Positions 1 to 64,000 of a stretch of 64,000 bases of DNA are shown piece by piece. The notes beneath the pieces are model-generated. The model was not told the origin of the DNA. It saw only the letters and a list, made by a program, of their open reading frames with translations, and did not search any database. Where the stretch lies: positions 6,714,893-6,778,892 of the forward strand of contig NC_014623.1 in NCBI RefSeq assembly GCF_000165485.1, written 5' to 3'. The first letter of the stretch is position 1. Every line of letters begins with the position of its first letter. Source of the DNA: Stigmatella aurantiaca DW4/3-1. Lineage in GTDB: Bacteria > Myxococcota > Myxococcia > Myxococcales > Myxococcaceae. Made by a program: the position numbers and the translations under genes.

Positions 1-1097
1 ACGAGCACCGGATGGCGCATGACCCAGGTGGCCAATCCGTGCCAGAGCCCTTCCTTGTCCGCGAACAGACTGGGAAACGGAACGCGGCCCCGGTTCACCC
101 GGGGGCCCAGCCAAGACAACAGCGCCGGCAGGACAGTCAGCGCGAACACCACCGCGAAGGCGACGACGAGGGCGCCGCCGATCCCCATCGCACTGAGGTA
201 AGAGCCCCGGTAGAACAGGAGGCCCGCGAGCCCCACGGCCACGGCGAGCCCGGAGAAAGCCACCGCGCGTCCCGCCGTGTCGAGCGTCCGCTCCAGCGCC
301 GCCTCGATGCCCTGCTCCCGCTCCAGCTCCGAGCGGAAGCGGCTGACGATGAAGAGCGAATAGTCGATCGCCACCCCCATTCCGATGAGGGACACGACGT
401 TGATCGTGTATTGGGCCATGTCGGTGAAGTGCGACAGCGCGAACACGCCCGCCACGCCCGAGAGCACCGCGAGCCCACCCACCACCAGGGGCAAGAGCGA
501 AGCCACCCAGGTCCGGAAGACGCGCAGCAACACCAGGAGCGCCAGCGGGAAGGAGATCAGCTCGGCACGCAGGAGATCCTCCTCGAGCAGTTGGTTCAGC
601 GCGTCGATGAAGGCGATCCTGCCCGTGAGGGTGGCCTGCAGCGGCCCAGCGCTCAGCACCGCGCGGACCTCGGGAAAGGCCCGGGTCGCCTCGCGGATGT
701 CTCCCTTGAGCCGGACCAGCGCCAGGGTGTCATGCCCCGTGCTGGCCTGGAGCTGCGCGGCCACGGCCTTGGGGGCGCCCAGCGGCGAAAGCACCCCCTC
801 CACCGAAGGGAGCTTCGCGGCGGCCTCCAACGTGCCCTTCAGCGCGTCCTGGAACTCCTTGCTGGTGTTGCGCAAGGTGTCCGAGTGGAAGACGACGGCG
901 AGGGTGGTGTCGGTCGAGCCCACGGTGGTGGCCGACGCGAGCTGCTGCGCCCGCTCCGCCTCGGTGCCCTCCACGACGCCCGTGCTCAGGCGGCCTCCGC
1001 GCACGAGGGCGGCAATGGCCAGCGCGAGGAACACGGCACTGGCCGCGAACACCAGCCCCCGGTGGTGATGAATGGCCCTCGCGAGCGCGCGAAACAT
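1..1097 (-). CDS. RND/MMPL-family transporter, 3'-truncated by window edge
   Basis: The first 365 codons of an RND-superfamily (MMPL/HpnN-like) inner-membrane exporter are present. The ATG at 1097 is preceded by an AAGGAG ribosome site. Residues about 15-34 form TM1, then a periplasmic domain runs to about residue 165, followed by a cluster of five or more TM segments. The fourth TM holds the family signature GMGVAIDYSLFIVSR, in which an Asp-Tyr pair sits in the proton-relay helix. The gene starts 35 bp after the cycloartenol synthase stop on the same strand, so it is probably in the same transcript. RND members of this type move hydrophobic lipids such as hopanoids. A sterol substrate is inferred only from position. 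The C-terminal half lies outside the window. Confidence 0.85.
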   Translation of the reverse strand, partial: MFRALARAIHHHRGLVFAASAVFLALAIAALVRGGRLSTGVVEGTEAERAQQLASATTVGSTDTTLAVVFHSDTLRNTSKEFQDALKGTLEAAAKLPSVEGVLSPLGAPKAVAAQLQASTGHDTLALVRLKGDIREATRAFPEVRAVLSAGPLQATLTGRIAFIDALNQLLEEDLLRAELISFPLALLVLLRVFRTWVASLLPLVVGGLAVLSGVAGVFALSHFTDMAQYTINVVSLIGMGVAIDYSLFIVSRFRSELEREQGIEAALERTLDTAGRAVAFSGLAVAVGLAGLLFYRGSYLSAMGIGGALVVAFAVVFALTVLPALLSWLGPRVNRGRVPFPSLFADKEGLWHGLATWVMRHPVL

Positions 1098-1132
1098 AGA
1101 GGTCCGGCTCCTTCAAGCGGTGCGGCGACTGG

Positions 1133-3085
1133 CTACCGCTTGTCGCACACCGCCAGCGCCCAGACAGGGAAGATCCGCAGGTAGGCGTCGTAATGAATGG
1201 CACATGTCCGATTGAAGATGCCGGCAATGGGCTCCGGCGGCCAGCGGCCATCCTCTTGCTGGCGCTCGCGCAGCCACCGGACGCCGCGCTGGGCCGCATC
1301 GGAGCCCCCCTCGCCCGCAGCCGCGAGCGTCAACAGCGCCCACGAGGTGTTGACGGCATGCCCCTGCTTGCCTTCCACCCACCGGGCCTGCCGACAACTC
1401 TCGACGACCTCGCTCCAGGCGCCATCGGCCCGCTGGTACGAGCGAAGAAAGGCCGTGGCCCGGCGCAGGGCCATGTCATCGGGGCTGGCGCCCGCGGCGA
1501 TCAGGCCCATCACCCCAAACCACGTCCCATACGTGAAGCAGACCCCCCAGGAGCCCATCCACGAGCCGTCCTCGCGCTGGGTCCGCCGGATGAACTCGAC
1601 CCCTCGCGAAATGGCCCGGTCCACGCGCGCATCGGGCACCGGGTGGTGCTTGCGCCAGGCGGCCAGGGCCTGCACGCAGGCCGAGGTGCACTCCACATAG
1701 CTGACGTCCACCATGATGGTGGAGAAGACATCCGAGGGGTTGAGCAGCTCGAGCACCTTGGGGCCGCGCTGAAGCTCATACGTGGCCCAGCCCCCGTCCT
1801 CATTCTGCATCGAGAGGATGAGCTGCACCGCGTCCTGGAGGCGGGCCTGGGGCACGCGGTTGAGCCCGAGAGGTTCGAGCACGAGGGACGCCTTGAGCCC
1901 CTCGGCCGTGCAGTCGCTGATGGGCCAGCCATGGTCCCGCGTGCTGAAGGGCCAACCGCCCTTGCTGGGGTGCCGAAAAAAGCGCTGGGGCTCGCGGGTG
2001 TCCTCAAGCACCTGGTTCGCCTCGATGAACCGGGCCGCCTCCTCCAGCATTCGCCGGTGGCGCCCTGTCTCCCCCGTCGCGGCCACCGCCTGGACGGCGA
2101 AGGCCGTGTCCCACAACTCCGACGAGTTGTAGCCGTTCATCCGGACGCCGTCGTCGCCCTCGTAGAAGTAGTCCGGCAGCCGCTCCAGGTGAGCCCGCAC
2201 TTCGGGCCCATCCGGGTTGACGAAGTGCCAGACCACCATGTTGAGCACTTTGTTGATGGGGCCGATGCAGATGTAGTGGGTCGCCTCGTCCTCGGCGCGA
2301 ATCTGCTCCAGCGCGAAATCGAGCGCCCGGGCCCGCAGCTGTTTACCCGCGAGCCGCTCGTAGCCATACATCACCTGGTTGGCGGCCTTGAGCCAGAAGG
2401 TCCGAGGGGTGAAGACATCCGTCGGCGACACGCGCTCGCGCGCGGCAACCCAGTCCACCTGGCCATACCCCCCATCGAAAATCTCCTGCCGGATGGCCGC
2501 CAGCAGCGGCGTCTCGGGGGCCCGGGCCCTGCGCCCATAAAGCCAGCTCATGGGCAGGTACACCATGCGGCAGTGGCACCAGAGCCTGGAGGGATGAAAG
2601 GGCAACGACTCGGGCAACAACCAGAGCTCGGGCGGCACCGGCTGCAGCCCCCCGTACTCGTACAGCCCCAGCAGCGCGAGGATGATCTTCCCCCACGCCC
2701 CACTGCCCAGAGGCCCTCCCCGGGGAAGGAACCACTGCCGCGCCCTGCGCAGGCCAGCATCATCCTTCCCAACTCCCAGCAACCGGAGGGCGACGTAGTT
2801 GAGCACCGAGGTGAACACCTGGCTGGGTGCCTCGACGTCCAACCCCCAGCCCCCATCGGCGTTCTGGTGGTTCCGGAGGTAGGCGATGAGCCCATCGCGC
2901 TGCTCAGGCTCGGGGGTTCGCCCCATCACGTGCAGCCCGGCGACGTAGATGGGAATGAGGAACTGAGGCCCCCCGTAGTCGCCATACCAGGAGCCCTCGG
3001 TGTCCTGGGTGGCGGCCAGCACGTCCAGCCCCCGCTGGATGACAGACACAGACTGGGGCAGACGCTCCCCGGCAGCGACGCTCAT
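1133..3085 (-). CDS. Oxidosqualene cyclase, predicted cycloartenol synthase
   Basis: A 650-residue triterpene cyclase that folds 2,3-oxidosqualene into a sterol skeleton at the membrane. The catalytic motif is SDCTAE with Asp391, as in oxidosqualene cyclases, and not the DDTA of squalene-hopene cyclases. QW repeats such as QNEDGGW are visible. Three product-deciding positions can be read: Tyr319 (in GYNSSELWDTAF), His385 and Ile389 (in DHGWPISDC). They match Tyr410, His477 and Ile481 of Arabidopsis cycloartenol synthase, whereas human lanosterol synthase has Thr, Cys and Val there. The start at 3085 is fixed by an ATGA overlap with the squalene synthase stop. An upstream in-frame extension would run inside the neighbour and is rejected. 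Cycloartenol production is known from Stigmatella. Confidence 0.93.
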   Translation of the reverse strand: MSVAAGERLPQSVSVIQRGLDVLAATQDTEGSWYGDYGGPQFLIPIYVAGLHVMGRTPEPEQRDGLIAYLRNHQNADGGWGLDVEAPSQVFTSVLNYVALRLLGVGKDDAGLRRARQWFLPRGGPLGSGAWGKIILALLGLYEYGGLQPVPPELWLLPESLPFHPSRLWCHCRMVYLPMSWLYGRRARAPETPLLAAIRQEIFDGGYGQVDWVAARERVSPTDVFTPRTFWLKAANQVMYGYERLAGKQLRARALDFALEQIRAEDEATHYICIGPINKVLNMVVWHFVNPDGPEVRAHLERLPDYFYEGDDGVRMNGYNSSELWDTAFAVQAVAATGETGRHRRMLEEAARFIEANQVLEDTREPQRFFRHPSKGGWPFSTRDHGWPISDCTAEGLKASLVLEPLGLNRVPQARLQDAVQLILSMQNEDGGWATYELQRGPKVLELLNPSDVFSTIMVDVSYVECTSACVQALAAWRKHHPVPDARVDRAISRGVEFIRRTQREDGSWMGSWGVCFTYGTWFGVMGLIAAGASPDDMALRRATAFLRSYQRADGAWSEVVESCRQARWVEGKQGHAVNTSWALLTLAAAGEGGSDAAQRGVRWLRERQQEDGRWPPEPIAGIFNRTCAIHYDAYLRIFPVWALAVCDKR

Positions 3086-4131
3086 GGCGTCAGGGACTCT
3101 GGCTGAAGGGTTCCCGAGAGGCACTGCATGTAGAGGGCGCGCAGCACCGTGTCGGACGTGACGTTCTGCTGGGTCAGCAGCATGATCTCCCTGACGGAGG
3201 CGCGGCTGATCTTCACCGGCTGCGGCTCGAAGACGGCGGGGTTGTTCTCCAGCCGCGAGAGCGCGAGCACGGCGAAGAACAGGGGCCACAGGCAGAAGAG
3301 CCTCAGGCCGGGCTCGTCCACCGGAAGCCGCAGCGCATACTCCAGGGAGATGTCCGCCTCACGCCGGGCCACGGCGACCAGCTCGTTGAGCATCGCCACG
3401 GCGCGGCCCCGGTTCTCCGGGTACAGCAGCGTCCGAGCGGTGAGCCCATGCGCCGCCATGACGGTCCTGGGCAGCCAGCAGTAGCCTCGCTCCAGATCCT
3501 CGCGGATGTCCTTGAGGATGTTGATGAGCTGCAACGCCCGGCCAAAAGCCGGCGACAGCGCCCGGAGTTCATTGGCTTGATTCGCGAGCCGCGGCGCGAA
3601 ACCGATGAAGAGCTCCGTCAGCATCTCGCCGACCGTTCCCGCCACGTAGTAGCAGTAGGTCAGGGTGGCCTCCAGGTCCCTCAGGCCGCTGGCCGGCGGG
3701 GCGAGCGCGAGTTCCCGGCTCACGTCGGCCATGCCATCGGCCATGGCTCGCACACACCGCGCCATGGGAGGCTGGGTCCAGTCGGGCAAGGCCGCGAAGG
3801 CCTCCAACACGGTCCCTGTCCGGTGCACCAGGCGAGCTTCCGGCTCCGGAACGGTCTCTCGCAGCCACTGCCCCACTTGGGCGGTAAAGCGAGGCACCTC
3901 CTCGCGCCACCCCTTGGGCAATTCGACGAGGCGAGCAAACTCCGAGAGCAGCTGGGCTCGCAGCGTGGCGCTGCAAGTGGCCTCGTCCTCGATCGTATCG
4001 ACGATACGGCAGAGGAGATAGCCCACCGTGACGACGAGATCCAACGGCTCGGGGAGGACCGGGATGTTGAGGGCGAAGGTCCGAGAGACCTCGGGCAGCG
4101 CCTCGCGGCAGAAGGCTTCAGGGTTGCTCAT
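3082..4131 (-). CDS. Squalene synthase (squalene/phytoene synthase family)
   Basis: A 349-residue head-to-head prenyltransferase that condenses two farnesyl diphosphates to squalene. Both Mg-diphosphate motifs are present: DTIED at residues 45-49 and DIRED at 208-212. The segment TYCYYVAGTVGEM is typical of the squalene synthase active-site wall. The ATG at 4131 is chosen because homology begins immediately after it and because the upstream extension crosses the divergent promoter and the monooxygenase start. Its stop overlaps the cyclase start by 4 bp (ATGA), so the two are translationally coupled. Phytoene synthase activity cannot be excluded from motifs, but the flanking monooxygenase and cyclase argue for squalene. 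Confidence 0.93.
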   Translation of the reverse strand: MSNPEAFCREALPEVSRTFALNIPVLPEPLDLVVTVGYLLCRIVDTIEDEATCSATLRAQLLSEFARLVELPKGWREEVPRFTAQVGQWLRETVPEPEARLVHRTGTVLEAFAALPDWTQPPMARCVRAMADGMADVSRELALAPPASGLRDLEATLTYCYYVAGTVGEMLTELFIGFAPRLANQANELRALSPAFGRALQLINILKDIREDLERGYCWLPRTVMAAHGLTARTLLYPENRGRAVAMLNELVAVARREADISLEYALRLPVDEPGLRLFCLWPLFFAVLALSRLENNPAVFEPQPVKISRASVREIMLLTQQNVTSDTVLRALYMQCLSGTLQPESLTP

Positions 4132-4139
4132 GATGTGCC

Positions 4140-4156
4140 GCCCGTTGAGAACGGGC
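4140..4156. promoter_or_regulatory. Palindrome in the divergent sterol promoter region
   Basis: GCCCGTTGAGAACGGGC is a perfect 7-bp inverted repeat around GAG. It lies between the divergent squalene synthase (start 4131) and squalene monooxygenase (start 4187) genes and overlaps the likely -35 box of the latter. It is a candidate operator that could control both directions. No cognate regulator is encoded next to it. Confidence 0.4.
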
Positions 4157-4172
4157 AAAATTGCGCTATAGC
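4145..4172 (+). promoter_or_regulatory. Candidate sigma-70 promoter of squalene monooxygenase
   Basis: A TTGAGA -35 (4145-4150) and a TATAGC -10 (4167-4172) are separated by 16 bp. Initiation about 7 bp after the -10 would leave only about 8 nt before the ATG at 4187, so the mRNA would be almost leaderless. No Shine-Dalgarno sequence precedes that ATG. Confidence 0.45.
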
Positions 4173-4186
4173 AGTGCGCTGCGGCT

Positions 4187-5566
4187 ATGGGGAGCTTCTT
4201 GAATACGGACGTGGTCATCATCGGGGCAGGCCCGGCGGGCTGTGCAAGCGCGGCGGCATTGTCACAGTTGGGCCATTCGGTTCTTCTCATCGATGCGGGG
4301 CAGGACCGCAGCAAGCAGCTCGCGGGCGAGCTGCTTCATCCCCCCGGGGTGGAAGATTTGCGCACGCTGGGCTTCGGACCCGCGCTGGAGGCCTGTCACG
4401 GCCAGCCGGTCCAAGGCTTTGCCGTCGTGGACACCCGGCGGGAGCGGCGGACGACCCAGCTGACCTACAACGGTTCGAGCCAGGGTCTGTCGCTCGAACA
4501 CGCCCGCTTCGCGCAGAGCCTGCTGGAGGCCGTGGAGCGGCTGCCCAACGTCACGGTGTGGCGCAAGACGCGGCTCACCGCCCTGCTCCGCAACGATGCC
4601 GACGGCGTCGTGCTCACGGTCGTGCGCGGTGGGGAACAGCAGCAGGTGTTCACACCTCTGCTGGTGGCGGCGGACGGGCGCAGCTCCTTCGTCCGGAAGC
4701 TCCTGGGCATCGAGGAGCAGCACGATCGGCTCTCGAGCATGGTGGGGGTGACGGTGGACGCGCAGGCCCTTCCCCACGCGGGCCACGGGCACATCTTCAT
4801 TGGAGGCAACGCCCCGGTCCTCGCCTACGCCATCGAGCCAGACGTGGCGCGCGTGATGGTCGACGTTCCCTTGGGTGCAACAGCTCAGCAATTGCACTCA
4901 TCACCTGAGCTTCTGAATGGGGTGCCACAACCCCTGCGAGGCGCCATCCTAGAGGCACTCGAGCGTGAAACACCCCGGATGGCCTCGAATGACACACGCC
5001 TCCCGCGCCGGGTGACCCTGGGCCGGGTCGTCCTCGTGGGAGACGCGGCGGGGTGCTGCCACCCGGTAAGCGCGAGTGGGATGGCCTCGGGGATCAGCGA
5101 CGCGATGGCGCTCCAGCAGTCGCTCCGGGAGAGCCTCAACAACGTCCCACGTGCCCTGCGCCGCTACGTCCAGCGCCGCCGCTCGGCTCAGCGGACACGC
5201 ATCGCCCTGGCTTCTGCCCTCTATCAGGCGTTCTCCATTCAGCGCGAGGACATGGACGCCCTGAGGACGGGACTGCTCCGCTACTGGGAGGAGAGCACCA
5301 CGGGGGGGCGCAACTCGATGGAACTGCTGTCGACGCGCGAGACCCGGATGTGGGTCATGGCGCGCGAGTACATGCGGGTGGTCGGCTATGGCATCGGCGC
5401 GCTGACCTCGGAGGCCTTCAGCCACCAGCGCCGGGACTTCGAGACACTCATGCGCGCGGGGACGGGCCTGCTGACCTCGGCGTTTCCCCACTTGCAGGAC
5501 TCGGCACGCGGAGGGCTGGAGGACGCCTTCGCGACGCTCGCCGCCAGCAAGGCGCGGCGCAGGTAA
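4187..5566 (+). CDS. Squalene monooxygenase (squalene epoxidase)
   Basis: A 459-residue FAD-dependent monooxygenase that makes 2,3-oxidosqualene, the substrate of the cyclase next door. The N-terminal Rossmann motif GAGPAG is at residues 13-18, the DG motif (ADGRSSFVRK) near 163, and the FAD-ribityl GD motif (GDAAGCCHPVSASGMASG) at 285-302. The length fits squalene epoxidases, which are shorter in bacteria than in eukaryotes. There is no N-terminal membrane anchor; a C-terminal amphipathic region may hold the protein at the membrane. It is transcribed divergently from squalene synthase across a 55-bp gap. Squalene synthase, epoxidase and cyclase together complete the route from FPP to the first sterol. 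Confidence 0.9.
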   Translation: MGSFLNTDVVIIGAGPAGCASAAALSQLGHSVLLIDAGQDRSKQLAGELLHPPGVEDLRTLGFGPALEACHGQPVQGFAVVDTRRERRTTQLTYNGSSQGLSLEHARFAQSLLEAVERLPNVTVWRKTRLTALLRNDADGVVLTVVRGGEQQQVFTPLLVAADGRSSFVRKLLGIEEQHDRLSSMVGVTVDAQALPHAGHGHIFIGGNAPVLAYAIEPDVARVMVDVPLGATAQQLHSSPELLNGVPQPLRGAILEALERETPRMASNDTRLPRRVTLGRVVLVGDAAGCCHPVSASGMASGISDAMALQQSLRESLNNVPRALRRYVQRRRSAQRTRIALASALYQAFSIQREDMDALRTGLLRYWEESTTGGRNSMELLSTRETRMWVMAREYMRVVGYGIGALTSEAFSHQRRDFETLMRAGTGLLTSAFPHLQDSARGGLEDAFATLAASKARRR

Positions 5567-5588
5567 CGGGCGCGGACAAGCGCGGTGC

Positions 5589-6539
5589 TTAGAGCCGCCG
5601 GCCCGTCGCGCGCGTGCGCAGGTTGTCGAGCAGCACGGCGAGCAGGAGAATCACGCCGCGCACCACGTACTGGTAGAAGGCCTGGATGTTCATCAGGTTC
5701 ATCACGTTTTCGGCGATGCCCATGATGAGCACGCCCACCAGCACGCCTGAAATGGCGGCCCTCCCTCCCGCCAGGGACACTCCACCCAGGACACAGGCGG
5801 AGATGACCGACAGCTCGAGCCCCTGAGCGGCATTGGGCTGGCCGCTGGTGATGCGCGAGGACAGCAGGATCCCGGCCACCGCGCAGAGCAACCCCTGGAG
5901 GGTGAAGATCCAGATCCGGATGGTGCCCACGTTGACGCCGGCCAGGCGCGAGGCATCCGGGTTGCCGCCGATGGCCAGCGTGTTGCGCCCGAAGACGGTG
6001 CGGTTCAGCACGAAGCCGAAGAGGACAAAGCAGAACACCATGGCGAGCACCGGCAAGGGAATGCCCAGCGGGGCGCTCATCGCGATATCGAAGTAGGCCG
6101 GATCATCCACCCCCACCGCGCGTCCGTCGGAGGCGATCAACGCCGACCCGCGGACAATCTGCATCGTGGCCAGCGTCGTGATGAGGGCGTTGATCCGGAG
6201 CTTGGCGATCACCACCCCATTGATGGCGCCCACCACCACGCCGGCCAGCAACGCGGCCAGAATGCCCAGCAAGAGGTTCTCGGTGTTGTTGGACACCATC
6301 ACCGCGACCATGCCGGTAAACGCCACCGTCGAGCCGACGGACAGATCGAAGTCCCGCGAGGCCAGGCAGAGCATCATCGTGCAGGCGACGATGCCGATGG
6401 TGACGACGGACTGGAGCAGGCCCAGGATGTTCCGCTGCGTCATGAAGCTGGGAACGGTGACGCAGACGATGCCCAGGGCCAGCAGGAACAGGATGACGAG
6501 CCCCTGCTCTCCCAGCACGGCCCTCTTCAAGCGATCCAT
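5589..6539 (-). CDS. araH: L-arabinose-type ABC transporter permease
   Basis: A 316-residue inner-membrane permease of the RbsC/AraH family. Multiple hydrophobic helices run through its length, and the family motif appears in DFDLSVGSTVAFTG near residue 65. It forms the channel for the AraF-type binding protein and AraG-type ATPase encoded upstream, with 12 bp between the araG stop and this start. Close agreement of the whole gene set with enterobacterial AraFGH supports arabinose or a similar pentose/galactose as ligand, but the permease itself does not reveal the substrate. It converges on squalene monooxygenase with a 22-bp gap, and I see no clear intrinsic terminator there. Confidence 0.88.
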   Translation of the reverse strand: MDRLKRAVLGEQGLVILFLLALGIVCVTVPSFMTQRNILGLLQSVVTIGIVACTMMLCLASRDFDLSVGSTVAFTGMVAVMVSNNTENLLLGILAALLAGVVVGAINGVVIAKLRINALITTLATMQIVRGSALIASDGRAVGVDDPAYFDIAMSAPLGIPLPVLAMVFCFVLFGFVLNRTVFGRNTLAIGGNPDASRLAGVNVGTIRIWIFTLQGLLCAVAGILLSSRITSGQPNAAQGLELSVISACVLGGVSLAGGRAAISGVLVGVLIMGIAENVMNLMNIQAFYQYVVRGVILLLAVLLDNLRTRATGRRL

Positions 6540-6551
6540 TTCAACATCCTC

Positions 6552-8051
6552 TCAAGCCGCCGTCCGGTCAGGCAGCGCCGCGGCCAGGATCTTCTCCTCT
6601 GCGAAGTCGGGCCGTTGAAACTCCGCGGCGATACGGCCGCCGCACATCACCGCGATGCGGTCGCTGATGCCCATGACCTCGGGCAGCTCACTGGAGATGA
6701 CGATGAGCGCGATGCCTTGCTCGGCCAACCCATAGAGCACATCGTAGATCTCGCTCTTGGCCCCGACGTCGATTCCCCGCGTGGGCTCGTCGACGATGAA
6801 GATCTTGATGCCCTGCTCGGACAACCAGCGGGACAGAATGACCTTCTGCTGGTTGCCGCCCGACAGGTTCTCGATGGCCTGCTTGCGCGACGGGGTCCGC
6901 ACCCCCAGGCGCTGGATGAACGCCTCGGCCATCTCGCCTTCCCGGCGGGTGTTCACGATGCCGAAGGGCGAGAAGTGGCGGCGCGAGGAGATGGCGATGT
7001 TCTCCTCCACCGACTGGCCCTGGAGGATGCCATCGGCCTTGCGGTCCTCCGGGCAGAGCACGAGGCCCGCGCGCACCGCCTGCCGGGGATGGTGGATCTG
7101 GACCGGCACCCCGTCGATGCGCAGCTCGCCTGCGCGGCGCTTGTCGGCGCCATACAGGAGCCGCGCCAGCTCGCTGCGGCCGGCGCCCACCAGCCCGAAG
7201 AAGCCGAGAATCTCCCCGGCGCGAACCTCGAAGCCCGTAGGGGCCGTCAGGCGCGAGCCCTCCAGCCCCGAGACGGAGAGCCGCACCGCGCCGGGCGTGC
7301 GGGCCCTCCAGCCCCAGATGTCCTGGATCTCCCGGCCCACCATCTCCCGCACCAGCACCTCGCGCGTCAGCCCCTGCAAGGTGTCGTGCTGGGCCACCAA
7401 CCGGCCATCACGCAGCACGACGCAGCCATCGCACAGGCGGAAGATCTCATCCAGCCGGTGGGAGACATACAGGATGACCTTGCCGGCCGCGCGCAGCCTT
7501 TCCACCAGCCGGAAGAGCACCTCGCTCTCATGGGCGGAGAGCGAGGAGGTGGGCTCGTCCAAGGCAATGACCGAGGCGTCGAAGATGGCGGCCTTGGCAA
7601 TCTCCACCATCTGCCGGGTGCCCAGCGACAGATCGGCCACCTTGGCCTGGGGGTTCACCTCGATGCCGACCTCCCGCAGCACCGCGCCGACCTTGGCGAA
7701 CAGTTCCTTGAAGCGGACGACCCCGAACCGGGAGGGAAAGCGGCCCAGCATGAGGTTCTCGGCCACCGTCAGCTCCGGCACGAGCTGAAGCTCCTGGTGG
7801 ACGACGGTCACCCCGGCGGCGATCGAATCGCGCGTCGAGACGAAGCGCTGCGCCTTTCCACCGATGCGCAGCTCACCGCTCTCGGGGGTGTAATCCCCCC
7901 CGAGAATCTTGATGAGCGTGGACTTGCCCGCGCCGTTCTCGCCCAGCAGACCGATGACCCTCCCCGCCGAAACCGAGAAGCTCAATTCCTTGAGGGCCCG
8001 GACGCCAGGGAAGCTCTTGGTGATGTTCGTGAACTCGAGAAACGGAGCCAT
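6552..8051 (-). CDS. araG: L-arabinose-type ABC transporter ATP-binding protein (two nucleotide-binding domains)
   Basis: A 499-residue duplicated ATPase typical of monosaccharide importers. The first domain has Walker A GENGAGKST near residue 36, signature LSLGTRQ and Walker B VIALDEPTSSL. The second half has the signature ENLSGGNQQK and a Walker B ending in VDEPTRGIDVG, and it lacks a normal Walker A, as is usual for the second domain of this family. A GGGAGG ribosome site precedes the ATG at 8051. It lies between the binding-protein gene and the permease gene with short gaps, a standard SBP-ATPase-permease operon order. Confidence 0.9.
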   Translation of the reverse strand: MAPFLEFTNITKSFPGVRALKELSFSVSAGRVIGLLGENGAGKSTLIKILGGDYTPESGELRIGGKAQRFVSTRDSIAAGVTVVHQELQLVPELTVAENLMLGRFPSRFGVVRFKELFAKVGAVLREVGIEVNPQAKVADLSLGTRQMVEIAKAAIFDASVIALDEPTSSLSAHESEVLFRLVERLRAAGKVILYVSHRLDEIFRLCDGCVVLRDGRLVAQHDTLQGLTREVLVREMVGREIQDIWGWRARTPGAVRLSVSGLEGSRLTAPTGFEVRAGEILGFFGLVGAGRSELARLLYGADKRRAGELRIDGVPVQIHHPRQAVRAGLVLCPEDRKADGILQGQSVEENIAISSRRHFSPFGIVNTRREGEMAEAFIQRLGVRTPSRKQAIENLSGGNQQKVILSRWLSEQGIKIFIVDEPTRGIDVGAKSEIYDVLYGLAEQGIALIVISSELPEVMGISDRIAVMCGGRIAAEFQRPDFAEEKILAAALPDRTAA

Positions 8052-8072
8052 ACGCCTCCCAGACAGGAACGG

Positions 8073-9059
8073 CTACTGGAGGCCGAGATCCTTGCGCACC
8101 GCCTGGTAGGTTTCACGGGTCGCCAACTTGCCGGAGGTCAGAATGAGCTTCTCCGGCTCCTTGTTCGCCGTGATCCAGTTGTACATGTTGATCGCCGTCT
8201 CATACCCATGACGCTTCGGCGAGATGATGACACTGCCGTAGAACCCTGTCGGGCTGGGCTTCTTGAACTCGTTGATGGCCGCATCCGAGCCGCCAATGCC
8301 CACGGCGATCACATCCGCGGCCTTCAACCCCGCCGCCTCGGACGCCCGGACGGCCCCGAGCACCGCCTCATCATTGAGCCCGAACGCCACCCACTTCTTG
8401 ATATTGGCATTCTTGTTGAGGACGACGTTGGCTGCATTCAGCGCCGCTTCCGTGTCGGTCTTGCTCTGGGGCGCATCGAAGATGTTCGACGCCACGAAAC
8501 CATTCTGTTTCAGCACCGAGATAGCGCCTTCGACGCGGTCCTTCGCGGTGGGAAGCTGATCATAGGACACGCGGATGGCTCCCACTTCTTTCATATTCCA
8601 ACCACGCGCCTTGATCTGATCGACGATGGCTTGCCCCACGGCCTCGCCGATCTTGGTGGCTGAGATGCCCATGTGCGGCACGTTCTCGAGCGGCTTGCCC
8701 TTGCTGTTCACCAACCGGTCATCCACGGTCATCAGCTTGAGCTGGTTTGCGGTGGCGCGCGCCACCAACCCCGGGCCCAGCTTGACGTCCGGCGTGCAAA
8801 TCACCACGCCTTGAGCGCCTTGGGCGCCCAGGTTGTCGATGGCTGACAATGCTTTCTCACCATCCTCGGCGCCAATCTTGACCAGGGTAAAGCCCTTCTC
8901 CTTGGCAGCGATGTCCGCGAACTTCCATTCGTCCTGGAACCAGGGCTCCTCGGGCTGTTTGACGACGAAGCCAATCTTGACATCGGCAGCCACGGACGCG
9001 GTCGACGCCATGAGCACAGACATGGCACAAGCCATGAACAGCTTATTCACGAAGCGCAT
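8073..9059 (-). CDS. araF: L-arabinose-binding periplasmic protein
   Basis: A 328-residue sugar-binding protein with a signal peptide (residues 1-24, hydrophobic core then ASVAAD). The mature start resembles E. coli AraF closely: KIGFVVKQPEEPWFQDEWKF, then VICTPDVKLG, VDDRLVNSKGKP and GFYGSVIISPKRHGYE are near matches. This makes L-arabinose the likeliest ligand, with D-galactose or D-xylose possible. A GGAGG site lies just upstream of the ATG. Myxobacteria feed mainly on protein, and no arabinose catabolic gene or AraC regulator flanks the operon, so its use here is unclear. By eye the coding bases look less GC-rich than those of neighbouring genes, which hints at acquisition. Confidence 0.9.
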   Translation of the reverse strand: MRFVNKLFMACAMSVLMASTASVAADVKIGFVVKQPEEPWFQDEWKFADIAAKEKGFTLVKIGAEDGEKALSAIDNLGAQGAQGVVICTPDVKLGPGLVARATANQLKLMTVDDRLVNSKGKPLENVPHMGISATKIGEAVGQAIVDQIKARGWNMKEVGAIRVSYDQLPTAKDRVEGAISVLKQNGFVASNIFDAPQSKTDTEAALNAANVVLNKNANIKKWVAFGLNDEAVLGAVRASEAAGLKAADVIAVGIGGSDAAINEFKKPSPTGFYGSVIISPKRHGYETAINMYNWITANKEPEKLILTSGKLATRETYQAVRKDLGLQ

Positions 9060-9142
9060 GTTTTCCTCCCTAAAGCGACAAAGGCTTTGAGACGGGTGGT
9101 GTCCTACGGCTGCCTATCCGGCAGAAGTCAATCGGCCCGCGG

Positions 9143-9170
9143 AGGGTAGTGCGTGAAGTGAATTAGTCAA
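9143..9170 (-). promoter_or_regulatory. Candidate promoter of the araFGH operon
   Basis: Read on the minus strand, a TTGACT -35 (9170-9165) is separated by 16 bp from a TACCCT -10 (9148-9143). This would give a leader of roughly 75 nt before the araF ATG at 9059. The surrounding 9100-9200 stretch is relatively AT-rich. No AraC-type half-sites were recognised. Confidence 0.35.
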
Positions 9171-9216
9171 TTGCCGATGAGCGCTTGGGCTCATGAGAGC
9201 GCATTGCCAGGTGTGT

Positions 9217-9957
9217 CTAGGCCGCCTCGGCGACGAGGAGCGCCTCCACGTTGCCCGCGGGTCCAGGCACGGGGCAATCCATGACGCCCCGCACCGTAAG
9301 CCCCTGCTCCCGGACAAACGCCGTCACCGAATCAATGGCCGACTGGCGGGCATCTTCATCCCGCACCACGCCCCCTTTGCCGATGTTCTCCCGCCCCACC
9401 TCGAACTGCGGCTTCACCAGGGCCACGAGCAACCCACCGGCCTCCAGGAACGGCAGCACGGAAGGGAGCACCTGGGTGAGGGAGATGAAGCTCACGTCGA
9501 TGACGATGACACCCGCCTTCTCGGGCAGATCCTCGGCGGTGAGGTAGCGCGCGTTGACCCGCTCCCGCGAGCGCACCCGCGCATCGGTCCGCAACTTCTC
9601 GTGGAGCTGGCCATACCCCACGTCGATGGCGTGCACGCGCAGGGCCCCTTCCTGCAAGAGGCAGTCGGTGAAGCCCCCGGTGCTGGCGCCAATGTCCGCG
9701 CCCACCTTGCCTCGCACCTCCAGCCCGAAGCGATCGATGGCCGCCTTGAGCTTGAGGCCGCCGCGCGACACATAGGGCAGGACTTCGCCCTTGAGGCGCA
9801 TCTCCGCCTCCACGGGCACCAGGGCCCCGGGCTTGTCCACGCGCTGATCGCCCACCACCACCTGGCCTGCGAGGATGAGCGCCTGCGCCTTCGTCCGGGA
9901 CTCGGCCAGTCCCCGCTCCACCACCAGAATGTCCAGGCGCTCCTTCCGAGGCTTCAT
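9217..9957 (-). CDS. tlyA: TlyA-family rRNA 2'-O-methyltransferase / hemolysin-like protein
   Basis: A 246-residue protein with an N-terminal S4 RNA-binding domain (residues about 5-65) followed by a Rossmann methyltransferase domain. The SAM-binding region is GADIGASTGGFTDCLLQ near residue 85, with conserved IDVSFISLTQVLP and LVKPQFE motifs. In mycobacteria TlyA methylates ribosomal cytidines and sets capreomycin sensitivity; the same chemistry is assumed here. The ATG at 9957 overlaps the dxs stop as ATGA, which makes this the last gene of the long operon. Adjacency of tlyA to dxs and the prenyl synthase is common in bacteria. Confidence 0.9.
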   Translation of the reverse strand: MKPRKERLDILVVERGLAESRTKAQALILAGQVVVGDQRVDKPGALVPVEAEMRLKGEVLPYVSRGGLKLKAAIDRFGLEVRGKVGADIGASTGGFTDCLLQEGALRVHAIDVGYGQLHEKLRTDARVRSRERVNARYLTAEDLPEKAGVIVIDVSFISLTQVLPSVLPFLEAGGLLVALVKPQFEVGRENIGKGGVVRDEDARQSAIDSVTAFVREQGLTVRGVMDCPVPGPAGNVEALLVAEAA

Positions 9958-11702
9958 CGTCCCCTCTCCAGCAGGGCCCTCCCGGCGCGCCGCATCCCCC
10001 CGGCGTCCAGTCCCAGCTCCGAGCGTTGCGTCCGCGCGTCCCCATGCGGGACGAAAGCATGGGGCAGTCCCATCAACCGGACTCGCGGGGTGAGCCCATG
10101 CGCGGCATACAGCTCCAACACCGCACTGCCCAACCCTCCGCGGGCCGTGCCCTCCTCCACCACCACCACGTGCCCACACGCCGCGGCTTCCAGCAGGGCG
10201 GGCGCGTCCAGGGGGCTCACCCACCGCGCATCCAGCACGCTCCAGCCAGGCTCGGCCTGAGCAGCCTCCAACGCGGCCAGGGCCAGCGGTCCCAAGGCGA
10301 CCAGGGTGAGCCGCGGGGCCTCGGCCCGGCGCAACCAGCGGGCGCCCTGGACAGAGGCCGTCCCGGCGCGCAGCTCCGGAGGCACCTTGGGCAAGGTGCC
10401 CCGGGGGAACCGGATGACGCTCGGGCCCGGCGCCGCGAGCGCGGTGGCCAACATGGGGGCTATATCCTCACCCACCACCGGGGCCATCAAGGCCAGCCCG
10501 GGCAGCGCCCGGAGGGCGGAGAGATCGTACGCGCCCTGATGCGTGGCGCCATCCGCCCCCACGAGCCCCGCGCGGTCCACGGCGAAGAGGACGGGCAGCC
10601 CCGGCAGGCACACGTCGTGGATCACCTGGTCGAACGCGCGTTGCAGGAAGGTGGAGTAGATGGCACACACCGGCCGGGCCCCTGCCGCGGCCAGCCCCGC
10701 GCAGAAGGTGACGGCGTGCTGCTCGGCGATCCCCACATCGTGCACGCGGTCCGGATAGCGGGCCTTCAGGTCCACCAGGGCGGAGCCCTCCAGCATGGCG
10801 GGCGTCACCACCACCACGCGTGGATCCACCGCCATCGCCTCGTCGAGGGCGGCGGCGAAGGCCTCGCTGAAGGTGCGCTGGCCGCCCCGCGAGCGCACCA
10901 GCTTTCCATCCCGCCACTCGTAGGGGCCCATGGCATGGCCACGCGTCTGCGTGTCCGCTTCCGCGGGAGGAAAGCCACGCCCCTTCTGGGTCATCGCGTG
11001 CACCACCACCGGCCGGGAGGAGTGCTTCGCCTCGCGCAGCGCCTTCAGCAGCGCCCCCAGGTCATGTCCGTCCAAGGGGCCTAGATAAGTGAAGCCCAGC
11101 CCCTCGAAGAAGGCGCGGGCCTCCCGGGTGCGCAGCAGCGCGGGAATGGCCCCCACGTTGGCCGAGATGGACATCTGGTTGTCGTTGAGCAGCACCACCA
11201 GGGGCAGGTGCGAACCGCCCGCGTTGTTGAGTCCCTCGAAGGACAACCCCCCGGTGAGCGCGCCATCGCCCAGCACGGCCACCACATGCCCGGGCTTGCC
11301 CATCCGGCGCTTGCCCTCGAGCATCCCCAACCCGGCCGAGACGGCCGTACAGGAGTGGCCCGCGGCGAGCGCATCCAGCGGGCTCTCCCGTGGATCCAGG
11401 AAGGGCGCGATGCCTCCAGCCTGCCGCAGCGTGCCCATGCGCTCGCGCCGCCCCGTGAGCAGCTTGTGCGCATAGGCCTGGTGGCCCACGTCAAAGAGGA
11501 TGGAATCCTGAGGGGCGTGGAAGACGCGATGCAGCGCCACCACCAGCTCCACGGCCCCCAGAGAGGCCCCCAGGTGGCCCCCAACGCGGCCACACACGGT
11601 GATGATCTCCTCCCGGAGTTCCTCGCACAGCTGCGGCAGTTCGGACTCGGGCAGGCCCCGGACGTCCGCGGGCGAGTGAATTCGCGGGAGGAGTCCCGTC
11701 AC
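9954..11702 (-). CDS. dxs: 1-deoxy-D-xylulose-5-phosphate synthase, compact form
   Basis: A thiamine-diphosphate transketolase-like enzyme that joins pyruvate and glyceraldehyde 3-phosphate to DXP, the precursor of MEP-pathway isoprenoids, thiamine and pyridoxal phosphate. Motifs: DVGHQAYAHKLLTGRR, ThDP site GDGALTGGLSFEGLNNAG through LNDNQMSIS, and IAEQHAVTFCAGLA of the second domain. At 582 residues it is shorter than typical enzymes of about 620, because the loop after NVGA is reduced. The GTG at 11702 is chosen: it overlaps the ispA stop as GTGA and homology begins a few residues later. Upstream in-frame sequence belongs to ispA in another frame. Confidence 0.92.
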   Translation of the reverse strand: MTGLLPRIHSPADVRGLPESELPQLCEELREEIITVCGRVGGHLGASLGAVELVVALHRVFHAPQDSILFDVGHQAYAHKLLTGRRERMGTLRQAGGIAPFLDPRESPLDALAAGHSCTAVSAGLGMLEGKRRMGKPGHVVAVLGDGALTGGLSFEGLNNAGGSHLPLVVLLNDNQMSISANVGAIPALLRTREARAFFEGLGFTYLGPLDGHDLGALLKALREAKHSSRPVVVHAMTQKGRGFPPAEADTQTRGHAMGPYEWRDGKLVRSRGGQRTFSEAFAAALDEAMAVDPRVVVVTPAMLEGSALVDLKARYPDRVHDVGIAEQHAVTFCAGLAAAGARPVCAIYSTFLQRAFDQVIHDVCLPGLPVLFAVDRAGLVGADGATHQGAYDLSALRALPGLALMAPVVGEDIAPMLATALAAPGPSVIRFPRGTLPKVPPELRAGTASVQGARWLRRAEAPRLTLVALGPLALAALEAAQAEPGWSVLDARWVSPLDAPALLEAAACGHVVVVEEGTARGGLGSAVLELYAAHGLTPRVRLMGLPHAFVPHGDARTQRSELGLDAGGMRRAGRALLERGR

Positions 11703-12592
11703 GACCTCCGCTCCACCACGTAGCGGGCAAGCGCCGCCAGCGGCCCGCCCACCCCTTCCAGCGGCTCCACGGCGGCCACGGCCTCCGCCACCTTGTCCGA
11801 GGCCAGCTTCCGGGAAGCCTCCAGCCCCACCACCGCCGGGAAGGTGAAACGGCCCGCCGCTGAGTCGGCCCCCACGGGCTTGCCCAGGTCCTCGGCGGTC
11901 GCCGTCACATCCAGGATGTCGTCGGCGATTTGAAAGGCCAGCCCGATGGCATCGCCATACGTGGTCGCCCGGGCGAGCGTCTCCGCGTCGCCTCCAGCGC
12001 CCAGCACGCCCATGCGGCACGCGGCCCGCAGGAGCGCGCCGGTCTTCATCCGGTGCAGGCGAACGAGGTAGTCCAGGTGCGCCGGCCGATCCTCGGCGAC
12101 ATCCAGCACCTGTCCTCCCACCATGCCAGCCGCCCCCGCGGCCCGGGCCAGTTCGCCACAGAGCAAGCCCCGGACCGGCTCGGGTCCCGAGCCCACCAGC
12201 GCGAAGGCCTCCGTGAGGAGCGCGTCCCCGGCAAGCAGGGCCATGCCCTCGCCATACACCTTGTGGTTGGTGGGCCGGCCCCGGCGCAGATCGTCGTTGT
12301 CCATGGACGGCAGATCGTCATGAACCAGCGAGTAGGTGTGGATGTACTCCACCGCGCACGCGGCATCTTCGACCGGGGCCGCCGCGGTGCTCTGACGGGA
12401 GGTGGTGTCCGCGAACGTCAGGCACAACACCGGCCTCAACCGCTTTCCCCCTGCCAGCAACGAGTAGCGCATGGCCTCCGCCAGACGTGGGGGCGTGCCC
12501 AAGGACTCCAGCCGGTCCGCGCGCGACTTCAGCAAGGACTCCACGTGCGCCTGCCGGGTGGCCAGAAAGGATTCCAGATGAAAGGTGCTCAT
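11699..12592 (-). CDS. ispA: Polyprenyl (farnesyl-type) diphosphate synthase
   Basis: A 297-residue trans-prenyltransferase that elongates DMAPP/GPP with IPP, probably to farnesyl diphosphate. The first Asp-rich motif DDLPSMD is at residues 92-98 and the second, DDILD, at 224-228. GGKRLRP near residue 48 binds IPP. The overall form matches IspA-type short-chain synthases, but geranylgeranyl product is not excluded. It is translationally coupled on both sides: ATGA overlap with the response regulator upstream and GTGA overlap with dxs downstream. It could supply FPP for the squalene synthase encoded about 7.5 kb away. Confidence 0.9.
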   Translation of the reverse strand: MSTFHLESFLATRQAHVESLLKSRADRLESLGTPPRLAEAMRYSLLAGGKRLRPVLCLTFADTTSRQSTAAAPVEDAACAVEYIHTYSLVHDDLPSMDNDDLRRGRPTNHKVYGEGMALLAGDALLTEAFALVGSGPEPVRGLLCGELARAAGAAGMVGGQVLDVAEDRPAHLDYLVRLHRMKTGALLRAACRMGVLGAGGDAETLARATTYGDAIGLAFQIADDILDVTATAEDLGKPVGADSAAGRFTFPAVVGLEASRKLASDKVAEAVAAVEPLEGVGGPLAALARYVVERRS

Positions 12593-12987
12593 GAACGTTC
12601 CCCCCCTTCGGACTCAGACACAGGAATCAACGCGCGGATGCGGTTGATGAGCTTGTTGAGATCCAAGGGTTTGACGAAGTAGTCCGCAGCCCCCGCGTCT
12701 ATCCCCCGGCGCCGGTCCTCTGGCTCGCCCCGCCCGCTGATGAAGATGACGGGGATGTCGCGGAAGCCCTCATTCTTCTTCACGGCCTTGCACAGCTCGA
12801 AGCCGTCGATCCAGGACATGTTCACGTCCAGGAGGATGAGGTGTGGGCGCCGGAGTTGCAGCGAGGAGATCAACCGCAGCCCGTTGGCCGCGCTCGACAC
12901 CTCGAAGTTCTCTCCCTCGAGTGCCAGCGCGAGCAGCTCTCGTGTATCGCGATCGTCATCGACGATGATGATTCTGGGCTTCTCCAT
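12589..12987 (-). CDS. Single-domain response regulator
   Basis: A 132-residue receiver-only protein. Acidic pocket VDDD near residue 10, phospho-acceptor Asp in LILLDVNMSW, Thr/Ser switch VIFISGR and Lys in YFVKPLD are all present. It has no output domain, so it would act by protein interaction, like CheY/Spo0F. The ATG at 12987 has a GGGAG site at good spacing and is preferred. An alternative ATG at 13011 overlaps the xseB stop (TGATG) and adds eight residues. The stop overlaps the ispA start. No histidine kinase is adjacent. Confidence 0.85.
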   Translation of the reverse strand: MEKPRIIIVDDDRDTRELLALALEGENFEVSSAANGLRLISSLQLRRPHLILLDVNMSWIDGFELCKAVKKNEGFRDIPVIFISGRGEPEDRRRGIDAGAADYFVKPLDLNKLINRIRALIPVSESEGGERS

Positions 12988-13010
12988 GGCGCTCCCAAGA
13001 GAGGCTTCCA

Positions 13011-13337
13011 TCAAAAAGGGACATCATCTTCCGGAGGAGCCTTCGCGGCGGAGGTCTTCGGCGCCGCCGCGGGGGGCGGCCGATTGCCCGCGGGCAGGGG
13101 GGCGATGCTCTCCCGTCCGTCCTCGTCCACCAGCAACTGCTCGATGCGCTGCTCCGCCTCGTTGAGGAGTTTCTCACCCCGGCGGACCAAGCGAATGCCT
13201 TCCTCGAACGCTTTGAGCGACTCCTCGAGCGACAGGGAGCCGCCCTCCAGCTTCACCACCATCGCTTCCAACCGTGCGACCACATCTCCGTACTGCTCCG
13301 GTGCTGGCTCCTCCACCACCTTGCCTGCCTTCGCCAC
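13011..13337 (-). CDS. xseB: Exodeoxyribonuclease VII small subunit
   Basis: A helical small subunit of about 108 residues with the family core YGDVVARLEAMVVKLEGGSL and SLKAFEEGIRLVRRGEKLL. It pairs with XseA, encoded just upstream, to degrade single-stranded DNA. The C-terminal 40 residues are an Ala/Pro-rich tail not found in the short E. coli protein. The GTG at 13337 is preferred because GGAGGAG lies just before it; an upstream ATG at 13388 lacks such a site. An 84-bp gap separates it from the xseA stop. Confidence 0.88.
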   Translation of the reverse strand: MAKAGKVVEEPAPEQYGDVVARLEAMVVKLEGGSLSLEESLKAFEEGIRLVRRGEKLLNEAEQRIEQLLVDEDGRESIAPLPAGNRPPPAAAPKTSAAKAPPEDDVPF

Positions 13338-13421
13338 GTCCGACTCCTCCAGCACCGTGAAGATTGGGCGCGCGACTCTAGAGGACACCCTCGCCTGGAG
13401 CCAGCCTGGACTGTACGCGCC

Positions 13422-15149
13422 TCAGCAGTCCGTCGGCCCCTTCACAGCCGTGACGGTCGCCTCGATTTCCTCGCATCCTCCGAGAGTCCGGGCGCCGTTG
13501 TTGGCGAACTTGATGCCCAGCGTCATGCCCGGCTGCACGTCGGTGATGGACCGCACCACCGCCCCATCGGTCTTCCGGAAGGCGACCGCGTACCCTCGGG
13601 ACATGATCTTCAGGGGGCTCAGCGCATCCAGCTGGGCCGCCAGCCGCTGGAAGCGGCCCTGGGAATCCGCGAGCACCTGTGCCTGGAGGGCAAGCAAGCG
13701 AGCCTTGTGGGCGTTCACCCGAGCGCGTTCCGCCGCCACCCGGAGTGTCGGAGAGGCCCGCTCCAACCCGAGCCTCCCCCGGGCCAAGTCCGCCCTTCGA
13801 GTGGCCACTCCCAGCCGCAGGGCCTCCTGGAGCCGGGCGGCCAGCCGATGCAGGTGGGCCCGCTGCTCTCCCAGCCGGGCCTGGGGACGCGCCCGCTGAA
13901 GCCGCTCTTGCAGTGCCCGGAGCGCCTCCCGCTTTGTCCGCAGCGCGGGGCGCAACGCGCGCATCATCTCCTCGAGCTGCTCGGACAGGTGCAGGCGCTC
14001 CTGGCCCAGGCGCCTGCGCGGATCCACCAGCCGTCCCGCCAGGTGTCCCTGCCGCTCGCGCAGCTCCAGCACCCGGCGCTCCGCCGCCTGGCGCAGGCGC
14101 GCGGCATGGGTGTCCAGCGCGAGTTCCAGATCACTCAGCACCGGGGCCAGCCGCTCCGCCGCGGCACTCGGCGTGGGGGCCCGGAAGTCCGCCACGAAGT
14201 CCGCGATGGTGAAGTCAATCTCGTGCCCGATGGCCGAGACCACCGGCACCGGGGAGGCATGGATGGCCCGCGCAACGACCTCCTCGTTGAACGTCCAGAG
14301 ATCCTCGACCGAGCCTCCTCCGCGCGTCACTACGATGACGTCCACGTCCGTGCGGCCCAGGCGGGCGATGGCCCGGGCCACTTCGGGAGCAGACCCCTCT
14401 CCCTGCACGCGCGCATCACACAGCAGCACGCTCAGGCGGGGGTGGCGCGAGGACAGCACGCGCAGGAAGTCCTGCAGCGCCGCGCCCGTGCGGCTCGTCA
14501 CCACGCCGATGCGCCGGGGCAGGAAGGGCAACGGGCGGGGCGGACGAATGCGGCGGCTGCCGATGAGCCCCTCGGCCGCCAACCGCTCCTTGAGCTGCTC
14601 GAAGGCAAGCGCGAGCGCTCCCTCTCCCACGGGCTCCAGCTTCTGGACGATGAGGCTGTAGCGCCCTTGGGGCGCGTACACGTCCACGCTGCCCTCGGCC
14701 ACCACCTCCAGCCCATCCCGAAGGGCAAACCGAAGCCGGGGAGCTTGAGAGGCCCACAGCTTGGCATCGATGGAGGCGTCCACGTCTTTCAGGGAGAAGT
14801 AGAGGTGGCCCCGCGCATTGGCTCCCCGAAACCCCGAGACTTCGCCCCGGACGATGACGCGCGGATAGCGGGACTCGATCGTCTCCTTGAGCTGGCGCGT
14901 CAACTCTCCCACCGACAGCACGGCGCGAGCGGCACGGGCCGGCGCTCCGGGCAGCGGCGGCAGGGAGGAAGACACCTCACCCCGCTCCACCACGGCTTCC
15001 GGGGGCACGTCCGTCACGGGGGCCTTCGCGGAAGGAGGCACCTTGCCGGAGAAACCTGGCGCGGCCAGGGGCTTGAGGCCACCGAACAGATCCCCCTGCC
15101 CCCCCTCCGTGGGCGGATCTTCGCCCACGGTCCCCCGGCGACGCTTCAT
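13422..15149 (-). CDS. xseA: Exodeoxyribonuclease VII large subunit
   Basis: A 575-residue nuclease subunit. An N-terminal Pro/Ala-rich extension of about 75 residues precedes the OB-fold (residues about 78-175, with VRGEVSGFR and YFSLKDVDASI). The catalytic domain follows, with motifs GVVTSRTGAALQDFL, RGGGSVEDLW and SAIGHEIDFTIADFVAD, then a long coiled-coil region rich in Arg, Leu and Gln that binds XseB subunits. The ATG at 15149 overlaps the stop of the upstream FHA gene as ATGA. The N-terminal extension is longer than in the E. coli enzyme (456 aa) and may be disordered. Confidence 0.92.
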   Translation of the reverse strand: MKRRRGTVGEDPPTEGGQGDLFGGLKPLAAPGFSGKVPPSAKAPVTDVPPEAVVERGEVSSSLPPLPGAPARAARAVLSVGELTRQLKETIESRYPRVIVRGEVSGFRGANARGHLYFSLKDVDASIDAKLWASQAPRLRFALRDGLEVVAEGSVDVYAPQGRYSLIVQKLEPVGEGALALAFEQLKERLAAEGLIGSRRIRPPRPLPFLPRRIGVVTSRTGAALQDFLRVLSSRHPRLSVLLCDARVQGEGSAPEVARAIARLGRTDVDVIVVTRGGGSVEDLWTFNEEVVARAIHASPVPVVSAIGHEIDFTIADFVADFRAPTPSAAAERLAPVLSDLELALDTHAARLRQAAERRVLELRERQGHLAGRLVDPRRRLGQERLHLSEQLEEMMRALRPALRTKREALRALQERLQRARPQARLGEQRAHLHRLAARLQEALRLGVATRRADLARGRLGLERASPTLRVAAERARVNAHKARLLALQAQVLADSQGRFQRLAAQLDALSPLKIMSRGYAVAFRKTDGAVVRSITDVQPGMTLGIKFANNGARTLGGCEEIEATVTAVKGPTDC

Positions 15150-16888
15150 TTGGAGATCTTCTCGAGCCAGGTCTTCGCCTTCCCGTGCGTCTCGTCGTCC
15201 GAAGGGGTCATGGAGATGACCTCCTTGAACTTCGGGATGGCGTCCTCGGGGTTGGCGTCCTTGAGGGCGTAGGCCTGCATGTAGATGTCCTTCGCCTTGG
15301 TCCTCAAGTCATTGAGCAGGTTGGAGGCCCCCACATGGCCCGGATCCGCCTGGAGCGTCCGGCGCGCATACTCCACGGCACGCGCCCACTGGCCCGAGGT
15401 CTTCGCGCTCGAGGCGCTCTTGTAGAAGATGTTCGCCGCGCGCGTGCCGGCATTCCGGGCCATGGTGCTCGGCCCCCGGCCTTCGGTGATGTCCTTGTCC
15501 AGCGCGAGCAGGCGCGACAGCCCCTTGGCGTCCAGGTCCTCCAGACGCTTGTAGAGCGAGCCGAACTCCGTCATGTCCTTGAGGATCGACTTGCACTTGG
15601 GCGACTTGGAGACGCACGCGTTGACCAGGGCCACCGCGCCGGACAGATCTCCATCGACAAAGCGGGTCACCCCCTGCTCCCACGGCTTGCCGGGGTTGGG
15701 CGGAGGCGGGGGCGGGGGCGGACGGTCCCGGACCTCGATGAGCCGCACGGCCTCTTCGTTGATGAGCTTGGCATCGCGGTGCGATTCGAAGGCCAGCAGC
15801 ACATCGTCGGTGATGCGCTTGGCCTCATCCAGCTGCTTCAGATCGAGCAGCTTGCGCGCCTCGCGCGCCTGCGCGTCGCCGGCATCCCGCAGGTTGCGCT
15901 TCAGCAGGCTCACCTGCTCGAACATCTGCGTGTCCTGGGTGACCTTGTCCAGCTCGGTCTTGGCCACGCTCAGCTTCTTCTCCTTCAGCGCCTCGGTGAC
16001 CGCCACGAGGTGCTTCTGGTTGGGAATCTCCTTCTCGGCCCGGTCCAGATAGTCCTTCAGACCGCCCATCTCGGGCTCGAGCGCCTGAAGCTCCAAGAGC
16101 TTGTCACGGGCCTCGGTCCACCGGCCCTCGCGCACCAGGTTCTTGGCATCCTGGAAGATGGCGCCCAACTTGGCCCTGCGGTCGGCCTCGATGCGCGCCT
16201 GGTTCTGACGCTGGGCGGCGAGCTTGCCTTGGCGGACCTGCAGGGCCACGAGCCCCAGCACCGCCAGCAGGGCCACCCCACCGATGGCCCCCATGATGAT
16301 CTTCTTCTTGCGCGCCTCCAGGGGGTCCACGGGCTTGGGCGTCGCCCGGGCCGACCGAACCCGCTCGGGACGGGACGACGAGGCGCTCGCGGGCCCAGCC
16401 GAGGGACGCGGCCGCGAGGGCGCGGGCGCCACCGGCACCATCATCGTCGAGTTCGCCATGTCGGCGAATGTCACCTCGGTGTCCCCCAGGGTGACGATGT
16501 CCCCATTGGCCAGCGGTACCTCCTCGGTGATCTGCTCGCCGTTGACCAGGGTGCCGTTGCCAGACCCCAGATCGCTGACCATCCACCCGCTGTCCACCCG
16601 GCGCAGCAGGATGTGGTTGCGCGAGACGGAGGAGTCCTGGATGCAGATGGCCGCTTCCTTCGAGCGCCCGACGACGTACTCATCCTCCAGCAGCACGAAC
16701 TCCTCACCCTCCATGGGCCCAGCGGAGACCACCAGCTTGTAGCCGTTGGAAGACCGGGAAGGCGTGCGGAGGGGTGCCGACGTACCAGTCCTGCGCGCGG
16801 GCCGTTGCGGCCCGCTCCCACCCGAGGAGCCGCCTGAGGAGCCGCCTGAGGCCGAAGGCCTTCTGCGCGTCGGGGGAGAGTTCGACAT
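15146..16888 (-). CDS. FHA-domain membrane protein with TPR-like C-terminal region
   Basis: A 580-residue protein. A Ser/Gly/Arg-rich N-terminus of about 45 residues is followed by an FHA domain (about 50-145) with YVVGRSKEAAICIQDSSVSR and GSGNGTLVNG, the residues that bind phosphothreonine. A Lys-rich stop and one TM (IIMGAIGGVALLAVLGLVAL, near 210-230) come next, then a helical region to the end resembling TPR/solenoid repeats, broken by a poly-Pro run near residue 430. The domain order places FHA in the cytoplasm and repeats outside. Neighbouring tad genes and a second FHA protein suggest a role in pilus or secretion assembly, possibly read-out of Ser/Thr kinases. The ATG at 16888 excludes upstream readthrough. 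Confidence 0.8.
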   Translation of the reverse strand: MSNSPPTRRRPSASGGSSGGSSGGSGPQRPARRTGTSAPLRTPSRSSNGYKLVVSAGPMEGEEFVLLEDEYVVGRSKEAAICIQDSSVSRNHILLRRVDSGWMVSDLGSGNGTLVNGEQITEEVPLANGDIVTLGDTEVTFADMANSTMMVPVAPAPSRPRPSAGPASASSSRPERVRSARATPKPVDPLEARKKKIIMGAIGGVALLAVLGLVALQVRQGKLAAQRQNQARIEADRRAKLGAIFQDAKNLVREGRWTEARDKLLELQALEPEMGGLKDYLDRAEKEIPNQKHLVAVTEALKEKKLSVAKTELDKVTQDTQMFEQVSLLKRNLRDAGDAQAREARKLLDLKQLDEAKRITDDVLLAFESHRDAKLINEEAVRLIEVRDRPPPPPPPPNPGKPWEQGVTRFVDGDLSGAVALVNACVSKSPKCKSILKDMTEFGSLYKRLEDLDAKGLSRLLALDKDITEGRGPSTMARNAGTRAANIFYKSASSAKTSGQWARAVEYARRTLQADPGHVGASNLLNDLRTKAKDIYMQAYALKDANPEDAIPKFKEVISMTPSDDETHGKAKTWLEKISK

Positions 16889-16926
16889 GATGAGCCACCA
16901 CTTCCTGCAAAGACGGGGGTACGAGC

Positions 16927-18471
16927 CTACATCGGCAGGCCGTACTGGAGAGCTTGTTCGACCGCAAGATTGTGGCAGCGATGCTCGGTCGTAGGGAAGC
17001 GCCTCTTGACTTCCTCCACGGTGGCCAGGGCCCGGTCCCCATCCCGGAATTGCACGCTGCGCTGGAAATCGAGCATCAACCGGCGGCACTGGTGGTCCAG
17101 CTCAGCGCCCGTCCGCATGAGTGCATGGCGGACGTCCTGGTAGAACTCTGGCTTCTCGTCCAGCGCCTCCAAGGTGAGCCAGGCGGAGCGGTAGTACTTC
17201 CAGGCCTTGAAGAGGTTGTCCGAGCCCACATCCCTCAGCCCATAGAAGCGAAGCCCCTGGCTGTCCTCCTGGCGGGCCTTGGCCAGCAGCTGCTCGGGAG
17301 GGAGTTCCGGCACGGGGATGACCTCCACATACACATTCCAGATCCGCCAGCCCTCCCGGCCTGGGGGATTGCGGACGTTGTCGAAGACGATCTGGTTGAG
17401 CGCGCTCCGCTTGAGGAGCGGAATGACGAGGATCTGCTCGATCTCCCGCTCGGCGGCCGTGGTGGTATCCGGGGGCACCCAGCCTTGCTGAACCCCGTTG
17501 AGGCTGATGCTCACCTCTTCCTCGGAGACGTCACGGGCCTGGTAATGCAGCACGACCACTGCCCGGGTGGGCGACACGAACTCGAAGTCGAACGCCTTGA
17601 GATCGGGGCGTGTCCAGACCACCCCCTCGCCCAACCCGAAAGAATCCGGCTGCGCCCTCAGGCCCAAGACCGAGGGCTCCGGCCCCAGCGGGCGAGCATC
17701 CCCCTTGGGGCGAAGCACGGGCAGGAGCATCACCGCGAGCGTTCCCACGAGAAGCACCGCCCCCCCGCCCACGAGGGCCTTGCTCCTGCGAGACAGCTGA
17801 GACCAGCCCAGCCGGAGCTGACCTCCCAGCGTCTTCTGCATCTGCCGGCGGAGGCGGGCCCGCTCAGCGGCGGACGGCGCCCCGGCCGCCGGCTTCGGCA
17901 ACGTGCGCGGGAGAGCCTGCACGGGGGGCCGCGCGGCCCGCAGCGGCAGGGGGATCTCGATGAGGGTGGGCGCACTCCCAGGAAGCTTGGAGGGGCTGAC
18001 GGGAAGCTCCGGAATCGCCACCTCCTCGGTGACGGCGCGGTGCGGTCCCGTGTCTTCCGCCTCGATGACCCGCATCTCCTGCTCGGTTTGGGCGCGCGTC
18101 AGCCGGGCACCCGGGCGTCCGCCCTGGCGCCGCGAAGCGTCTGACCGCAGGGGCTCCACGGGGCGGGGGCCGCCCAGCGGGGTAAAGACGAACTCCACCG
18201 GCCCCACCACGAGCCGGTCCCCGCCCCGCAGCTCCTGCTCCTTGTCCCGTGGGAGCGGCCTGCCGTTGAGGAGGGTTCCGTTCGCGCTGCCCAGCTCCGT
18301 CACGAAGTGACGGCCTCCCCGGGCGGCGATGCGCAGGTGACGGCGGGAGACGCCATGCTCGTGGAGGACGATCTCGTTCTCGGCGGCACGGCCGATCCGT
18401 ACTTCGTCTTCCTCGAAGGAGATCTCCTGCCCTTCCTGGGGCCCTCTCGCGATGAGCAGCCGGACCCCCAG
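16927..18471 (-). CDS. FHA-domain membrane protein, predicted non-AUG (CTG) start
   Basis: A 514-residue protein. The FHA domain needs the sequence upstream of the first standard start (GTG at 18303): VRIGRAAENEIVLHEHGVSR and ELGSANGTLLNG together form the phosphothreonine site. In that frame the only codons after the tadC stop (TAG 18477-18475) are ATC then CTG at 18471, and GGAGG sits 7 nt before this CTG, so CTG is the best start. One TM lies near residues 232-253. The large C-terminal part (VVWTRPDLKAFDFEFV onward) is of unrecognised fold and is presumably periplasmic. It follows tadC within a few bases and precedes the other FHA gene by 38 bp. Confidence 0.78.
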   Translation of the reverse strand: MGVRLLIARGPQEGQEISFEEDEVRIGRAAENEIVLHEHGVSRRHLRIAARGGRHFVTELGSANGTLLNGRPLPRDKEQELRGGDRLVVGPVEFVFTPLGGPRPVEPLRSDASRRQGGRPGARLTRAQTEQEMRVIEAEDTGPHRAVTEEVAIPELPVSPSKLPGSAPTLIEIPLPLRAARPPVQALPRTLPKPAAGAPSAAERARLRRQMQKTLGGQLRLGWSQLSRRSKALVGGGAVLLVGTLAVMLLPVLRPKGDARPLGPEPSVLGLRAQPDSFGLGEGVVWTRPDLKAFDFEFVSPTRAVVVLHYQARDVSEEEVSISLNGVQQGWVPPDTTTAAEREIEQILVIPLLKRSALNQIVFDNVRNPPGREGWRIWNVYVEVIPVPELPPEQLLAKARQEDSQGLRFYGLRDVGSDNLFKAWKYYRSAWLTLEALDEKPEFYQDVRHALMRTGAELDHQCRRLMLDFQRSVQFRDGDRALATVEEVKRRFPTTEHRCHNLAVEQALQYGLPM

Positions 18472-18474
18472 GAT

Positions 18475-18485
18475 CTATCCTCCGA
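18475..18485 (-). promoter_or_regulatory. Ribosome site supporting the CTG start of the FHA gene
   Basis: On the minus strand GGAGG overlaps the last codons of tadC. It is followed by ATAGATC and then CTG at 18471-18469, a spacing of 7 nt. No ATG, GTG or TTG in this frame occurs between the tadC stop and the middle of the FHA domain. Confidence 0.6.
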
Positions 18486-19365
18486 CGTTGCCGAACATGA
18501 ACTGGAAGACGATGGGGCCGAAGAGCACCATGAACACCGTGGGGAAGATGCAGGCGATCAGCGGAAAGAGCATCTTCACCGGCGCTTCGCCCGCCAGCTT
18601 CTCGGCGCGCTGCGTGCGATCGATGCGCATCTGCGTGGACTGGATGCGCAGCACCTTGCCGAGGCTGGTGCCCATCTTGTCCGCCTGGATGAGCGCGGTG
18701 ACGAAGGTGGTGAGGGACGGCAGATCCACCCGGAGGATCATCGCCTTGAGGGCCTCTTCACGCGTCTTGCCCATCTTCAACTGCTTGAGGACGATCGACA
18801 TCTCCTCCTTGAGCGGGCCGGACTTGCCCTTCTCCACCACCTTGGAGAGCGCCGCGGTGAAGTCCAGGCCGGCTTCCACCGACAGCGTCAGCAGGTCCAG
18901 GTTGTAGGGCAGCGCCCGGGAGATGGCCAGGTGGCGCCGCTTCACCTGATCGTTCACCCAGATGGCCGGGTAGTACAGGCCGAACAGGGCGGCCAGGAGT
19001 GACCACGCCAAGTGCTGCGACAGCCCGTTGGCCAGGATCAACCCCATGATCAGCCCGATGACCAGACCGATCTCCTGCAGCGCCATGATGTCCTCGGGCT
19101 TGTAGCCCGAAGGGTCTCCCGCCTTGATGAGCTTGCGGCGCATCTTGGACTCGTAGCCGGGCCACATGATGCGCCGGTTCACCGCGCCCATCTTGCGGAT
19201 GGCCACCGAGCCCACACCGCGCACGCCACCCGCGGACTCCTCCGCGACCTCGGAGACGAAGCCCTGGAAGAAGTTGTTGTAGATGCCGATACCGAAGAAA
19301 CCCGCTGCCGCTGCGGCGAACATGGCCGCGCCGACCAGCAGGATGGATGTGAAGATGTCCTGCAC
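18475..19365 (-). CDS. tadC: Tad/Flp pilus inner-membrane platform protein TadC
   Basis: A 296-residue protein of the type II secretion F (GspF-like) family. An N-terminal TM (about 6-28) and paired TMs near 95-140 are followed by the T2SSF cytoplasmic domain (LPYNLDLLTLSVEAGLDFTA, PLKEEM, LPSLTTFVTALIQADKMGTSL) and a C-terminal hydrophobic pair (LFPLIACIFPTVFMVLFGP). TadC partners with TadB to form the base on which the TadA ATPase acts. It sits directly after tadB with an 11-bp gap. The ATPase gene tadA/cpaF is not in the window. Confidence 0.9.
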   Translation of the reverse strand: MQDIFTSILLVGAAMFAAAAAGFFGIGIYNNFFQGFVSEVAEESAGGVRGVGSVAIRKMGAVNRRIMWPGYESKMRRKLIKAGDPSGYKPEDIMALQEIGLVIGLIMGLILANGLSQHLAWSLLAALFGLYYPAIWVNDQVKRRHLAISRALPYNLDLLTLSVEAGLDFTAALSKVVEKGKSGPLKEEMSIVLKQLKMGKTREEALKAMILRVDLPSLTTFVTALIQADKMGTSLGKVLRIQSTQMRIDRTQRAEKLAGEAPVKMLFPLIACIFPTVFMVLFGPIVFQFMFGNVGG

Positions 19366-19375
19366 GGCCGCCTCC

Positions 19376-20221
19376 TTAGATATCGATGTTGACGATGCGG
19401 CGGATGATCAAGATGCCGAGGATTTCCATGATGGCGATGACCGTCACCAGGACATAGCCGAACATGTGGTCCATCATCGGCTCCATCAGGTCGGGCCGCA
19501 TCGAGTTGAGCACCATGCCGAGCACCGCGGGCATGGACGCGACGATCCACCCCTGCAGCTTGCCCTGGGAGGTGAGCGCATCGATCTTCCCCTCCAGGCG
19601 GAAGCGCTCGCGGATCACCATGGAGATGGTCTCGAACATCTCCGCCATGTTGCCGCCGAGCTGACGCGCGATGTTGGTGGACACCACGACCAGCTCCAGG
19701 TCGTCGCTGCCCACGCGCTTGCCCATGTTGATGAGCGCCTCTTCCAGGGGCACGCCCAGCTTCACTTCCTTCACGAAGAGGCCGAACTCCTGCGACAGCG
19801 GCGGCAGCGCCTCACGCGCCACGTGCTCGATGGCCTGCGGGAACGTGAGGCCTGCCTTGAAGGCGTTGGCCATGGCCTGCAGCGCATCCACCAGCTGCAC
19901 GTTGAACTTCTTGATGCGGCGCTTGCGGTAGTACTTCACCAGCAGCATCGGCAGGAAGAAGCCGAAGATGGTGGCCCCCACGCACATGATGGGGTTGAAG
20001 ACGATGTAGGCCAGAATGCCCAGAAGGCACATCGACGCGATGTTGAGGATCAACATCTGCCGCGGGTCGATGAACAGGAACATGTCGCTCAAGTCGTTCA
20101 TCGACTTGGTGACGTAGCGCTCCTGGTATTGCTCGTAGGCCTTCGCGAGCACGGTGAAGATCACCAGGCTGAAGAAGAAGACCGAGCCGGTGACGAGAAG
20201 AAGGACGATTCCTGGCAGCAT
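19376..20221 (-). CDS. tadB: Tad/Flp pilus inner-membrane platform protein TadB
   Basis: A 281-residue paralogue of TadC. N-terminal TM (ILLLVTGSVFFFSLVIFTVL without a signal peptidase site), a TM pair near 70-105, the T2SSF domain (VDALQAMANAFKAGLTFPQA, DDLELVVVSTNIARQLGGN), and C-terminal TMs. It is expected to form the platform with TadC. The gene lies 51 bp after cpaB on the same strand. Confidence 0.9.
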   Translation of the reverse strand: MLPGIVLLLVTGSVFFFSLVIFTVLAKAYEQYQERYVTKSMNDLSDMFLFIDPRQMLILNIASMCLLGILAYIVFNPIMCVGATIFGFFLPMLLVKYYRKRRIKKFNVQLVDALQAMANAFKAGLTFPQAIEHVAREALPPLSQEFGLFVKEVKLGVPLEEALINMGKRVGSDDLELVVVSTNIARQLGGNMAEMFETISMVIRERFRLEGKIDALTSQGKLQGWIVASMPAVLGMVLNSMRPDLMEPMMDHMFGYVLVTVIAIMEILGILIIRRIVNIDI

Positions 20222-20271
20222 GCGCGAACGTTCCCTTTAGCGGGCTGGACGCAAGGCGGTGGACAGAAGGG

Positions 20272-21084
20272 CTACGGCTGGACGGTCGCGCTCTTCTCGC
20301 CCGCGCCCTTGATGATCTGGATGATCTCGCGGCGCTTCTGCTCCAGCACGCGGGTGCGCTCGCCGGACAGCAGCGTGCTGATGGTGGCGCGGCCGCGCTC
20401 CTCGATGAGGTCCACGTCGTCCTCGTTGCGCAGCGACAGCGTCAGGTTGCCCAGCTCCGAGGCCAGCACCAGGATTTCCGCCTCCTCCGGGATGACCAGC
20501 AGCGAGATGTTGCTGTAGTCGCGCTGATTCTCCGGGATGAGGTTCACGTTCGTGGTTCCGGTGATCTTTCCGGTGGCCAGCACGATGACGTTCTGGAGCA
20601 GCGTCACCGCCACGTTCTCGTCCGTCTGTGGATCCCGGAAGGTGCCAATGACGTCCACGTGATCGTTGGGCCGGATCCAGCCACCCACGGAGGTGGTGGA
20701 CTTGGCCTCGATGGTGACCGCGCGCCCCTTCTTCTGCACCTTGGTGGACAGGCGCTCGGCGGCCTTGGTCGTCTCGAACTGGCTCCAGAGCAGCGGGTCA
20801 CCCGCCTGCAGCGGCACGAGCACCTTCTGGTTCACCACGTAGTTGGCCGAGTCCGGCTTGACCACGGACGAGGTGACGAACTGCTCCGGCACCGAGCGCT
20901 GGGAAATCATCTCGAAGGAGATGACCGAGCCTTCGGGGATGTCCTGGGCGGCCACCACCACGGGGACCAGATTCCAGCCGCGGCGCACGTCGGCTTCCTT
21001 CTTCTTGATGGCCGAGTAAGCAACGATACCGGCCAGCAGGCCCAGCACGAGTGCGACGACAAGCGGGGTCTTTCCCTTCAGCAT
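20272..21084 (-). CDS. cpaB: Flp pilus assembly protein CpaB/RcpC
   Basis: A 270-residue protein with one N-terminal TM (residues about 8-26) and a SAF domain (VVVAAQDIPEGSVISFEMI, near 44-110), which in this family binds the cell wall or organises the secretin. The RcpC-type C-terminal domain carries SVGGWIRPNDHVDVIGTF. CpaB acts in the periplasm next to the outer-membrane secretin. It is the first gene of a long minus-strand string and has a strong candidate promoter about 60 bp upstream. The secretin gene (cpaC/rcpA) usually found next to it is absent here. Confidence 0.9.
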   Translation of the reverse strand: MLKGKTPLVVALVLGLLAGIVAYSAIKKKEADVRRGWNLVPVVVAAQDIPEGSVISFEMISQRSVPEQFVTSSVVKPDSANYVVNQKVLVPLQAGDPLLWSQFETTKAAERLSTKVQKKGRAVTIEAKSTTSVGGWIRPNDHVDVIGTFRDPQTDENVAVTLLQNVIVLATGKITGTTNVNLIPENQRDYSNISLLVIPEEAEILVLASELGNLTLSLRNEDDVDLIEERGRATISTLLSGERTRVLEQKRREIIQIIKGAGEKSATVQP

Positions 21085-21149
21085 TGCTCAGAACCTCAGA
21101 CTGGCGAGGGAGTAAATACGCGGGACGCAGGGCGTCCAAACGGGGTGGG

Positions 21150-21179
21150 ATGCTACCCGCCTGCTCTACTGAGTGTCAA
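21150..21179 (-). promoter_or_regulatory. Strong sigma-70-like promoter of the cpaB-tlyA gene string
   Basis: On the minus strand a perfect TTGACA -35 (21179-21174) and a TAGCAT -10 (21155-21150) are separated by 18 bp. Predicted initiation near 21143 leaves a leader of about 60 nt before the cpaB ATG. It lies in the 197-bp gap between the two pilus blocks. Confidence 0.55.
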
Positions 21180-21281
21180 AACCAGCGCACTTGACGGCCG
21201 CGTAAGCCCTGGACATTCGAAGCGTCGACGGCTTGCCCAGCCGCTTGGACAGCGTCCGCGGTTGTGCGGGGAAAGGCCTAC

Positions 21282-22019
21282 TCACGGCGGTGGGTGCGCC
21301 GGGGGATCCGGTAGATCCGGGTTGTAGAGGCCCCGCAGCACCAGGGGCGCCCGGGTGTCATCCCGCAGGATCACCGGCGCTCCCCCCTCCAGCCCCGCGA
21401 GCCGGAGCTCGAACGAAGCCCCATCGGGAGAGACGTACACGAGCAAGGTGCCTGGAACGAGCCGCTCCGGCAGCGCCTCTGGAGACGCGGTCATGAGGGC
21501 TTGGGGAGGAATGAGGCGAAAGGTCCGGTCCCGGACCGGGATGCGTGCCGTTCCCGCGCGCTCGAGCTCAACCCTCCAGGGCTCCTCCAAGACGGGGACC
21601 TCGCCCCTCTCCTGGAGCTGGCCCACCATGGCCCGTTGCACGCGCTGGCCCCACTGAATCAGTGCGATGTTGAAAGCGGGTTCGGAAGGAGGCTCCGGCG
21701 GGGGGCTCCCCGCGGCGCCAAGCACGGCGCTGACGCCGCCCCCGAGGATGAGCCAGGAGGCCCCCAAGGAGGCCGACCGCCCCCGGACCCAAGCCCACAT
21801 CAGCCGGGTCCCCCCTGCCACCGCCAGGGCCGAGCCAAGCAACAGCATGGGGCGAGGAGGCGCTCCCAGGGGGTAGGGCTGGCGCAGGGTGGAGAGAACG
21901 AGTTGCCAGTCGGGGCGGGCCCCGGCCACGGCGCCCGCGGCGAAGCCAAGAAAGACGAGGGCGTGGAGCCACCGCAAGAAGGCGGGAGAACGCCCGGGGG
22001 CCGCGGAACGCCGCGTCAC
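21282..22019 (-). CDS. Membrane protein of unknown function in pilin block
   Basis: A 245-residue protein not recognised from a named family. Three hydrophobic segments lie in the first 110 residues (LHALVFLGFAAGAVAGA, PRPMLLLGSALAVAGGTRLMWAW, LGASWLILGGGVSAVLGAAG). A soluble C-terminal domain of about 120 residues then ends in a Pro-rich tail. The GTG at 22019 is chosen because it overlaps the stop of the Flp-like pilin gene as GTGA. Cotranslation with the pilin suggests a pilus-related membrane role. Confidence 0.65.
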   Translation of the reverse strand: MTRRSAAPGRSPAFLRWLHALVFLGFAAGAVAGARPDWQLVLSTLRQPYPLGAPPRPMLLLGSALAVAGGTRLMWAWVRGRSASLGASWLILGGGVSAVLGAAGSPPPEPPSEPAFNIALIQWGQRVQRAMVGQLQERGEVPVLEEPWRVELERAGTARIPVRDRTFRLIPPQALMTASPEALPERLVPGTLLVYVSPDGASFELRLAGLEGGAPVILRDDTRAPLVLRGLYNPDLPDPPAHPPP

Positions 22020-22246
22020 GGGAACGGCAGGTTCAGCACGAAGTAATAGGAGTCGTAATAGATCTGGTAGGACCGGAGGAACAGATCGACGACGTTCATC
22101 TGCTGGTCCTCGCTCCACTTGATCTTGACCGTCGCTCCGATCACGAGCGCCACGAGCAGGACCCAGTTGATCATGGAGTACTCGACCATGGCCTGTCCCC
22201 GCCAGCGGCGGCGCCAGGAACGGCTCGGGGTCTTCTTGGGCTTCAT
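22016..22246 (-). CDS. Small Flp-type prepilin
   Basis: A 76-residue protein with a 17-residue Arg/Lys-rich leader ending in Gly, then QAMVEYSMINW and a hydrophobic helix to about residue 42. The pattern Gly|QAMVEY, with Glu at +5 and Tyr at +6, is the type IVb (Flp) prepilin signature cut by TadV/CpaA peptidases. The mature length of about 59 residues is in the Flp range. The Tyr-rich C-terminus (YQIYYDSYYF) is unusual. The ATG at 22246 overlaps the upstream gene stop (ATGA), and the stop overlaps the downstream gene (GTGA). It could be the structural subunit, or a minor pilin if the main one is encoded elsewhere. Confidence 0.75.
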   Translation of the reverse strand: MKPKKTPSRSWRRRWRGQAMVEYSMINWVLLVALVIGATVKIKWSEDQQMNVVDLFLRSYQIYYDSYYFVLNLPFP

Positions 22247-23001
22247 GGGGCCTCCTCCTCCAGCCAGGGGAGCTGGGGGAACGCCTTGTCGACATACTCC
22301 AGACGCACCTGCGGTGTCTTCGCGTCCGGCAAGAGCATGCGCGGCTTGGCATCCACCCCGTACTCGACGACCTCCAGGGCGTGGGCGATCCGGGGAATCT
22401 CGATCTTGGCCAGTTGGAGGATGGGAATCTCCCGGCTCAGCCAGGTGCGCTTGATGACCGTGCTCCGGTAGAGCAGCTCGAGGGGAACGGCGGTCACCGT
22501 GCCTGCCGGGGTCATCAGGCGCGTCTCCTGCCCAGAGCGCACCACGGGCGCGGAGGGCCCGGCGCCAGCAGGGGCAGCCCGGGGACGCGGCGGGCGCTTC
22601 GCCAGCACCTGCGCGAGCGCCTCGGGGGAGTACTCCTGCGGCCGGTCGAACCCCATGGCGGCGATGAGACGCGTCACCCCCCCGGCATCGAAGGCCACCC
22701 CCTCCCCCCGGGCCACCAGCATGCGAATCTGCGACAACGGGGCGCGCATCGCAGGATGTGTGCCCATCTCCATCTCCACCCACAGCGCGTCGCGCCCCAG
22801 CCGGTCCTTCTCCTCCCCCACCACCGCCAGGCGCCAGTAATGAACCCGGGCGCCTCCACCATCGAGCCGGTACGTCACCCAGTCACCGACCTGGGTCGAG
22901 CGCAGCCCCTTGGCGAGGTGGTCGAGCAGGGACTTGCCGGGCATGGCCGCCACCGCGGGCGCCGCCCCGAGCAGGAAGAGGACCAGCGCCAGCGCCCTCA
23001 C
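22243..23001 (-). CDS. Secreted/periplasmic protein of unknown function
   Basis: A 252-residue protein with a signal peptide (LALVLFLLGAAPAVA ending near residue 18). The mature part begins GKSLLDHLAKGLRSTQVGDWVTYRL and is mostly beta-like, with a Pro/Ala-rich insert near 135-150. I do not recognise its family. The GTG at 23001 overlaps the previous stop (GTGA), and its own stop overlaps the pilin start (ATGA), so it is coupled on both sides. Likely a periplasmic accessory of the pilin block. Confidence 0.65.
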   Translation of the reverse strand: MRALALVLFLLGAAPAVAAMPGKSLLDHLAKGLRSTQVGDWVTYRLDGGGARVHYWRLAVVGEEKDRLGRDALWVEMEMGTHPAMRAPLSQIRMLVARGEGVAFDAGGVTRLIAAMGFDRPQEYSPEALAQVLAKRPPRPRAAPAGAGPSAPVVRSGQETRLMTPAGTVTAVPLELLYRSTVIKRTWLSREIPILQLAKIEIPRIAHALEVVEYGVDAKPRMLLPDAKTPQVRLEYVDKAFPQLPWLEEEAP

Positions 23002-23798
23002 GGAGGGTTCCCCGGACGCGCCTGCGCCGCCTTCTGCTCCCGCTCCCACGCTTCCCGGCTCTGACGCACGGCTTCATCGTTGGGCACGGCATCCGGTCTG
23101 TCCGAGCCCATCCACATCTGAAGCAGCGCGGTGGTGTCCGCATCCACCTGGCCGAGCGTGGTGACCACCTGCTCTCCCTTCCGGGCATGCTCCAGGGTGA
23201 AGCGCTGCTCGCCGCCCATCGGGCCGCCCATCTGGCGAACCAACGAGAAGCCCTGCTGGGCCAAGCGCTCCGACACCTGCTGGCGCACCGCCTCCAGCCC
23301 CCCTTGCACCAGCGAGGAGCGGCTGCGGGAGCCTCCCGGATCATCCCGCGTGGTGATGTCCTGACTGAACAGCGTGCCCTCCAGTTTCACCAGGCCCGGG
23401 GCATCCTTTCGCGGGGCGCGGACCCACAGGTCCCTCAGCACGGAGAAGCCCACCGTCTTGCCCAGGTGCTTGCGCAGCACCACGCCGCGCTGAAGTCCCT
23501 CGCGCGTGTAGAGGGCAGACACCACGGCCTCTTCCCGGAGGTCTCCCTCCACCACCGTGGGATAGCCCAACCCCCGCCAGTGCTTCTCGAAGTAGCTGGC
23601 CACCTTCTCCATCGTGTCGTCCGTGGTGAAGTAGGCCAGCCGGTAGTACTCGCCCGAGATGACGAGATCCTTGCCGATGCGCGTGTGCACGGCGCCCGGG
23701 TAGACGGGCAGTTCCTGCTCGGCGCCCGCGGACAAGGCCGTCAGCAGCACCCCGAGCAGCAGCCCCCGCCGGAGCGCGCTACTCGCAGTTGACAACAT
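22998..23798 (-). CDS. Secreted/periplasmic protein of unknown function
   Basis: A 266-residue protein with a signal peptide (RRGLLLGVLLTALSAGA, residues about 9-25). The mature domain includes a segment on two-state lipid or pilin handling proteins that I cannot assign: YPGAVHTRIGKDLVISGEYY, then a helix DDTMEKVASYFEKHWRGLGY. The ATG at 23798 lies within the last 20 bp of the TadE-like gene. No catalytic motif was seen. Its place among pseudopilins suggests an assembly factor. Confidence 0.62.
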   Translation of the reverse strand: MLSTASSALRRGLLLGVLLTALSAGAEQELPVYPGAVHTRIGKDLVISGEYYRLAYFTTDDTMEKVASYFEKHWRGLGYPTVVEGDLREEAVVSALYTREGLQRGVVLRKHLGKTVGFSVLRDLWVRAPRKDAPGLVKLEGTLFSQDITTRDDPGGSRSRSSLVQGGLEAVRQQVSERLAQQGFSLVRQMGGPMGGEQRFTLEHARKGEQVVTTLGQVDADTTALLQMWMGSDRPDAVPNDEAVRQSREAWEREQKAAQARPGNPP

Positions 23799-24960
23799 GG
23801 AGGTTCGAGTCGCCACGGTTGGACACCACGGGGGCCGAAGGATCATCGGACTGCGGGTTCTTGCAGCCCATGAAGTAGGACCCCCGGGCCTTGAAGATCT
23901 TGATGTACTGAGACCGCTCGTAGGGCTGATCCCGGAAGGGCGCGGTGTCAAAGCACTTGGGCCGGGGCCAGTCGAGCTGGGAGAACTTGTCCAGGTTGTT
24001 GAGCCCGCCCTCGGCATCGGCGGGATAGGCCTCCACACCGGTTTGGGGACCGATGCAGTCACGGCTCCACTCCTCGTCCTCACCGGAGGGGGTGGGGCCA
24101 TAGTTGTGCGAGACGACGAAGGTCCCCAGGAACGCCGGGGCCACCTGACGGATGAACTCCTCGAACTGAGCGATGATCCCCACGTGCTTCGTGAGTTCGT
24201 CCCGGACCCCCAGGAACACCATGCGGCTGACCTGCTGATAGATGCCGTGGGGCATGTCCTCGCTTCCGCCCCGGTGCGCGCCCGCGCGCCGTCCCCGGAT
24301 GACCGCATCGCCTCCGTCCTCCATCGTCCAGGCGTCCGCATACAGGGAGAAGCGGCTCTTGAGCTCCAGGCTCCTCAGCTCCTTGCCTCCAAACATGTCC
24401 GTCTGGAAGAAGCCGCGAGCGCCGCCCTCATCCAGGTAGTTCCGGGGAAGGAGCACGTTGTTGAAGCGCATGTCCACCTCCGCCGTGACCCACCCCTTGG
24501 TGTTGAAGTCCCAATGGCCCAGCATCCCATTGCCCGCCCGGTTCAGCGCCCCCACCACGGCGCTCGCAAACCCCTCGTCCGAGTTGCCGAGCACCAGCCC
24601 CTTCTCGAAGAAGCCGATCTCCTCGTTGCTCAAGGTCCCCTTCACATCGGAATACCGGGCGATGAAGTTGCCCGGCACCGCGTCCGGCTCCACCGAGTCC
24701 AGGTCCTTGTAGCGCTCGAGCGCCTCGTCCATCGCCTCGCGCTGGGCCAGCGTGAAGGCCTCGTCGTGCTTGGCCTTGGCGAAGTCGCTCAGGGTGTAGC
24801 TCGTCATCTCCCAGGCCGCGTAGCGCGCCAGCTCCTGGAGCTTGAGCTTCGCCCGCACCAACTCGGTGAGGTACATGCTGAACATCAAGATCGCCACCAG
24901 CACCGGGACGATGAGGGCGAACTCGACCGTGGCGGACCCCCGCTGGGCGGATGCACTCAT
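23779..24960 (-). CDS. TadE-like pseudopilin with large C-terminal domain
   Basis: A 393-residue protein. A short leader ends in Gly8, then SATVEFALIVPVLVAILMFS follows, the TadE signature with Glu at +5. The hydrophobic helix reaches about residue 30. The remaining 360 residues form an extracytoplasmic domain much longer than in ordinary TadE (about 150-200 aa), with several Cys near the C-terminus (FMGCKNPQ, HVVNCE, RDCIG). The ATG at 24960 is the only start that keeps the leader short. Probably a tip or minor pseudopilin processed by the prepilin peptidase. Confidence 0.75.
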   Translation of the reverse strand: MSASAQRGSATVEFALIVPVLVAILMFSMYLTELVRAKLKLQELARYAAWEMTSYTLSDFAKAKHDEAFTLAQREAMDEALERYKDLDSVEPDAVPGNFIARYSDVKGTLSNEEIGFFEKGLVLGNSDEGFASAVVGALNRAGNGMLGHWDFNTKGWVTAEVDMRFNNVLLPRNYLDEGGARGFFQTDMFGGKELRSLELKSRFSLYADAWTMEDGGDAVIRGRRAGAHRGGSEDMPHGIYQQVSRMVFLGVRDELTKHVGIIAQFEEFIRQVAPAFLGTFVVSHNYGPTPSGEDEEWSRDCIGPQTGVEAYPADAEGGLNNLDKFSQLDWPRPKCFDTAPFRDQPYERSQYIKIFKARGSYFMGCKNPQSDDPSAPVVSNRGDSNLHVVNCE

Positions 24961-24983
24961 GGCGCGCCATGGACGCGAGGCGC

Positions 24984-27077
24984 TCAATGGGTGATGACCT
25001 TCTGCGGCATGTCCTTCAGCGCGCCGGGAAGCTTGTCCATCATCTGCCCCACGAAGGGCATGGAGTGCCGCCCCTGGTAGACGGAGGCGAGGCGGGGCCG
25101 CCAGTACGGGTTGAAGAAGTTCGGATGCTCGGCCCAGTTGCCGGGGCGGTGGTAGTACGTCTGCCCACGGGAGACGACGTTGAGCCCCTCGATGGCGGAC
25201 AGGAACTTCATCCGCTTGTTCTGCATCTCCAGCGTGGGCGTCTTGGCGCTGAAGCGCCACTGCACCTTGCCTTCGTCGTTCAGGAGCGCGGGCGCATTGG
25301 AGCCCGTGCCCGCGTAATCGGTCCCCCCCGCGTTCGTCACCTGCTCGGGCGTCTTGTGGAGCGCCACCCACGTGGAGGGCTGGTTGAAATCATGCTTGTA
25401 GCGCTCGGCGGCATTCTCGGCGTCGGCCGCGCCTCCGCAGGTATCGCCGTACTGGCCGGGCTCGAAGTGCATGAAGGGAACGATCCCTTTCCAGGGATGA
25501 TTGCCGTCCTCGGCGGGCATCACATTGGCGGTGAAGACGTCCAGCTTGGGGGCGAGCGGCGGGCACAGGCCGGCTATCTCCAACGCGCACACCTCTTCCC
25601 GGTGCACGCCAATCTCCGACTCGGGCCCCCTGGGGGAATACACCCGCTTCCAGGTGTCCCCCACGGGCAGGGTGGTGTGGTGGACGCGCCAGTGCACGCC
25701 GCCGTGCTCGTAGGAATCCTCGGACTCGTTCATCGCCCAGATGCTGGTCTTCGTCGGGTGCTTGAACGTCAGGTAGTCGCTCTTGCCCTCCTTGTAGCCC
25801 TTGCGCGGGTCTCCCCAGCACTCGCGGGGGTTGTCGCTGTCGCGGCAAGCCAGGGGGTTGCGCAGCCCCGGGAAGTTCGCCGGGCCGAATTTGATCCAGT
25901 AGAGGTCATCGGAGCCCAGGTTGTCGCCCTGCGCCAGCGCGCCGAGCGTGGGCTCGATGCCATCGTTCCAGTCCCGGATCGTGTTGCGCGGATCATAGGG
26001 CTTGTTGACCTTGCGGATCTTCGCGGCGTTCGGGTTGTTGGTGGTGAGGAACCGGGTCTGGCCGTACTTGGCGAAACTGAAGATCGGCGTGTCGATGTCC
26101 GAGTTGAGCAAGTCGCGGATGACGCCCAGGCCATCGGGCAGCGGGATGAGATCCCCCACCTTGCGAGAGGTGATGAAGCCCTCGGGACAGGCGCCGCCCC
26201 CCGCGTCACAGCCGTAGCGGGTCCCGTTGGTGATGGTGGCCATGGCGCGCTTGGCCCGCGCTTCTTTCTCCGCGTGCCGCCACTTGGTGGGATCGATGGG
26301 GGTGAAGGGATTGCGGCCCACCCCGCCCTTGTCCACATCGAGCGGGCTCGTGCCCGCCTCCCGGAAGTGGGCCTGATCGAACAGGCACAGGCTGAGCGCT
26401 CCCGCGGCGAGCTGGCCCAGCTTCGGATCCACGTTCTTGTCATTGGCGAAGATGACCGTGTCCGTGGTCTGCGCCACGTGGGTGAGGGTGGAGGCCATCA
26501 CCGACTGGGACGCGAAGAACATCACCCCGTTGAGCACCCGGTGGGTGGGAATCACGAGGCGTCCGATGAGCTTGTCGGGGTTCAGCGTGCGCAGCACCGT
26601 CTGGAAGCCCTGGATGAGCTGCTTGAAGACGTTCATGAACTGGTCGATCACCTTGAGGATCTGCCCCAGGTAAGGCACCAGGTTTTCGAGCGCGAGGCAG
26701 GCCACGGTCCAGAACGGCCCACTGGCATCTCCCGCGCACGGGTTGATGGTCCTCATGAACCCGTAGATGTCGGTGACGAAAGCCTCGGCGAAGTAGATGA
26801 GCGACAGCAGCGACTGCCACATCATGGCCGAGACGTAGTGGGAGACCTGGGTGCGGTTGGCATAGGCGTAGAAGTTGAACGCCCGCGCCTCCATGGCCGC
26901 CATGGAGTAGGCCGCCGCGTCGGCGGTGTTCTGCAGGCGGACGCGCTCGTGCACGGTGTGGCCGATGTTCACGGTGGTGATGACCGCGATGGACATCACC
27001 AGCACCATCAAGGCGGCCATGACGAGGGCCTGTCCCTCCTGGCGCTGAAAGCTCTGACGAAGAACCCGGGTGAACAT
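24984..27077 (-). CDS. TadG-like pilus-associated protein
   Basis: A 697-residue protein. A 15-residue leader ends in Gly, followed by QALVMAALMVLVMSIAVITT. This matches TadG-type proteins, where the Glu at +5 is replaced (Met here). After the TM comes RLQNTADAAAYSMAAMEARA, the conserved start of the Tad_N/TadG domain. The long remainder is periplasmic or surface exposed, with Cys pairs (CAGDASG, CDAGGGACPEG, CGGAADAE) and no visible vWA MIDAS motif. It lies 4 bp after the upstream TadE-like stop. TadG proteins are thought to anchor or adapt the pilus. Confidence 0.75.
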   Translation of the reverse strand: MFTRVLRQSFQRQEGQALVMAALMVLVMSIAVITTVNIGHTVHERVRLQNTADAAAYSMAAMEARAFNFYAYANRTQVSHYVSAMMWQSLLSLIYFAEAFVTDIYGFMRTINPCAGDASGPFWTVACLALENLVPYLGQILKVIDQFMNVFKQLIQGFQTVLRTLNPDKLIGRLVIPTHRVLNGVMFFASQSVMASTLTHVAQTTDTVIFANDKNVDPKLGQLAAGALSLCLFDQAHFREAGTSPLDVDKGGVGRNPFTPIDPTKWRHAEKEARAKRAMATITNGTRYGCDAGGGACPEGFITSRKVGDLIPLPDGLGVIRDLLNSDIDTPIFSFAKYGQTRFLTTNNPNAAKIRKVNKPYDPRNTIRDWNDGIEPTLGALAQGDNLGSDDLYWIKFGPANFPGLRNPLACRDSDNPRECWGDPRKGYKEGKSDYLTFKHPTKTSIWAMNESEDSYEHGGVHWRVHHTTLPVGDTWKRVYSPRGPESEIGVHREEVCALEIAGLCPPLAPKLDVFTANVMPAEDGNHPWKGIVPFMHFEPGQYGDTCGGAADAENAAERYKHDFNQPSTWVALHKTPEQVTNAGGTDYAGTGSNAPALLNDEGKVQWRFSAKTPTLEMQNKRMKFLSAIEGLNVVSRGQTYYHRPGNWAEHPNFFNPYWRPRLASVYQGRHSMPFVGQMMDKLPGALKDMPQKVITH

Positions 27078-27080
27078 GCG

Positions 27081-28049
27081 CTAGAGGCCCCAGTCCGGGT
27101 TGAGGTGAAGGATCCACTTGCGGTGAAAGTTGGACTGCATCCGCAGGGTGTAAGTGGCCGTCAGCGGCAGGAAGTACCGCTTGCCCACCACGTTGGAGAC
27201 CAGCGGGATGCTGCCATTGGCCAATCCCCAGAGCACCCACATCTCGGGCGGGTACACGCTGTTGTAGCCGCGCTCGTGCTGGATGCCCCGCGCCATGCCC
27301 TTGAGGGCCTCGATGTCCGCGTTGGGGTTGAGCATGTTGCTCTTGGCCAGCGTGGGCCGGTCGATGGCGCCCGACAGGGCCACCCTCGCGTTGGAGGCAT
27401 ACCAGGCGGTGAAGATGACCCAGTTGGCGAACGGCACCCGCATCTCGTACCAGTAGCGCAGGCGGATCGTCAGCCGCGTGGCCTTGCGGTAGACCGTCTC
27501 CGCGTCGTCCGGCTCGGGCAGGTTGAAGAACTTGCGGAGGTTGTCCTCCAGCGCGGGGACTTCCGGGTAGCTGGCGGCCCCATCGAAGTCCAGCTCCTTC
27601 CAGTCGTGCCCCTCGCGCAGCTTCCAGATGCTGTCGATGGGGGTGAAGTAGGCCGGGTTGATGGTGTCCACCCGGATCATCCCGAAGAGGTTGGAGCCAT
27701 TGAAGGACGAGGGGGGCCGCACCCCCGAAGCGCTCCACGCCAGGCCGCGCAGGGCCTCATCGTAAATCTGGTGCATGCCCCAGGTGGTGGCCAGCGTCGC
27801 CAGCGAGTCCGTGCGGCCCATCGTCGGCAACAGGGCGATGATGGCCGCATCGTGCATCCGCTCGTTGTTGCCGTTCCAGACGCTGCCCGCGCGCGCGGCC
27901 TGGTAGGCGGCGTACTCCGTCATCAGCTTCGCGTGCTGGATCATCGTGAGCTGGACGATGCCCAGCGTCATGAAGACCATGAGCGGCATGATCAGCGCCG
28001 CCTCCACGGCGGCCTGCCCCGACTCCCAACGCGACACCCCTGAAGACAT
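27081..28049 (-). CDS. TadE-like pseudopilin
   Basis: A 322-residue protein with an 11-residue leader ending in Gly, then QAAVEAALIMPLMVFMTLGIVQ: Glu at +5 and the TadE-like hydrophobic helix. EYAAYQAARAGSVW follows, a typical TadE post-helix segment. The rest is a unique extracytoplasmic domain. It is the first gene of the pilin block; the ATG at 28049 is immediately preceded by a perfect hairpin and a GATAAT box, and an AGGA lies close to the start. Cotranscription with the TadG-like gene is likely. Confidence 0.75.
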   Translation of the reverse strand: MSSGVSRWESGQAAVEAALIMPLMVFMTLGIVQLTMIQHAKLMTEYAAYQAARAGSVWNGNNERMHDAAIIALLPTMGRTDSLATLATTWGMHQIYDEALRGLAWSASGVRPPSSFNGSNLFGMIRVDTINPAYFTPIDSIWKLREGHDWKELDFDGAASYPEVPALEDNLRKFFNLPEPDDAETVYRKATRLTIRLRYWYEMRVPFANWVIFTAWYASNARVALSGAIDRPTLAKSNMLNPNADIEALKGMARGIQHERGYNSVYPPEMWVLWGLANGSIPLVSNVVGKRYFLPLTATYTLRMQSNFHRKWILHLNPDWGL

Positions 28050-28070
28050 GGTCCTGATTATCTCAGGACC
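28050..28070. promoter_or_regulatory. Perfect inverted repeat at the head of the pilin block
   Basis: GGTCCTGA and TCAGGACC (8 bp each, 5-nt loop) abut the TadE-like ATG at 28049. On the minus strand the loop region reads GATAAT (28062-28057), a good -10 element. If it is used, the transcript would start at or next to the ATG. It could be an operator or a stem that gates translation. Confidence 0.4.
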
Positions 28071-28128
28071 GGAACAGGAGTTGCATCGGTCAATTGGCCT
28101 GCGCCCTGTCTCGCCCGAAGAAGCGTCC

Positions 28129-29406
28129 TCACGGGGCTTGGGCGGGAGGCGAAGCCGGCTGGCTGCCAGGCTGGGCAGGAGCCGCCTTCGCGGGGGAATC
28201 CTGAAGCAAGCGGCGACGAGCCACCTGGGCGGCCTGAGAGCCAGGAGCCTCCTTCAAGACGCGAGAGCAAGCCTCGATGGCGGCCTCGCGGCGGCCCAAC
28301 GCGAACTCCGCATCGCACAAGCGGGTCAGCAGGCTCAGGCGTTCTTCTCCCGTCGCGCCGGCGGCCAGCGCCTCCCGCAGCAGAGAGACCTCGAGGACGC
28401 GCTTGTCATCCTGGCGCGCCACGATGGCCTGCTGGGACAGCTCGGTCTCGGAGACCGGCCGCTTGGCGGCGGGCCCAGCGCCTCCGGAAGCCACCGGCTT
28501 GCGTTGGCGGGTTTGGCTCTCCCCCAGGCGCAGCGACGAAGACGGTGGTGCGGCATTGCCGTCTTCCTTCGCGCGTTCCGCCTCATCGCTCACGCTGCCA
28601 TAACCGGCAGTGTCTTTGTCCTGCATGTCCCGCCGCGCAAGATCCCGCGCGAGCGCGACCTTCCCTGCCACTTCCTCGGCGGCTGGAGCCGGAGCCGGGG
28701 CGGCGGCAACAGGAGAAGGTGGGGGCAGAGGAGACAGGAGGTCATCCGCCAACGAGGACGCTTTGCCATCAACCTCTTCCTGGTACCGCCCCCCCTTGGA
28801 CTTGGAGGCCGTGGGCGCCTCGGCCTTGCCCTGACTCGACCGGGCAGGCGCCTCCTTCTTCTTCTCGGCGAAGTTCCCCTGCGGCTCACGCCGGACCTTG
28901 GAGAGCTGGGGCATCTGCGGCTTGGCGGGGCTCAGGGTATCGAACTCGGCCGGGGTGCTGGGGAGGGCAGGCTCCGCGGAGGGAATGGGCTCCGGGGCCA
29001 TGGCCGCTGTCTGCGCCTCCTGGGCCTTGGCGCTGAACTCGGGCTGGAGGTGCACTTTCTCGGTCACCCGGAGCGTCACCATGCCAAAGACGCACACCGC
29101 CGCGACGCCCATGACGGGCACCGTCAAACGCCGCCACAAGGTCTGCTTTGGCGCGGGGCCCGCGGCCATGCCACGGGCGGACTGCTGTGCATAGGCCAGC
29201 AGGGACTCCAGCCCAGCCTCGGGCGCGGGCTCCAGGGAGAGTTGTGAAAAGGCGGAGCGAACCCCCCGGATGCTGGCGAGGGCCTCACGGCACCGCGGAC
29301 ATCCCTCCAGGTGGGACTCCACCGCGAGGGCCTCCTTGGCGGAGAGCTCGCCGTAGGCAAAGTCGAGCAGCCGGTCCTCGGGAGCATGGAGATTCTGGGG
29401 CTTCAT
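28129..29406 (-). CDS. Zinc-finger anti-sigma factor with TM and long Pro/Ala-rich C-terminal region
   Basis: A 425-residue protein. The N-terminal ZAS anti-sigma domain carries HxxxCxxC (His32, Cys36, Cys39). A TM lies near residues 91-112 (VPVMGVAAVCVFGMVTL). The following 200 residues are low-complexity Pro/Ala/Ser/Lys, and the C-terminal 80 residues look like a short TPR-like helical repeat (LLREALAAGATGEERLSLLTRLCDAE). It should hold the upstream-encoded ECF sigma at the membrane. The ATG at 29406 overlaps the sigma-gene stop as ATGA. The extended extracytoplasmic part is much longer than in RsrA/ChrR-type anti-sigmas. Confidence 0.85.
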   Translation of the reverse strand: MKPQNLHAPEDRLLDFAYGELSAKEALAVESHLEGCPRCREALASIRGVRSAFSQLSLEPAPEAGLESLLAYAQQSARGMAAGPAPKQTLWRRLTVPVMGVAAVCVFGMVTLRVTEKVHLQPEFSAKAQEAQTAAMAPEPIPSAEPALPSTPAEFDTLSPAKPQMPQLSKVRREPQGNFAEKKKEAPARSSQGKAEAPTASKSKGGRYQEEVDGKASSLADDLLSPLPPPSPVAAAPAPAPAAEEVAGKVALARDLARRDMQDKDTAGYGSVSDEAERAKEDGNAAPPSSSLRLGESQTRQRKPVASGGAGPAAKRPVSETELSQQAIVARQDDKRVLEVSLLREALAAGATGEERLSLLTRLCDAEFALGRREAAIEACSRVLKEAPGSQAAQVARRRLLQDSPAKAAPAQPGSQPASPPAQAP

Positions 29407-30053
29407 CCCGCCACCGTCTTTCCATCGTCGGCGAGATCCCCATCCACCCCCAACTCCGTCAGCCGCCGGCGCAGCCCCTCCAAGGCATACCGCATCCGGC
29501 TCTTCACCGTGTTCTCGGACACGCCCGTCACCTCCGCGATGTCCTTGAACGCAATCCCGCTGTACTCACGCAAGACGAAGACCTCTCGCTGCTCTTCCGG
29601 GAGGCTGGCCAGGGCACGGGTCAGCAAAGGCCGGACACGCGCGTTGTAGGCCCCTCGCTCCGGGCCCTCCCCTGTATCCGGAAGGGTCTCGCCCAGCGAG
29701 CGGCCCTCTTCGGCCCCAGCACCCACGCCCGAGGGGGCCTCCAATGAGGAGGCCTGCCGGTAACTCTCTTTGCGAGCGCTGTCCACGCAGAGGTTCCTCG
29801 CAATCGTGTAGAGCCAGGTCGTGAACTTGGCCCGGGGTTTGTAGTCCCGGGCGCTGCGAACCACCTTCAACCACGTCTCCTGAAGCACGTCCTCAGCCCT
29901 CGCCGGATGCCCTGTGAAGCGGAGGATGAAGTTGAAAACCGGCATCCGGTGCCTGCGCACCAGCGCCTCGAACGCACGAGCATCTCCCGCCTGGAAGGCA
30001 AGCATCAGCCCCTCGTCTGAGGTTTCCGGTCCCAATACTCCCTCACAAGCCAC
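29403..30053 (-). CDS. ECF-family RNA polymerase sigma factor
   Basis: A 216-residue sigma-70-type factor. Region 2 (about residues 20-90) contains FNFILRFTGHPARAEDVLQE and FTTWLYTIARNLCVD. Region 4 (about 145-200) contains LPEEQREVFVLREYSGIAFK and the helix-turn-helix IAEVTGVSENTVKSRMRYAL. The linker between is longer than usual and acidic. The GTG at 30053 follows a purine-rich AAGGAA site. It is coupled to its membrane anti-sigma partner, the standard stress-response layout. Target genes cannot be read from the window. Confidence 0.9.
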   Translation of the reverse strand: MACEGVLGPETSDEGLMLAFQAGDARAFEALVRRHRMPVFNFILRFTGHPARAEDVLQETWLKVVRSARDYKPRAKFTTWLYTIARNLCVDSARKESYRQASSLEAPSGVGAGAEEGRSLGETLPDTGEGPERGAYNARVRPLLTRALASLPEEQREVFVLREYSGIAFKDIAEVTGVSENTVKSRMRYALEGLRRRLTELGVDGDLADDGKTVAG

Positions 30054-30109
30054 CGGTTCCTTCCCTTCCCTTCCACCGCTGTCTTCAACGGGTCACGGGA
30101 AAGTTGGGT

Positions 30110-30544
30110 CTAGCCGGGTCGAGGCCTTCGGTAAGTAGCGAGAATGACAGGGAGCGCGACGGCTGTCACCAGCGCTGCTTGCGCCAGCAGCACGGCCGGC
30201 AGAGGGCGCTGCACATGAATGTAGAGAGAGCGGCCGAGCGCCGCGCCCAGCAACACCCCCGTCAGGGTGCGCACGGCGTTGTGGCCACCCGCGGGACGAA
30301 AACGCCCCAGCGCCCAATCCACCAGGGCTGGAAGCGTGAGGCCGAGCACCACCGGCACGTCCCACGCCCAGGCCACCGGTGCCCGGAGCGCGAAGAGCGC
30401 CCCCAGGACGGCGAGCAGCACCGGGTAGGTGCCGAGACACCGGGCGCAGAGACGCACCCCGCCCACCTCATAGGTCCGGTTGTACTCCTCCTGCCGGTGA
30501 TGACTGAGCCAGAACACCTCAGGGACCTCCTGCCACGGGGGCAT
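30110..30544 (-). CDS. DUF2085-type small membrane protein
   Basis: A 144-residue protein with CARC ([12 protein letters not shown], near residue 32) and a His-rich N-terminus ([14 protein letters not shown]), the hallmarks of DUF2085, then three or four hydrophobic segments. Function is unknown; the His/Cys residues could bind metal. The ATG at 30544 lies 26 bp inside the end of the oppF-like gene, which implies coupled translation. Confidence 0.75.
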
Positions 30545-31535
30545 CCGCCAGCGGGGGATGGGCTTCCTGCTCGACCAGAAAGCACGCCGCCGTGTGGCCG
30601 CCGCTCAGCGCATAGAGCGGAGGCGTCTCGCGGCGGCAGCGCTCGAAGGCATGGGGGCAACGCGGGTGGAACGCACACCCAGGGGGGGGCGCCAGCGGCG
30701 ACGGCACGTCCCCCTGAAGCAGGATGCGCTTCTTCCGGTGCTCCGGATCGGGCACCGGCACGGCCGACAGCAAGGCCTGGGTGTACGGGTGGCGGGGGTG
30801 GCGGTACAGCTCCGCGGCCTCCGCCAGCTCCACGATCTTCCCCAGGTACATCACCGCCACCCGCGTGGAGATGTACTCCACGATCTTCAGGTCATGCGCG
30901 ATGAAGAGGTAGGTGAGCTTCAGCTCCCGCTGCAAGTCCACCAGGAGGTTGATGATCTGCGCCTGGATGGACACGTCGAGGGCGCTGATGGGCTCGTCCG
31001 CGATGACCAGATCGGGCCGCAAAGCGATGGAGCGAGCAATGCCGATGCGCTGACGCTGGCCCCCGGAAAACTCATGGGGATAGCGGTCCATCGCGTCGCG
31101 CGGCAGCCCCATCAGATCCACCAGCGCGAGCACCTTCTCTTCGCGCTCCCGGCCCTGGGCCAGTCCGTGGATGGCGAACGGCTCGCCAATGAGGTCTCGA
31201 ACCGTCAGCCGGGGGTTCAGCGAGGCGTAGGGATCCTGGAAGATGAGCTGCATGCGCCGGCGAAGGGCACGCAACCGTCCGGGCTCCAGGCCTGTCAGCT
31301 CCTCCCCCTCGAAGCGGATGGAACCGGCCGTTGGCTCGATGAGCCGCAGCAAGGTACGCCCCAAGGTGCTCTTGCCACAGCCGCTCTCCCCCACCAGTCC
31401 GAGCGTCTCACCGCGCATCACATCGAAGCTCACGCCGTCCACGGCCTTCACCGTGCCGCTAACGCGCCCCAGCAGCCCTCCGCGCACCGGGAAGTGCGTC
31501 TTCACGTCCCGTACCTGGAGCAGGGGCTCACTCAT
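30519..31535 (-). CDS. oppF: Oligopeptide-type ABC transporter ATP-binding protein (OppF-like)
   Basis: A 338-residue ATPase. Walker [10 protein letters not shown] near residue 46, Q-loop [13 protein letters not shown], signature [15 protein letters not shown], Walker [15 protein letters not shown]. The C-terminal oligo_HPY domain carries the Cys-rich [17 protein letters not shown], which in related transporters binds an iron-sulfur cluster. It pairs with the OppD-like ATPase, whose stop overlaps this ATG as ATGA. Opp/Dpp permease and binding-protein genes are absent from the neighbourhood. Confidence 0.9.
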
Positions 31536-32524
31536 GGCGCGGGCACCGGGTTGTGGCATGCGGCCGACTGGCCCTCGCGCTTGAGCTCCAGGAGAGGATC
31601 CACCTGGGCGCAGACCTCGAGCGCGCGATCACACCGCTCCCGGAAGCGGCAACCCCCGGGCAGGCGGCGCAGACTCGGGACCATGCCCGGAATGGCCCTC
31701 AACCGCTTGCGCTCCCCTCCCGCCTCCACCTCCTGGAAGGAGGGAATGGAGCGCAACAGGCCCGCCGTATACGGATGGGCGGGACGCGCGAAGAGGGCCT
31801 TCACCGGTGCCTGCTCGACCACGCGGCCGGCGTACATCACCACCACCGCATCACAGCTCTCCGCCACCACGCCGAGATCATGGGTGATGAGCATCACCGC
31901 CATCCCTCGCTCGGCCTGGAGCCGCTTGAGCAGATCGAGGATCTGCGCCTGGATCGTCACATCCAGCGCGGTGGTGGGCTCGTCCGCGATGAGCAGTTGC
32001 GGACCACACGCGAGGGCCATGGCGATCATCACCCGCTGGCGCATGCCTCCAGAGAGCTGGTGGGGATAGGCGTCCACGCGCTGCTCCGGCGCGGGGATGC
32101 CCACCTGGCGCAGCATCTCCACGGCGCGAAGCCGCGCCCGCTTCCGGTCCAGGCCCTGGTGCAGCCGCAGCGGCTCGCCGATCTGCTCCCCCACCCGGTA
32201 GACGGGGTTGAGCGATGTCATCGGCTCCTGGAACACCATGGCGAGGTGGTTGCCCCGCACGCGGCGCATCTCCTCCTCGGAAAGGGCGAGCAGGTTCCGG
32301 CCCTGGAAGCGAATCTCCCCTCCCACCACCTGGCCGGGAGGGTCCGGGACCAGCCGCATCACGGAGAGGGCGGTGACGCTCTTGCCGCAGCCACTCTCTC
32401 CCACCACCCCCAGGGTGCCCCCAGCCGGGATGGCGAAGGACACACCGTCCACGGCCATCACCGCGCCCCCCTCCACGGAGAACCGGGTCTTCAGGCCACG
32501 GACTTCGAGAAGGGGCTCGGGCAT
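31532..32524 (-). CDS. oppD: Oligopeptide-type ABC transporter ATP-binding protein (OppD-like)
   Basis: A 330-residue ATPase. Walker [10 protein letters not shown] near residue 43, Q-loop [13 protein letters not shown], signature [15 protein letters not shown], Walker [15 protein letters not shown], and the C-terminal oligo_HPY domain with [14 protein letters not shown]. Together with OppF it would energise peptide (or nickel) import. The ATG at 32524 is preferred over an upstream in-frame ATG that lies in the preceding gene. It sits 40 bp after the MshEN-domain gene. Confidence 0.9.
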
Positions 32525-32564
32525 GGACAAGGGCTCGGAGCGGGAGAACAGCCCATCGGGCCGC

Positions 32565-33515
32565 TTACTTCCGGACCAGCTCATCCAGGAACTCCTGCTC
32601 CTGGATGACCCCCTTGTTGATGAGCAACCGGATGAGGGCGGCCACCATCTGGGCGGGCATCACCTTCTGGGTGACGGTGATCGGCTCCTCCCCCTTGGAC
32701 AAACGCTCGAGGTTGTCGAGCACCTGCAAATCCTCCTCGGAGAAGTTCGGAGGACGGTTCGGCTCCGGAGGCTTGACGTTCTTGGCGGCGCCCCCGAAGA
32801 AGACCACCGGCACGCGGGGCAAGCCCGGATCCTCCGGGGGCGGCGGTGCCCCCCCCGCGCGAGACCCCGTCCCGAGCAGGTCATCGATGAAGTCCGAGCT
32901 TGCCTCCTTGGGCGGAGGCGGTGGGATGGCGGGGGCGGGCGTCAGAATGGGCGGCGCGGCGCGGGCAGCCGATGGACGGCCTTCCCCTGCCCACGCGCCC
33001 TGGACCGCGTCGGCTCCCCGGTCGATCCGCATCGGCCCATCGTCCTCCTCCAGGGCGGTGGCCTGGACGATGTCCAGCTTCTCCCCGCGGGCCTGGACGA
33101 GCACATTGTCGATGTCGTCCGAAGCGGCGACGTACACGCGCAGCGGCTTGCGGACCTGGAAGCGCAGCTCGTCCACCAAGGCCACATCCCGGGGATCCTC
33201 CACGGCCACGTGCAGCCGCTCGGACTTGCCCTCGCCCTCGATGCGGAAGGGGACGATGCGGTGCTCGGCCTGGAAGTCCAGCGAGAGCAGCGCCATCACC
33301 TGGGGCGGAATCTCCGGCAACTCCACGAAGGGCATGTCGAACTGGACGGCCAGGCAGCGCGCGAGCTGGGTGGGCGTGATGAGGCCCATCGCCACCATCA
33401 CCGAGCCCAGCCGATGGCCCTTTCCGTAGTTCCGCTTCTGGGCCATGGCGGTGCGCACCTGCGCCTCCGTCACGGCCCCGGACTCGACGAGCAGTTCGCC
33501 GATCTTCTTGCGCAT
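32565..33515 (-). CDS. Stand-alone MshEN (GspE N-terminal)-domain protein
   Basis: A 316-residue protein with the MshEN/T2SSE_N fold at residues 1-140. Two repeats of the motif are visible: [18 protein letters not shown] and [18 protein letters not shown], followed by [20 protein letters not shown]. Such domains bind cyclic di-GMP in MshE. The ATPase part of GspE/PilB is missing. Instead there is a Pro-rich linker (about 190-260) and a short helical end ([20 protein letters not shown]). Its upstream neighbour is a shorter paralogue with the same layout. A c-di-GMP adaptor or regulator is the best guess. Confidence 0.8.
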
Positions 33516-33524
33516 GGGCAGAGC

Positions 33525-34274
33525 CTACCGCTTGACCTTGGCGATGTACTCCTCACGCGTGAAGATGCCCTTCTCGATGAGCAACTCCACCATGGCCTTG
33601 AGCGCGGCAACCTCCTTGCGCTGGACCTCTTCCACCGTCTTGAGCAACTCGGCCGGGCTGCCCGAGGCGGGCCGGGCCGCCGGTGCCTCCGCGGGAGCAG
33701 GCCGGCTCGCCGCGGGCCGGGCCGCCGCCGCCTGCTGAGGCGCGGGCGCGCCCTCCACATCCTTCATGTTCTTGACCAGGGTCCGGCCCTGGGCGTCCAT
33801 GACCTTGAAGTTGGTGTCCGCATCCCCCAGCTCGCCGCCATCCTCGTAGAGCCGGGCGAAGGCGCGCGCGATGGAGGTCCGGCCCGCGACGTTGGGGACG
33901 ATGCGGCACCGGGTGATGGCGCGCAGCTCGTCCAGGTGGCGCACGTTGAGTGGATCGGCCACGGCCACCACCAGCGTCTTGCCGTCATCCCGGAGTTGCA
34001 ACGGAAGCACCGCGAAGTCGCGCGCCGTCTGCGCCGGAACCTTGGCGCGCACGTGCGGAGGAATCATCTGCACCGCGTCCAGGTTCACCGCGGGGATGTT
34101 GAGCTGCTTGGACAGGGCTCGGACCAGGATGTCCTCGGACACCAGGCTCATGCGCACCAGGATCTCTCCCAGCTTGCCACCCCACTTCGCCTGCTCCGCC
34201 AGCGCGGCCTTGAGTTGGCTCTCCTGGAGTACGTTCGCCTTGATCAGCAGTTCGCCAAGCTTGATCTGTGCCAT
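33525..34274 (-). CDS. Stand-alone MshEN (GspE N-terminal)-domain protein
   Basis: A 249-residue paralogue of the next protein. The MshEN repeats are IKLGELLIKANVLQESQL and GKLGEILVRMSLVSEDIL, then KQLNIPAVNLDAVQMIPPHV. An Ala/Pro-rich linker (about 170-210) leads to the shared C-terminal helix pair KAMVELLIEKGIFTREEY, which resembles a SHOCT-like hairpin. No ATPase domain is present. The ATG at 34274 is used because homology starts at residue 2. The two genes are 9 bp apart and should be cotranscribed. Confidence 0.8.
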   Translation of the reverse strand: MAQIKLGELLIKANVLQESQLKAALAEQAKWGGKLGEILVRMSLVSEDILVRALSKQLNIPAVNLDAVQMIPPHVRAKVPAQTARDFAVLPLQLRDDGKTLVVAVADPLNVRHLDELRAITRCRIVPNVAGRTSIARAFARLYEDGGELGDADTNFKVMDAQGRTLVKNMKDVEGAPAPQQAAAARPAASRPAPAEAPAARPASGSPAELLKTVEEVQRKEVAALKAMVELLIEKGIFTREEYIAKVKR

Positions 34275-34367
34275 GTCGCATCCGGGGGGGGAAGTCATCG
34301 GTCCCCGTCAAATCCCCATGTTAAACCCAGTTCGGGCTTTGCATCGCATTTCCGGCCGCGGCGGACT

Positions 34368-35195
34368 TCAGGCGCCGGGCGGCCCTCCCTCCGGGGGAGG
34401 AGGCGCGGGCGAAACCTCCCGGCCGCGCTCGTCCACCTCTACCACGCGGGCTCCCTCGGGCGGAGTCAGTTCGAAGAGGGTCAGGTCCGGTGGCGCGTTG
34501 AGTGTCACATCGCTGTAGCGCAGCCGCAGCTCGGTCTGAGCCACCTCCGCCACCAGCTCCACCTGAGTAGGGAAGACCTGATTTCCCTTCTCCTTGAAGT
34601 CCTCGAAGGCCAGGTCATACCCCGGTCTGCCCCGGACCTCGCTGCGAACCACCCGGTGATACTTGGGGTGGATGTGGAGCGTCTGCGTCACCTCGCCCCG
34701 GTAGAGGGTGAGCACATAAACACGCTTGCCCGTGTCCAACGTCAGCGTCTTTCGCTCGGCGGGGATGAACGGCACCTGCCCGAGCATCACGGCCACCAGT
34801 TCCTCGCTCGGCAGCACCACCGGAAGGAACCGGGAGACGTTCTGGGGGCTGGCGGGCCCCTGGTAGAAAACATTGCCCTCCGTCTGATACAGGCCAAAGC
34901 GTTGGCCATCCGACACGAGGGCCGCCACCGGCCGGTTGAAGAAGTCGGAGGTCTCCAGGTGAACCAGGCCCGGCCGGGAAATGGCCACGAACATGGACAG
35001 GGTGCCATTGCCCTGGGGTGAGGCCACCCGGATTTTCGCGTCCCCCTGGAGCGTCAGCACATTGGCCTGCGCCCGGGAGGTCCGCTGGAAGAGGACTTCC
35101 GGGTCCTCAATGAGACCTTCTGGACCGAACTCGATGCGCTTGGGGCACCCCGAACAGACGACGACCAGGAAGATTGCTGCGGCTGCGCGGTTCAT
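34368..35195 (-). CDS. Outer-membrane-type lipoprotein (DUF4292/LolB-like)
   Basis: A 275-residue protein with a lipoprotein signal (AAAIFLVVVCSGC, modified Cys at residue 17). The mature part reads like a DUF4292/LolA-LolB-type beta barrel half: LQGDAKIRVASPQGNGTLSM, GLVHLETSDFFNRPVAALVS, YQTEGNVFYQG. These proteins carry lipids or lipoproteins at the outer membrane. The C-terminal 25 residues are Pro-rich. It is divergent from exbB with a 43-bp gap. Confidence 0.75.
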   Translation of the reverse strand: MNRAAAAIFLVVVCSGCPKRIEFGPEGLIEDPEVLFQRTSRAQANVLTLQGDAKIRVASPQGNGTLSMFVAISRPGLVHLETSDFFNRPVAALVSDGQRFGLYQTEGNVFYQGPASPQNVSRFLPVVLPSEELVAVMLGQVPFIPAERKTLTLDTGKRVYVLTLYRGEVTQTLHIHPKYHRVVRSEVRGRPGYDLAFEDFKEKGNQVFPTQVELVAEVAQTELRLRYSDVTLNAPPDLTLFELTPPEGARVVEVDERGREVSPAPPPPEGGPPGA

Positions 35196-35238
35196 GGCTT
35201 AAGTCTCGGTCCTGGCCGAGCCTCCTGGCCACTTTTCC

Positions 35239-35946
35239 ATGAGCCTGACCGAACTTCTCCACTACCTACGCCTCGGCGGCGTCACCATGGCCGTCCTCCT
35301 GCTCGCCTCCATCGTGGCGCTGGGGGTCGCCATCGAGCGCATCATTGCCCTCTGGGGGGTGAGCGAGAACTCTCGCGTCCTCGGAGAGACCGTCCACAAA
35401 CACCTGCTCCGGGGAGATCTGGCCGCGGCCCGCACCGCCTCCGAGCGCTCCAAGGCCGCCGTGGCGGACATCTTCCTGGCCGGGTTCGACCGGCTGGAGC
35501 GGGCCCGGCTCACCGGCGGCGGCGTGGAATCGGCCGTGGAGCGGGAGCGGGCCCAGGTGGGGCTGCGGCTGCGGCGCAACCTGTGGCTCCTGGCCACCAT
35601 CGGCTCGCTCGCCCCCTTCGTGGGCCTGTTCGGCACCGTGGCCGGCATCATGCGCTCCTTCAAGGACCTGGGACTGGATGTGGAATCCGGGGGCACTGGG
35701 GGCACGGCCACGGTGATGACGGGCATCTCCGAGGCGCTGATCGCCACCGCCGTGGGCATCCTCGTGGCCGTGATGGCGATGGTCTTCTACAACTATTTCC
35801 AGGCGCGCCTGGCCCGCGTGCTCGTGGAGCTGCGCCTGCTGGGGGACGAGTTCGTGGAGCTGCTCCGGGAGCGCCCCAGCCCCCCCGCCGCGCCGCCCTC
35901 CTCTCCCCCCGAGCCCGCCGCCCGCGGCGACGCCTCTCCCGCCTGA
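35239..35946 (+). CDS. MotA/TolQ/ExbB proton-channel family protein
   Basis: A 235-residue inner-membrane protein with three TM segments: one near residues 12-35, and two in the C-terminal half (LWLLATIGSLAPFVGLFGTV and ALIATAVGILVAVMAMVFYN). The segment PFVGLFGTVAGIMRSF is the MotA/TolQ/ExbB signature. It pairs with the ExbD-like protein 15 bp downstream to make a proton-driven motor. The C-terminus is Pro-rich. No TonB or TolA partner is nearby; in myxobacteria such pairs can also drive gliding or outer-membrane uptake. Confidence 0.88.
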   Translation: MSLTELLHYLRLGGVTMAVLLLASIVALGVAIERIIALWGVSENSRVLGETVHKHLLRGDLAAARTASERSKAAVADIFLAGFDRLERARLTGGGVESAVERERAQVGLRLRRNLWLLATIGSLAPFVGLFGTVAGIMRSFKDLGLDVESGGTGGTATVMTGISEALIATAVGILVAVMAMVFYNYFQARLARVLVELRLLGDEFVELLRERPSPPAAPPSSPPEPAARGDASPA

Positions 35947-35961
35947 GCCGAGGAGCCTCAC

Positions 35962-36414
35962 ATGGCGATGGGAAAAATACCGGGGAACGACGATGAGGGC
36001 AGCGAGGGGGTCTTCGCGGAGATCAACATCACCCCCCTCACCGACCTCTTCCTGGTGCTGCTCATCATCTTCATGGTGACCAGCACGGTCATCGTCCAGC
36101 AAGGGCCTGGGGGCGGCGCCAAGGCGGGCCTCAAGGTGAACCTGCCCAAGGGAGGCGCCGCGGATGTCACAGCGCGCTCGACGGATCTGTCCGTGGCCGT
36201 GCTGGCCAACGGGCAGTATGTGCTGGGGGGAAACGTCGTCACCGAGGACGAGCTGCGGGGTGCCTTCGACAAGGCCAAGGCCGACAACCCGGACACCGTC
36301 GTCATCGTTCAGGCCGACGAGGGCGTGTCTCACGGCACCGTCGTGCAGGTCATGGAGCTCGCCAAGAGGGCAGGCCTGGGCCAGCTCGCCATCGGCGTGC
36401 GCGACGGAGATTAG
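35962..36414 (+). CDS. ExbD/TolR-family protein
   Basis: A 150-residue partner of the preceding channel. A single TM near residues 25-45 contains NITPLTDLFLVLLIIFMVTS, in which the Asp after ITPLT is the proton-carrying residue. The periplasmic domain has VEDELRGAFDKAKADNPDTV-like repeats typical of ExbD (ADEGVSHGTVVQVMELAKRAG). Its TAG stop overlaps the mgtE TAA stop on the other strand by 4 bp. Confidence 0.88.
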   Translation: MAMGKIPGNDDEGSEGVFAEINITPLTDLFLVLLIIFMVTSTVIVQQGPGGGAKAGLKVNLPKGGAADVTARSTDLSVAVLANGQYVLGGNVVTEDELRGAFDKAKADNPDTVVIVQADEGVSHGTVVQVMELAKRAGLGQLAIGVRDGD

Positions 36415-37733
36415 AGCAGCGCGCCGCGCAGGATGAGGCTGGCCACGGTGAAGTAGATGACGAGGCCCGACACATCCACCAGCGTGGCCACGAAGGGCGC
36501 CGAGGCACTGGCCGGATCGAACCCCGCCCGCCTCAGCGCGAACGGCAGCATGGCGCCGGTGAGCGTCCCCCAAAGGACCACCCCCACGAGGGACATGCCC
36601 ACCGTCAGCGCCACCCGGAAGAAGTGCTCGCCATAGCTCTGAAAGAGGTACTGCCACACCACGACGCGGCAGAGCCCCACCCCCCCCAGGATGGCGCCCA
36701 GGAGGAGCCCCGTGACCACCTCGCGCCGTGCCACGCGCCACCAGTCCCGGAGGCGCACCTCGGAGAGCGCCAGCGAGCGGATGATCAGCGTGGTGGCCTG
36801 ACTGCCAGAATTGCCGCCCGAGCTGATGATGAGGGGAATGAAGAGGCTGAGCACCACCGCGCGGGCAATCTCATGCTCGAAATGGCCCATGGCCGTGGCG
36901 GTGAGCATCTCCCCCAGAAAGAGCACCAGCAACCAGCCCGCCCTTTTCCGCAGCATGGCGACAAAGCCCACCGAGAAGTAGGGCGCGTCCAGCGCCTCCA
37001 TTCCTCCCACCTTTTGAATGTCTTCCGTGGCCTCCTCCTGCATCACCTGGACAATGTCATCCACGGTGATGATTCCCTTCATCCTGTTCTCGGCATCCAC
37101 CACCGGGATGGCCATCAGCCCAAGCCGGGAAAAGAGCCGCCCCACGGCTTCCTGATCTGTCTCCTCGGTCACAGTGAACACTTTGGTCACCATGAACTCG
37201 GAGATGGGCATGCCTGGGGGCGCCTGAAAGAGTTGGCTCAGGGACACCACCCCCAGCAGGTGCTGCTGCGCATCCAAGACATAGACCTCATGGACCGTCT
37301 CGCCCTTCTGACGCGTCTGCTGTCTCAGGTAACGGATCGCCTCGTCACTGGTCATGTCCGGGCGGACCCGGGCGAAGCGGGGATTCATCAACCCACCCGC
37401 TTCGTCCTCCGCGTAGGCCAACAGGGCCATCACCTCATGACGCGTCGTGCTGTCCAGCTCCGCCAGAAGTGCCGCCTTGGCCTCCGCGTTTGCTTCCTGC
37501 ACCACGTCCACCGCATCATCCGGGGCCAGCAACCGCATCCACGTCCGGCGCTCTCCCGTGGGCAAGGCGAGAATGAGCTCTGCCTGCTCCTTCGCCGGCA
37601 AGGAGAGAAAGAAGACATCGGCCGTGGCATGCGGGACCAGCTTGAAACTCTCCACCCGCTCTTCGAGCGACAGCACCGGCCAGGCATCCCTCAGCTCATG
37701 GGGGGAAATGGACTCGGAATCCTGGCTCGACAT
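36411..37733 (-). CDS. mgtE: Magnesium transporter MgtE
   Basis: A 440-residue Mg2+ channel. The N domain (residues about 20-130) is a superhelix, followed by two CBS domains (about 131-255, with GVVSLSQLF and IITVDDIVQVMQEEATEDIQ), a plug helix and five TMs. The ion-path motif SGGNSGSQATTLIIRSLAL near residue 315 is diagnostic. The ATG at 37733 is chosen because GGGAGG lies 7 nt upstream, while the ATG at 37739 is only 1 nt from it. Mg2+ gating through the CBS/N domains is expected. Confidence 0.92.
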   Translation of the reverse strand: MSSQDSESISPHELRDAWPVLSLEERVESFKLVPHATADVFFLSLPAKEQAELILALPTGERRTWMRLLAPDDAVDVVQEANAEAKAALLAELDSTTRHEVMALLAYAEDEAGGLMNPRFARVRPDMTSDEAIRYLRQQTRQKGETVHEVYVLDAQQHLLGVVSLSQLFQAPPGMPISEFMVTKVFTVTEETDQEAVGRLFSRLGLMAIPVVDAENRMKGIITVDDIVQVMQEEATEDIQKVGGMEALDAPYFSVGFVAMLRKRAGWLLVLFLGEMLTATAMGHFEHEIARAVVLSLFIPLIISSGGNSGSQATTLIIRSLALSEVRLRDWWRVARREVVTGLLLGAILGGVGLCRVVVWQYLFQSYGEHFFRVALTVGMSLVGVVLWGTLTGAMLPFALRRAGFDPASASAPFVATLVDVSGLVIYFTVASLILRGALL

Positions 37734-37959
37734 CGGCATGCCTCCCACGCAACGCCCTGCGCGGGGCACAGCACCATGAGGCCCCCCGGTCTGGCAATGA
37801 CGCCCACGGGGAGATGTGGCCCACCTCGCATCCCCTCTGGGACAAGGCCCGGGAGCATTGTGCGTGCGAGGCAGAGGGCTCCAGGTTAGAAACCGGGATC
37901 CGGCACGCCTGCCGCACTCCCACCGGGAGCCCTTCGCGTCCCTTGGAGTCCGTCACGGA

Positions 37960-39486
37960 ATGCGACTCGCCCAGCGCCTCTTCATTTCCCATTTCCTGCT
38001 GACCGCCGTCCTGCTGGGCGCGGCGGGCTTCGCGGGGGTGGCGTTGGTGCGAATCACCGCCCTCCTCACCTCCGTCCGGGAGGAACAATTCGGCACCCTC
38101 CAGGAGGAGGAAACCCTCCACCAGGCAGCCTGGGAGGTGGAGGTCGCTGCCCGGCAGGGCATCCTCGCCTGTGAGCAAGGCCCGTCCGCCGGGCGCAACG
38201 TGGCGGGCGCCATGCGGTCCAACCTCGTGGAACTCGACCGCCTGCTCGCGGAGCACCACACCGCCGTCTCCCCAGGCCTTCTTCAGGCCGCGAAGGACTA
38301 CAGGGACTATGCCCAGCAAGTCGCCCAGGGCGACGCCTGTTCTCTTCTGCTCTCCCCCGAGCGTCGCGAGCAGCGCCTCGTCTTTGACCAGCGCCTCACG
38401 GAGGCGTGGATCTCCAGCATCCACGCCCTGCACCAGGCCGTGAAGGAGCGCGAGGCCGAGGCCTACGCCATTGGGGCGACCGCCATCGTGGTGGGCGGGG
38501 TGCTGGGAGGCTTCGCCCTGCTCGCCGCCTGGGGCGTGGCCCGCTGGGTGGCCCGGGGGGTCGCCCACCCCCTGGCCCTGCTGACCGCCCAGGCCCATCG
38601 GGTGGGCCAGGGCGACTTCACCCCTTTGCACCCGGTGAAGGGGCCAGACGAAGTCCAGACCCTCTCGACGGAGCTGGAGCGGATGCGCGAGCGCCTCGGG
38701 GAACTCGGCCGCCTGAAAGATGCCTTCGTGGCCTCGGTGTCCCATGATCTGCGAACGCCCCTGACCCGGCTCAGGGCGGCGCTGGGCCTCATGGCCGATG
38801 GCACCGCCGGCCCTCTGACCGAGCAGCAGCAACGGATGCTCACGTTGGCCCGCAGCGCGTGTGAGCGGGAGATTCGCCTCGTCACGGCCTTGCTCGACAT
38901 GTCTCGGATGAAGTCGGGCAAGGCCCTGCGGTTTGAATCCGGCTGCAAGCTGGATGACATCCTCCAGCGGGCCCTCGAAAACGTGCAGGCGGAGGCGGAC
39001 GAAGCCGGTGTCCCACTGAAGCTGGAGGCCGAGGGCCACCTCCCTCCCGCCACGCTCGATGCCGTCCTCATCGAGCGTGCGCTCACCAACCTGCTCAGCA
39101 ACGCCATCCGAGCATCCTCCCAGGGGCAACGGGTGCACGTAGTGTGCTCCCTCTCCGGGCAGGGCCCTCCGGCCCCAAGCGGGCCTGGCCCCTGGGCCCG
39201 GATCCTCGTGCGAGACGAGGGGCCGGGGGTTCCTCAGGAGGTGCGCTCCCGCCTCTTCGAGCCCTTCTTCACCCGGCCCGTGGGCACCCGGGGCGCCCCT
39301 CCAGGCATCGGCCTGGGATTGCCCCTGGCGCGGGAGATGATGCGCGCCCATGGGGGCGATGTCGCACTGCTCGAGGCGCCCCCCCCGGGAGCCACCTTTG
39401 CCCTCTGGGTCGCGCTCGATCGCGCTGGCGCCTCCCCCTCCCCTTCGCCTCCTCCAGGCGACCCACTCCCTCCGAGAACCGCATGA
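37960..39486 (+). CDS. Membrane sensor histidine kinase
   Basis: A 508-residue kinase. TM1 lies near residues 10-32, then a helical periplasmic sensor of about 135 residues, TM2 near 170-192, a HAMP domain (about 195-245), HisKA with phospho-acceptor His262 in SHDLRTPLTRLRA, and HATPase_c with NLLSNAIRAS, DEGPGVP and GIGLGLPLAREMM. Its stop overlaps the NtrC-type regulator start as ATGA, so they form a cognate pair, similar in layout to GlrK/GlrR. The ATG at 37960 is the first start close to TM1; upstream in-frame sequence lacks hydrophobic or family features. Confidence 0.88.
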   Translation: MRLAQRLFISHFLLTAVLLGAAGFAGVALVRITALLTSVREEQFGTLQEEETLHQAAWEVEVAARQGILACEQGPSAGRNVAGAMRSNLVELDRLLAEHHTAVSPGLLQAAKDYRDYAQQVAQGDACSLLLSPERREQRLVFDQRLTEAWISSIHALHQAVKEREAEAYAIGATAIVVGGVLGGFALLAAWGVARWVARGVAHPLALLTAQAHRVGQGDFTPLHPVKGPDEVQTLSTELERMRERLGELGRLKDAFVASVSHDLRTPLTRLRAALGLMADGTAGPLTEQQQRMLTLARSACEREIRLVTALLDMSRMKSGKALRFESGCKLDDILQRALENVQAEADEAGVPLKLEAEGHLPPATLDAVLIERALTNLLSNAIRASSQGQRVHVVCSLSGQGPPAPSGPGPWARILVRDEGPGVPQEVRSRLFEPFFTRPVGTRGAPPGIGLGLPLAREMMRAHGGDVALLEAPPPGATFALWVALDRAGASPSPSPPPGDPLPPRTA

Positions 39487-40949
39487 GCCGCCCTCCTCTT
39501 TCTGCCGCGACCGCTGGCCACGTCCTGGTGGCGGATGACGACCTGGAACTGTGCGAGATCATCACGCTGCGCTTGCAAGCGCATGGCATGCGCGTCTCCA
39601 GCGTGTCCACCGGTCCTCAGGCCTTGACTGCCATCGAGCGCGGCGACGTCGACGCCATGGTGCTCGACCTGCGGCTGGGGGATTCCGATGGTCTGGAGGT
39701 GCTGGCCCAGGCGCGGGAGCGGGCACTGGATCTGCCGGTGGTGGTTCTCACGGCGCACGGCACCATCGAGACCGCGGTGGAAGCCATGAGCCGCGGGGCG
39801 TACGGCTTTCTCACCAAGCCCTTCCAGGACCATGAGTTGGTGCAGAAGCTCCGGCACGCGCTCGAGCGCAGTGCCCTGCGCCGCGAGGTGGCCGACCTGC
39901 GCCGCATCGTGGCGGGTGGCCCCCGCGAACGGCTGAGCGGAAGCAGCGCGGCCATCACCCGCGTCCGCGAGGACATCGCCCGGGTGGCCCCCTCGGAGGC
40001 CTCGGTGCTGCTGCTTGGCGAATCAGGCACGGGCAAGGAGCTCGCCGCGCGGTTGCTGCACGCGCTGTCGCGCCGCGCGGAGGGGCCCTTCGTGGCGATC
40101 AACTGCGGCGCGCTGCCGCCCGAGTTGCTGGAGAGCGAGCTCTTCGGTCACGTGGAGGGGGCGTTCACGGCCGCCACCCAGGCACGCGAGGGGCTCTTCG
40201 GCGCGGCCCGGGGGGGCACCCTCTTTCTGGACGAAGTGGGCGAAACCCCTGCCCGCGTGCAGATCAAGCTGCTCCGGGTCCTGCAAGAGCGCCGCTACAC
40301 CCGCCTGGGCTCGAACACCGGAGAAGAAGTGGACGTGCGGGTGGTGGCCGCCACGAACCGGGATCTGCGAGAGGAAGTCGAGGAGCGGCGCTTCCGCGAG
40401 GATCTCTACTACCGGCTGTGCGTCGTCCCCATCGTCATGCCACCGCTGCGAGAGCGCGCGGAGGACATTCCTGTCCTGGCACAGCTCTTCCTGGAGCGGG
40501 CCGCCACACGCAACGGGCTCCGCGTCCCCCGCATGGATGGCAAAGCCTTGCAAGCCCTCCAGGCATACCCCTGGCCGGGCAACGTTCGTGAGTTGGCCAA
40601 CATCATGGAAGCCGCGGTCCTCCTCTCTCCGACCGAGGAGTTGCGCGGCGAGCACCTGATGCACTTCGTTCAGCGTTCACAGAGTCCCGCCCCGTCCATT
40701 GGCGGAAACCCGGCCGTGCCAGCACCACCTGTCCCACCAGGAGCTGACACACCCCTGCCGACCCTGCGAGAGGCACGTGATGCATTCGAGCGTGGCTACC
40801 TCATCGACGTGCTGCGCCGCAGCGGTGGGAACGTCAGTGCCGCCGCAAGGATGGCTGGCCGCAACCGGACCGACTTTTACGAGTTGCTGCGCCGCCACGG
40901 CCTGTCCGCTGGCGATTTCAAGGATGCCCCCTTCGGGACCGGCCGCTGA
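39483..40949 (+). CDS. NtrC-family sigma-54-type response regulator with GAFTAA loop
   Basis: A 488-residue regulator. Receiver domain (10-125, Asp62), AAA+ domain with Walker A GESGTGKE (179-186) and Walker [12 protein letters not shown], and a C-terminal Fis-type helix-turn-helix ([20 protein letters not shown]). The loop that contacts sigma-54 reads GAFTAA (226-231) in place of the usual GAFTGA. Coupled to the upstream kinase by ATGA. The change may weaken or alter sigma-54 contact, or mark a regulator that works with the other sigma factors. Confidence 0.9.
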
Positions 40950-40988
40950 TTCCCTGTCGCCCCTCGCTTCCCCCACGAGCCCCGCGCC

Positions 40989-41696
40989 ATGCCCCTCACC
41001 CCGCCGCCACACTCCCCGCCTCAGATTCTCGAGGTCAACGTCGACCGCATCGAGCGCATTCGAGATGTCCTGGCGATGATCTCGCTGGGGGAGTTCGATC
41101 CCACCCAGCACCTCATTCCCATCCAGGAGGAGGACGCGTTCTCTTCCCTGGAGGAGACCATCAACATCTTCGCCCGGCAGTTGTACGTCTCCGTCCGGGA
41201 AAACGAAGCCTCCATCCAGAAGCTCGACACCATCCGGAAGGACCTGGAAGAAAAGCTCGCCACCATTGAGCGCCAGCGCGTGGCCATCCGGAACCTCTCC
41301 ACCCCCATCATCGAGCTGTGGGAAGACATCCTCACGCTGCCCATCGTGGGGGCGGTGGACACCCAGCGTTCCGTGGAAATGACCGAGCGGCTGTTACAGC
41401 GCATCGCCCAGGGCAAGGCGCGCTGTGCCATCATCGACATCACCGGTGTGGAGGTCGTGGACACCGAGACGGCCAATCACTTCATCAAGATGGTGGCCGC
41501 GGCACGCCTGCTCGGCACCTACTGCGTCGTCACCGGCATCAGCCCCTTCATCGCACAGACGTTGAGCCAGATTGGCGTTGACCTCCGCAGCGTGAAGACA
41601 CTCGGCAGCCTCAAGGATGGCCTCCGGGAGTGCTTCCTGTACCTGCGCAACCCCACGGCCCACCGCGCCGTCACGCTGCTCGACCGGAAGGGTTAG
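40989..41696 (+). CDS. STAS-domain protein (RsbR-like)
   Basis: A 235-residue protein. A helical N-terminus (residues about 10-105, coiled-coil QKLDTIRKDLEEKLATIERQ) leads to a STAS domain (about 105-220) with AIRNLSTPIIELWEDILTLP, the entry typical of RsbR paralogues, and DITGVEVVDTETANHFIKMV, which carries the Thr residues phosphorylated in stressosome proteins. It may be part of a stressosome-like switch. It lies 39 bp after the NtrC-type gene and 10 bp before the next gene on the same strand. No RsbS or RsbT is adjacent. Confidence 0.82.
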   Translation: MPLTPPPHSPPQILEVNVDRIERIRDVLAMISLGEFDPTQHLIPIQEEDAFSSLEETINIFARQLYVSVRENEASIQKLDTIRKDLEEKLATIERQRVAIRNLSTPIIELWEDILTLPIVGAVDTQRSVEMTERLLQRIAQGKARCAIIDITGVEVVDTETANHFIKMVAAARLLGTYCVVTGISPFIAQTLSQIGVDLRSVKTLGSLKDGLRECFLYLRNPTAHRAVTLLDRKG

Positions 41697-41706
41697 GAGC
41701 TACCCC

Positions 41707-42312
41707 GTGCCCTATATTCCCGCTCCCATCGACAGCGGAATCACCGTCTCGGGCTCCAGCGTCCGCTCCATCGTGGAGGCCGTCAAATCGTTCTCGGTCC
41801 TCGTCGGTGTCTTGCTGGAGGTGATGAAAGTTCAGACGAAGGATGCCTCGGGCGCGCTTGTCGTTGACCCAAACGGCTGGTACCCGCTCGAGGATTACCT
41901 CTTGGCCTACAAGAAGATCGACAGCTTGCTGGGCGGCCGGGGACTGGAGAAGGTGGGGGCGATGGTCCCACGGAATGCCTTCTTCCCGCCGAACATCACG
42001 GACATCCGCCAAGCGCTTCAGTCGATGGACATTGCCTTCCACATGAACCATCGCCGCCAGGGACAGCCCATGTTCGACCCAGAGACGGGGACCATGCTGG
42101 AAGGAATTGGCCACTACCTCTACCAACCGGTGGAGGGCAGACAGGAACTCATCCTGGTGAGTGAAACGCCCTACCCCTGCCGGTTCGATCTGGGACTCAT
42201 CCTGGGGATGGCGCAGCGTTTCGAACCCGCCGCCACCATCGCCCACGATCTGGCACAGGGGTGCCGTCAGAAAGGCGGCACCTCCTGTACCTATGCGGTC
42301 TCCTGGCCGTAA
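41707..42312 (+). CDS. Conserved protein of unknown function, V4R/TIGR02265-like
   Basis: A 201-residue protein starting at GTG 41707 with GGAG 8 nt upstream. The middle is helical (VEAVKSFSVLVGVLLEVMKV, MVPRNAFFPPNITDIRQALQ). The end has AQRFEPAATIAHDLAQGCRQ and then GTSCTYAVSW, a C-x-Y-x-V-x-W close reminiscent of V4R and heme-NO-binding folds and of a family common in myxobacteria. No heme-binding His is obvious. Its place 10 bp after the STAS gene suggests a shared signalling role. Confidence 0.6.
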   Translation: MPYIPAPIDSGITVSGSSVRSIVEAVKSFSVLVGVLLEVMKVQTKDASGALVVDPNGWYPLEDYLLAYKKIDSLLGGRGLEKVGAMVPRNAFFPPNITDIRQALQSMDIAFHMNHRRQGQPMFDPETGTMLEGIGHYLYQPVEGRQELILVSETPYPCRFDLGLILGMAQRFEPAATIAHDLAQGCRQKGGTSCTYAVSWP

Positions 42313-42336
42313 GAGCGCCTCCTCCCGAAGGAGGGC

Positions 42337-43218
42337 TCAAACACGGCGGCGGCGGCGCAGCCTCAACCCGACAACGCTCAGTGCCAGCATCCACACGGGC
42401 ATGGCCCCCACCGAGGAGCAACCGCCTCCGTCGTCCTCATTCGGGCCCGGGTCTGTGCCGGGGCCCGCATCGGAACCGCCTCCAGTGCCCGCGTCCGCTC
42501 CCGCATCCGTTCCCGCCCCCGCGTCGGTGCCGCCGTCGGCCCCCGCATCCTCTCCTGCGTCGGTCCCTGCATCGACCCCCGCGTCGGTCCCCGCATCCTC
42601 TCCTGCGTCAGGACCTGCATCGACCCCCGCGTCGGTCCCCGCATCCTCTCCTGCGTCAGAACCCGCATCGATGCCCGCGTCCGTGCCCGCGTCCGTGCCT
42701 CCCTCGTCATCGGCAAGCACCGTCACGGCCAGCGTCGTGGCCGCCACGCCGTCCCCCGAGTTTCGGCCATTTCCATCGACCGAATTGCCCGCGCCATAAA
42801 GGGTGAGGGTTCCCGCCGTGGCAGGTGCGGTCAGTTGGAAGTCAAAGCGAACCTCTCCACTGGCGAAATTCTTTGCGGCGGTATGGGTCAGTTCGGTGCC
42901 CACCTTCTTCACGCCCGAAGCCGGGGCCGGTTCAAGCACGGCGGCGGCGGCGTTCACTGACAGATTGAAGCCCCCGCGCACCCCGGGGCCCCCTCGAATG
43001 ACAAACGAGTACGAAGTGACCGAGCCTGCGAGCACCTCCACGGGCCCCACCAACTCCACGGTGGGCGGGGTGGCCCCCACCGCGTGACAATTTGTGCAAA
43101 TAGCACCCGATTGGCCCGAGTAACCGGTGATGCCGCCCGAACGGGCAATCGCTACCGTGGACAGCAAGGTCATCGCGACGCCGCCCAAGGCAGCGAACGA
43201 AGAAGCACGAACAGACAC
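42337..43218 (-). CDS. CxxCH surface protein with XDAG linker and MYXO-CTERM-like tail
   Basis: A protein of about 293 residues. A signal peptide (FAALGGVAMTLLSTVAIA) is followed by a single heme-type motif CTNCH, a beta-sandwich region (about 55-170, FVIRGGPGVRGGFNLSVN), an Ala/Gly/Asp-rich repeat linker of XDAG units, and a C-terminal Gly-Cys, TM and Arg-rich end (GGGCSSVGAMP, then LALSVVGLRLRRRRR). The tail fits the MYXO-CTERM sorting signal. The GTG at 43218 is preferred since GGAGG lies just upstream; an ATG at 43233 would put that site inside the gene. Likely exported and surface anchored. Confidence 0.78.
   Translation of the reverse strand: MSVRASSFAALGGVAMTLLSTVAIARSGGITGYSGQSGAICTNCHAVGATPPTVELVGPVEVLAGSVTSYSFVIRGGPGVRGGFNLSVNAAAAVLEPAPASGVKKVGTELTHTAAKNFASGEVRFDFQLTAPATAGTLTLYGAGNSVDGNGRNSGDGVAATTLAVTVLADDEGGTDAGTDAGIDAGSDAGEDAGTDAGVDAGPDAGEDAGTDAGVDAGTDAGEDAGADGGTDAGAGTDAGADAGTGGGSDAGPGTDPGPNEDDGGGCSSVGAMPVWMLALSVVGLRLRRRRRV
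42460..42696 (-). repeat. Tandem repeat coding for an XDAG linker
   Basis: About 20 copies of a 12-nt unit encoding X-Asp-Ala-Gly, with X being mainly Thr, Glu, Val, Ile, Ser or Pro. A higher-order 48-nt unit (Glu, Thr, Val, Pro/Thr versions in that order) is repeated about 2.5 times near its centre. It forms an acidic, probably flexible spacer between the folded domain and the membrane sorting tail. Confidence 0.8.
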
Positions 43219-43230
43219 AGAACCTCCAAA

Positions 43231-43261
43231 CATGAAAAGCCTACCTTAACTTGTTTTCATG
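43231..43261. promoter_or_regulatory. Inverted repeat upstream of the CxxCH surface-protein gene
   Basis: CATGAAAA (43231-43238) and TTTTCATG (43254-43261) are perfect 8-bp inverted arms separated by 15 bp. The centres of the half-sites are 23 bp apart, about two helical turns. It lies in an AT-rich patch immediately upstream of the gene and could be an operator. Confidence 0.35.
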
Positions 43262-43317
43262 TCCGAGAACACTGTTACCGTCATGCCAAATGATTCAACA
43301 CAGATGCTACGGGCACT

Positions 43318-44262
43318 TCAGTTGAGGAACCCGGTGATGGCGGGGATCACTGTCTGAGGCGCCTCCTCCATCAGCCAGTGACCCACCCCTGGGACCACCT
43401 GGCCCTGGACCTCGGAGGCCACCGCCTTGGCTTGCTCGATGAGCACGGTGCCCCCCGCTTTCTCACCGGTCAGCACCAGGACGGGCATGGACAGGCGCGT
43501 GGCGCTGAGCTGGGCGAAGTCCCGGGCGTCCTGTTCGAAAGCCTTGAAGTACTCGAAGCCTGCGCGCATGCCTCCAGGCTGGGCATAGGCTTTGGCATAG
43601 AGGCGCCGGTCTGCTTCAGGCACCGAACGCTTCGGGTCGGCCGCGAAATCATTCCAGAAGTGCTCGAAGTAGATCCGCTCCCGCCCCTTGACCAACGCCA
43701 GCGGCACCTCACCGGTGAAGTGGAAGTGCCACAGATCGCGCAGCAACCAGACGTCCTTCCAGTTGCCAATGCCCGGCAAGAAGGCGTCCATCAGCACCAC
43801 GCGCTCGGTGGCCTGCGGAAACTGGGCCGCGTAGGCATAGGCCACCATCAGCCCGATGTCGTGGCCGACGATGCTGACGCGCTCCAAGCCCAGGGAAGAC
43901 GTCAGCGCATGAATGTCCGCGGCCAGGGTCTTCTTGTCATAGCCAGATTCTGGCTTGGAGGAGCCGCCCGCCCCCCGCAGGTCGGGGACGATGACGGTGT
44001 GACGCTGCGCGAGCAGCGGCATCAACGGTTGCCACATGTGACTGGTCTGGGTGTATCCATGCAACAGGACGACTGGACTGCCCTGCCCGCCGATGAGATA
44101 CCGCAGGCGGACGCCGTTGACGTCGGCATGGCGCTCCTCGAACCCGCGCGGGGCGGCGGTGACCTGTGTGGGCCATGCGAGCGAAGCAAGCACCAGCAGG
44201 GCGCCGAAGCCCCCCGGGAGCAAGCACCAGATTCGTCTGGAAGCCGTGAAGGGGGAATTCAT
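43318..44262 (-). CDS. Secreted alpha/beta hydrolase, epoxide hydrolase/dehalogenase type
   Basis: A 314-residue enzyme. A signal peptide spans residues about 1-36 (LLVLASLAWPTQVTA). Oxyanion motif HGYTQ is at 68-72. The nucleophile elbow is GHDIG with Asp135, which marks epoxide hydrolases and haloalkane/haloacetate dehalogenases rather than Ser esterases. The catalytic His is in GVGHWLMEE near the end. The ATG at 44262 has GGAG 7 nt upstream. A divergent LysR gene shares the 143-bp promoter region and probably controls it. The natural substrate is unknown. Confidence 0.82.
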   Translation of the reverse strand: MNSPFTASRRIWCLLPGGFGALLVLASLAWPTQVTAAPRGFEERHADVNGVRLRYLIGGQGSPVVLLHGYTQTSHMWQPLMPLLAQRHTVIVPDLRGAGGSSKPESGYDKKTLAADIHALTSSLGLERVSIVGHDIGLMVAYAYAAQFPQATERVVLMDAFLPGIGNWKDVWLLRDLWHFHFTGEVPLALVKGRERIYFEHFWNDFAADPKRSVPEADRRLYAKAYAQPGGMRAGFEYFKAFEQDARDFAQLSATRLSMPVLVLTGEKAGGTVLIEQAKAVASEVQGQVVPGVGHWLMEEAPQTVIPAITGFLN

Positions 44263-44334
44263 GTCGATCTCCGATGAAGGGTGAGTTGCCACGGCCGGTG
44301 CGGTGTGCCCCCTGCCGATGAACCTAAGTTATGA

Positions 44335-44391
44335 TTCAGCTTCACTTTAAAGAAGGCCCAGAAACTGGTTCAATCCTTCAGCTTTTGTGAA
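44335..44391. promoter_or_regulatory. LysR-type binding sites between hydrolase and regulator genes
   Basis: TTCAGCTT occurs twice (44335-44342 and 44377-44384), 42 bp apart, or four helical turns. The second copy is part of TTCAGCTTTTGTGAA (44377-44391), a dyad with the T-N11-A form of LysR sites, 14 bp before the lysR ATG. The region is AT-rich relative to its surroundings. Confidence 0.45.
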
Positions 44392-44405
44392 CGCCAGGAG
44401 AAACC

Positions 44406-45329
44406 ATGGACCGGCTGCGCGCCTTGGAGATCTTCGTGAAGGTGGTTGCCCGGGGCAGCTTCGCGCGTGCGGCCGAGGCGCTCGATACCTCGCCAGCCAA
44501 CGTCACCCGGTACATGAATGAACTCGAATCCCACCTGAGCACCCGCCTGCTGAACCGCAGCTCGCGCAAGCTGTCGCTCACCGAAAGCGGCGAGGCACTC
44601 TACGAGCGAGGCAAGTCCATCCTGGACGACGTGGCGGAAGCCGAGGCGCTCGCCTCATCTGCCTCGTTGCAGCCGCGAGGAAGGTTGCGGCTCAACGCAC
44701 CGGTCAGCTTCGGCATCTTGCACCTCGCGCCGCTGTGGCCCCAGTTCATGCAGAGGCATCCAGGCGTGGAGCTCGACGTGTCTTTGACCGACCGGGTCGT
44801 CGACCTCGTCGAGGAAGGCTACGATCTGGCCATCCGCATCTCTCGCGCGGGGCCGGCCACCCACGTGGCCCGCAAGCTGGCCACCTCCCAGAACATCGTG
44901 TGCGCGGCGCCCGCCTATCTGCGCCGCCACGGGCGGCCCAAGGTTCCCACGGACCTGAGTAGACACACCTGCGTCGGCTACAGCTACTCGGCCACCGCCG
45001 ACGAGTGGCACCTCCTGGACGGCACTGGCCAGATGCACGCCGTGAAGGTGCGCTGTGCGATGCACGCCAACAATGGCGACACCGTGCGCGCGGCGGCCCT
45101 GGCAGGCGCGGGCATCACGTGGCAGCCCACGTTCCTGATCGCCGACGATCTGCGCCAGGGCCGGCTCGTGCCCCTGCTCCCCGGCTACCGCATGCCGGAC
45201 ATCGATGTGCTGGCCCTCTACCCCAGCCGCCGCTACCTCAGCGCCAAGGTCCGGGTGATGGTGGACTTCCTGGCCGAGGCCCTCTCGGGCACCCCTCCCT
45301 GGGATCGCCTGCCGCCCACGGCTGGGTGA
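44406..45329 (+). CDS. LysR-family transcriptional regulator
   Basis: A 307-residue regulator. The winged helix-turn-helix is at residues 1-60 (FARAAEALDTSPANVTRYMN, then LLNRSSRKLSLTESG). The effector domain follows (PRGRLRLNAPVSFGILHLAP, VDLVEEGYDLAIRISRAGPA), in the CrgA/DmlR-like subgroup. It is divergent from the epoxide-hydrolase-like gene, the usual arrangement for a regulator and its target. An ATG at 44406 follows CCAGGAGAAACC, a good ribosome site. Confidence 0.9.
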   Translation: MDRLRALEIFVKVVARGSFARAAEALDTSPANVTRYMNELESHLSTRLLNRSSRKLSLTESGEALYERGKSILDDVAEAEALASSASLQPRGRLRLNAPVSFGILHLAPLWPQFMQRHPGVELDVSLTDRVVDLVEEGYDLAIRISRAGPATHVARKLATSQNIVCAAPAYLRRHGRPKVPTDLSRHTCVGYSYSATADEWHLLDGTGQMHAVKVRCAMHANNGDTVRAAALAGAGITWQPTFLIADDLRQGRLVPLLPGYRMPDIDVLALYPSRRYLSAKVRVMVDFLAEALSGTPPWDRLPPTAG

Positions 45330-45432
45330 ACGCAGACCCACTCGACAGGCCTTCCCAGGCTTTCCAAGAATCGATGGGAACCCGTTGGAGTCGAGCCTGC
45401 GCGCTCGGCGAAGATAGGGTGAGACCGCCCCC

Positions 45433-46518
45433 ATGACCGCTCGTACCGAGAACCTGAATGTCGTTGGCTTCGATCACATGCCCTCCCCGAAGGAGATCAA
45501 GGCGCGCATCCCGATGACCGAGCGCGCGGCCGAGTCCGTGCTCTCCGGCCGCCGCGCGCTGATGGACATCCTGAACCGCAAGGATCCGCGCCTGTTCGTC
45601 ATCGTGGGGCCCTGCTCCATTCATGATCCGGAGGCCGGCATCGACTACGCGCGCCGGCTCCGGCAGCTCGCAGACGAGGTGCGGGAGACCATTCACGTGG
45701 TGATGCGGGTGTACTTCGAGAAGCCGCGCACCTCCACCGGCTGGAAGGGCTTCATCAATGACCCGCGCATGGACGACTCCTTCCACATCGCGGAAGGCAT
45801 GGAGCGGGGCCGCCGCTTCCTGAGGGACGTGGCCGAGTTGGGGCTGCCCGCGGCGACCGAAGCGCTGGATCCCATCGCGCCGCAGTACTACGGCGACCTG
45901 ATTTCATGGACCGCCATCGGCGCGCGCACCGCGGAGTCCCAGACCCACCGCGAGATGGCCTCGGGGCTGTCCACGCCCGTGGGTTTCAAGAATGGGACGG
46001 ACGGCTCCCTGGACGCAGCGGTCAACGGCATCCTCTCCGCCTCGCACCCCCACAGCTTCCTGGGGCTCAACGAGAACGGTGAGGCGGCGATCATCCGCAC
46101 CGGAGGCAATGCTTGTGGCCACCTGGTGCTGCGCGGAGGGGGAGGACGCCCCAACTACGACACCGTGTCGATCGCGCTCGCCGAGCAGGCGCTCGCCAAG
46201 GCCAAGCTGCCAGGGAACATCGTGGTGGACTGCTCCCATGCCAACTCCTGGAAGAAGCCGGAGTTGCAACCCCTGGTGATGCGCGACGTGGTGCACCAGA
46301 TCCGCGAGGGCAACCGCTCCGTGGTGGGGCTGATGCTCGAAAGCTTCCTGGAAGCGGGCAACCAGCCCATTCCCGCCGACCTCTCGAAGCTGCGCTATGG
46401 CTGCTCGGTGACCGATGCCTGCGTGGACTGGGGCACCACGGCGGAGGCGTTGCGCAGCGCCCACAAGGTGCTGAGCGAGGTCCTGCCCGCACGTGGCACG
46501 GGCCGCCCAGCGCCCTGA
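45433..46518 (+). CDS. aroG: 3-deoxy-7-phosphoheptulonate synthase (class I, AroG-type)
   Basis: A 361-residue enzyme that condenses PEP and erythrose 4-phosphate, the first step of the shikimate pathway. Motifs: FVIVGPCSIHDPEAG near residue 55, VMRVYFEKPRTSTGWKGFIN near 95, GARTAESQTHREMASGL and IVVDCSHANSWKK. The length and motifs match E. coli AroF/AroG/AroH; the N-terminal region carries the feedback site, but the amino acid that inhibits it cannot be read. It stands alone with a 103-bp gap upstream and a short stem (CAGAG/CTCTG) after the stop. Confidence 0.93.
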   Translation: MTARTENLNVVGFDHMPSPKEIKARIPMTERAAESVLSGRRALMDILNRKDPRLFVIVGPCSIHDPEAGIDYARRLRQLADEVRETIHVVMRVYFEKPRTSTGWKGFINDPRMDDSFHIAEGMERGRRFLRDVAELGLPAATEALDPIAPQYYGDLISWTAIGARTAESQTHREMASGLSTPVGFKNGTDGSLDAAVNGILSASHPHSFLGLNENGEAAIIRTGGNACGHLVLRGGGGRPNYDTVSIALAEQALAKAKLPGNIVVDCSHANSWKKPELQPLVMRDVVHQIREGNRSVVGLMLESFLEAGNQPIPADLSKLRYGCSVTDACVDWGTTAEALRSAHKVLSEVLPARGTGRPAP

Positions 46519-46560
46519 CACCGCGTTTCCGCCGTTCAGAGACGGGCCTCTGCCTGCTCC

Positions 46561-46830
46561 TCAGCGGGGCTCGGCCCTCTTGAAGCGCAGCTTCTTCATG
46601 GCCTCGAAGTGTGCCCGGTCCCGCGGCGGAGCGGTCGTCACGAGCCCATCGAGCATGCGCTTCGAGCTCTGGAAGATTTCCTCGATGGCAACCTCGAAGG
46701 CACGGGCGTTCTGCTTCGACGGATTGCGTGTCCCCGCGATCTTGCGGACGAACTGCAGCGCCGCCGCCCGGATCTCGTCATCGGTGGCGGGCGGCGCGAA
46801 GTTGAAAAGGGGCTTGATGCTTCGACACAT
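46561..46830 (-). CDS. DUF2277 family protein
   Basis: An 89-residue protein matching DUF2277 over its full length: MCRSIKPLFNFAPPATDDEI at the start and FVRKIAGTRNPSKQNARAFE in the middle. Helical and Arg-rich. Function is unknown. It converges on the DAHP synthase gene with a 42-bp gap. Confidence 0.85.
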   Translation of the reverse strand: MCRSIKPLFNFAPPATDDEIRAAALQFVRKIAGTRNPSKQNARAFEVAIEEIFQSSKRMLDGLVTTAPPRDRAHFEAMKKLRFKRAEPR

Positions 46831-46889
46831 GGCCCAAGCCTACCACTCCGCTCGATCGCCCGCTTCCAAGCAAACATCCTTAGGGTAAT

Positions 46890-46909
46890 CGCGGCGCGCT
46901 TGCGCCGCG
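46890..46909. terminator. Hairpin after the 2OG-Fe dioxygenase gene
   Basis: CGCGGCGC and GCGCCGCG form a perfect 8-bp stem with a 4-nt loop, 8 bp beyond the minus-strand dioxygenase stop. The following bases (ATTACC) are not a T-tract, so it may act as a processing or Rho-assisted signal. Confidence 0.4.
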
Positions 46910-46916
46910 GGCAGCA

Positions 46917-47654
46917 TCACGGGGCGGCGGGGCCCTGGAACGCCTTCGCGCGGAAGGTCAGCACCAAGGTGTCCCGCTGTCCCCGGTCCGCCAATGGCTG
47001 GATCGGCGTGCTCTCGTGGATCACCCGCTCGTCATCGAGCAAGAGCGCCGACCACGGCTCGGTCAGCGTGAAGCGGATGCCGTGCGGGCCCGCGGCCTCG
47101 AACACGCGTGTCTCGCCTCCCTTGATGCCCTCTCGCCCCACCAGCAGCACGGCCACGAAGTCCACGCCATCGCGGTGCGCTCCCTCTGGCGTCGGACGGC
47201 CGATGCCATCCGTCGTGTCGATGCGAAACTGATGCGCCTCGACGTACCAGGGCTGCGGTCCCTTCAGCGCCGAGCAGCACCCGGCCAGCCCTCGCAGGAG
47301 TTGCAGCCAGGCGGGCTGTCCGACAACCGCGGGCGTCATCGGCTCGAACCAGCGCTCCAGCCCCCCGTGCAGCGCGTTGTACTCGACCGGCTGCCAGTGC
47401 GCCCGGGGCGGTGAGGGAATGACCGCCTCTCCCTCCACGACGAAGCACGAATGCCTGCGAGAACGATAGCGGCCACCGTCGCGCAGGTAGCTGTCGGGCG
47501 GCAGCGCATCCCACGTGGGCCTCAGGGAATCCAGCGCGGCCGCCGGTGCCCCCACGAGTTCACACAGCCCCTCGCGGGAAAGAACAACGTAGCCGCGCTC
47601 CCGCAGGACACCGATGACCTGGGAAGGGGGCGTGACGGGCGGCGAAAGGTTCAT
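46917..47654 (-). CDS. 2-oxoglutarate/Fe(II) dioxygenase family protein
   Basis: A 245-residue protein of the 2OG-Fe dioxygenase type (BsmA/IDO-like). The iron site is His-x-Asp in GAHRDGVDFVAVLLVGREGI and a distal His in DERVIHESTPI, followed by Arg in QRDTLVLTFRA for 2-oxoglutarate. RRHSCFVVEGE and PQPWYVEAHQFRID fit the family core. Members hydroxylate free amino acids, so this is a plausible role, but the substrate is not known. The ATG at 47654 is preferred to an upstream ATG at 47678. Confidence 0.8.
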   Translation of the reverse strand: MNLSPPVTPPSQVIGVLRERGYVVLSREGLCELVGAPAAALDSLRPTWDALPPDSYLRDGGRYRSRRHSCFVVEGEAVIPSPPRAHWQPVEYNALHGGLERWFEPMTPAVVGQPAWLQLLRGLAGCCSALKGPQPWYVEAHQFRIDTTDGIGRPTPEGAHRDGVDFVAVLLVGREGIKGGETRVFEAAGPHGIRFTLTEPWSALLLDDERVIHESTPIQPLADRGQRDTLVLTFRAKAFQGPAAP

Positions 47655-47725
47655 GGGCTCGGTTCCGCGGGCACACACCGCCCTCCAGGGAGAGGGCGGG
47701 GCACCTTACCGCGTCCGCGAAACGG

Positions 47726-49570
47726 CTACACCGCCGAGAAGGCGGCGTCCGAGATGTCCATCGGCGAGGCGTCCTCGAGCGCCATCAGCCGCGCGGCCTG
47801 CTCCACGTTGGGCAGCACGTTGCGCGCGTACCACAGCGCGCTCCACTTCTTGCCCTCGTAGAAGGCCTTGTCTGGGTGGTTGTCGGACAGGCCCGCCATG
47901 GACTTCTCCGCCAGCACCGCCGCGTCCAGGAGCAGCCAGCCCACCGCCACCTCGGACATCATCTGCAGGAAGCGGTTGGCCGACAGCGGGATGAGCTGCG
48001 TCTTGGCCGGGTCCTGGGACCAACCCAGCACCGCCATGGCGCTCGCCATCAGCCCTTCCTGGGCCGCCGCCAGCACCTTCACCTCGGTGCCGAACGTCTT
48101 GTGGTCGCGGTTGGCCTCGATGAAGCCGCCCACGTCCTCCATGAACTGCTGGAAGTTCGCGCCACCGGCCTGGCCCAGCTTGCGGCCCACCAGGTCCATG
48201 GCCTGGATGTGGTTGGTGCCCTCGTAGATGGAGAAGATCTTCGAGTCGCGGCAGTACTGCTCCACCGGGTAATCCTGGCAGAAGCCCGCGCCGCCGTAGA
48301 TCTGGATGGCCTGCGCACACAGCCGGAAGGCCTGATCCGAGCCGTACGCCTTCACCAGCGGGGTGAGCACCTCCACCTGGCCGCGGTGGTAGGCCGCCTT
48401 GTCATCGTCCTTGCCCGCGAGCTGCTTCGCCTTGTCCGTGTGCATCGCCAGCTTGAAGATGAGCGCGCGGATGCCTTCCACGTGCGACTTGATCTCCAGC
48501 AGCATGCGCCGCACGTCCGGGTGCTCGATGATGGGCACGCGGGGAGAGGCCGGGTCCTTCCACTTGGTGAAGCTGCCGCCCTGCTTGCGCTCCTTCGCGT
48601 AGTCCAGCGCGTTGAAGTACGCGGCCGAGGCCAGCGCCACGCCCTGGATGCCCACGGCGATGCGCGCCCCGTTCATCATCTTGAACATCTGGCTCATGCC
48701 GACGTGCTCGACCCCGCCCACCAACTCGCCCACACACGCGTCGTTCTCGCCGAAGTTGAGCACACAGGTGGACGAGCCGTTGATGCCCATCTTGTGCTCG
48801 ATGGAGCCCAGGGCCACGTCGTTGGACGGCCCCGCCGAGCCGTCCTTGTTGATGCGCAGCTTGGGAACGATGAACAGCGACAGGCCCTTGGTGCCCACCG
48901 CAGCGCCTTCCACGCGCGCCAGCACCAGGTGGATGATGTTCTCCGCGAGATCATGGTCTCCAGCGGAGATGAAGATCTTCGTGCCCCGGATGTTGTAGGT
49001 GCCATCCGCGTTGCGGCGGGCCGTGGTCTTCGCCGCGCCCACGTCCGAGCCCGCCTGCGGCTCCGTGAGGCACATCGTGCCGCCCCAGGTGCCGTTGAGC
49101 ATCCGCTCCACGTAGTGGTGCTTCTGCTCGGGGGTGCCGCACTCGGCGATCAGCTCCGCCGCGCCGTAGGCCAGGCCCGGGTACATGTTGAAGGCCGCGT
49201 TGGCGCCGCAGAGCATCTCCTCCACCGCCATCTGCAGCATCATCGGCGCGCCCTGGCCGCCGTGCTCCTGGCTCACGCCCACCGTCTTGAAGCCCTGCTC
49301 GTAGAGCTTCTTCCACGCATCCTTGAAGCCCGAGGGCGCGATGACCGTGCCGTTCTCGACCCGGCACCCCTCGCGGTCTCCCGAGGCATTCAGGGGGCCC
49401 AGCACGTCCTTGGAGAACCGGTAGGTCTCGTGGAGAACCGCCTTGGCCTCCTCCGGCCCCCACGCATCGAAGGGAGCTTGGCCCACGACTTGGCTGAGGC
49501 CGAATTGCTCGAAGAGGGTAAAGAAGATCTCTCGAAGGTCTGTCTTGTAGTGGTTGATTCCGGCGGACAT
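47726..49570 (-). CDS. Long acyl-CoA dehydrogenase with C-terminal extension
   Basis: A 614-residue flavoenzyme. The N domain, the central domain (TMCLTEPQAGSDVGAAKTTA) and the C-terminal dehydrogenase domain (FRLCAQAIQIYGGAGFCQDY) are followed by the extra C-terminal domain found in long members (DmdC/FadE-like). The catalytic base is the Glu of SIYEGTNHIQAMDLVGRKL. It oxidises acyl-CoA at the alpha-beta bond and passes electrons to ETF. The ATG at 49570 has GGGGAG 7 nt upstream. It probably has its own promoter and lies downstream of two dehydratase genes. Confidence 0.9.
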   Translation of the reverse strand: MSAGINHYKTDLREIFFTLFEQFGLSQVVGQAPFDAWGPEEAKAVLHETYRFSKDVLGPLNASGDREGCRVENGTVIAPSGFKDAWKKLYEQGFKTVGVSQEHGGQGAPMMLQMAVEEMLCGANAAFNMYPGLAYGAAELIAECGTPEQKHHYVERMLNGTWGGTMCLTEPQAGSDVGAAKTTARRNADGTYNIRGTKIFISAGDHDLAENIIHLVLARVEGAAVGTKGLSLFIVPKLRINKDGSAGPSNDVALGSIEHKMGINGSSTCVLNFGENDACVGELVGGVEHVGMSQMFKMMNGARIAVGIQGVALASAAYFNALDYAKERKQGGSFTKWKDPASPRVPIIEHPDVRRMLLEIKSHVEGIRALIFKLAMHTDKAKQLAGKDDDKAAYHRGQVEVLTPLVKAYGSDQAFRLCAQAIQIYGGAGFCQDYPVEQYCRDSKIFSIYEGTNHIQAMDLVGRKLGQAGGANFQQFMEDVGGFIEANRDHKTFGTEVKVLAAAQEGLMASAMAVLGWSQDPAKTQLIPLSANRFLQMMSEVAVGWLLLDAAVLAEKSMAGLSDNHPDKAFYEGKKWSALWYARNVLPNVEQAARLMALEDASPMDISDAAFSAV

Positions 49571-49606
49571 GGCTTCTCCCCGTCATGAAGGGGCTCGCTG
49601 CCTGGC

Positions 49607-49623
49607 CATGTACACACATGTGT
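49607..49623. promoter_or_regulatory. Overlapping palindromes in the acyl-CoA dehydrogenase leader
   Basis: CATGTACACACATG (49607-49620) has CATGT/ACATG arms, and ACACATGTGT (49614-49623) is a perfect 10-bp palindrome. They lie about 40 bp upstream of the ATG and downstream of the predicted promoter, where a repressor would block transcription. Confidence 0.4.
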
Positions 49624-49647
49624 CAGCGGCGCCCTGAGACACCGGAA

Positions 49648-49675
49648 GTTTTACGTCGATTGATTCGAGAGTCAA
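49648..49675 (-). promoter_or_regulatory. Candidate promoter of acyl-CoA dehydrogenase
   Basis: On the minus strand a TTGACT -35 (49675-49670) and a TAAAAC -10 (49653-49648) are separated by 16 bp. Initiation near 49641 would give a leader of about 70 nt that includes the palindromes at 49607-49623. Confidence 0.45.
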
Positions 49676-49697
49676 CCGGAAGTGACGCCTCGCGTTG

Positions 49698-49719
49698 AGG
49701 GGCGGTCAAAACCGCCCCT
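49698..49719. terminator. Hairpin after the dehydratase operon
   Basis: AGGGGCGGT and ACCGCCCCT make a perfect 9-bp stem with a 4-nt loop, 19 bp beyond the minus-strand stop at 49739. The loop plus flank contain a short T-run on the minus strand inside the loop, but there is no T-tract after the stem. Likely the end of the DapB-like/dehydratase transcript. Confidence 0.55.
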
Positions 49720-49738
49720 TCTCGCCTGCTAGGAATTG

Positions 49739-50377
49739 TTACTTCTTGGGCTTGCGGGCGGCCTCGGGATCTTCCGGAAGCGCCGTGGCCGTCTTGGCGG
49801 ACTTCTTGGAGCCGGGCGCCTTCTTGGCCCCTGTCTCCTCGGTTGCCGGAGCGGCGTCGGCGTTGGGGGCCGGGGTGAGGATGCTCTCGCGCGGCACCTC
49901 GACCACGATGGGGCTCTGGCCGGAGCGCTGCCGGTTCTCGTCCTCCAGCGAATAGAAGAGCTGGATGGCGGCCTGGCCCTTCATCAGCAGCTCGCCGCGC
50001 TGATTCTCCGCCCACAAGTCGATCTCGACGAAGTAGCGGCCGCCCGAGCCGTGGCGATCACTCACCCGGCCCTTGCAGACGACGGTGTCGCCCGGCCACA
50101 CCATCTTGATGAAGCGCACGCCGTAGCGGCGCAGCTGCCCGCCCCGGGCCCAGTCGCTGATGAGCTGGCCCAGCATGCCCATGATGAGCATTCCGGGCGC
50201 GTAGACGGAGGGCATGCCCACGCTCTTGGCATAGAGCTCGTCCACGTGGACGGGGTTGTAGTCGCCGCTGGCGCCCGCGTAGCGGGACAGCTGGACACGG
50301 TCCACCGGCGCCTTGGCGAGCGCCGGCAGCTCATCGCCGACACGGATGGCTTCGAAGTAGAGCTTGCGCGCGGGCAT
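49739..50377 (-). CDS. MaoC-type hot-dog dehydratase subunit with Lys/Ala/Pro-rich tail
   Basis: A 212-residue protein with the MaoC/HadB-type hydratase motif GDYNPVHVDELYAKSVGMPS (near residues 38-57), where Asp and His are catalytic. The fold ends at about residue 150. The last 50 residues are a basic, disordered-looking tail (GAKKAPGSKKSAKTATAL). It partners with the N-terminal-type subunit encoded just upstream, as in HadAB dehydratases of fatty-acid synthesis. The ATG at 50377 overlaps that gene's stop by 1 bp (TGATG). Confidence 0.85.
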   Translation of the reverse strand: MPARKLYFEAIRVGDELPALAKAPVDRVQLSRYAGASGDYNPVHVDELYAKSVGMPSVYAPGMLIMGMLGQLISDWARGGQLRRYGVRFIKMVWPGDTVVCKGRVSDRHGSGGRYFVEIDLWAENQRGELLMKGQAAIQLFYSLEDENRQRSGQSPIVVEVPRESILTPAPNADAAPATEETGAKKAPGSKKSAKTATALPEDPEAARKPKK

Positions 50378-50826
50378 CAGGGGTTCTCCTTGGCAGCGCG
50401 GACAATGAGGGTGCGGCGGGCGCGGAAGACGAGGTTTCCCTCCTCGTCCCGGCCCTCGTCCTCGATGACCGCGACGTCCATCTTCCCAGCGGGCCCCGAG
50501 CGCTCGAGCACGTCGGCCACCTTCGTGGCGACGTAGATGCGGTCCCCGGCGAAGATGGGGCGCTCGTACTCGAAACCCTGCTCGGCATGCAGCAGGCTCT
50601 TGATGCCCACGCCGAGCAACTCGCGCAGATCCGCAGCGGAGTGGAAGGACGCGGGGAAGGTGGGTGGCGCCACGATGGTGGGGTACCCCGAGGCTCGGGC
50701 GTACTCCTCGTCGTAGTAGATGGGGTTGTAATCGCCGAGCGCCTCGGCAAAGCGCCGGATGGCACCCTTCTCGACCTCATTGAGCGTCGGCGGCGACAAC
50801 CGGCCGATCGCATTCTTGTCCAACAT
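50377..50826 (-). CDS. FAS1-like dehydratase/HadA-type hot-dog subunit
   Basis: A 149-residue hot-dog protein of the FAS1_DH/HadA type. The segment FAEALGDYNPIYYDEEYARA resembles the hydratase motif but has Tyr-Tyr in place of the catalytic His, so this is the non-catalytic partner of the following subunit. APPTFPASFHSAADLRELLG and EYERPIFAGDRIY fit the family. Coupled to the next gene by TGATG, and 17 bp after the DapB-like gene. Confidence 0.82.
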   Translation of the reverse strand: MLDKNAIGRLSPPTLNEVEKGAIRRFAEALGDYNPIYYDEEYARASGYPTIVAPPTFPASFHSAADLRELLGVGIKSLLHAEQGFEYERPIFAGDRIYVATKVADVLERSGPAGKMDVAVIEDEGRDEEGNLVFRARRTLIVRAAKENP

Positions 50827-50843
50827 TGCCCCTCCGTTGACTC

Positions 50844-51845
50844 TTAGCGACCGGCTGGAAGCTCGAGCACGGTCAGCAGCCCGGCCTCGGCGGCCGTCAA
50901 GCGTGGTGCGGCATTCACCAGCGTATGTGCGGTGGCCCGGTCCCCCGCCACTCCCCCCGGGATTTCCACAACAAGCCGTGGGTCCGCATCGATTTCAATG
51001 CGGTCCTTCGGGTCCTCCGCCCCCACGGCGATGGTCAGCTCCAGCCTGACCCGCTCCTGCCCTTCCTCGAACCCCACCACCGACTGGAACATGCCCGCAA
51101 CCCGCCCCTGGCGCACGGCAAACGCGCCCCCGGAGATGTCCTCCTCGGCGAACACCGGGGCCACCTCCTCCTCGTAGTCGTCACAGTCCAGCCCCAGCCC
51201 CAGCGCGCAGAGCGCCGCGGACTCCAGGAGCCCCACGTGGCCCAGCTGCTCCTTGTCCACCAGCTCGAAAAACTCTTCTTCCGACAGCCCCGCGCCCACC
51301 TTGCGCTGCAGCGCCTCGCGCCGGGTGCGCGCATCCACCACCCGCGTCACGGTGACCTTGCGCACCGGGCCGCAGGCCTGCCCCACCGTGGCCACCAGCC
51401 GGTCCATCAGGAACCCTGGGTTGACCCCCGTTCCCAGCACCGCCACGCCCGCCTCCTGCGCGGCCTTTTCCAGCGTCTCGGCCAGCTCCGGGTGCTTGAG
51501 GAAGGGAAACGCCAGCTCCTCGCACGTGGACACCACCGGCACGCCCAGCTTCAGCGCCTCCAGGAGCTGGTCCATGATGTGCGGCAGCCGGGAGCCCGTC
51601 GCGTGCAGCAGCACGCCGCCCTTGCGCCGCCCCAGCGCCTTCTCCAGCGAGTCAGACACCTTCAGCTTGGATGCTGGCTGACCGAGCACATCCGAAAGTG
51701 GACGCCCCACCAGCGCTGGATGGGTGTCCACCGCGCCGATGAGCTCGACCTCTGAGGAGGCAAGCGCCGCCCGGGCGATCTCCTGCCCGATGAAGCCAAG
51801 TCCCATGACCACCACCGGGACAGGCCCTGTGGGCGCTTTCGCCAT
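50844..51845 (-). CDS. DapB-like NAD(P)-dependent dehydrogenase
   Basis: A 333-residue oxidoreductase with a Rossmann N-terminus (VVVMGLGFIGQEIARAALAS) and a DapB_N-like domain, similar to 2,4-diaminopentanoate dehydrogenase. Features include LLHATGSRLPHIMDQLLEAL, VSTCEELAFP and GTGVNPGFLMDRL. It is about 60 residues longer than DapB, with an extra C-terminal domain. Placement before the dehydratase pair suggests a role in amino-acid or acyl catabolism, but its substrate is unknown. An 18-bp motif shared with another gene lies 16 bp before the ATG. Confidence 0.78.
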   Translation of the reverse strand: MAKAPTGPVPVVVMGLGFIGQEIARAALASSEVELIGAVDTHPALVGRPLSDVLGQPASKLKVSDSLEKALGRRKGGVLLHATGSRLPHIMDQLLEALKLGVPVVSTCEELAFPFLKHPELAETLEKAAQEAGVAVLGTGVNPGFLMDRLVATVGQACGPVRKVTVTRVVDARTRREALQRKVGAGLSEEEFFELVDKEQLGHVGLLESAALCALGLGLDCDDYEEEVAPVFAEEDISGGAFAVRQGRVAGMFQSVVGFEEGQERVRLELTIAVGAEDPKDRIEIDADPRLVVEIPGGVAGDRATAHTLVNAAPRLTAAEAGLLTVLELPAGR

Positions 51846-51860
51846 CGGAGAACTCTCCAG

Positions 51861-51878
51861 AATTCAAGGGGTTAGGCT
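51861..51878 (-). promoter_or_regulatory. Shared 18-bp motif, copy 1 (before the DapB-like gene)
   Basis: AATTCAAGGGGTTAGGCT is 16/18 identical to AAATCCAGGGGTTAGGCT at 55311-55328. Both lie just upstream of minus-strand genes in the same orientation. Read on the minus strand the invariant core is AGCCTAACCCCT. Function is unknown; it may be a core promoter or regulator site. Confidence 0.45.
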
Positions 51879-52002
51879 CAAAAAACAGGCCTTGGCGCAC
51901 CATAAACCACCCCCACTGGGGCAAGCAAGCGCCAGATGGTTGATACGGACCTTCGGGCAAAGAGCACTTCCAATGATTTCCGCCGATTGAATGCGGGGGG
52001 GA

Positions 52003-52018
52003 CATGGCAAATGCCATG
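52003..52018. promoter_or_regulatory. Palindrome upstream of the HD-GYP gene
   Basis: CATGGCAAATGCCATG has perfect 7-bp arms around AA. It lies 37-52 bp upstream of a TATAAA -10-like box (52055-52060) for the HD-GYP gene, in the 255-bp divergent region. It is a candidate activator or repressor site. Confidence 0.4.
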
Positions 52019-52054
52019 GCCCGGGGGGTCTGTCTGAGCCCGAGGGAAGACGTG

Positions 52055-52060
52055 TATAAA
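52055..52060 (+). promoter_or_regulatory. Candidate -10 element of the HD-GYP gene
   Basis: TATAAA lies 40 bp upstream of the ATG at 52101. No good TTGACA-like -35 is found at the right distance; TGTCTG at about 17 bp upstream is the nearest. An activator bound at 52003-52018 could compensate. Confidence 0.35.
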
Positions 52061-52100
52061 GACGCCCCAGGCACTCCTCGCTCTTTGGAGCCCGTGAACA

Positions 52101-53210
52101 ATGGACCGCATCCTCGTGGTGGATGACGACGTGCGCATCCTCGCCGCGCTCTCCCGGATCTTCGTGGCTGAGGGCTATGAGGTAGTCACCCACAGCGATC
52201 CCGTTCAAGCCGCCCGGGAGGAAGGGTTTCAGGTCGTCCTCACGGACTTCATGATGCCGTACCTCAATGGCATCGAGCTGCTGGGGGCACTGCGGGAGAA
52301 AAACCCCCGCGCGGTGCGGCTGATGCTGACGGCCGCCGCCGATTTCCGCACTGCGTCAGAGGCCGTCAACCGCGGAGAGGTGTACCGGCTGCTGGGCAAG
52401 CCATGGACCCTGTCGGACCTGACCAGCAGCGTGCGCCAGGCCTTCGAGCACTACCGGCTGGTGGAGATGAACGCGCGGCTCACGCGCGAGGTGGCCGAGA
52501 AGAACGAGGAGCTGACGGTCATCAACCAGAGCCTGGAGCGCCATGTGGTGGAGCGCACCACCGGACTGCTCGATGGGCTCATCAGCGCCCTGGACTACCG
52601 GGACACGGAGACCCAGTGGCACTCCCGGCGCGTCTCGCTCTATGCCCGGAGGCTGGCCCAGGAGAGTGGCCTGACAGGGGTCGCGCTGGACATCGTCGAG
52701 CAGGGCGCGCTGCTCCATGACATCGGCAAGATCGGTGTGCGCGACTCCATCCTGCTCAAACCCGGGCCGCTGACGCCCGAGGAGTGGGAGGAGATGCGCA
52801 AGCACCCGGAGTTCGGCTACCGGATGCTGGCGAAGATCCCCTACCTGCACGACGCCTCGCTCATCGTCCTCCAGCACCAGGAGCGCTGGGACGGCAAGGG
52901 CTATCCCGAGAAGCTCTCCGGGAAGTCCATCGTCGTTGGCGCCCGTATCTTCGCCATCGTGGATGCCCTGGACGCCATCACCTCGGACCGGCCCTACCGC
53001 AAGGGCCGCTCGCTCCAGGTGGCCAAGGATGAAATCCAGCGCTGCGCGGGCACGCAGTTCGATCCCGTGCTCGCCGAGGCCTTCCTCCGGATCCCCGACG
53101 AGGAATGGCTCCGGATCCGCTCCGAAGTCGAAGCCATGGAAGCCGATGAAATCCGGCGCTTTGGCAGCCAGGTCCAGCTCTCCCTCACCCCGCTCGCCAC
53201 CGGCACCTGA
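52101..53210 (+). CDS. HD-GYP response regulator (c-di-GMP phosphodiesterase type)
   Basis: A 369-residue protein. The receiver domain (residues 1-120) has Asp49 and Lys100 in LGKPW. A coiled-coil linker (about 120-155) leads to the HD-GYP domain with HDIGKIGVRD (His206-Asp207) and QERWDGKGYPE (GYP 267-269). All metal-binding residues seem intact, so c-di-GMP hydrolysis is likely. No kinase is adjacent. It could lower c-di-GMP sensed by the MshEN proteins and other effectors elsewhere in the window. Confidence 0.92.
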   Translation: MDRILVVDDDVRILAALSRIFVAEGYEVVTHSDPVQAAREEGFQVVLTDFMMPYLNGIELLGALREKNPRAVRLMLTAAADFRTASEAVNRGEVYRLLGKPWTLSDLTSSVRQAFEHYRLVEMNARLTREVAEKNEELTVINQSLERHVVERTTGLLDGLISALDYRDTETQWHSRRVSLYARRLAQESGLTGVALDIVEQGALLHDIGKIGVRDSILLKPGPLTPEEWEEMRKHPEFGYRMLAKIPYLHDASLIVLQHQERWDGKGYPEKLSGKSIVVGARIFAIVDALDAITSDRPYRKGRSLQVAKDEIQRCAGTQFDPVLAEAFLRIPDEEWLRIRSEVEAMEADEIRRFGSQVQLSLTPLATGT

Positions 53211-53218
53211 GCCCGGGC

Positions 53219-55282
53219 TCAAGGGGCCGCGCGCACCTCCAGGATGACGTCGCCCTCGAGCAAGGCGTCCACCACCTCCATGCCCGCCGTCACCTCGCCA
53301 AAGGCGGTGTAACGGCCGTCCAAGTGGGGCTGCGGCGCGTGCGTGAAGAAGAACTGGCTGCCCCCCGTGTCCTTTCCCGACAGCGCCATGCCGATGACGC
53401 CGCGCTGGTAGACTCGCCGCGTCATCTCGCACCGGATGGAATAGCCAGGCCCCCCCTCCCCGTCCCCTCGCGGATCGCCGCCCTGCGCGACGAAATCAGG
53501 CACCACGCGGTGGAAGGAGAGCCCCCGGAAATACCCCTGCCGGGCCAACGCATCGAGGTTGCCCGAGGTGAGCGGCGCCTGCCCTGCGTCCAGCGCGACG
53601 GTGATGTCCCCCTTGCGGGTGCGGAAGATCAGCGTGGCGCCCGGAGGCGCGGCAGAAGGCCGACCCGTCCCAGGAGGCGATTCCACGCGCACGGAGCGTA
53701 CGGGCTGTCCCGTCAGCCCAGTCAGGGCCTCCGCCGCCACGCGGCGCACGTTGGCGTGCGGGTGATCCAGCCACACGCGCAGCGCGGGCTCGGCGGCCTT
53801 GCCCTCCAGCCCCACAAGGGCCCCCGCCACGGGCTCCGCCAGATCGGGCTCCCGCGCCACCCGCACCGCCAGCGCACGCACGTCCGGCAGGGCGTCGAGG
53901 ACCTTCAGCTTTCCCACCGTGGCCGCCGCCATGCCCGCCACCACCGGATCCTCTGATTTCAAGAGGGCCCGCACAGGCTCCACCGCCTCGGGAACAGGAC
54001 GGGCACCCACCGCCTCCAGGGCCGCCAGGCGCACCCTCGCGTCTGGATGGTGCAGGGCCGGCACCGCATCCCGAGCGCCCTCCGGCACCTGGGCCCGGGC
54101 CAGCTCGCGCAGGCCCAACGCCAGCCGCCGCGCTTCGGCCACCCGTCCGTTTCCACAGCGCAACACCTCCGCGAGGGCACCTGTCTGCCGATCCATCGCC
54201 GCGGCGAGCCGACAGTCGATCCATGCCACGTCATCGGCCGCGAGTTCCGACACGGGCGGCCCTGCCTCCGCCAGAGAGCGCCGAAGGGCTTCCAGCACCG
54301 GACGCCCAGCCTGGGGGAGCCCCTGCTGAGCAACGGCCAGGAGCGCATGCGCGGACGCGGAATCCCCCGAGGCCACTCGCGGGGCACTCTTCCGCAAGGC
54401 TCCCAACGCCTCCAGCGGCGCGCACGGGGCAACGCAGGCCGCGGCCAGGAGGCTCAGCGTCCGGGCCGCTTCCGCCCTCACGCGGGGAACGGAGTCCTCC
54501 AGCAGACGCGCCAGGGCCGCCGTGTCCTCGGTCCCTCCCCCCTCCACGAAGCCCTTCGCACAGAGGGCCCTCACGTCCGGGTCCGCATCGGCGAGACAGC
54601 GCCGCAGCAGCTCCAGCGCGGCAGGCCGCTTCAGGTAGACCAACAGATAGGCAGCGCCATGACGTGTCTCCACGGGTTGGCTCGCCGCGAGCAGCGCCCC
54701 CACGGGCTCCAGCGGCACCTCCGCGAGGGAGGCCCCCCGGCGTCCAGACACGCCCAAGGCCAGCGCGGCCCTGCCCGCACTGGCGTGCCCCTCTGCCACC
54801 CGCTCGATGAGCCGTTGAATTGCCCCCGCCGTCCCCAGCTTGCTGAAGGACTCGAAGAGTGTCCTCCGGACGCCCTCCTCGGACTCCCTCGCCTCTGCTT
54901 CGCGCAGCGCCTCCGTCATCCGGAGTTTCAGCTCGTCCGGCAAGGGCTCCCAGGAGAGCGCCAGCTCCCCGGCGGCGAAGGCGGCCTCGTCCCGGACAGA
55001 AGGCTCGGAGGCTGACAGCCCCGCGAGGATGGCCTCCAGCGTGGTGGCGTCTTGAAGCCGCGCCAGCGCACGCAACGCCCGGACCTGCACCGCCTGGCCC
55101 TTCTCCCCTCGCGCCCAGGCCACAAGCTGTCCCTCCCCCAGCGAGCGGCGATCCTCCCAGTCCTCCACACGGGCCAGCGCCTCGGTGTCCCCCATTCCAG
55201 GGAGCGGAACCGCCCGGACACATGCCACGGGGGAGAGCAGCACCACGGCGCAGGCGCACAGACGCGAAAGCAAGTGGAACAT
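53219..55282 (-). CDS. Fusion of HEAT-repeat region and cyclophilin peptidyl-prolyl isomerase
   Basis: A 687-residue secreted protein. A signal peptide ends at about residue 21 (VVLLSPVACVRA; Cys21 is a possible but atypical lipobox Cys). Ala/Leu/Arg-rich HEAT repeats run from about 40 to 525. A cyclophilin domain occupies about 545-687 with FHRVVPDFVAQGGDPRGDG, GSQFFFTHAPQPHLDGRYTA and VIGMALSGKD; the catalytic Arg and the substrate-binding FHRVV are present. It probably folds or scaffolds envelope proteins. The gene ends 9 bp from the HD-GYP stop (convergent). Confidence 0.85.
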   Translation of the reverse strand: MFHLLSRLCACAVVLLSPVACVRAVPLPGMGDTEALARVEDWEDRRSLGEGQLVAWARGEKGQAVQVRALRALARLQDATTLEAILAGLSASEPSVRDEAAFAAGELALSWEPLPDELKLRMTEALREAEARESEEGVRRTLFESFSKLGTAGAIQRLIERVAEGHASAGRAALALGVSGRRGASLAEVPLEPVGALLAASQPVETRHGAAYLLVYLKRPAALELLRRCLADADPDVRALCAKGFVEGGGTEDTAALARLLEDSVPRVRAEAARTLSLLAAACVAPCAPLEALGALRKSAPRVASGDSASAHALLAVAQQGLPQAGRPVLEALRRSLAEAGPPVSELAADDVAWIDCRLAAAMDRQTGALAEVLRCGNGRVAEARRLALGLRELARAQVPEGARDAVPALHHPDARVRLAALEAVGARPVPEAVEPVRALLKSEDPVVAGMAAATVGKLKVLDALPDVRALAVRVAREPDLAEPVAGALVGLEGKAAEPALRVWLDHPHANVRRVAAEALTGLTGQPVRSVRVESPPGTGRPSAAPPGATLIFRTRKGDITVALDAGQAPLTSGNLDALARQGYFRGLSFHRVVPDFVAQGGDPRGDGEGGPGYSIRCEMTRRVYQRGVIGMALSGKDTGGSQFFFTHAPQPHLDGRYTAFGEVTAGMEVVDALLEGDVILEVRAAP

Positions 55283-55310
55283 GCGCCGGACCTAGGCCAA
55301 AAGCCCGCTG

Positions 55311-55328
55311 AAATCCAGGGGTTAGGCT
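55311..55328 (-). promoter_or_regulatory. Shared 18-bp motif, copy 2 (before the HEAT-cyclophilin gene)
   Basis: AAATCCAGGGGTTAGGCT, 16/18 identical to the copy at 51861-51878. It lies 29 bp upstream of the HEAT-cyclophilin ATG in the same orientation relative to its gene. Confidence 0.45.
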
Positions 55329-55365
55329 GCAAGCTGTTTGACTTGAAGCGGCGGTCCCCTCGAAG

Positions 55366-56406
55366 ATGGGCGACCGTCTTCTTGAAGGAGCGCTGGCCCT
55401 GAATTGCCCTGGTTGTGGCACCCAGGTCGCGGATGGCACGTCCATCTGCCCCAAGTGCGACTACATCATTGACGCGTCCTTCCTGTCCTCGGATCCACCG
55501 CCAGGTGGCCAGGACGACGACGAAGTCACCGGAGCGGGGCAGGATCCCCGGCAGGCCGCCCCCTCCCCCCGTCCGGCCCGGCGCGCGCCCACCGCGTCCG
55601 CCACGGGCCGGAGCGCCCCCGGCGCGCGCTCCGGGGCGGCAGCAGGAAAAACCGGCTCGCGGCCCGCGGTGGACCGCGCGGGCGCCCGCGCCGCGGCCCC
55701 ACCCAAGGCCGCCCTGGAGGACTCCACCCAGATCAAGAACGTGAAGGACATCGCCCCGAGCCGCTCCTCTTCCCGTCCACCCTCCCGGCCCCCCTCCCGC
55801 TCCGTACCCGCCGTCCGGCGAGCCCCGGCGGCAGCCCCTCCACCGGACGAAGAGGACGCCGCGCCGGCCAATCCGGAGCCACGCAGGGCCCTGCTGCCTC
55901 CCCCCGAGGCCCCCTCTGAGCGCGCCTATAGCCCCGGCCAGATCGTGGCCCCCGAGGAGGTCATCAGCGACGCACGCGCGTTCGTGGGGGAGCTGACACG
56001 CTCGGACAAGATCACCTTCGCGGGCGCCGCGGCCATCATCATCTCCTGCTTCCTGCCCTGGAAGGAGACGGCCGAGGACGGCGAAATCCTGGGGTTGCTG
56101 AGCCTGGGCGCGGTGTCCCTGGTCGGAGCCATCGGCATCATCGCCGCCATCGCCATCCGGGTGCGCCGCACCATGCCGAGCCTCCACCCACTGGCCCCCT
56201 GGGTGTTGCAGCTCGGAGTCTCGATCTTCTGCATCTTCTTCACCCTCATCTCCATCCGGCTCGCCAGCGACTCCACCGTGGTCGCCTCCCCCATCGGGAA
56301 CCAGATGGTGGAGACCTCCTCGCCCAGCCTGGGGGTGTTCCTGGCCCTGCTGGGCGCCATCGGGGCGCTGACGGGCTCGCTGATGGGGATGAAAGAGCGC
56401 TCGTAA
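55366..56406 (+). CDS. Zinc-ribbon membrane protein
   Basis: A 346-residue protein of unknown function. An N-terminal zinc ribbon (CPGC and CPKC, about residues 14-31) is followed by about 165 residues of low-complexity Pro/Ala/Ser/Arg sequence and then three or four TM helices (FAGAAAIIISCFLPW, LLSLGAVSLVGAIGIIAAIA, WVLQLGVSIFCIFFTLISI, LGVFLALLGAIGALTGSLMG). The listed ATG at 55366 has no good ribosome site. GAAGGAG lies 8 nt before a CTG at 55399, which begins Leu-Asn-Cys-Pro, so a CTG start there is a real alternative. A TTGACT box at 55338-55343 supports the later start. Confidence 0.72.
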   Translation: MGDRLLEGALALNCPGCGTQVADGTSICPKCDYIIDASFLSSDPPPGGQDDDEVTGAGQDPRQAAPSPRPARRAPTASATGRSAPGARSGAAAGKTGSRPAVDRAGARAAAPPKAALEDSTQIKNVKDIAPSRSSSRPPSRPPSRSVPAVRRAPAAAPPPDEEDAAPANPEPRRALLPPPEAPSERAYSPGQIVAPEEVISDARAFVGELTRSDKITFAGAAAIIISCFLPWKETAEDGEILGLLSLGAVSLVGAIGIIAAIAIRVRRTMPSLHPLAPWVLQLGVSIFCIFFTLISIRLASDSTVVASPIGNQMVETSSPSLGVFLALLGAIGALTGSLMGMKERS

Positions 56407-56453
56407 AAACCCGCCCGTGGCCGGGCCACCCGGACTACCGTTCCCGCCCCGAG

Positions 56454-57385
<932 letters not shown>

Positions 57386-57389
<4 letters not shown>

Positions 57390-58711
57390 GCCTCGGCCGC
57401 CCCGTGCCCACCGGGCTGTCCGTGGCGCTGCTCGCCGCGGCGCTCGTCCCCGCGGCCCTCGCCGTGGCCAGCCCCGTGTTCGGCTGGCTGGCGCTCGCGC
57501 TCGACGTGGCGGTCCTGGGCCTGTGCGCGGTGGACTTCGCCCGGGCCCCCCGGGCTTCGGACGTGGCGGTCCAGCGAACCCTGGAGCCCATCCTCCGCTC
57601 CGGCGTGGACAACCCGGTGCACCTGGAGCTCACCCTCCACCGCGCGGGTCCCGTGCGCGGCGAGGTGCGGGACGAGGCCCCCGCGGACGTGGCGTCACGA
57701 GGCCACCGGCACCCCTTCTTCCTCTCCCCGGGCCAGAGCCCCCTGCGCCTCACCTATGCCGTGCGCCCCCTGACCCGCGGAGATGCGCACTTCGGAGACC
57801 TGCACCTGCGGCTCACCGGCCCCCTGGGGCTGTGCGCCCGCCAGGTGCGCGTGCCCGCCGCCCAAACGGTGAAGGTGTACCCGGACCTCACCGCGCTCAC
57901 CCAAGAGGCGCTCGCGATGGCCCTTGCCGCGGAGGCCTCCTCGGAGCGCTCCCAGCGCCGGCCGGGCGAGGGCCGCGAGTTCGAGAGCCTGCGCGAGTAC
58001 CACCGGGGAGACGACTACCGCACCATCGACTGGAAGGCCTCCGCGCGGCGCTCCCGCACCATGGTGCGCGTGTACCAGCCCGAGCGGAACCAGCCCGTCC
58101 TGCTGCTCTTGGACTGTGGACGCCACATGGCGGGGCAAGTGGACGGCCGCCGCAAGCTGGACCACGCGGTGGACGCGGCGCTGCGCGTGGCCAAGGTGGG
58201 GCTGGACGCGGGAGACCTGGTGGGGGTGCTGGCCTTCGCCAGCGAGGTGCGCGCCTACCTGCCGCCCCGCAAGGGCCACGAGCACCTGCGCCTGCTCACC
58301 GAAGCGCTCTACCGCGCCGAGGCCTCCTTCGAGGAGAGCGACTATGGCCTTGCCTACGATTTCGCCTTCGCGCGCACCTCGCGCCGCACCCTGGTGGTGC
58401 TCTTCACGGACCTGGTGGACCCCAGCGCCTCGGGCACCCTGGTGACACGCACCCTCATGCTGCGCCCGCGCCACCTGCCCGTCGTGGCCTCGCTCATGGA
58501 TGAGGACCTTCAGGCCGCCGCCACCGGCCTGCCCCGGACACCGCAGGAGGCCTACACCCGGCAAGCCGCCGCGCGCCTGGAGGAGGACTACCGGCGCACC
58601 ACGGTCACACTGCGAGACGCAGGCGTCCTCGTGGTGCGGGCCCCCGCCAAGGGCTTCGGTGCCGCGGCCATCAACACCTACCTGCACGTCAAGGCGCGCG
58701 GACTGCTCTGA
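57386..58711 (+). CDS. DUF58 family (vWA-like) protein
   Basis: A 441-residue partner of the MoxR ATPase. Two N-terminal TMs lie in the first 50 residues. The DUF58 signature is SLREYHRGDDYRTIDWKASA (near residue 197), followed by a vWA-like domain with LLLLDCGRHMAG. The GTG start at 57386 is coupled to the ATPase gene. The vWA/transglutaminase partners of full BatABD-type operons are not present. Confidence 0.88.
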
Positions 58712-58870
58712 TCGCCATTGCCTTTCGGACCAGAAGTCATCCCGGATTCTGTCTGTCCGCACCGCGCGCGAGACACCGCGAGACACCCGAGTCCACCCGT
58801 CAAGTCCGTTGTGATTCCGGCGCTGAAAATCTGTTCTCGCCGCTTTCCCGATGAAGAAACGTGCCAACCG

Positions 58871-58898
58871 CTCCGAGGCCGGAAATTCGGCCTCGGAG
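58871..58898. terminator. Long hairpin between the DUF58 and helicase genes
   Basis: CTCCGAGGCCG and CGGCCTCGGAG form a perfect 11-bp stem with a 6-nt loop (GAAATT). It lies 160 bp past the DUF58 stop and 37 bp before the helicase start. No immediate T-tract follows (AAGACCCCCTTT). It may terminate the MoxR-DUF58 transcript or regulate the helicase. Confidence 0.5.
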
Positions 58899-58907
58899 AA
58901 GACCCCC

Positions 58908-58934
58908 TTTACACACGATCCGCGTCCATAGAAT
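58908..58934 (+). promoter_or_regulatory. Candidate promoter of the helicase gene
   Basis: TTTACA (58908-58913) and TAGAAT (58929-58934) are separated by 15 bp, slightly short. If TAGAAT is a true -10, transcription would begin just after the GTG at 58935, which favours a downstream start codon such as TTG 58998. Confidence 0.35.
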
Positions 58935-61748
58935 GTGCGCCGCTTCAAACGCCCGCCACTGGTGGCGGTGCGTCCGCGAACGGATGGAGATCGCATCTTG
59001 GGTGCGGAGGTTGCACGGGGTTTGAAGGTCGAAGTCGAGGTCTCGGCGGCGGCGGCGGTGGTCCAGGGAGTGGCGGAGCCCACACGCTCCCTCACCCCCT
59101 TCCACGAGCGGTTGCTCGCGGAGGAGCTCACCGTCCGCAGCGCGGACTCGCACCAGCGGCTGGCCGGTGCGCTGTCCGAGGCGAAGGTGGACCTCAATCC
59201 GCATCAGGTCGAAGCGGCCATGTTCGCGCTCGACTCGCTGTCGCGCGGGGGCTGCATGCTCGCGGACGAGGTGGGGCTCGGGAAGACCATCGAGGCGGGG
59301 CTCGTCATCGGCCAGCTCATGGCCGAGGGCAAGACGCGCATCCTCATCCTCGCGCCGGCCACGCTGCGCGCGCAGTGGAACAGCGAGCTGCGGGAGAAGT
59401 TCGATCTGGACTCCGTGCTGGTGGACGGCCGCACCGTGCGGGCCACCGGCAACTGTTTCGATCAGCCCTTCCCCGTCATCTGCTCGCACCCGTTCGCCGC
59501 CAACAAGGCGGCGATGGTGGCGGAGATCCCCTGGGATGTGGTGGTCATCGACGAGGCGCACCGGCTGCGCAACGTCTACAAGGCCGGCCACAAGACGGGG
59601 CAGGCCCTGCGCGCCGCGCTCAACGGGCGCCCCAAGCTGCTGCTGACCGCCACCCCGCTCCAGAACGATCTCATGGAGCTGTTCGGGCTGATGTCGCTGC
59701 TGGATGAGCAGATCCTCGGGCCCGAGCACGCCTTCCGCAGCCGCTACCAGGTGGACCCGGAGGCCGGAGGGCTCAAGGAGGACGCCGTCACCGAGCTGAA
59801 GGAACGGCTGGCCCCCCTGGTGCAGCGCACGCTGCGGCGGCAGGTGCGCGAGTACGTGCGCTACACCAACCGGCGCAGCATCGTGGAGGACTTCGCCCCC
59901 TCGCCCGAAGAGCAGGACCTCTACGAGAAGGTGAGCGAGTACCTGCGCCGCTCGGAGGCGGCCGCCATCGAGCCGGGCAAGAAGACGCTGCTCACGCTCT
60001 GCTACCGCAAGCTCCTGGCCTCCTCCACCTACGCCATCGCGCCCACCCTGCGCCGGCTGGCGGAGAACCTGGAGAAGCGCCTGGAGGCGGCGAAGCTGGG
60101 CGCCCAGGCCCTGGCCCTCTTCGAGCCCGAGGAGGTGAAGCAGTTCGCCGAGGAGGGCGAGGAGTGGTCCGATGACCCGGCCAAGCCCGCCAACATCCGC
60201 ACGCTCCAGAACGAGATGTGGGAGCTGAAGCAGTACGCGGACCTGGCGGACTCCATCAAGGTGAACGCCAAGGGCGAGGCGCTCCGGCGCGCCCTGGACC
60301 GCACCTTCACGGTGATGCGCGCCCACCAGTGGCCAGAGAAGGCGCTCATCTTCACCGAGTCCAAGCGCACGCAGCAGTACCTGTTCAACCTGCTGTCGGA
60401 CAACGGCTACCGGGGGAAGATCTCCCTGCTGTCCGGAGACGTGGCCTCCACGCCCGAGGAGCGCCGCGCGCTGGTGGAGGACTTCCGCCACCGCATGCAG
60501 ATCCTCATCTGCACCGAGGCGGGCGCCGAGGGGCTCAACCTCCAGTTCTGCAACCTGGTGGTGAACTACGACTTGCCGTGGAACCCGCAGCGCGTGGAGC
60601 AGCGCATCGGCCGGTGCCACCGCTACGGCCAGCAGCGGGACGTGCTCGTCATCAACTTCCTCAACCGGCAGAACGCGGCGGACGCGCGCCTGTTCGAGCT
60701 GCTGGAGAAGAAGCTCAACCTCTTCGACGGGGTGTTCGGCGCCTCGGATGAAATCCTGGGGGCGCTGGAGAGCGGCGTGGACTTCGAGCGGCGGGTGCTG
60801 GACATCTACCAGTCCTGCCGCCACCCGGACGACATCAACGCCGCCTTCGACAAGCTGCGCTCGGACATGGAGCAGCGCATCAGCACGCGCATGACCGAGA
60901 TGCGCTCGGTGGTGCTGGAGCGCTTCGACGGGGACGTGCGGCGGCGGTTGCGGGTGGCGGGAGACCAGGCCAAGGAGGTGCTCGCGCGCAGGCAGCAGGA
61001 GGCCCGGGCCCTCACCGGCTCCGTGCTGGGCAGCCGCGCCTCGGGCCGGCTCCAGGTGGCCAAGGCCGCCTACGCGGTCCGCGACCGCACCCACGATGCC
61101 ATCAGCTACCTCCAACTCGACGCGGCGGGGCTCCCCTCCCGGCTGGCGCGGCTGGCGGGCTCCGAGGGCTGGTGGTTCGCCTACAAGTTCGAGCTGTCGG
61201 GCCTCAAGCCCGAGGAGAAGCTCGTCCACCTGGTGCTGGTGAAGGACCGGGACGGCGGGTTCCGGGCGCTTCCGCTGGCGGACGGGGCCCACTTCGTGAA
61301 GCTGGCGGCGAAGCAGGAGAAGCGCCGCCAACCCGAGGCGGTGTCCGTCACGCTGGTGCAGGAGCAGGCCCTGCTGGCCGCCAAGGACGAGCTGCTCCGC
61401 GCCGCCGAGCGGCGCAACGCGCTGGAGCTGGATCTGGCCAAGGAGCGCGCGGACCGCTACGCCGAGGACTGCTTGCTGGAGTCGCGGGAGGCGCTGGAGC
61501 ACACGCGCGAGCAGTGGACGGAGGCGCGCAAGCAGGTGCTCCTGGCGGAGGATCCCTCGGAGCGCGTGAAGGCCCGCGCGCATGCGGACCGGCTGGAGCG
61601 AGACTACCGCCGGCGCCTCGCCTCGGTGCGCAACGAGGAAGAGAAGCGCTACGCGTCCAAGGACCGCTCGCTGGCGGACCTGGCCCAGAAGTCCAAGGTG
61701 ACCGAGAAGCGCTCGCTCATCGCCTCCGCCTACTTCTGGCTGAGCTGA
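58935..61748 (+). CDS. SNF2/RapA-type DEAD/DEAH-box helicase
   Basis: A protein of up to 937 residues. Walker A DEVGLGKT is at 111-118 and the DEAH box at 206-209 (VVVIDEAHRLRN). TATPLQNDL, the C-terminal helicase motifs ALIFTESKRTQQYL and ILICTEAGAEGLNLQF, and VEQRIGRCHRYGQ match the RapA subgroup of SNF2 ATPases. RapA frees stalled RNA polymerase, but N-terminal RNAP-binding Tudor domains are not evident here. The C-terminal 250 residues are helical and Glu/Arg-rich. The listed start is GTG 58935; TTG 58998 with GGAG 8 nt upstream is an alternative that loses 21 residues. A role in defence cannot be excluded, but no defence partners are adjacent. Confidence 0.85.
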   Translation: MRRFKRPPLVAVRPRTDGDRILGAEVARGLKVEVEVSAAAAVVQGVAEPTRSLTPFHERLLAEELTVRSADSHQRLAGALSEAKVDLNPHQVEAAMFALDSLSRGGCMLADEVGLGKTIEAGLVIGQLMAEGKTRILILAPATLRAQWNSELREKFDLDSVLVDGRTVRATGNCFDQPFPVICSHPFAANKAAMVAEIPWDVVVIDEAHRLRNVYKAGHKTGQALRAALNGRPKLLLTATPLQNDLMELFGLMSLLDEQILGPEHAFRSRYQVDPEAGGLKEDAVTELKERLAPLVQRTLRRQVREYVRYTNRRSIVEDFAPSPEEQDLYEKVSEYLRRSEAAAIEPGKKTLLTLCYRKLLASSTYAIAPTLRRLAENLEKRLEAAKLGAQALALFEPEEVKQFAEEGEEWSDDPAKPANIRTLQNEMWELKQYADLADSIKVNAKGEALRRALDRTFTVMRAHQWPEKALIFTESKRTQQYLFNLLSDNGYRGKISLLSGDVASTPEERRALVEDFRHRMQILICTEAGAEGLNLQFCNLVVNYDLPWNPQRVEQRIGRCHRYGQQRDVLVINFLNRQNAADARLFELLEKKLNLFDGVFGASDEILGALESGVDFERRVLDIYQSCRHPDDINAAFDKLRSDMEQRISTRMTEMRSVVLERFDGDVRRRLRVAGDQAKEVLARRQQEARALTGSVLGSRASGRLQVAKAAYAVRDRTHDAISYLQLDAAGLPSRLARLAGSEGWWFAYKFELSGLKPEEKLVHLVLVKDRDGGFRALPLADGAHFVKLAAKQEKRRQPEAVSVTLVQEQALLAAKDELLRAAERRNALELDLAKERADRYAEDCLLESREALEHTREQWTEARKQVLLAEDPSERVKARAHADRLERDYRRRLASVRNEEEKRYASKDRSLADLAQKSKVTEKRSLIASAYFWLS

Positions 61749-61769
61749 GGGCGGGCGGCGAACAGCGGA

Positions 61770-62138
61770 TCAGGGCTCACGGGGCGGGTCTTCTTGCTCC
61801 GCTCCGGGGGGCAATGGTTTGAGCCGCACCCAAGTGGCGCCCCAGCCTCCATCGCGCTCTTCCGCGGACCGGAAGGATTCCACGGTGGATAACCGAGGTA
61901 GCACACTGTGTACGGTTTTTCGCAGTGCACCTGTCCCTTTGCCGTGAACGATGCGGACGTCCAGCAGGCCTTTCTGGCGGCACGCCCAGAGGTACTCGGT
62001 GACCAGCTCTTTTACTTCCCGAGGCTGGAAAAGATGCAAATCGAGGTTTCCATCGATGGGAATTTCGACCACATCCTCATCGAAGGGAGTTTCGGGGGCC
62101 GACGCTTCCGACGGTGGTGGGCGAGTCCTTCGGCTCAT
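61770..62138 (-). CDS. Smr-domain protein
   Basis: A 122-residue protein with an Smr domain in the C-terminal two thirds: NLDLHLFQPREVKELVTEYL and VRIVHGKGTGALRKTVHSVL. LDLH and HGKGTG are the nuclease/DNA- or RNA-binding motifs of MutS2-type Smr domains. The first 30 residues are unstructured. The ATG at 62138 has AGAGG a few bases upstream. Its start lies 62 bp inside the preceding gene on the same strand. Confidence 0.85.
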   Translation of the reverse strand: MSRRTRPPPSEASAPETPFDEDVVEIPIDGNLDLHLFQPREVKELVTEYLWACRQKGLLDVRIVHGKGTGALRKTVHSVLPRLSTVESFRSAEERDGGWGATWVRLKPLPPGAEQEDPPREP

Positions 62139-62367
62139 AAAAGCCCTCTAATTCCCGCTGCTTCTGCTCGGCCTCGCGGCGCCGGCGCTCTTTGACCTCG
62201 CGAAACTGTTGGCTCAGCGAGGAGACCTCCGTCCTCAGAGCGGACAAATGTTTGCCCACATCCTTTCCGGAGACCTTCTGCTCGGCGTTGGCACTCTCTT
62301 GACCCCCCCTGGCCCCTCCTGTCGCCGTGAGCTGGACCACCAGGGCTGCCATCATCAGAGGGTTCAT
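62077..62367 (-). CDS. Small coiled-coil protein of unknown function
   Basis: A 96-residue protein. The first 20 residues (MNPLMMAALVVQLTATGGA) look like a signal peptide or membrane anchor. The rest is a Glu/Arg/Gln-rich coiled coil (SALRTEVSSLSQQFREVKER). The stop overlaps the Smr gene by 62 bp. Function is unknown. Confidence 0.5.
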   Translation of the reverse strand: MNPLMMAALVVQLTATGGARGGQESANAEQKVSGKDVGKHLSALRTEVSSLSQQFREVKERRRREAEQKQRELEGFYEPKDSPTTVGSVGPRNSLR

Positions 62368-62416
62368 GGGGCTGCCTCATAGCAAGAGGCGTGCTCAGGC
62401 TTCCAGCACTCTGGGC

Positions 62417-63463
62417 TCACCCTTGCAAGTCCCCCTTCTGGCTGCTCAGCACGGCATCAATACTTCCGGCCAGCTTGAGCGCGGACCGGGGCGCGCTGCC
62501 CTCGGCCTTGTTGTTGATGATGACGAAGGTGGGAAGCCCCTTGCGCGAGGCGGCGGCACAAACCCCGGCCAGCGCCTCGCGGGTCACGGTGTCCTCATCC
62601 ACCAGGTGGTGAAAGGGAGCATAGCGCGCGCGGGCCTCCTCGTAGCCGAGGTGCGGCGGCAGCATCCACCGGACCACCAACGCCCGGGACGAGAGCGCGC
62701 GGGTGCGCAACGCCTGCTGCACCACGGGGGGCATCTGCCGCCAGACCGACAGCACCGGGCAGACGCCGAGCTCTGACAGCACCTGGGCGAATCCCTCGGT
62801 GAGCAGCTCCTCGTTGCGCACCTCCACCGCATAGAGCGGCCCCTTCGGCAGCGCCGCGAAGAAGGCGTGGAGGCGCTCGACGAAGCGGGCCGGGCCGCCA
62901 AAGCCGCGCGTGTCCTGCGGGGGGAACTGAAAGACGAGCGGACCCGCCTTGTCCCCCAGCCCTTCCACGAAGGGCGCCACCACCATGTCCGCGGCGTAGC
63001 TGGCATTCAGGAAGCGGTCGTTCGGCTGTCCCCGGTGGACGCCGTAGCGCTCGTGCGGGGGGTAGCGCGCCAGGGTGCAGACCTCGTGCGCCTTCACCAG
63101 GAAACGAAAAGGGGCCGGCACCTGGGCCGCATATTCTGAAAAGGTGATGGCGGAGATGGGGCCATAGAAGGTCCGGTCCACCCCCACCGTGCGCAGGATG
63201 GGGTGGCGCGCGTAGGCCGAGAGCCCCTCGCGGGCCAGCGTCGCCTGGGCGGCGTCCCGGCCATAGACGATGCCCGCCCAGCCCGGAAAGGCCCAGGAAG
63301 AGGTTCCCAGGTAGATCCCCTGGGGCAGGCGCTCGCCCAGGGCACGCACTTCGTCCGGAACGGACGCGGGTCCCAAGGGCTCCGCCCTGCGCGAGCGGCG
63401 AGGGGCGGGCTCGGAGGGGGCGCCAGTGAAGAGGTCCAACTGAGAAAGGTCTCGTGAGGGCAT
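62417..63463 (-). CDS. DUF72 family protein
   Basis: A 348-residue protein with the DUF72 TIM-barrel-like pattern: GIYLGTSSWAFPGWAGIVYG at the start, TFYGPISAITFSEYAAQVPA, KAHEVCTLARY, GPLVFQFPPQDTRGFGG, YAVEVRNEEL and FVIINNKAEGSAP near the end. Function is unknown. The ATG at 63463 has GGAG 7 nt upstream; an in-frame ATG at 63631 would extend into non-conserved sequence. Confidence 0.88.
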   Translation of the reverse strand: MPSRDLSQLDLFTGAPSEPAPRRSRRAEPLGPASVPDEVRALGERLPQGIYLGTSSWAFPGWAGIVYGRDAAQATLAREGLSAYARHPILRTVGVDRTFYGPISAITFSEYAAQVPAPFRFLVKAHEVCTLARYPPHERYGVHRGQPNDRFLNASYAADMVVAPFVEGLGDKAGPLVFQFPPQDTRGFGGPARFVERLHAFFAALPKGPLYAVEVRNEELLTEGFAQVLSELGVCPVLSVWRQMPPVVQQALRTRALSSRALVVRWMLPPHLGYEEARARYAPFHHLVDEDTVTREALAGVCAAASRKGLPTFVIINNKAEGSAPRSALKLAGSIDAVLSSQKGDLQG

Positions 63464-63582
63464 GGGGGGGCTCCAGGACGTCCACGCGTCCCCGCAGGAG
63501 TAACGCTGGGACCCATACAATGCACCAGGTTGGGTCCAAATGAGCCAACTCTCTGCGTTGCCCCCTCGTCCCCCAGGCAGCC

Positions 63583-64000
63583 TCAGGGGGCGGGTTTCAC
63601 GTCCGTGTTTTGCCCGGCGAGGATCCGCCACTGTCCGGAGCGCTTCTGCATCACATACCTCATCCGGGTGCGGAGCAGCCCCGGCTCGGTGTCTCGCACC
63701 CCGGGCGGCAACCCGCTGTGCCCTGTCACCTCGTGGGTCGTATCCACCACGGCGATGTCCTCCTGGGGGAACACGATTTTGCGCACCGTCACCTTGGCCT
63801 GACTTCCCTTGAAGAGGGTGGAGAAGATGGCGGCGTGCCGCTGTTCGATCTGCTCCCGGCCTTCAAAGACACTGCCCACGATGTTGATGAAATCGGCGTC
63901 CTGCGCGAAGTCCTTGGACCACGCCACCGCGTCCCCGCTGTTCCACGCCTCGGCCTGAACCGCCACGAGCTGCTGGAGGTCCCTTTCGTCCTGCGCGGGG
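63583..64000 (-). CDS. SnoaL-like / SgcJ-type small protein, 5'-truncated by window edge
   Basis: At least 138 codons of a cystatin-like SnoaL-type protein (SgcJ/EcaC family): LQQLVAVQAEAWNSGDAVAW, FINIVGSVFEGREQIEQRHA, then VVDTTHEVTGHSG and WRILAGQNTDV at the end. The reading frame is open to the window edge, so the true start and any signal peptide lie outside. An internal GTG at 63966 is unlikely to be the start, because the homology continues upstream of it. Confidence 0.75.
   Translation of the reverse strand, partial: PAQDERDLQQLVAVQAEAWNSGDAVAWSKDFAQDADFINIVGSVFEGREQIEQRHAAIFSTLFKGSQAKVTVRKIVFPQEDIAVVDTTHEVTGHSGLPPGVRDTEPGLLRTRMRYVMQKRSGQWRILAGQNTDVKPAP

Follow-up and report, generated by a model that had tools for sequence, protein, structure and literature searches.

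An MmpL3-like transporter gene associated with the sterol gene cassette of Stigmatella aurantiaca DW4/3-1 and other Myxococcaceae

The window, the whole 64,000-nucleotide stretch of the Stigmatella aurantiaca DW4/3-1 genome analysed here (positions 6,714,893-6,778,892 of a 10,260,756-base single contig), opens within a transporter gene that closes a run of three, squalene synthase - 2,3-oxidosqualene cyclase (OSC) - transporter (Table 1). The 3' half missing from the window was recovered from the host genome, and the complete ORF (L021:11744-13990) encodes 748 aa. Its 3' end lies 1,149 bases ahead of window position 1, with the stop codon of up10, a convergent gene for a 537-aa protein, 36 bp away. 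The initial annotation had an MMPL/RND gene starting 35 bp after the cyclase stop on the same strand with a good ribosome-binding site, and this was confirmed, as the transporter starts with an ATG at 1097-1095, OSC stops with a TAG at 1135-1133, both on the minus strand, and the GAAGGAG motif is present, its AAGGAG being kept in three congeners. A search between positions 900 and 4400 for sigma-70-like promoters and for terminators was negative, although such a search has little power in a GC-rich myxobacterium, and a search of the region for structured RNA found none. The squalene synthase, OSC and transporter genes would be transcribed together as an operon. The designation of the OSC product as cycloartenol is taken from the S. 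aurantiaca literature, in which STAUR_5418/5420 are the published locus numbers (PMC4919349). A literature search that included the locus tags expected from the gene order returned no paper reporting the transporter locus. The host genome encodes no close paralogue of the transporter, the best other MMPL locus scoring 47 bits.

Table 1. Sterol genes, transporter and adjoining features, in positions of the window.
Feature	Position	Strand	Details
MmpL3-like MMPL/RND transporter, N-terminal part	1..1097	-	365 codons (3-1097); remaining 383 codons outside the window
OSC-to-transporter gap	1098..1132	-	35 bp, without promoter- or terminator-like site
GAAGGAG ribosome-binding site of transporter	1108..1114	-	10 nt from ATG
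2,3-oxidosqualene cyclase (OSC), 650 aa	1133..3085	-	TIGR03463, 1093 bits (cut-off 851)
Squalene synthase, 349 aa	3082..4131	-	SQS_PSY; 4-bp ATGA overlap with OSC
Squalene epoxidase, 459 aa	4187..5566	+	PF08491, 98 bits; divergent from squalene synthase
ABC-type sugar transporter operon, three genes	5589-9059		within the tlyA-up10 interval

The full-length transporter matched the Pfam MMPL family (PF03176) with 245.5 bits (E 8.9e-73, cut-off 20.5). Its top NCBIfam model was that of MmpL3 (NF052608), with 328.7 bits (E 9.4e-98), and because this score is below the cut-off of 1400 the protein is termed MmpL3-like rather than MmpL3; no curated model reached its equivalog cut-off. A PDB sequence search gave MmpL3 at 5e-80 and HpnN at 2e-4. 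The structure was predicted for a cassette member that is 69% identical (the L147 homologue) in place of the window protein, with a mean pLDDT of 87.3 and a pTM of 0.84. For this model of the homologue, Foldseek gave a TM score of 0.86 with MmpL3 and 0.67-0.70 with HpnN, and VIA-align superposed 697 residues on MmpL3 at 2.8 Å with a Z score of 51.8. D245-Y246 and D632-Y633 of the window protein align with D256-Y257 and D645-Y646 of MmpL3, the proton-relay pairs of that protein, and all four residues are invariant across 17 orthologues. The transporter thus belongs to the MmpL3-like subgroup by its whole-length fold, as seen in the L147 homologue, and by both Asp-Tyr pairs, as seen in the window protein, and therefore resembles the MmpL3-type proteins, which are exporters of envelope lipids. 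It would likewise be coupled to the proton gradient. Like MmpL3, with which it shares ~29% identity, it is an MMPL protein that lacks large additional periplasmic insertions. However, it stops at 748 aa and lacks the long C-terminal tail of MmpL3. In addition, MmpL3 of Mycobacterium exports trehalose monomycolate, a glycolipid, whereas the transporter sits in a sterol cassette and mycolates are not expected in myxobacteria.

The initial annotation had drawn an analogy with HpnN and with the RND sterol transporter of Methylococcus, and this part did not hold, as the protein scored 329 bits with MmpL3 and 78 bits with HpnN, and was unmatched by BstA. With HpnN it has in common the RND fold, and the cargo of HpnN is a polycyclic triterpenoid, but membership of that family was rejected, since the scores were far under both cut-offs (78.4 vs 751.85 bits for TIGR03480 and 42.5 vs 1100 bits for NF052374) and the fold match was lower than to MmpL3. 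Membership of the BstA family (NF045600) was also rejected, the transporter being unlisted at E 0.001. BstA of Methylococcus, which acts with BstB and BstC, is similarly an RND protein coded next to sterol genes (PMC10942540), but its model spans 903 positions and is HpnN-like. The NF045600 cut-off was exceeded by no genome of Myxococcota. BstA-like RND proteins (1093-1231 bits, cut-off 1400) were found in eight genomes of the family f11 (L218-L225), and in Myxococcota such proteins belong to other families, chiefly f11, and not to Myxococcaceae. Hence, two RND types in the phylum are associated with sterol-producing lineages. Six of the eight f11 genomes have no OSC at E 1e-60.

The distribution of the transporter was compared with that of OSC (E 1e-60 or better) in 195 Myxococcota genomes, with 49% or more taken as the threshold for an orthologue. 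OSC was found in 57 genomes and the transporter in 42; both were present in 37, the transporter alone in five, OSC alone in 20 and neither in 133. An orthologue is thus encoded by 37/57 OSC-positive vs 5/138 OSC-negative genomes (Fisher p 5e-20), a value that is inflated by kinship, as the genomes are related and their independence is therefore overstated. Stronger evidence than this phylum-wide count is the contrast within genera, where the numbers of genomes with both genes and with neither are 4 and 3 in Stigmatella (g1), 3 and 1 in g7, and 5 and 22 in g19, with zero mixed cases. Cassette genes would be lost together whatever their roles, which weakens joint loss as evidence of function. 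In genus g4, the transporter is present in one of five OSC carriers.

The association with sterol genes suggested by the initial annotation was set against the combination of a separate promoter and no co-occurrence with sterol cyclases; no promoter was seen and the co-occurrence is strong. That proposal thus stands in its sterol part, given the co-occurrence, the linkage and the joint gain and loss, and fails in its assignment to the HpnN/BstA family. Nevertheless, strict sterol specificity is argued against by the five OSC-less carriers (G027, G056, G057, G058 and G155), which are 94-98% complete and have the orthologue at 51-55%. The 20 OSC-positive genomes that lack an orthologue also count against a dedicated role in the sterol cassette. 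No confident match to OSC or hopene cyclase was found in the five carriers, one match, in G155, being below the cut-off, and hopanoid genes were rejected on this ground as the explanation of their transporters. No neighbouring gene is consistently shared by the transporter loci of the OSC-less genomes (L094, L097, L098, L100 and L101). Because of these five carriers, the ancestral cargo was probably another lipid, and recruitment to sterols would have come later, in Myxococcaceae.

Where OSC and the transporter are on one contig, they are on the same strand in 28/28 genomes, with a gap of 38 bp-5.5 kb. Each resolvable copy in the clade of the window transporter is at most 5.5 kb from OSC, and two gene orders are found. 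The transporter comes immediately after OSC in g1 and g7. The cassettes of g5, g6, g19, g21 and g11 run transporter - HpnI-like glycosyltransferase - [epoxidase, opposite strand] - squalene synthase - OSC; contigs of several draft genomes end inside the glycosyltransferase gene, which fits this order. Beyond these, the arrangement is transporter - [epoxidase] - synthase - OSC in G189, a member of a different Myxococcota family, and OSC - epoxidase - transporter in G059, from another family of the same taxonomic order, the two transporters showing 51-54% identity. A counter-case is G070 (g4), where the transporter and OSC are on separate contigs and OSC is far from the contig ends. Linkage that survives rearrangement carries more weight than adjacency in a single genome. 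In three g7 genomes, a single open frame of 1169-1256 aa directly before OSC (L086:10642-14151; L087:3057-6650; L088:11008-14778) combines squalene epoxidase, partial similarity to the OSC C-terminus and squalene synthase.

An HMG-CoA reductase gene lies before the transporter in g5 and g19 and in a single g6 genome; in L084, L089 and L147 the two genes share 4 bp. This coupling in g5 and g19, and the location of the transporter within a pathway cassette, could be accounted for if the protein removed squalene, oxidosqualene or surplus cyclase products and so protected the inner membrane, with no delivery to the outer membrane; squalene does accumulate in Corallococcus coralloides (PMC4919349). 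However, in the examined OSC flanks of other OSC-positive genomes, mostly those without an orthologue, no MMPL gene was found, and the MmpL3-type proteins are known as exporters of envelope lipids, so that this role appears improbable.

The position of the cassette was examined relative to tlyA and up10. In the window genome, the interval between these genes is ~10.4 kb and contains the squalene epoxidase, squalene synthase, OSC and transporter genes together with the three ABC-type sugar transporter genes, whereas in the OSC-negative congener G099 ~170 bp separate tlyA, whose stop is near L235:4035, from up10, whose 3' end is at 4208. The unit includes the transporter as its outermost gene, and gain and loss of the cassette are indistinguishable. 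The site is variable within the genus, with other genes in the interval in G098 and G100 (L233:10066-16254; L234:6601-16077) and none in G099. Relatives of the sugar transporter operon are located elsewhere in G100 and G093.

In a quick tree, the Myxococcaceae transporters sampled, ten OSC-linked copies, formed one clade (SH-aLRT 100), nested in a 20-member Myxococcota clade (support 100) in which linked and unlinked copies are mixed. Copies from Chloroflexi, Dormibacterota, Rokubacteria and Rubrobacteraceae come next, and the relatives in the first three, at 45-48% identity, have no sterol gene in the retrieved flanks. Among 80 named relatives, sterol genes were found beside only two loci, L138 and L147, both of genus g6; as L138 is from genome G085 and L147 from genome G086, no independent linkage comes from either. 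This broad spread at 45-48% identity, together with the five OSC-less carriers and the variation of the tlyA interval among congeners, would be expected of a general MmpL3-like lipid exporter that merely shares a genomic island with functionally unrelated sterol genes. Such chance company is nonetheless unlikely, given that same-strand linkage is kept under two gene orders, that G059 and G189, whose transporters show 51-54% identity, have deep linkage, and that the Myxococcaceae clade includes zero unlinked copies where contigs permit checking.

The HpnI-like glycosyltransferase gene adjoins the transporter gene in the sterol cassettes of L090 (7314-8501, with an ATGA overlap), L084, L085, L089 and L091-L094. 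In the four copies scanned, the TIGR03472 score was 113-119 bits (cut-off 310). OSC is present in 29/31 genomes that carry the glycosyltransferase. The gene is absent from Stigmatella (g1) genomes, and none was found in the cassette flanks of g7, which is presumably Cystobacter, so that C. fuscus would correspond to this genus. In G056, which has no OSC, the transporter also adjoins the glycosyltransferase, and this pairing favours a glycolipid cargo in that genome. Extended to the whole group, the cargo would be a glycolipid produced by the glycosyltransferase, for example from ceramide or from another lipid, and the sterol link would reflect a shared membrane programme. The adjacency of the two genes in g5, g6, g19, g21, g11 and G056 is compatible with this, as is the fact that MmpL3 itself moves a glycolipid, trehalose monomycolate. 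Yet g1 and g7, in whose cassettes no such glycosyltransferase was seen, keep the transporter directly after OSC, and in g1, g7 and g19 the transporter tracks the presence of OSC exactly. General glycolipid export is thus doubtful, although it is the least unlikely of the alternatives to sterol transport.

The glycosyltransferase may instead act on the sterol, and is a candidate for sterol conjugation. The genus g6, which includes Corallococcus sp. CA053C (L138), is Corallococcus, and its cassette has the glycosyltransferase. In C. coralloides the epoxidase and OSC are intact, but only squalene was yielded and free sterol was undetected (PMC4919349). By comparison, g1 and g7 would match S. aurantiaca and C. 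fuscus, for which free cycloartenol was reported (PMC4919349). One explanation is that C. coralloides makes a sterol conjugate that was missed by GC-MS; the alternative suggested by the authors of that study is lack of expression (PMC4919349). No sterol conjugate has been identified intact in bacterial sterol producers (PMC10202945). It is conceivable, as a tentative proposal, that Myxococcaceae have an MmpL3-like sterol export route independent of BstA and HpnN, and that in Corallococcus and its relatives the glycosyltransferase conjugates the sterol before export.

The transporter is inherited and lost with the sterol genes and therefore probably carries the bacterial sterol or a derivative across the envelope. 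The best reading is that an MmpL3-like lipid exporter was recruited to the Myxococcaceae sterol cassette and moves cycloartenol or a conjugate outward. As judged by the genetics of the cassette only, the cargo would be a sterol, namely cycloartenol, or, where a relative has the glycosyltransferase next to the transporter, a sterol conjugate. On balance, the protein is likely to be a proton-driven inner-membrane lipid transporter of the MmpL3-like type that belongs to the sterol cassette of Myxococcaceae as a dedicated component and has such a cargo. Cycloartenol made at the inner membrane would be taken up by the transporter, uptake would be driven by protons via the Asp-Tyr pairs, and the sterol would then be handed on to the periplasm or outer membrane, if the presumed direction is correct.

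The use that bacteria make of sterols, and the route by which these reach the outer membrane, are an open question in the field. In the literature searched, no bacterial sterol transport set other than BstABC of methanotrophs was described (PMC10942540), and a different RND subfamily tied to a cycloartenol cassette would be a second solution to sterol transport. The Corallococcus glycosyltransferase bears on the published puzzle of a strain that has OSC but lacks free sterols (PMC4919349), and on the question of bacterial sterol conjugates (PMC10202945). If true, conjugation before export would explain how C. coralloides can have OSC and squalene epoxidase without detectable free sterol.
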